Origin: a virus
Virus record (IMG/VR): IMGVR_UViG_3300045411_000038
Coordinates: 1 to 21,446 of that record
Strand: one strand, 5' to 3'
Length of the DNA stretch: 21,446 nucleotides
The stretch's first letter is position 1; each line of letters begins with the position of its first letter. The notes beneath the pieces are model-generated. The model worked only from the letters and a program-made list of their open reading frames with translations, was not told where the DNA came from and did not search any database. The translations under genes and the position numbers were made by a program. Positions 1 through 21,446 of the stretch are shown here, piece after piece.

Positions 1-983
1 TTGTACTCGCCGGCCTGACGGCCCATGCTCCTGAGCAAGTCCTCCTTCTGGTTTCGTAGACCTTCCGCTGTTCGCTCAAGCACACGATATTCGCGGTTCA
101 TGGTGTCCCAAAGCGCCGGGGTCAATTCCGATTCCACGTACTCGCCCTTCCTGTTGAGGATCATGACCTTCTTCCCCCAATTCAGGCCGACACGGGTCTT
201 CTTTGGGTCGGGTGCCAAGATTTCCCCAAGTTCCCGCATTCGCCCATAGACCTTCGCTTCGTCCTTTTCGATCTCCCGCAACGTCACGGCGTTGGTTGCC
301 AAGGGCGGGCGCTGTGGTTGCGGCGTGGTCGGTCGCGCTCGCATTCCCGCAACCGTCTCCCGGCTGGCTGCGGTGATCTTTGCCACCTTCTCGCGGCTCG
401 TTGCCGCAGTCAGCGTCCGCTCCGCCGCTTGTTCGTCCTTCGTGCGCTGGATGTCTCGCTGGTTCAGCCGGTTCAACGCAGCGATGGCCTCTTCACTGCC
501 GATGCGGGCTTGGCCGCTGAAAAACGGAATCAGCGACGGGTGAACCTCCCCGTATCCCGGTAAATCCACCTTCTCCGCCTCACGCAATGCCCGCTTCTCG
601 GCGGTCGCCATCGCGGTTTGCCGCTCGTGCCGCTCCTCCGGGGTCAGCAACTCATATTGCAACTCCTGGCCCGAGAGGGTCTTGTGTGAAACCGTCCGAG
701 ACGCTTTCGGTTTGCGCCGCACCTCGTAGGGTGCCGCCAACTCCTCGGGCATGTTGCCGATGCGCGGTGGATACAGGACCTCTCCCACTGTGCCGCCCAC
801 GACCGGACGACCTGCCACCTCCAGTATCGTCCGCGTCCAGATGTCATCGAGGCGCGCCTGCCGCTCCTCCCGCTCCACCTGCCGCCGAAGTTCCTGCTCC
901 TGGAGCATCGCCGTCTTGATCTGCTGGGCGAGTTGCGCCGCCTGAAGTGCGCCCGCCACTACCGGAGCCATCACGTCCTGCAT
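1..983 (-). CDS. Coiled-coil-rich phage protein, possible internal/ejection protein (partial, runs off left edge)
   Basis: I translated this frame by hand from the ATG at 983 to the left edge: about 327 codons with no stop, so the 3' end is missing. The start is well supported by a near-perfect ribosome binding site (AAGGAGGT) about 5 bases upstream and by position, 11 bases after the stop of the preceding gene. Residues 1-50 are rich in A, Q, E and R (for example AQQIKTAMLQEQELRRQ) and look helical or coiled-coil. A second charged helical stretch covers roughly residues 115-215 and is followed by a Pro/Gln/Thr-rich linker around 220-235. No catalytic motif, signal peptide or membrane segment is visible. 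The place after the nozzle, tail and internal-type genes and the helical composition would fit an ejected internal virion protein. That role is inferred from context; I do not recognise the family. Confidence 0.85.
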   Translation of the reverse strand, partial: MQDVMAPVVAGALQAAQLAQQIKTAMLQEQELRRQVEREERQARLDDIWTRTILEVAGRPVVGGTVGEVLYPPRIGNMPEELAAPYEVRRKPKASRTVSHKTLSGQELQYELLTPEERHERQTAMATAEKRALREAEKVDLPGYGEVHPSLIPFFSGQARIGSEEAIAALNRLNQRDIQRTKDEQAAERTLTAATSREKVAKITAASRETVAGMRARPTTPQPQRPPLATNAVTLREIEKDEAKVYGRMRELGEILAPDPKKTRVGLNWGKKVMILNRKGEYVESELTPALWDTMNREYRVLERTAEGLRNQKEDLLRSMGRQAGEY

Positions 984-994
984 CGCGCACCTCC

Positions 995-1660
995 TTACTC
1001 GGCCCCTGACCACGCCTGCCCAGGCGACCGACTGCCCCCCAGCAACCTGTTCAGCATCATGTACTGGATCAGGGCTGTGTTCATCCCCTGGAGGCCGCCC
1101 ACGATGCCGCCAGCCGCAGCGCTTCCCGGCAGGATCGTTCTGCTCGTCTCGTCAGTCCTGCCAGTCGTTTCGGTCGTCTGCCCGAAGTTCTGGCTCAGCA
1201 ACCGCTCCGCGAGACTTGCGCCTTCCTGCTGCTGGTCGAGGATCATCTGCGCGATGGTGGATTCCACGTCGCCCAGTTCCCCGAGGCGCGCCATCTCGGA
1301 CTGCCGCATGGCCGTGCCGAACTTACCCGACCGTGCCCCGCCGTGCGCCAGCATCTTCGTGGCGAGGGTGTCAGGGAGTGCCGAGTACCGCGCGTTGACG
1401 TTGCCGCGCATCGCTGTACGGATCGGCGCCAGCCCGGCGGCGGGCTCGGTCATGAGCCTACTGATACGCTCCATGAGCGGGCCAAGTAGGGCCTCTTGCT
1501 CAGGTCGCAGATCCTGTCGTGTCCTCGCCGTCCCGCTCGTGGTCCCCGTCTGGGTGCTGGTCTGCGTCCGGGCTGATTGTTTGTTCCCCAGCACGCCCGC
1601 CAGGGCCCCCAAACCCGTCGTGATGTACGGCAATGCCTTTCCCGCCGCCGCCCAACTCAT
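995..1660 (-). CDS. Putative internal virion / DNA-transfer-type protein
   Basis: A 221-residue protein starting MSWAAAGKALPYITTGLGAL. The N-terminus is a small Gly/Ala-rich hydrophobic stretch (residues 4-25), followed by a Thr/Gln/Ser-rich linker (KQSARTQTSTQTGTTSGT) and then a helical body with many Arg, Glu and Gln residues. The C-terminal 45 residues are again Gly/Ala/Leu-rich. This pattern, a glycine-rich hydrophobic start plus polar helices, recalls small internal virion proteins of short-tailed phages that enter the envelope during DNA ejection, but there is no diagnostic motif. It sits between a GNAT-like gene and a coiled-coil-rich gene. Its first 161 bases overlap the out-of-frame end of the GNAT gene. 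The stop is TAA, followed directly by the ribosome binding site of the next gene. Function is inferred from position and composition only. Confidence 0.8.
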   Translation of the reverse strand: MSWAAAGKALPYITTGLGALAGVLGNKQSARTQTSTQTGTTSGTARTRQDLRPEQEALLGPLMERISRLMTEPAAGLAPIRTAMRGNVNARYSALPDTLATKMLAHGGARSGKFGTAMRQSEMARLGELGDVESTIAQMILDQQQEGASLAERLLSQNFGQTTETTGRTDETSRTILPGSAAAGGIVGGLQGMNTALIQYMMLNRLLGGSRSPGQAWSGAE

Positions 1661-2141
1661 AGAATTCCTCCCGCAGCAAGCCCAGGATCACCATGTCAAC
1701 TGGCTTGCCGCCCCTCATTGTCTGCTGTCGCAAGAACCCTTCCCGTCGCGCCCCCAGCTTCCGCGCAATGGCCTTGATCTGCCAGTTGTCATCGAAGACG
1801 AAGGCGAGCAACTTCCGCAAGCCGGTCTCGAAGATCAGCCGGTAGACCTCCCGCAACGCTGGCAGTGTCGTTTCCTGGCCCCACATCCGTTTCACAAACA
1901 AGCAGTGCGTGCTGCCGACTCCTGGATTGGCAAGGTCCAGTGTCACCAGCCCGCCCAGTTCCCCATCGCGGTAGATCGCCCAGCTTTGCTGCCCTGCCGC
2001 CGCCCGGCGTTGCCAATCAAGCATGAAAGCGTCGAGCGTGGTGGCTGCGTAGTCGTCCGCCACCCGGTCCCGAAACTCCGACATCCAGGACCAGATCCGG
2101 GGTACGGCCCACTCGGGAAACGGGCTGGAGACCTCGATCAT
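1500..2141 (-). CDS. GNAT-family acetyltransferase-like protein with an overlapping C-terminal extension
   Basis: A 213-residue ORF. Residues 20-160 look like a GNAT N-acyltransferase fold: SWAIYRDGELGGLVTLDL (beta strands), then a helix ending RLIFETGLRKLLAFVFDDN, then QIKAIARKLGARREGFLRQQ, which matches the usual N-x-x-A-I-x-x-x-x-K-x-G-F-x-x-E/R-G acetyl-CoA-binding end, and finally DMVILGLLREEF. The substrate is unknown; GNAT-like proteins occur in phage virion operons, sometimes annotated as internal core proteins. The gene starts at an ATG that overlaps the stop of the upstream holin-like gene (ATGA). After residue 160 the reading frame continues for about 50 Gly/Asp-rich residues that lie entirely over the next gene in another frame, so this tail probably results from loss of an earlier stop. 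The fold assignment is fairly firm; enzymatic activity is not established. Confidence 0.78.
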   Translation of the reverse strand: MIEVSSPFPEWAVPRIWSWMSEFRDRVADDYAATTLDAFMLDWQRRAAAGQQSWAIYRDGELGGLVTLDLANPGVGSTHCLFVKRMWGQETTLPALREVYRLIFETGLRKLLAFVFDDNWQIKAIARKLGARREGFLRQQTMRGGKPVDMVILGLLREEFYELGGGGKGIAVHHDGFGGPGGRAGEQTISPDADQHPDGDHERDGEDTTGSAT

Positions 2142-2371
2142 CGTTTTCCGTTCAAGCTGTCCCGTAAGCTCACCATCGCTGCGGTGTTCGCCTCAACGAT
2201 GGCCCGGAAGTCCTTGCCCAACTCCTCGAAGCGGTCCTCGGAGTGCCTCCGGTCCTGCCGGTAGAAGTAGAACATGATGCCGGCCAGAACTCCGCCTACA
2301 CCCAGGCCGGTGAACGGCGTCAAATCGGGAACGGTCGGGGCAACCTCGACCAACAAGGCGAGAAACGACAC
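2138..2371 (-). CDS. Small one-TM membrane protein, holin-like
   Basis: A 77-residue protein. I chose the GTG start at 2371 because a good ribosome binding site (AGGGGG) lies about 8 bases upstream and the frame upstream overlaps the large tail gene; the frame itself is open further upstream. The N-terminal hydrophobic stretch (SFLALLVEVA) is followed by one clear membrane segment around residues 21-38 (TGLGVGGVLAGIMFYFY), then a basic turn (RQDRRHSEDR) and an amphipathic helical C-terminus. One TM segment plus a charged coiled tail is a common layout for small phage holin-like or accessory lysis proteins. No endolysin is visible next to it, so the lysis role is only a suggestion. The stop overlaps the start of the GNAT gene (ATGA). 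Confidence 0.7.
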   Translation of the reverse strand: MSFLALLVEVAPTVPDLTPFTGLGVGGVLAGIMFYFYRQDRRHSEDRFEELGKDFRAIVEANTAAMVSLRDSLNGKR

Positions 2372-2414
2372 TATGCACCCCCTCTGGCCTATAGTTGCCA
2401 GACCGGGCGTGGTC

Positions 2415-5400
2415 TTAAACGACTTGCGCCGATTCCGCCCGCTGCGGCTCGTCCAGTCGCCACCCAAACAAGCACACGTGGTCCCACGCCCACAGGTTGA
2501 TGAGGGGCACGCCCGCCTCCCGCGCGGCCAAGTACTCGGCCTCCCAGGGGCAACCCTGGTTGAAGACGGGCACCAAGTACCGACACTTCGCCTTCGGCCA
2601 CTGCGCCTCCGTGAACGGCCAGCGGATAGCCTCCCGCGCCAAGTCCAAGCTGCGGGTGCCAGAGCCGAAGTCCAGGGCCTCCATCTTGATGTAATCAAAC
2701 GGGGCCACCGCCGGGTCGCGGAAGGCGGGCGGAATGTTCACCCAATGCAGCAAGCGGCCCCCAAGGTTGTAGCGCCCAACCGGGCGCGGGTAGTTCACGT
2801 CCATCGGCAGCAGGATCTCGAACACGGCCTGGGGATAGAAACCTCGGACATAGCCTGCAATCTCCGCGCAATACGCCCGCAGCCGCTCGGCCAGCCAGTC
2901 TCCATCCTCGCCGCTGTTGATTGTGGCGGGGTCATCATCCGCACCCTCAAACACGTGAAGTTCGCGCCCGAGCGCCGCCAGCGCCGCCGCCCGCGTCTCG
3001 GTATCGTAGAACGCCAGCGAGCCGTCCTCGGCGAAGTACCACCAGCAGAACTCGCCGAACTGGAGGCCCGGCGTCAGCCCGGCGCTGGCCTGAAGCTGCG
3101 CCATCTGGAGGTAGGCCCGCTTCTGGTAGTTCAGTGCGTTCTCCACGAATGAGCAGTGCGTAGACCGCAGGTGGCGGAAGCATTCGCCTCCCAGCGTGTA
3201 CGTCCCGCCCGCACTCGACCCGTCCAGACTGAAGTGGTCTGCGTCCACCTTGGTGATGCGCCCGTTGGCGAATGTCAAGCCCGGAACCCCGGTAACCGTG
3301 ATGTAGTCCCCTGTGTCGTAGTCGTGCTTCGGCACCTCCAGAACCACCGGGGCACCGTAGGCCACGGATTTCACGGCGCACGGAGACTCCGTACCGAAGA
3401 CGATAGCTGTCAGCACCTTCTTCCCCGAGTTGAACCGGGACGCCCACACGTTCCCCGCCGCGTCGGGAGTGTTGAAAAGCTCCATCGAGAACGCGCTGGT
3501 GATCTCCCGCCCGCGCGCCGCGCACTCCTTGAACAAGTCCGCGTGCCATCGCTCGGCGGCCACGGTCAAGACCGGCTCCTGGTCGATGTCCACCTGCCAC
3601 TGCCCGGTGGTGTACCACAGGTTCTCATTGGTGACCGCGCCCGTCAGAGTGGCGCTGTTGGTCTCGAAGGCCACTGGCGCCCGCCAAAACTTCCCCGTCG
3701 AGCGCCCGTGAAGGCTGAGGAGTGGCCCGCTCGCCTCCGCCCAAAACACCGTAGAGGACTGGTTGATCCGCAGTGCGAACGCCCGCGCCACGGTTTCCAG
3801 CGTGTCCCCAATCGTCATGACGTGGGTGAACTGGGCGCGCTCCGGGTCACCCTCCTCACCAATCCAGAGCGTCGCCATCTTCGAGAACTCTGCCGCACCC
3901 CCGAACGTGACGCTGCTCTGTTGCACGTCGCCACCCACCCGCTTGCGCTGGCACCAGAAGAAGACGCCCACGTACTCGTTGATCGGTCCAGTGAACCCGT
4001 GATTGTCCATCGCCCACATGAGCCGCGCCGCGGGCACCTTGTAGGAGTGGTCGGTGTCCCAGTCGATTGCCGGCGACACGTGCGCCCGCGCCGGGAGCGC
4101 GTCCGGCACGTCGGACAGCACGGCGGCCTCGATAAAATCGAACACCGCCTCGCCACTCGCCAGCGTCAGCACCACTTCATGTTGACCCACCGGCAGGTTC
4201 GTCCTCAGCACTCGGCGCGTGCTCTGAAGCGACTCGGCGCACCAGCAGTTCAGGGTCGTGGGCGTGTCCCCATCCACCCGGACCGTCCACGTCCCCAAGT
4301 CCGGTCCCAGTGAGCCGCCGAGGTAGAGGTTGTGAACGTGCTGGCAGTGATACCGGATGGTCACCTTGTCGCCCACGGTGGAGGCGCGCCGCGCAAGGCC
4401 CTTCGAGTAGAACCCCCACATCGGCACCCAGGACTGGCCTGTGTACTTGCACCAAGCGTCCGACTCCTCGATCCGAACGCTGCCCGGCCCGGCTATCTTG
4501 AGCTCGCGGTTGTTCCCGCTCACGGTCCAGTTGGTGAAGCGCGCCAGCCAGAGCGTCGTCCCGGTGTCCCCTGCCGGGTTAATGGCCGGCGAGAATGTCA
4601 GCCAGCACTGGCGCACTTGCGCCGCCTGAATCGGCAGACCCGTCGTGTCCACCAGGGCGGTGAAATCCAGCGTGACGCGCCACTTCGGTGGCGATACCCC
4701 GCCCACAAAAGTCTGCCACCAGTTCACCCAGTATTCGGTCTTCGCGCCGCTCACGAAACCGTAGGCCCCTACCCGGTTCCCGTCGGCCACTGGGATCACA
4801 TCCTTCAGGGTCAACTGAATCATCCGGCCCGTAGCGGTGGCCTGCGCCGTCGTCGAGAACAGGTTGATGGCCTGCGCCAGATTCACGATGGCGGTCTCCA
4901 GGGTGTCCCCTGCCACCAGCCGGTAGTTGTACTGCTCGGTCAGCCACGACAGCCCGATGTAGTCCCCCACGGTCGGGACGCCATGGATCTCGAAGTTGCA
5001 GACAGCCTGCGTGTACTCGCCCAGCGGCTCCGCGTAGTCCAGTAGTTTCACCCGTGCGCTAGACCCATCCAAGTAGGCGATGTCGAGGAAGGGCCAGTCG
5101 GCTCCGGCGTACCACGACGAGTCGATGGTCTGGAGGCCGGTGGTCTCCAGGTCGAACAGAACCACCACCCCGCTCAGATCAGGGTCCGGCAGGTACTTGA
5201 TGCGCGGGTGCTCGTAGAAGTTGTCGGTGTCCCACAGCACCAGCACAGCCGCATCCGCCAAATCCCGGAATACGCCCTCGACGGTGAACCCGCTCGCGGT
5301 CGCGGAGTGGATGCACGCCGCCGCGCCACGGTCATCGGCGCCCCGCAACTGGATGGTGCGGTTGGGCTGGAACTTGTGGATCGTCTCCGGTCCCGGCGGC

Positions 5401-6107
5401 TCCTCGCCGTATGGCGGCTCCCCGGCTGGGTGCGAAACCGCACGAATCCTCGTGGCGAAAGTCGTGATCCATTGAGAGTGGTACGCGGGCTCAATAGCCG
5501 GCGGGGCATCAACCAAGTGGAAGGCTGTGGTTTCGCCGTTGATCTTCACTAGATCGAAAAACGGATTACCGTCTGCGCCGAGATCCGTATACTTCAAGTC
5601 ACCAGTGGCAACGTTGTGCCCGTACTCGATTGAAACCGGCACGTCAGCGCTGTGGGAGACAATGCTGACGCCGACTTCAATGACCTCGTGGTATGGCTGA
5701 CTGATGCCGCCTGGGTCGAAATAGAGACCGTCCCGAGCGTTCCCCTGCAACCCCGAGGTCATAATGCTGTGCGCCGAGGGATCTGGCTTGAGATAGTTCG
5801 ACGGGTAGACCACGCCAGGAATTGGGGGGCCGCTTTGGCTCTGATAGTTCGGCGTTAAGTAATTACCGGCGGAATCGCAGAGCCGGACGAATCTCCTGAT
5901 TTGGAGTTTGACGCTCGGCGCGAGACCGTCCTCCCGATAGGCCCGGATCAGCCCGTGGATCACCCACCACGGGTAGAGCGCTGGATCGATGGGATCGCCC
6001 ACAATCTGGAAGAGTAGATAATATTTCGGGCTGATCGTCGGGTTCTTCGGGATTAGAACAGTGCGTGTTTGGCGGGTTTTCGGGCGGTAGGGTATGCACC
6101 AAGGCAT
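2415..6107 (-). CDS. Large tail structural protein with TIM-barrel-like C-terminal domain
   Basis: A 1230-residue protein, the longest in the window. The N-terminal 850 residues are beta-rich with no single clear match. Two copies of a small module starting GDTLET occur at about residues 396-440 and 764-806. From about residue 850 to the end it looks like a TIM-barrel glycosidase-like domain: AARGREITSAFSMELFN, then LQFGEFCWWYFAEDGSLAFYD, FEILLPMDVNYPRP and a late LVPVFNQGCPWEAE. A small beta domain is inserted at about 916-974 (KHDYDTGDYITVTGVPG). I recall this layout from phage proteins annotated as non-contractile tail sheath with a TIM-barrel domain; that recollection is unchecked. No ribosome binding site is obvious before the ATG, and translation may be coupled to the wHTH gene that ends 9 bases upstream. 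A structural tail component is likely; sugar hydrolysis is unproven. Confidence 0.88.
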   Translation of the reverse strand: MPWCIPYRPKTRQTRTVLIPKNPTISPKYYLLFQIVGDPIDPALYPWWVIHGLIRAYREDGLAPSVKLQIRRFVRLCDSAGNYLTPNYQSQSGPPIPGVVYPSNYLKPDPSAHSIMTSGLQGNARDGLYFDPGGISQPYHEVIEVGVSIVSHSADVPVSIEYGHNVATGDLKYTDLGADGNPFFDLVKINGETTAFHLVDAPPAIEPAYHSQWITTFATRIRAVSHPAGEPPYGEEPPGPETIHKFQPNRTIQLRGADDRGAAACIHSATASGFTVEGVFRDLADAAVLVLWDTDNFYEHPRIKYLPDPDLSGVVVLFDLETTGLQTIDSSWYAGADWPFLDIAYLDGSSARVKLLDYAEPLGEYTQAVCNFEIHGVPTVGDYIGLSWLTEQYNYRLVAGDTLETAIVNLAQAINLFSTTAQATATGRMIQLTLKDVIPVADGNRVGAYGFVSGAKTEYWVNWWQTFVGGVSPPKWRVTLDFTALVDTTGLPIQAAQVRQCWLTFSPAINPAGDTGTTLWLARFTNWTVSGNNRELKIAGPGSVRIEESDAWCKYTGQSWVPMWGFYSKGLARRASTVGDKVTIRYHCQHVHNLYLGGSLGPDLGTWTVRVDGDTPTTLNCWCAESLQSTRRVLRTNLPVGQHEVVLTLASGEAVFDFIEAAVLSDVPDALPARAHVSPAIDWDTDHSYKVPAARLMWAMDNHGFTGPINEYVGVFFWCQRKRVGGDVQQSSVTFGGAAEFSKMATLWIGEEGDPERAQFTHVMTIGDTLETVARAFALRINQSSTVFWAEASGPLLSLHGRSTGKFWRAPVAFETNSATLTGAVTNENLWYTTGQWQVDIDQEPVLTVAAERWHADLFKECAARGREITSAFSMELFNTPDAAGNVWASRFNSGKKVLTAIVFGTESPCAVKSVAYGAPVVLEVPKHDYDTGDYITVTGVPGLTFANGRITKVDADHFSLDGSSAGGTYTLGGECFRHLRSTHCSFVENALNYQKRAYLQMAQLQASAGLTPGLQFGEFCWWYFAEDGSLAFYDTETRAAALAALGRELHVFEGADDDPATINSGEDGDWLAERLRAYCAEIAGYVRGFYPQAVFEILLPMDVNYPRPVGRYNLGGRLLHWVNIPPAFRDPAVAPFDYIKMEALDFGSGTRSLDLAREAIRWPFTEAQWPKAKCRYLVPVFNQGCPWEAEYLAAREAGVPLINLWAWDHVCLFGWRLDEPQRAESAQVV

Positions 6108-6116
6108 GGCGTTGAC

Positions 6117-6377
6117 TCACGGCACCCAGTAGACGTTACCCAGCCGTCGTTTGCCATCTGAGACGGTGACCAGACGCCGCCCCTGGCGCAACTCTCCCAA
6201 GTGTAGCAGTCGCTTGATGCGAAAGGCTGCTGTGCTCAAGGAAATGCCGCGCCGCTTGCTGTACTCGCTCACCGTGAACGCCTCCGGTGGGGCGTCTCCG
6301 GTCTCCCCCCCGAAGGCCGCGGCCTCAATCTTGTCGAGGCGGTCCCATAGATCAGGTGGCGCGGCGGGCTTCTTCAC
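6117..6377 (-). CDS. Small winged-helix/HTH-like DNA-binding protein
   Basis: An 86-residue protein. The GTG start at 6377 overlaps the TGA of the upstream gene (GTGA), matching the style of this cluster, and a GAGGGAGAT ribosome binding site lies just upstream; longer starts would overlap the upstream gene much more. Residues 34-71 look like a helix-turn-helix with a wing: FTVSEYSKRRGISLSTAAFR, then RIKRLLHLGELRQGRRLVT, ending in a short strand (NVYWVP). This is typical of small wHTH proteins that bind DNA as dimers. It is the last gene of the overlapped cassette and sits directly upstream of the giant tail gene. It could regulate late transcription or be a small virion-associated DNA binder. 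The HTH call is moderately firm; the target is unknown. Confidence 0.72.
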   Translation of the reverse strand: MKKPAAPPDLWDRLDKIEAAAFGGETGDAPPEAFTVSEYSKRRGISLSTAAFRIKRLLHLGELRQGRRLVTVSDGKRRLGNVYWVP

Positions 6378-6766
6378 GCGGACATCTCCCTCGTGGGAAC
6401 CTCGTGCGCTTCGAGCAGCGCCCGGTCGCGGGGCCAATCGAAGACGGGCAAGCCCAACTCATCGGCCAGTGCTTTTTCGCCAATGCTGCCATGTGAGGTT
6501 CCCCACCCAGGCAACAGAACCATCAGGTCTGAGCGCCGGATGAACTCCATGTCCCCGTCCAAGAAAAGCCGCGCCGTCTCGCCCCCAGTCAGGGGGTCGC
6601 CGCTATCCATGAAGGCGGTGTTGGCATGGGGGCAGATGACCGCGTAACCCATCAGCCAGAGTTCCCGTGCAACGTCCATAGACCGGACGATGTTCTGTCG
6701 CACGCCCCATATTCCATCCGGCGTGCGGTAAGGGCCGGTGAGATAGAGCACAGACGGGCGGATCAT
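6374..6766 (-). CDS. DUF4406-type protein, nucleoside 2-deoxyribosyltransferase-like
   Basis: A 130-residue protein. The start at 6766 overlaps the stop of the upstream gene (ATGA). Family features are clear: a first strand and loop (LYLTGPYR, residues 7-14), a helix with a conserved N (NIVRSMDVARELW), a central CPHANTAF (45-52), then FLDGDMEFIRRSDLMVLLPG (68-87), a glycine-rich S-x-G-x-x-x-E motif (SHGSIGEKA) and a final strand (GLPVFDW). This is the pattern of DUF4406 and related nucleoside 2-deoxyribosyltransferase-like proteins, which bind nucleosides or nucleotides; the D of RRSD and the E after SIG are in the usual place for catalytic or binding residues. Next to a dATP/dGTP diphosphohydrolase-family gene, a role in nucleotide pool change or nucleotide signalling is plausible but inferred. 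Confidence 0.85.
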   Translation of the reverse strand: MIRPSVLYLTGPYRTPDGIWGVRQNIVRSMDVARELWLMGYAVICPHANTAFMDSGDPLTGGETARLFLDGDMEFIRRSDLMVLLPGWGTSHGSIGEKALADELGLPVFDWPRDRALLEAHEVPTREMSA

Positions 6767-7179
6767 GGCTTTGACCTCGTTGGGATGTCCACCAACTCGG
6801 GCCGGACTTCCTCGAAGTGCATCGCGGCAAACAGGTTCCACGCTGCTTGCGCGAGGTGGTCTTCTGTATTCTCGCCGGCGAGGTACTGAATGAGGTGGCG
6901 CAAGGCCGAATCGAGGCACCGGCTCACCGGGATGCCCGCTTCCCAGTTCCGGGGCGCGTACTTTACAGCGCCCTTCTCGTAGATGGCGGCCAACCGCCTC
7001 AGCGCGAATGGCGACATCAGATCGAACCGACCCTTGCCGGTTCGTACGTCGCGGATGGCCCCCGACTCGAACACCTCGCGCCGCCCGCTGTCGGCAAGCG
7101 TGTAGACCACTTGCACGTTCGCGTTGACCTTGACCTCTTCCGCTTGCTTGAACTCCGGCGTTTCTGTTTCCCCGTTCAT
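6763..7179 (-). CDS. dATP/dGTP diphosphohydrolase-family protein (DUF5664-like)
   Basis: A 138-residue protein. The ATG at 7179 overlaps the stop of the phosphoesterase gene (ATGA). The signature of the dATP/dGTP diphosphohydrolase N-terminal (DUF5664-type) family is complete: FESGAIRD (37-44), RFDL (51-54), a helix with EKGAVKYAPRNWEAGI (68-83), then ALRHLIQYLAGENTED (92-107) and HLAQAAWN (108-115). In this family the acidic and His residues in the helices bind metal and the triphosphate, giving dNMP plus pyrophosphate. Some members provide dGMP for 2-aminoadenine (Z) synthesis in phages with modified DNA; no PurZ-like gene is in this window, so that link is open. Neighbouring DUF4406-like and phosphoesterase genes suggest a nucleotide-handling cassette. 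The family call is firm; substrate is inferred. Confidence 0.88.
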   Translation of the reverse strand: MNGETETPEFKQAEEVKVNANVQVVYTLADSGRREVFESGAIRDVRTGKGRFDLMSPFALRRLAAIYEKGAVKYAPRNWEAGIPVSRCLDSALRHLIQYLAGENTEDHLAQAAWNLFAAMHFEEVRPELVDIPTRSKP

Positions 7180-13988: not shown

Positions 13989-14215
13989 CAGCACTCCTCC
14001 GGCTTCGGCCACTCCCCGCACCTTTCGACCTCGCGCCACAACTGGGAGAGCGCCTTCGCGTCGCGCAGGTCAAACACGCCCCCCCGCAACTTCTCGATGA
14101 AGGTGTTGTACCGATTGGCGAACTTGTTTAGGGTGATCGCCAGCCAGTCAAACCTGGAACCAGAGATGCCCGTGGCGAGCAGGTTGGGGAGCAGAATCAG
14201 TCGCCGCCGGGCCAT
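13988..14215 (-). CDS. Small basic protein of unknown function
   Basis: A 75-residue protein starting at the ATG 14215; a GTG one codon earlier (14218) is the alternative, and both share the upstream GAGGT ribosome binding site. Starts MARRRLILLPNLLATGISGS: a basic tip and a moderately hydrophobic stretch, then a helical middle (LAITLNKFANRYNTFIEKLR) and an acidic end (LWREVERCGEWPKPEEC). There is no clear membrane segment or enzyme motif. Its stop overlaps the start of the adaptor-like gene (TGATG), so the two are probably translated together. A small head-tail accessory protein is a reasonable guess from position. Confidence 0.68.
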   Translation of the reverse strand: MARRRLILLPNLLATGISGSRFDWLAITLNKFANRYNTFIEKLRGGVFDLRDAKALSQLWREVERCGEWPKPEEC

Positions 14216-14220
14216 CACGG

Positions 14221-15858
14221 TCAGACCTCAAAGCCAAACACCGTGATGTAGACAGCCGTGGTCCCGGCCCCCGTCGTGTACCGCAGGATGTCGTTCGCCG
14301 CGTCGCAGGGGTGCCCGTTGGGGAAGTTGATTTGAACGGGGTTGCCGCCGCTTACAACGCCAGCCACCAGAACGTAGTTGGCGGCAGCCGCGGTGTTGTT
14401 GAAGATGAACAGGTCGCCACTCCCAGTCACCGACAGAATGATCGACTGGATGACGTATTTCTTGCCCGCCGCCGGAGTCCACAGGGCGATGTTTGACTGG
14501 CCCGCTGTGGCACTGGCGTAGTTGCGTTTCGGCGTTCGGGCGTTCGCCACCTGCACGGGCGCGGGGTTCGCATCGCTGAAGGCCACGCCGGTCGCATCCG
14601 AAATCCCGACTTTCTGGACGCCAGCCGCTGCTTCCACCACTGCGTTGCCGCCGATCTGCTTCAGGTTCTCGTTCCAAGGCGTTGCGTTCGCCGTGCCCTG
14701 GTTGGAGGTAACGGTTCCGCTCACCGGCTGCGTCGTGGCCCCCGTGGGGTCGGTTCGCAGCGGGTCCGTAGACGTGCCGCCTGGCACCGCCCCGCCGCTC
14801 TTGGGTAGGGCCAGCCCCATCATCTGTACGGTGTCTACTCCGGCGCCCGTGTCGTAGTCCGCTGTCTTGGCGGTGGCTCCCGCGCAGGTGGTCGCCGACA
14901 TATCCACCGTGAGGCTGCCGCCGGCGTCACTCACCGGCTGAGTGGTCGTACCAACAGGGTCCACCCGGACAGCCGAACCTGCCGTGCCGATCTCCACGCC
15001 CGCCGCCGTCCGCAGGTTTACGTGCAGGCCGCGCTTCGCCGTGATGCGGCACGCCGCCGCCTGGTCCTCTGTGGGGTCGCTGGCGATGGTGTCATTGAAG
15101 ACCCCGCCGGCCACGTCGAGTAGGCCACTGCCTTCCGTGAAGGCGGTCTTGTCCACCTGGGCGCCGGCCCCCACCGACTGCACCACGTCTACCTTCAGCG
15201 CCTTCGCCGCGCCCACGGTCGAGATGCCCACCGTGTCCGCGCCATCGCTGATCTTCGCGGGCCAAGCGTTCGCCGCCGCCGCCGGCGTCCCCTGGTTTGC
15301 GGTCACTGTGCCGTCCACCGTCAGAGCGCCCCCGCCATCGTCCACGCTCAGCGTGGTTGCGCCGTCATCCACGGTCAGGCTCCCGGCGTTGTCCGTCACC
15401 GGGACGGCCGTCGCCGTCTCCGCGATGTGAACCTTGAGACTCCCCGCGCCCGTCAGCGCCGCTGGAAGCTGCCCCGAGTCCACGGTCAGGCTCCCGGCGT
15501 TGTCCGTCACCGGCGTAGCTGTTGGAGTTTCCGCGATGTGGACCTTCAGGTTTCCCGAACCCGTCAGGGCCGCTGGCAACTGTGCCGAGTCCACGGTGAG
15601 CGCCCCGCCCCCGTCGTCCACACTCAGGGTCGTTGCGCCGTCGTCCACCGTGACGCTTCCTCCGCCGTCTACCACGGTGACGCTGCCCTGAACACGGGTC
15701 ACGTCCACATCCATGCCGTTCGCGGCGTCTCCCGTGGCCGGAACGCTCACCCCGTCCCCGCCGAGGTCGAGCTTGATCTTCTGAAAATGCACGCCCGCCA
15801 CGTCGTCCGTGCCGACGGTCGCCCCGACTCCGGGTGTGTAGGCCAAGTTGTCCGCCAT
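14221..15858 (-). CDS. Repeat-rich virion structural protein (head-fibre or tail-fibre type)
   Basis: A 545-residue protein. The N-terminus (MADNLAYTPGVGATVGTDDV) and the following VHFQKIKLDLGGDG are a pattern I know from phage structural proteins near the neck or tail. Residues 58-182 are low-complexity Val/Thr/Asp/Gly repeats (VTVDDGATTLSVDDGGG) including two near-identical 37-residue units. This likely forms an elongated beta-helical or collagen-like shaft. The middle is Thr/Ala/Gly-rich (residues ~200-430). The C-terminal 110 residues look like a compact jelly-roll: SNIALWTPAAGKKYVIQSII, then GSGDLFIFNNTAAA and VQINFPNGHPCDA, ending ITVFGFEV. An N-terminal anchor, repeat shaft and C-terminal beta head suggest a decoration fibre. 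The start codon follows the adaptor stop by one base (TAACATG). Confidence 0.82.
   Translation of the reverse strand: MADNLAYTPGVGATVGTDDVAGVHFQKIKLDLGGDGVSVPATGDAANGMDVDVTRVQGSVTVVDGGGSVTVDDGATTLSVDDGGGALTVDSAQLPAALTGSGNLKVHIAETPTATPVTDNAGSLTVDSGQLPAALTGAGSLKVHIAETATAVPVTDNAGSLTVDDGATTLSVDDGGGALTVDGTVTANQGTPAAAANAWPAKISDGADTVGISTVGAAKALKVDVVQSVGAGAQVDKTAFTEGSGLLDVAGGVFNDTIASDPTEDQAAACRITAKRGLHVNLRTAAGVEIGTAGSAVRVDPVGTTTQPVSDAGGSLTVDMSATTCAGATAKTADYDTGAGVDTVQMMGLALPKSGGAVPGGTSTDPLRTDPTGATTQPVSGTVTSNQGTANATPWNENLKQIGGNAVVEAAAGVQKVGISDATGVAFSDANPAPVQVANARTPKRNYASATAGQSNIALWTPAAGKKYVIQSIILSVTGSGDLFIFNNTAAAANYVLVAGVVSGGNPVQINFPNGHPCDAANDILRYTTGAGTTAVYITVFGFEV
15382..15603 (-). repeat. Two 111-bp direct repeats encoding 37-residue units
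   Basis: Residues 86-122 and 123-159 of the 545-residue protein are the same unit: xLTVDSxQLPAALTGxG, then LKVHIAETxTAxPVTDNAG. Flanking them, the sequence (S/L)TVDDGATTLSVDDGGG occurs on both sides (about residues 69-85 and 161-177). The nested pattern suggests duplication of a shaft segment. Confidence 0.8.
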
Positions 15859-15859
15859 G

Positions 15860-16516
15860 TTACTTCCCCCCCCTCAATTCCGGTGGCACCCGGTCGTACC
15901 CTGCCGCCGCCATCCGCGTCCGCACGTAGCCCGCAAACTTCCGCGCCACATCCAGGAAATTGACAAAGAGCGGCAGCACCTTGGCGAACTCCTGGCCGCC
16001 CTCTTTGGCACGCAGCCTGTAAACCGCGTAATCCACAAGGGCAGGGTGAAACTCGACCGGGATTTCCGGGGTCGCGGAAGTCCCTGTCATCCGTGTTGGT
16101 GTCCGGGCATAGGTGACCTCCAAACTGCGCCCACCGTCCGCCGGCCTGGGCGTCACCGCCAGAAGGTCCAGCCCGAGCACTTGGTAGTCCGTCGGGTCAC
16201 CCGCCGCGCTCTGCCAGGCCGAGTTGCGCGCGTCGAAGTCCTCCAGCCGCCCCGGACCCACCCGCGCCCCGGTGTTGTTCACCCGCACACGCAACACCGC
16301 CAGCAGGTCACTGAACGTGCTGAGCAGGTGGTAGAAGCTGGTCGCCGCGTCCAGGTTCAGCGTCCCGGTGGTCTCCAGGCACCAGGTCAACAGGCAGAAC
16401 AGGCGTTGCCCCTCATTGACCGCATCCAGAGCTTCGCTGGACTTGTAGTACACCGGGGCCGCCGGGTCTTCCCCGACGCGCCGCAGCGCCCGCTCCATGA
16501 TTTCGCCCGAGGTCAT
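15860..16516 (-). CDS. Adaptor-like connector protein
   Basis: A 218-residue protein. I choose the ATG at 16516 (MTSGEIMERALRRVGEDPAA) because it overlaps the TGA of the upstream adaptor gene (ATGA) and has GGTGGAA upstream; a GTG three codons earlier is possible. The first 55 residues are helical with the 'x-E-A-L-D-A-V-N-E-G-Q-R-L-F' feature (SEALDAVNEGQRLFCLLTWC) seen in phage adaptor proteins, where the helix ends in a W near residue 45. A beta middle follows (GTLNLDAATSFYHLLSTFSD, then a DYQVLGLDLLAVTPRP strand pair, EVTYARTPTRMT), and a C-terminal helical part (HPALVDYAVYRLRAKEGGQE). This fits the same general architecture as the neighbour at 16513, and a connector role is likely. Confidence 0.75.
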   Translation of the reverse strand: MTSGEIMERALRRVGEDPAAPVYYKSSEALDAVNEGQRLFCLLTWCLETTGTLNLDAATSFYHLLSTFSDLLAVLRVRVNNTGARVGPGRLEDFDARNSAWQSAAGDPTDYQVLGLDLLAVTPRPADGGRSLEVTYARTPTRMTGTSATPEIPVEFHPALVDYAVYRLRAKEGGQEFAKVLPLFVNFLDVARKFAGYVRTRMAAAGYDRVPPELRGGK

Positions 16517-17373
16517 CTGTTCCACCGCCTAGTCTGATGCCGCGTCATCCAGTCCGCCACCCGTAGCGGGGTGGCGCCGCGCCGGCGCGTCTCGACGCCC
16601 ATCATCTCCGCCAGGGCTTCCTTGAACCTGTTCTCATACCATTGCGCCCCGTCGAAGTCCCCCGCCAGCGCCCGCTCATCGGCCTTCGCCCCGTACTTCA
16701 AGGCGGCTGGTCGCATCCAGGGCAGGATGGACGCCGACGTTGTTGACGGCGGCGTAACATCCGCCACATACACCAGCGGGTATCCCCGGCTGTACTCCGG
16801 GATGGGGTAGAGCTCGATCTGCGCTCGCGGCGGGTCAGAGGCGTCATCCATGAACAGCGCCCAGTACACCGGGTCGCCGAAGGTTTCCCGGCTCGGGCTG
16901 ATCTCGTTCAGGTGCGCGAGTGAAACGCGCGTCAGTAGGCCCGGCGTGGCGATGGCCCGCAGATCCTTCACCGTGACCACATCAGAAGGCAGCAGGTAGA
17001 CGTTCTGGAAGATGGTGTAGCCCGCTGCCGCGTTTGTCCCCCCCTCATAGGCCCGGTCGAGCGTGCCAGTGGTGTTCCCTGTGCGCGTGAACTCGTAGTA
17101 TTCGTACCGCCCCGCCACCCGGAACCGCCGCCCAGTCATGCCCGTCGTCCAGGTGGTGCCCGTCCCGGTGACCCCCGTGCTTCCGTTGGTGACCGCCACC
17201 GTTCCCGCGTTGTACTTCGCCGTACTCTGGAGGATGGATTCCACCTCCCGACGCTGCCAAGACAACGCATCGAGGATGGCCTGATAGCGGTCGTAGAGCC
17301 AGCCATCCAGCAGGGCGAGGTCCACCCCCGGCATGGCCTTGGTCAACTCGTAGCGAATCTGTCCGTAGGTCAT
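16513..17373 (-). CDS. Adaptor/head-closure-like protein with inserted beta module
   Basis: A 286-residue protein starting MTYGQIRYELTKAMPGVDLA. The N-terminal helices include LLDGWLYDRYQAILDALSWQ (21-40), the layout of phage adaptors (helix ending in a W) that bind the portal. A small beta module occupies about residues 54-125 (AGTVAVTNGSTGVTGTGTTW, FRVAGRYEYYEF), closely like a module in the nozzle-like protein. Then comes a longer strand set (YWALFMDDASDPPRAQIELY) and helices near the end (LKYGAKADERALAGDFDGAQ, WYENRFKEALAEM), typical of the adaptor C-terminal helix. This is larger than the other adaptor-like genes because of the insertion. It starts 3 bases after the stop of the preceding gene and its stop overlaps the next start. 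SU10-like adaptors are the closest pattern I can recall. Confidence 0.76.
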   Translation of the reverse strand: MTYGQIRYELTKAMPGVDLALLDGWLYDRYQAILDALSWQRREVESILQSTAKYNAGTVAVTNGSTGVTGTGTTWTTGMTGRRFRVAGRYEYYEFTRTGNTTGTLDRAYEGGTNAAAGYTIFQNVYLLPSDVVTVKDLRAIATPGLLTRVSLAHLNEISPSRETFGDPVYWALFMDDASDPPRAQIELYPIPEYSRGYPLVYVADVTPPSTTSASILPWMRPAALKYGAKADERALAGDFDGAQWYENRFKEALAEMMGVETRRRGATPLRVADWMTRHQTRRWNR

Positions 17374-17376
17374 GGA

Positions 17377-17679
17377 CTAGTCTTCCTTGGGGGTCCCCTT
17401 CGGCAGCGTTGAGGTGTCCACCACGACACGCTCCCGCCACCGCACCTCGCACCTCCGCCAGTTGATACCAGCGTCAGAACAGACGCGCAGCCGCAGGTTC
17501 TCGGCCTGTTGTTCGAGGAGCGCCTGCTCCAGCAGGAACTCAGCGGCCACGGGCAGGGCTTTCACCTTCGGCCCTTCGGACGGCTTCTCCTGTCCCCATG
17601 CTGATGCCACACTGAACGTCAGGGCGAGCGGCAGCAGGAAGGCGACGGGCCAGCGAAGGGCGCGCGCGAGTCGCCTCAT
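17377..17679 (-). CDS. Small secreted or membrane-anchored protein (signal peptide)
   Basis: A 100-residue protein whose ATG overlaps the stop of the preceding gene (ATGA). The N-terminus has an n-region rich in Arg (MRRLARALRW), a hydrophobic core (VAFLLPLALTFSV) and an A-S-A site, so cleavage after Ala27 is likely. The mature part has a helical stretch (ALPVAAEFLLEQALLEQQAE), then NLRLRVCSDAGINWRRCEVR with two Cys residues, and a charged end. A single short helical mature domain after a signal peptide is compatible with a spanin-type or periplasmic accessory protein, but I see nothing diagnostic. It follows another secreted protein, and the adaptor gene comes next. Confidence 0.72.
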   Translation of the reverse strand: MRRLARALRWPVAFLLPLALTFSVASAWGQEKPSEGPKVKALPVAAEFLLEQALLEQQAENLRLRVCSDAGINWRRCEVRWRERVVVDTSTLPKGTPKED

Positions 17680-18047
17680 TGTATGGCCGCCTCCCGCAAC
17701 TTGGCCGCCTTCACCGTCGCGGTGTTGGCGATGGCCTCTTGCGCCACCACGCTATCGGGCGGGTGGGAGCGTAGGATATTCATGAACGCCTCACGCACGA
17801 TCCAGCGCAGGAAGTCGCCCACGGTGGGAAACTTCAGGACCGGCGTACAGGGGTCGCCCGGCTTCACCGCAGGAGTGCAGGACACGATTTGCGCCAGTCG
17901 CCACTGGTTGAGCTTCACAAACACCTCGTCGGTGGTCTTGAGTGTGACGTTGGAGACGATGGTGCCAGCGTCATTGCGGACAATCACTTGGATCTCGGCG
18001 GCGCTCAACGCGAGGGCCGCGCACAGCAAAAGGATGATGGTTTTCAT
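17676..18047 (-). CDS. Small secreted protein (signal peptide), unknown function
   Basis: A 123-residue protein with a classic signal peptide (MKTIILLLCAALALSAAEIQ; cleavage after A17 likely) and a good ribosome binding site (AGAGAGG) upstream; the fibre-like gene stops 11 bases before. The mature part starts with a beta strand pair (QVIVRNDAGTIVSNVTLK), then a Trp/Gln region and CTPAVKPGDPCTPVLKF with two Cys, and a long amphipathic C-terminal helix (IVREAFMNILRSHPP through the end). No known domain. It is one of three consecutive secreted proteins and overlaps the next one by ATGA. The Cys pair may form a disulfide in the periplasm. Confidence 0.75.
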   Translation of the reverse strand: MKTIILLLCAALALSAAEIQVIVRNDAGTIVSNVTLKTTDEVFVKLNQWRLAQIVSCTPAVKPGDPCTPVLKFPTVGDFLRWIVREAFMNILRSHPPDSVVAQEAIANTATVKAAKLREAAIQ

Positions 18048-18058
18048 AGCTTACCTCT

Positions 18059-20284
18059 CTACCAAGTTGCGATGGCGGCACGTTTCCACGCGCCTGACGC
18101 TGTGCAGACGTAGACGTAAGAGGCATCCCACGTCATCCGCCCGGCATCGCATGGATCACTGGCCGCCGCAGGTGTCAGAGTAGGAACGATCACCGCCCCC
18201 GTGTAATTGAGAATCGGCGGCGTGCTTCCGTCCCCCACCAGCCCGTTATCCACCAAACTGCACGTCGCCGCCGTGCCGATCAGCCCCAGCGTCGCAGGGG
18301 TGCCGCCAGAAGTCGTGCGGTAGAAGGCGTAAGTGGTCGCGCCGGGTACCGCAGTGCAGGTGAGGGTGTTGTAGTTCGTGGCATCCAGTGTTGCGTTTTG
18401 AAGGACGGTCGTGAACTCCCCCGTGACCGCCGTAGTTTTGCCGCTCCCATCTCTGGCAGCAACCTTGTAGCCCCAGGTCTGCGTACAACCTGACCCGCAA
18501 GTTGGAGTCACGGTTTGGCCGACAGGCGTGGTGAGGGATTGCAGGGTGACGGACCCAGCTTGAAACCCGGCCCACTTGCCTGTTGTACCTGAGTTGACCT
18601 CGATGAGGCCAATGGACGTGCGGGAAAGCGCGGCATCCTGCGCTGTCTCGCTCCCCACGAAGACTCTACCGCGCAGTTTCGTCTGACTAATGCTCGTGTT
18701 CCCGAGCGTGGCGGTGTTTGTCCCTGCGCCTGTCGCGTTGTAACCGATCACGATTTCATTGCTGTCGCCGCTGGCGAAGGCCTTGGTTTGCGCCCCTAGG
18801 TAGATGCTGGTATTGCTGGTCTGGTTGGGCGAAGCGCCGTCGGCAATGTAAACACCAGCGTTTACACCTAGCGCACTCAGGTAGTAGCCGGTGGTGTTGT
18901 AGAGAAGGGCACTAACCCCCTGGGCTGAGTTGTAGTAGCCGGTGGTGTTGCTGAAAAGGGCCTGAACCCCCTGGGCTGAGTTGTAGTAGCCGGTGGTGTT
19001 GCTGAAAAGGGCATTAACCCCCTGGGCTGAGTTGTTGGAGCCGGTGGTGTTGCTGAAAAGGGCCTGAAGCCCCTGGGCTGAGTTGTAGTAGCCGGTGGTG
19101 TTGCTGAAAAGGGCATTAACCCCCTGGGCTGAGTTGTTGGAGCCGGTGGTGTTGCTGAAAAGGGCCTGAAGCCCCTGGGCTGAGTTGTAGTAGCCGGTGG
19201 TGTTGCTGAAAAGGGCATTAACCCCCTGGGCTGAGTTGTTGGAGCCGGTGGTGTTGCTGAAAAGGGCCTGAAGCCCCTGGGCTGAGTTGTAGTAGCCGGT
19301 GGTGTTGCTGAAAAGGGCATTAACCCCCTGGGCTGAGTTGTAGTAGCCGGTGGTGTTGCTGAAAAGGGCATTAACCCCCTGGGCTGAGTTGTTGGAGCCG
19401 GTGGTGTTGCGCCCGAGAGCGTTCAGGCCCATACTCGTGTTTCGCAACGCCTGATTGCCGCGCGCTTCCAGTATCACCGTTCCGGCATTATCAACCCATT
19501 GAACAAGACTCGGGATGCTTCCCGTAATGGCCTTCACGGTCACGTTGTCCAATGCGCCGTCAAAAGCGTTGGTAGGCGTGAACGTAAGCGCCTGCGCCCC
19601 ACTGCCACTGGCAACCAGAGTGCGCTGCCAGGTTCCATTGCTGCTGAAACTTATATCCCACGGGTAACAAACCAGTGTCACCGCGCCAATGCTGACTGTG
19701 ACGCCGCCCGCCGTTATTCCGCTGAGGGTAAACTCCACTTGATACGTCGTTCCGTTTGCCACCGTGATGTTCTGCGACAGCGTTTCAGTGTTGCCTGCGG
19801 CGTGCAATGCGGTCCCAGCGTTCCAGGTCCAGCCGGTGCCTGTACCGCTGATAGTCCAGCCAGAGAGATCAGTGATGAAGCCGCCATTGGCGACCAACTC
19901 CGAACCGAGCGGAGCGGTCATGGACTGGGCCGCTCCCGCCCGCACCACCAGCGTGCTCGCCCCCGTAACCGCCGTATCGTCGTAGAGCAGGCAGGTCACG
20001 GGCGAGCCGGTGCAGGAGAGCTTCGACGGCCCGAGTACCCCCGCCGCAGAGACACGCGGGATGACGGAGGCCGCGGTCAACGTGGAGGCTCCCCCCACGG
20101 CGTCGGCCCCGCCCCCGCTCGTCCCGGGTTGCCAGCAGGTGTTCGCGGTACTCCAAGCCAGGGCGTTCCCGTCACTGGGCGCCGTGCTACAAATCGGTCG
20201 GCCCTGAAGCCGCCGCGCGTTCGTGGATGGCGGCTGGGCCCAACCGAGGCCAGCCACCAAGAGAAACAAGATGAGGCGTTTCAT
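18059..20284 (-). CDS. Secreted fibre/adhesin-like protein with 17-residue repeats and CBM-like domain
   Basis: A 741-residue protein. Residues 1-16 are a signal peptide (MKRLILFLLVAGLGWA, cleavage before Q17). Residues 26-54 carry the 'LQGRPICSTAPSDGNALAW' motif common near the start of phage fibre proteins. Residues 128-252 look like a carbohydrate-binding jelly-roll (SELVANGGFITDLSGWTISG; QNITVANGTTYQVEFTLSG; AFDGALDNVTVKA). Residues 293-479 are eleven 17-residue repeats of NTTGYYNSAQGVNALFS, the YadA-head-like layout seen in trimeric adhesins and fibres. Residues ~515-560 (NEIVIGYNATGAGTNTATLG) are a typical end of that head. The C-terminus has a fibronectin-like region and a final DPCDAGRMTWDASYVYVCTA. 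The start overlaps the preceding stop (ATGA). A signal peptide on a fibre is odd, since fibres normally assemble in the cytoplasm. Confidence 0.87.
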   Translation of the reverse strand: MKRLILFLLVAGLGWAQPPSTNARRLQGRPICSTAPSDGNALAWSTANTCWQPGTSGGGADAVGGASTLTAASVIPRVSAAGVLGPSKLSCTGSPVTCLLYDDTAVTGASTLVVRAGAAQSMTAPLGSELVANGGFITDLSGWTISGTGTGWTWNAGTALHAAGNTETLSQNITVANGTTYQVEFTLSGITAGGVTVSIGAVTLVCYPWDISFSSNGTWQRTLVASGSGAQALTFTPTNAFDGALDNVTVKAITGSIPSLVQWVDNAGTVILEARGNQALRNTSMGLNALGRNTTGSNNSAQGVNALFSNTTGYYNSAQGVNALFSNTTGYYNSAQGLQALFSNTTGSNNSAQGVNALFSNTTGYYNSAQGLQALFSNTTGSNNSAQGVNALFSNTTGYYNSAQGLQALFSNTTGSNNSAQGVNALFSNTTGYYNSAQGVQALFSNTTGYYNSAQGVSALLYNTTGYYLSALGVNAGVYIADGASPNQTSNTSIYLGAQTKAFASGDSNEIVIGYNATGAGTNTATLGNTSISQTKLRGRVFVGSETAQDAALSRTSIGLIEVNSGTTGKWAGFQAGSVTLQSLTTPVGQTVTPTCGSGCTQTWGYKVAARDGSGKTTAVTGEFTTVLQNATLDATNYNTLTCTAVPGATTYAFYRTTSGGTPATLGLIGTAATCSLVDNGLVGDGSTPPILNYTGAVIVPTLTPAAASDPCDAGRMTWDASYVYVCTASGAWKRAAIATW
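18848..19408 (-). repeat. Eleven 51-bp tandem repeats with a 102-bp higher-order period
   Basis: Eleven adjacent 51-base units encode 17-residue repeats of NTTGxxNSAQGxxALFS. Most copies are nearly identical at the base level. Two unit types alternate in the middle, GSNN...VNA and GYYN...LQA, which gives a 102-base higher-order period across units 4 to 8, and the last two units are diverged (ALLY, AGVY). All units are in frame, so copy-number changes keep the protein intact. Near-identity also makes this region prone to assembly collapse. Confidence 0.92.
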
Positions 20285-20637
20285 CGCGCTGCGTACCTCC
20301 GGGTGTAGAGGGTCAGGGTCCGCGCCGCCAGTTGATTCACCGGCGTTCCACTGGTCCCGCTCTGGAGCTTCAGGTAGATGGCGCTCATGAATTCGGTCGG
20401 GTCCAGGTATCGGAACTGCCCCGCCGTGACGCCCTTGGTGATTTCCGTGCCCGCGTCATCGCGGAGTACGTGGTAGGTGACGCCATCGAAGCTGACCTGG
20501 AAGGACAGCCCGGCGGCTGTCCAGGCGGCGGGGTAGAGAATACCCACCAGACTGAACTCGCCCCCGATGAAGACCGCCGCACTCAGGCTGGTGTTGATGG
20601 CGATGGTCGCAGTGATCGCGCGTGTGTAGGCGCTCAT
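20281..20637 (-). CDS. Small phage structural-type protein
   Basis: A 118-residue protein starting MSAYTRAITATIAINTSLSA with an AAAGGAGA ribosome binding site upstream and a GC hairpin just before that. The sequence is beta-rich: FIGGEFSLVGILYPAAWTAA, then LSFQVSFDGVTYHVLRDDAG and an ending with TPVNQLAARTLTLYTRRYAA. This pattern, with 'L-S-x-A-x-F-I-G-x-x-x-L-V-G-I-x-x-P-x-A-W' and 'F-Q-x-S-x-D-G-x-T-Y', recurs in phage proteins near the capsid genes; I know no fixed function. A neck or decoration component is likely. Its stop overlaps the start of the fibre-like protein. Confidence 0.78.
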   Translation of the reverse strand: MSAYTRAITATIAINTSLSAAVFIGGEFSLVGILYPAAWTAAGLSFQVSFDGVTYHVLRDDAGTEITKGVTAGQFRYLDPTEFMSAIYLKLQSGTSGTPVNQLAARTLTLYTRRYAAR

Positions 20638-20658
20638 CGTCTTCTCCTTTGAACCTCA

Positions 20659-20682
20659 GGGGCGGCCCCGAGAGACCGCCCC
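20659..20682 (-). promoter_or_regulatory. GC-rich hairpin upstream of the 118-residue gene
   Basis: GGGGCGG (20659-20665) and CCGCCCC (20676-20682) form a perfect 7-bp stem with a 10-base loop, 10 bases after the stop of the 142-residue gene and 21 bases before the next ATG. There is no U-tract on the minus strand, so it is not a normal terminator. The same stem and loop length occur at 21142-21167. Confidence 0.55.
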
Positions 20683-20692
20683 CGGTGGATAC

Positions 20693-21121
20693 TCAGGCCG
20701 CCGCCTCAACCTGCGCCAAGGTCCCGGAAGCGCCCATCTGAAGGCCCTTCCAGGAAGTTGCCGAAGCGCAGATCATCAGCACGGTGGTGTTGGCTCCGAT
20801 GGCAGACTCCGCCCCAGCCCCGGTCCCACCGTTGATGGCGATGGTTGCCGGGTCACTGGAACGAAGCTCGTAGCCGGTCGCTCCCACGTGGAGCATGACG
20901 ACGCTGCCCGGCGTTGGCGCCGGCAGCACGATGATGCAGTTCGCGTCCGCCCCGGCCGTCACCGCGATGAACTGGAGCGTGGGTCCGCTGGCGATGGTTC
21001 CGGTTCCGCTTCCGTCCGCCGTCGCGGTCCTGGCGATGGCAGACATGGTGAACCCGGCAGCCGCCAGCGCCACCGTGCCCGCGATGGTCACGTTGTCGAA
21101 TTTGGTTGGTCGCTTTGCCAT
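20693..21121 (-). CDS. Putative head decoration/structural protein
   Basis: A 142-residue protein starting MAKRPTKFDNVTIAGTVALA, placed directly after the major capsid gene. After a short basic start it is Ala/Gly/Thr-rich and beta-rich: ATADGSGTGTIASGPTLQFI, then ADANCIIVLPAPTPGSVVML, and YELRSSDPATIAINGGTGAG. I recall similar sequences in phages, in the position expected for a decoration or accessory head protein. No transmembrane segment or enzyme motif. It is preceded by a GC hairpin and GGGAGA ribosome binding site. Confidence 0.78.
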   Translation of the reverse strand: MAKRPTKFDNVTIAGTVALAAAGFTMSAIARTATADGSGTGTIASGPTLQFIAVTAGADANCIIVLPAPTPGSVVMLHVGATGYELRSSDPATIAINGGTGAGAESAIGANTTVLMICASATSWKGLQMGASGTLAQVEAAA

Positions 21122-21141
21122 GTTGGTCTCCCTTGGGCGTC

Positions 21142-21446: not shown

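Follow-up and report, generated by a model that had tools for sequence, protein, structure and literature searches.

The window analysed here, a 21,446-nt stretch of viral DNA, encodes within its virion module a 741-aa fibre/adhesin-like protein that begins with what looks like a genuine signal peptide of textbook Sec type. We found that signal peptides recur on the tail-fibre genes of several groups of uncultured phages, and we put at about 0.4 the probability that the window protein is a tail-fibre or receptor-binding protein which passes through the host Sec pathway, matures in the periplasm and joins the particles at lysis. The range of cells open to a phage is set by its tail fibres, whose folding and assembly are assumed to take place in the cytoplasm. 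The fibres of tailed phages are usually cytoplasmic and carry no export signal, in contrast to the window protein, and a signal on a fibre-like protein agrees with the conflict that an earlier note on this DNA had seen with the usual route of assembly. In the full-text literature searched (subscription papers and preprints lay outside its scope) we found no description of Sec signals on the tail fibres of tailed phages. Feature coordinates are collected in Table 1.

Table 1. Positions of the fibre gene, its modules and other features of the window.
Feature	Position	Strand	Basis or remark
Major capsid protein, C-terminal part, cut by window end	21192..21446	-	Open ORF
GGAGG, likely ribosome-binding site	20296..20300	-	11 nt ahead of fibre-gene ATG
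Fibre/adhesin-like protein, predicted to be exported, 741 aa	18059..20284	-	ORF and PHROG matches
Predicted Sec/SPase I-type signal peptide, residues 1-16	20237..20284	-	Rule-based caller; MKRLILFLLVAGLGWA followed by Q
Tail-fibre motif, residues 26-54	20123..20209	-	LQGRPICSTAPSDGNALAWSTANTCWQPG, with Cys32 and Cys50
CBM-like jelly roll, residues 121-265	19490..19924	-	Structure model and fold searches
YadA-type repeats, 51-bp/17-aa unit, about 10 copies	18881..19410	-	Repeat detection
C-terminal domain, about residues 574-696	18197..18565	-	Common to signal-bearing ORF L004 7758-8987
Second signal-bearing small protein, 123 aa	17676..18047	-	Caller; 97% in L003 and L091
Third signal-bearing small protein, 100 aa, C-x9-C	17377..17679	-	ATGA-coupled to 123-aa gene
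Adaptor-like virion protein, fixes cassette position	16513..17373	-	45% identical to L208 6254-7147
Large nozzle-type protein	10157-13237		Downstream of SU10-type adaptors, then further tail genes
Fourth signal-peptide protein, 185 aa, possible lipobox LSAC	9583..10140	-	Elsewhere in virion module
208-aa protein without signal, tail-protein/tail-fibre-type N-terminus	8018..8644	-	PHROG 3.5e-6 to 0.0034

The window belongs to a bacterial virus from an environmental sample, and its virion module is podovirus-like. By ORF calling the fibre gene runs from 20284 to 18059, the plus strand of this interval being broken by many stops; the fibre/adhesin-like protein with a signal peptide that the earlier note had placed in a virion operon is a real ORF, but on the minus strand. 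Its ATG shares bases with the stop codon of the gene ahead of it (ATGA), an arrangement of translational coupling, and because of this overlap and the GGAGG before it the start is unlikely to have been mis-called. The gene lies between capsid/decoration-type genes and SU10-type adaptors. In order of transcription, the end of the major capsid gene (21446-21192) and two small virion-type genes precede it, and it is followed by the 123-aa gene, the 100-aa gene, the adaptor-like protein and two SU10-type adaptors (Pfam, 3e-19 and 2.2e-19), other genes being interspersed; a 1,230-aa protein among the tail genes beyond the nozzle contains a non-contractile tail-sheath TIM-barrel domain (Pfam, 9.7e-16). 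The full-length capsid gene of a relative (L207, 154-1071), located in the same place, matches annotated phage capsid proteins. PHROG virion structural and tail spike families matched the fibre protein at 3.2e-29 to 5.6e-19, over the YadA repeats and the stretch immediately ahead of them.

The predicted signal peptide consists of the n-region MKR, an unbroken hydrophobic core with a mean hydropathy of 3.19 and a GWA end, and Gln (Q17) stands directly after the predicted SPase I site, in line with the N-terminal signal that had been noted before. It was called with a home-made, rule-based program other than SignalP that scores the hydropathy of a 10-residue core, a net positive start and an A-x-A-like site or lipobox. 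Scored from their annotated starts, none of 146 coding sequences at 17 reference phage loci was called, 17 fibre-type proteins among them, and unannotated loci were scored from any start in the first 60-70 codons, a freedom that favours calls there. Most signal-bearing fibre starts coincide with the stop of the preceding gene. In five capsid-related phages (about 30% identity, with other or unstated hosts) one of 139 coding sequences was called, a glycine-rich protein of 294 aa. Among the genes that follow the tail hub in the siphovirus loci described below, inspection by eye identified three false positives (L164, L165 and L179) and five signals missed by the cleavage rule (L144, L158, L159, L160 and L162). 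The signal bearers of the window are the fibre, the two genes after it and the 185-aa gene; a further call at 20693-21121 was near the threshold of the caller and was not accepted. With a caller that yields some false positives, a chance hydrophobic start or a gene-calling artefact has to be considered for the fibre itself, but the fixing of its start by ATGA coupling and GGAGG, the absence of calls among the annotated controls, a signal in the same slot of a distant relative and clade-wide conservation in a tree of siphovirus tail hubs (see below) make this explanation very improbable indeed.

Behind the signal, residues 26-54 fit a motif of the tail fibres of Synechococcus phages, AP-x-DG-xx-L-x-W...W-x-P, with counterparts in S-B68 (LNDVDIQTTAPTDGQALIWDNARSLWVPG) and MA01; the similarity search behind this match was weak (E 2 to 8). 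The cytoplasmic fibres of Synechococcus and Pelagibacter phages (S-B68, MA01, S-B05 and Mosig) carry AP-x-DG-xx-L-x-W or GQ-x-L-x-TDG-x-G motifs, but at least 60 residues from the start, unlike the window motif, with no signal called and no cysteine pair in the motif. Two non-exported matches to the window motif (L215 and L216) likewise have no cysteine where the window has its pair. All 13 distinct signal-bearing instances of the GQ-x-L-x-TDG-x-G motif have a cysteine pair, one residue following the Q and the other lying a few residues beyond the motif, against none of three non-exported fibres and none in L212 and L214, the non-exported comparators being few. The motif pair suggests real export rather than a hydrophobic accident. 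Cysteine density was only slightly higher in signal-bearing proteins (1.22 vs 0.93 per 100 aa; p 0.023, in a set that still contained several false calls) and the window protein has an odd number of cysteines, 11; as a test of oxidising folding, density and parity were weak and were set aside, and the motif-level pair was kept. At the other end of the protein, the C-terminal tip is similar to the last part of an L162 ORF (E 2.8e-7), so that the fibre-type ends described in the earlier note are both recognisable, and the C-terminal domain is 35% identical to its L004 counterpart (E 7.7e-9) with cysteines at similar places.

The middle of the protein also agrees with its earlier description as a carbohydrate-binding-like jelly roll followed by YadA-like repeats. 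A model of residues 121-265, of low-to-medium confidence (pLDDT 61.7, pTM 0.67), had its best PDB matches among CBM35, CBM6, CBM36 and CBM4 jelly rolls, with the mycobacteriophage Douge central fibre also among them, and Foldseek matched this model to CBM35 at E 1.6e-4. VIA-align gave Z values of about 8-9 tied over many beta sandwiches, the first of them a C-terminal beta-sandwich domain from a toxin that ranked level with many CBMs, and because of these ties no family was assigned. The repeats have a period of 51 bp and occur in 10.4 copies with 90% matches. Two near-identical relatives, L002 and L003, encode proteins of 690 and 622 aa that are three and seven units of 17 residues shorter than the window protein, a difference that may reflect assembly collapse of the repeats. 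Neither Pfam nor sequence searches against solved structures gave a usable match for the fibre; in particular, Pfam showed no C-terminal S74 (Peptidase S74, intramolecular chaperone) domain and, at E up to 0.1, no C-terminal YadA beta-barrel anchor. An AlphaFold model of the whole protein, built on an alignment of three rows, was uninformative (mean pLDDT 38.8) and was not used.

The repeats point in two directions. Spikes and fibres of Roseobacter phages CRP-1 and CRP-7, Pelagibacter phage HTVC111P and SPO1 (gp2.52) contain YadA-type repeats with about 37-53% identity over the matched stretch, but the signal peptide was absent from all 14 phage YadA-repeat proteins examined (of 64 phage records matched). 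A contig search of bacterial genomes with the fibre returned, among the best 80 of 467 relatives, YadA-repeat proteins only, of which 67 were complete at the 5′ end, 11 were cut and two were without a scored ORF; signal peptides were called in 50 of the 67. Secreted bacterial proteins of this kind, including the YadA-type trimeric autotransporter adhesins with their signal and head-type repeats, resemble the window protein in both respects, and the frequency of signals among them, against none in the 14 phage proteins, favours cargo or lysogenic conversion, in which the phage would have acquired a secreted adhesin gene of the YadA-repeat family and would express it for the host; the earlier note had raised the possibility of a host gene moved into the phage. 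No bacterial homologue of the N-terminal 122 residues was seen among the same best 80 of 467 matches, and the window protein has no Pfam-detected anchor. The gene is moreover translationally coupled within a virion operon, its product carries a phage-fibre motif, and most of its signal-bearing counterparts in other phages contain fibre modules but do not belong to the YadA-repeat proteins. A host origin thus fits poorly with the fibre motifs and virion synteny, even if the repeat part does look like a secreted bacterial protein, and we consider an acquired adhesin improbable, and less likely than a genuine tail fibre that is exported.

Comparison with related loci indicated that the signal persists as the fibre changes. 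Close relatives without the hydrophobic start were one of the refuting conditions of the earlier note; L002 and L003 have an identical signal peptide, and in a 50-kb contig that is 40-45% identical to the window in nozzle and adaptor (L208/L219) the slot between capsid and adaptor is filled by a 423-aa signal-bearing fibre whose mature sequence is unlike that of the window, and which, as in the window, precedes the adaptor gene. Several further signal-bearing ORFs lie between portal and capsid in this contig, one of them of 1,229 aa. In L218, 82% identical in the adjacent adaptor, the cassette is absent directly upstream, the contig ending 487 nt before the adaptor. L004/L007 has three consecutive signal-bearing ORFs behind portal-type and head-morphogenesis-type genes, which were named by eye, and unrelated fibres of other uncultured phages are also signal-bearing. 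Hub and nozzle searches returned no cultured phage with a comparable fibre arrangement, the capsid search returned relatives of about 30% identity without such fibre signals, and a plasmid search with the fibre of L122 gave no match.

Further evidence came from siphovirus contigs that were reached by way of an 86-aa neighbour protein (19 loci) and the tail hub (80 loci), lists in which one contig may carry two ids. Their usual order is tape measure, hub and signal-bearing fibre, the last with lengths of 427 to 1,737 aa in those sufficiently complete to be read; signal-bearing ORFs of 85-100 aa and roughly 119-141 aa often follow it, and several contigs have a second signal-bearing fibre too. 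In L121 the tape measure matched Pfam TMP_3 (8.2e-22), the hub phrog_177 (0.0012) and the first signal-bearing gene after the hub a PHROG annotated as 'tail fiber' (6e-10). The caller found a signal on the gene next to the hub at 28 of 69 loci, with 11 loci unscored. In a tree of 53 of the 80 hubs, omitting contig-ended, fragmentary and ambiguous loci and same-contig repeats, every one of the 28 signal-fibre loci fell into a single clade (SH-aLRT 99), which also includes two members in which the gene after the hub has no signal (L146 and L149); 23 non-signal loci lie outside it. Two label changes were needed, against 17.5 on shuffled labels, in a quick tree that is used for overall clustering only because of its long branches, near-copies and partly manual labels. 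L163 and L166 owe their labels to signal-bearing ORFs lying as far as about 2 kb beyond the hub, and for L174, L180, L184 and L196, scored as 'no', the sequence downstream extends over just 0.7-1.2 kb.

The small signal-bearing genes provide a further connection between the two kinds of phage. The 100-aa protein of the window aligned with the 86-aa siphovirus family in one comparison (hhalign probability 60, E 8.6e-5) that spans the signal end, the middle part and the C-x9-C pair, and is likely a homologue of this signal-bearing protein found after siphovirus fibres. Small signal-bearing ORFs also follow the fibre in L144 and L160 (by the caller) and L178 (by eye), among several other contigs. 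That these proteins act as periplasmic assembly partners of the fibre is a guess.

The residue behind the signal bears on both export and host. Of 32 signal-bearing phage ORFs of at least 250 aa, 26 have Gln as the first polar residue behind the core, and three of the other six are apparent false calls. The same count gave 30 of 51 for a Granulicella plasmid, taken as a proxy for Acidobacteriota genomes, 41 of 84 for Bacteroidota loci and 4 of 25 for a Sinorhizobium plasmid of similar G+C. Gln after the signal cleavage site is the Q-rule of Bacteroidetes in the part of the source consulted (PMC5837995), and Porphyromonas gingivalis phages are reported to carry five genes, unknown in function, with signals that obey this rule; they are alike in this to the fibre, but are not described as tail fibres in the sections of that report used here (PMC10367356). 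This preference suggests real export rather than a hydrophobic accident. Gln after the core suggests an acidobacterial or bacteroidotal host, and the G+C of the window (59-69%) favours Acidobacteriota over Bacteroidota; judged by signal-peptide style and G+C alone, the host is probably an acidobacterium, and a diderm. The same residue speaks against an uncut hydrophobic N-terminus that anchors the fibre in the inner membrane for assembly or entry. In favour of such an anchor, cleavage is predicted from sequence rules only and the core is strongly hydrophobic, but an SPase I-type site lies directly behind the core, and the Gln preference is that of exported Granulicella and Bacteroidota proteins; selection on this residue is best understood if it ends up as the N-terminus. 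We regard a membrane anchor as decidedly improbable.

The exported tail fibre that we prefer as an explanation combines the signal peptide, fibre modules, cysteine pairs, virion-module position and conservation of the signal across phage groups, all read from sequence. The protein would be made from the virion operon and exported through Sec, signal peptidase I would cut it to leave an N-terminal Gln, and it would then fold and form disulphides in the periplasm, perhaps with the two small signal-bearing proteins encoded directly after it. In a diderm host, probably an acidobacterium, it would be kept in the periplasm until lysis, when it would encounter, locally at high concentration, the particles put together in the cytoplasm and dock on them as an outer, carbohydrate-binding fibre. 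Free fibres of T4 are able to join finished particles. Against this reading, the window phage also encodes a fibre-type protein without a signal (8018-8644), possibly a docking partner or adaptor, or an alternative or the true fibre, and the exported fibre may for this reason be accessory. The signals common on bacterial YadA-repeat proteins but absent from the 14 phage ones, the odd number of cysteines, the missing signals of L146 and L149 and the missing cassette beside the L218 adaptor count against it as well.

The presence of this second fibre-type protein counts in favour of a role of the exported protein outside the particle, in which it would be made late, fill the periplasm or surface and, after lysis, coat receptors or debris; receptor masking, superinfection exclusion and prevention of progeny sticking to lysed cells are forms that such a role could take. 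The CBM-like domain, as modelled, would suit receptor binding, and an exported phage protein that acts in the periplasm is known: T4 Spackle (gp61.3) has a cleaved signal peptide, is exported to the periplasm and binds the tail lysozyme, according to the portion of the report drawn on here (PMC7650644). It is like the window protein in being exported, in the cleavage of its signal and in acting on a tail component, but differs in being a 97-aa inhibitor of tail lysozyme and no fibre, going by the same portion of that report (PMC7650644). Against a non-particle role, the siphovirus signal-bearing protein directly follows tape measure and hub, with no other fibre ORF visible by eye close to the hub in the part of L121/L128 that was read, and the window protein has no outer-membrane anchor domain by Pfam; with no anchor found and the protein periplasmic until lysis, protection of the same cell would come too late. 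The earlier note was right that export is an oddity for a fibre, but export need not by itself mean another role, because signals recur on the fibres of several phage groups, including directly after the hub where no other fibre gene was seen. We judge a function outside the particle, the strongest of the competing explanations, rather unlikely.

If the exported-fibre reading is extended beyond the window, a distinct way of building tailed phages becomes conceivable, with Sec-exported fibres, periplasmic processing and disulphides, small exported partners and joining at lysis, common to podovirus- and siphovirus-type phages and, for at least one siphovirus clade, passed down through deep divergence. 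We put this forward tentatively. A shared group of host bacteria, likely Acidobacteriota, is the probable reason why both types would have this habit.

For annotation, signal-bearing fibre genes are easily mistaken for host secreted proteins. The absence of signal peptides has been taken as support for a phage origin of variable proteins, as stated in the part of Benler et al. 2018 considered here (PMC6199706), and this criterion would need a caveat. Conversely, a signal on a fibre gene could serve as an easy sequence marker of fibres in phage genomes from the environment. If the proposed route is true, part of a tailed virion would be made outside the cytoplasm, which would open the way to fibres stabilised by disulphides and to a final step of assembly at lysis.

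Among the near-identical phages (the window phage and its relatives L002 and L003), the number of 17-aa repeats in the fibre differed by three and seven units, reflecting either variation in fibre length or assembly collapse.

Within the tail module of the window, SU10-type adaptors adjoin the 1,230-aa TIM-barrel protein, and a 185-aa signal-bearing protein is also encoded there. The contig of the distant syntenic relative (L219/L261) carries a series of signal-called ORFs flanked by the portal on one side and the adaptor on the other, one of which encodes 1,229 aa with 32 cysteines. On another phage contig (L004), the portal-type protein has what seems to be an intein-like insert, starting after MMNRA and ending at ...VTRRNGKIAIHGN, whereas the very similar L007 counterpart lacks it.

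Coordinates of the features discussed
Feature	Location	Strand	Basis or note
17-aa fibre repeats	window 18881-19410
Loci compared for repeat count	L002 1979-4051; L003 6219-8087
1,230-aa protein, non-contractile tail sheath TIM-barrel domain	window 2415-6107	(-)	Pfam PF23845, 9.7e-16
185-aa signal-bearing protein, possible lipobox LSAC	window 9583-10140	(-)	rule-based signal caller
Signal-called ORF run	L219 413-10004 and L261		50-kb podovirus-like contig
Portal-type protein	L004 1184-5095
Portal-type counterpart	L007 3972-6302

Signal peptides encoded by the acidobacterial plasmid pACIX901 of Granulicella tundricola (L220-L239) showed a strong preference for Gln, which was the first polar residue in 30 of 51. 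The plasmid's preference resembles the Q-rule of Bacteroidetes, in which Gln directly follows the signal peptidase I site; the 2018 paper on that rule (PMC5837995) makes no mention of Acidobacteria in its main text.
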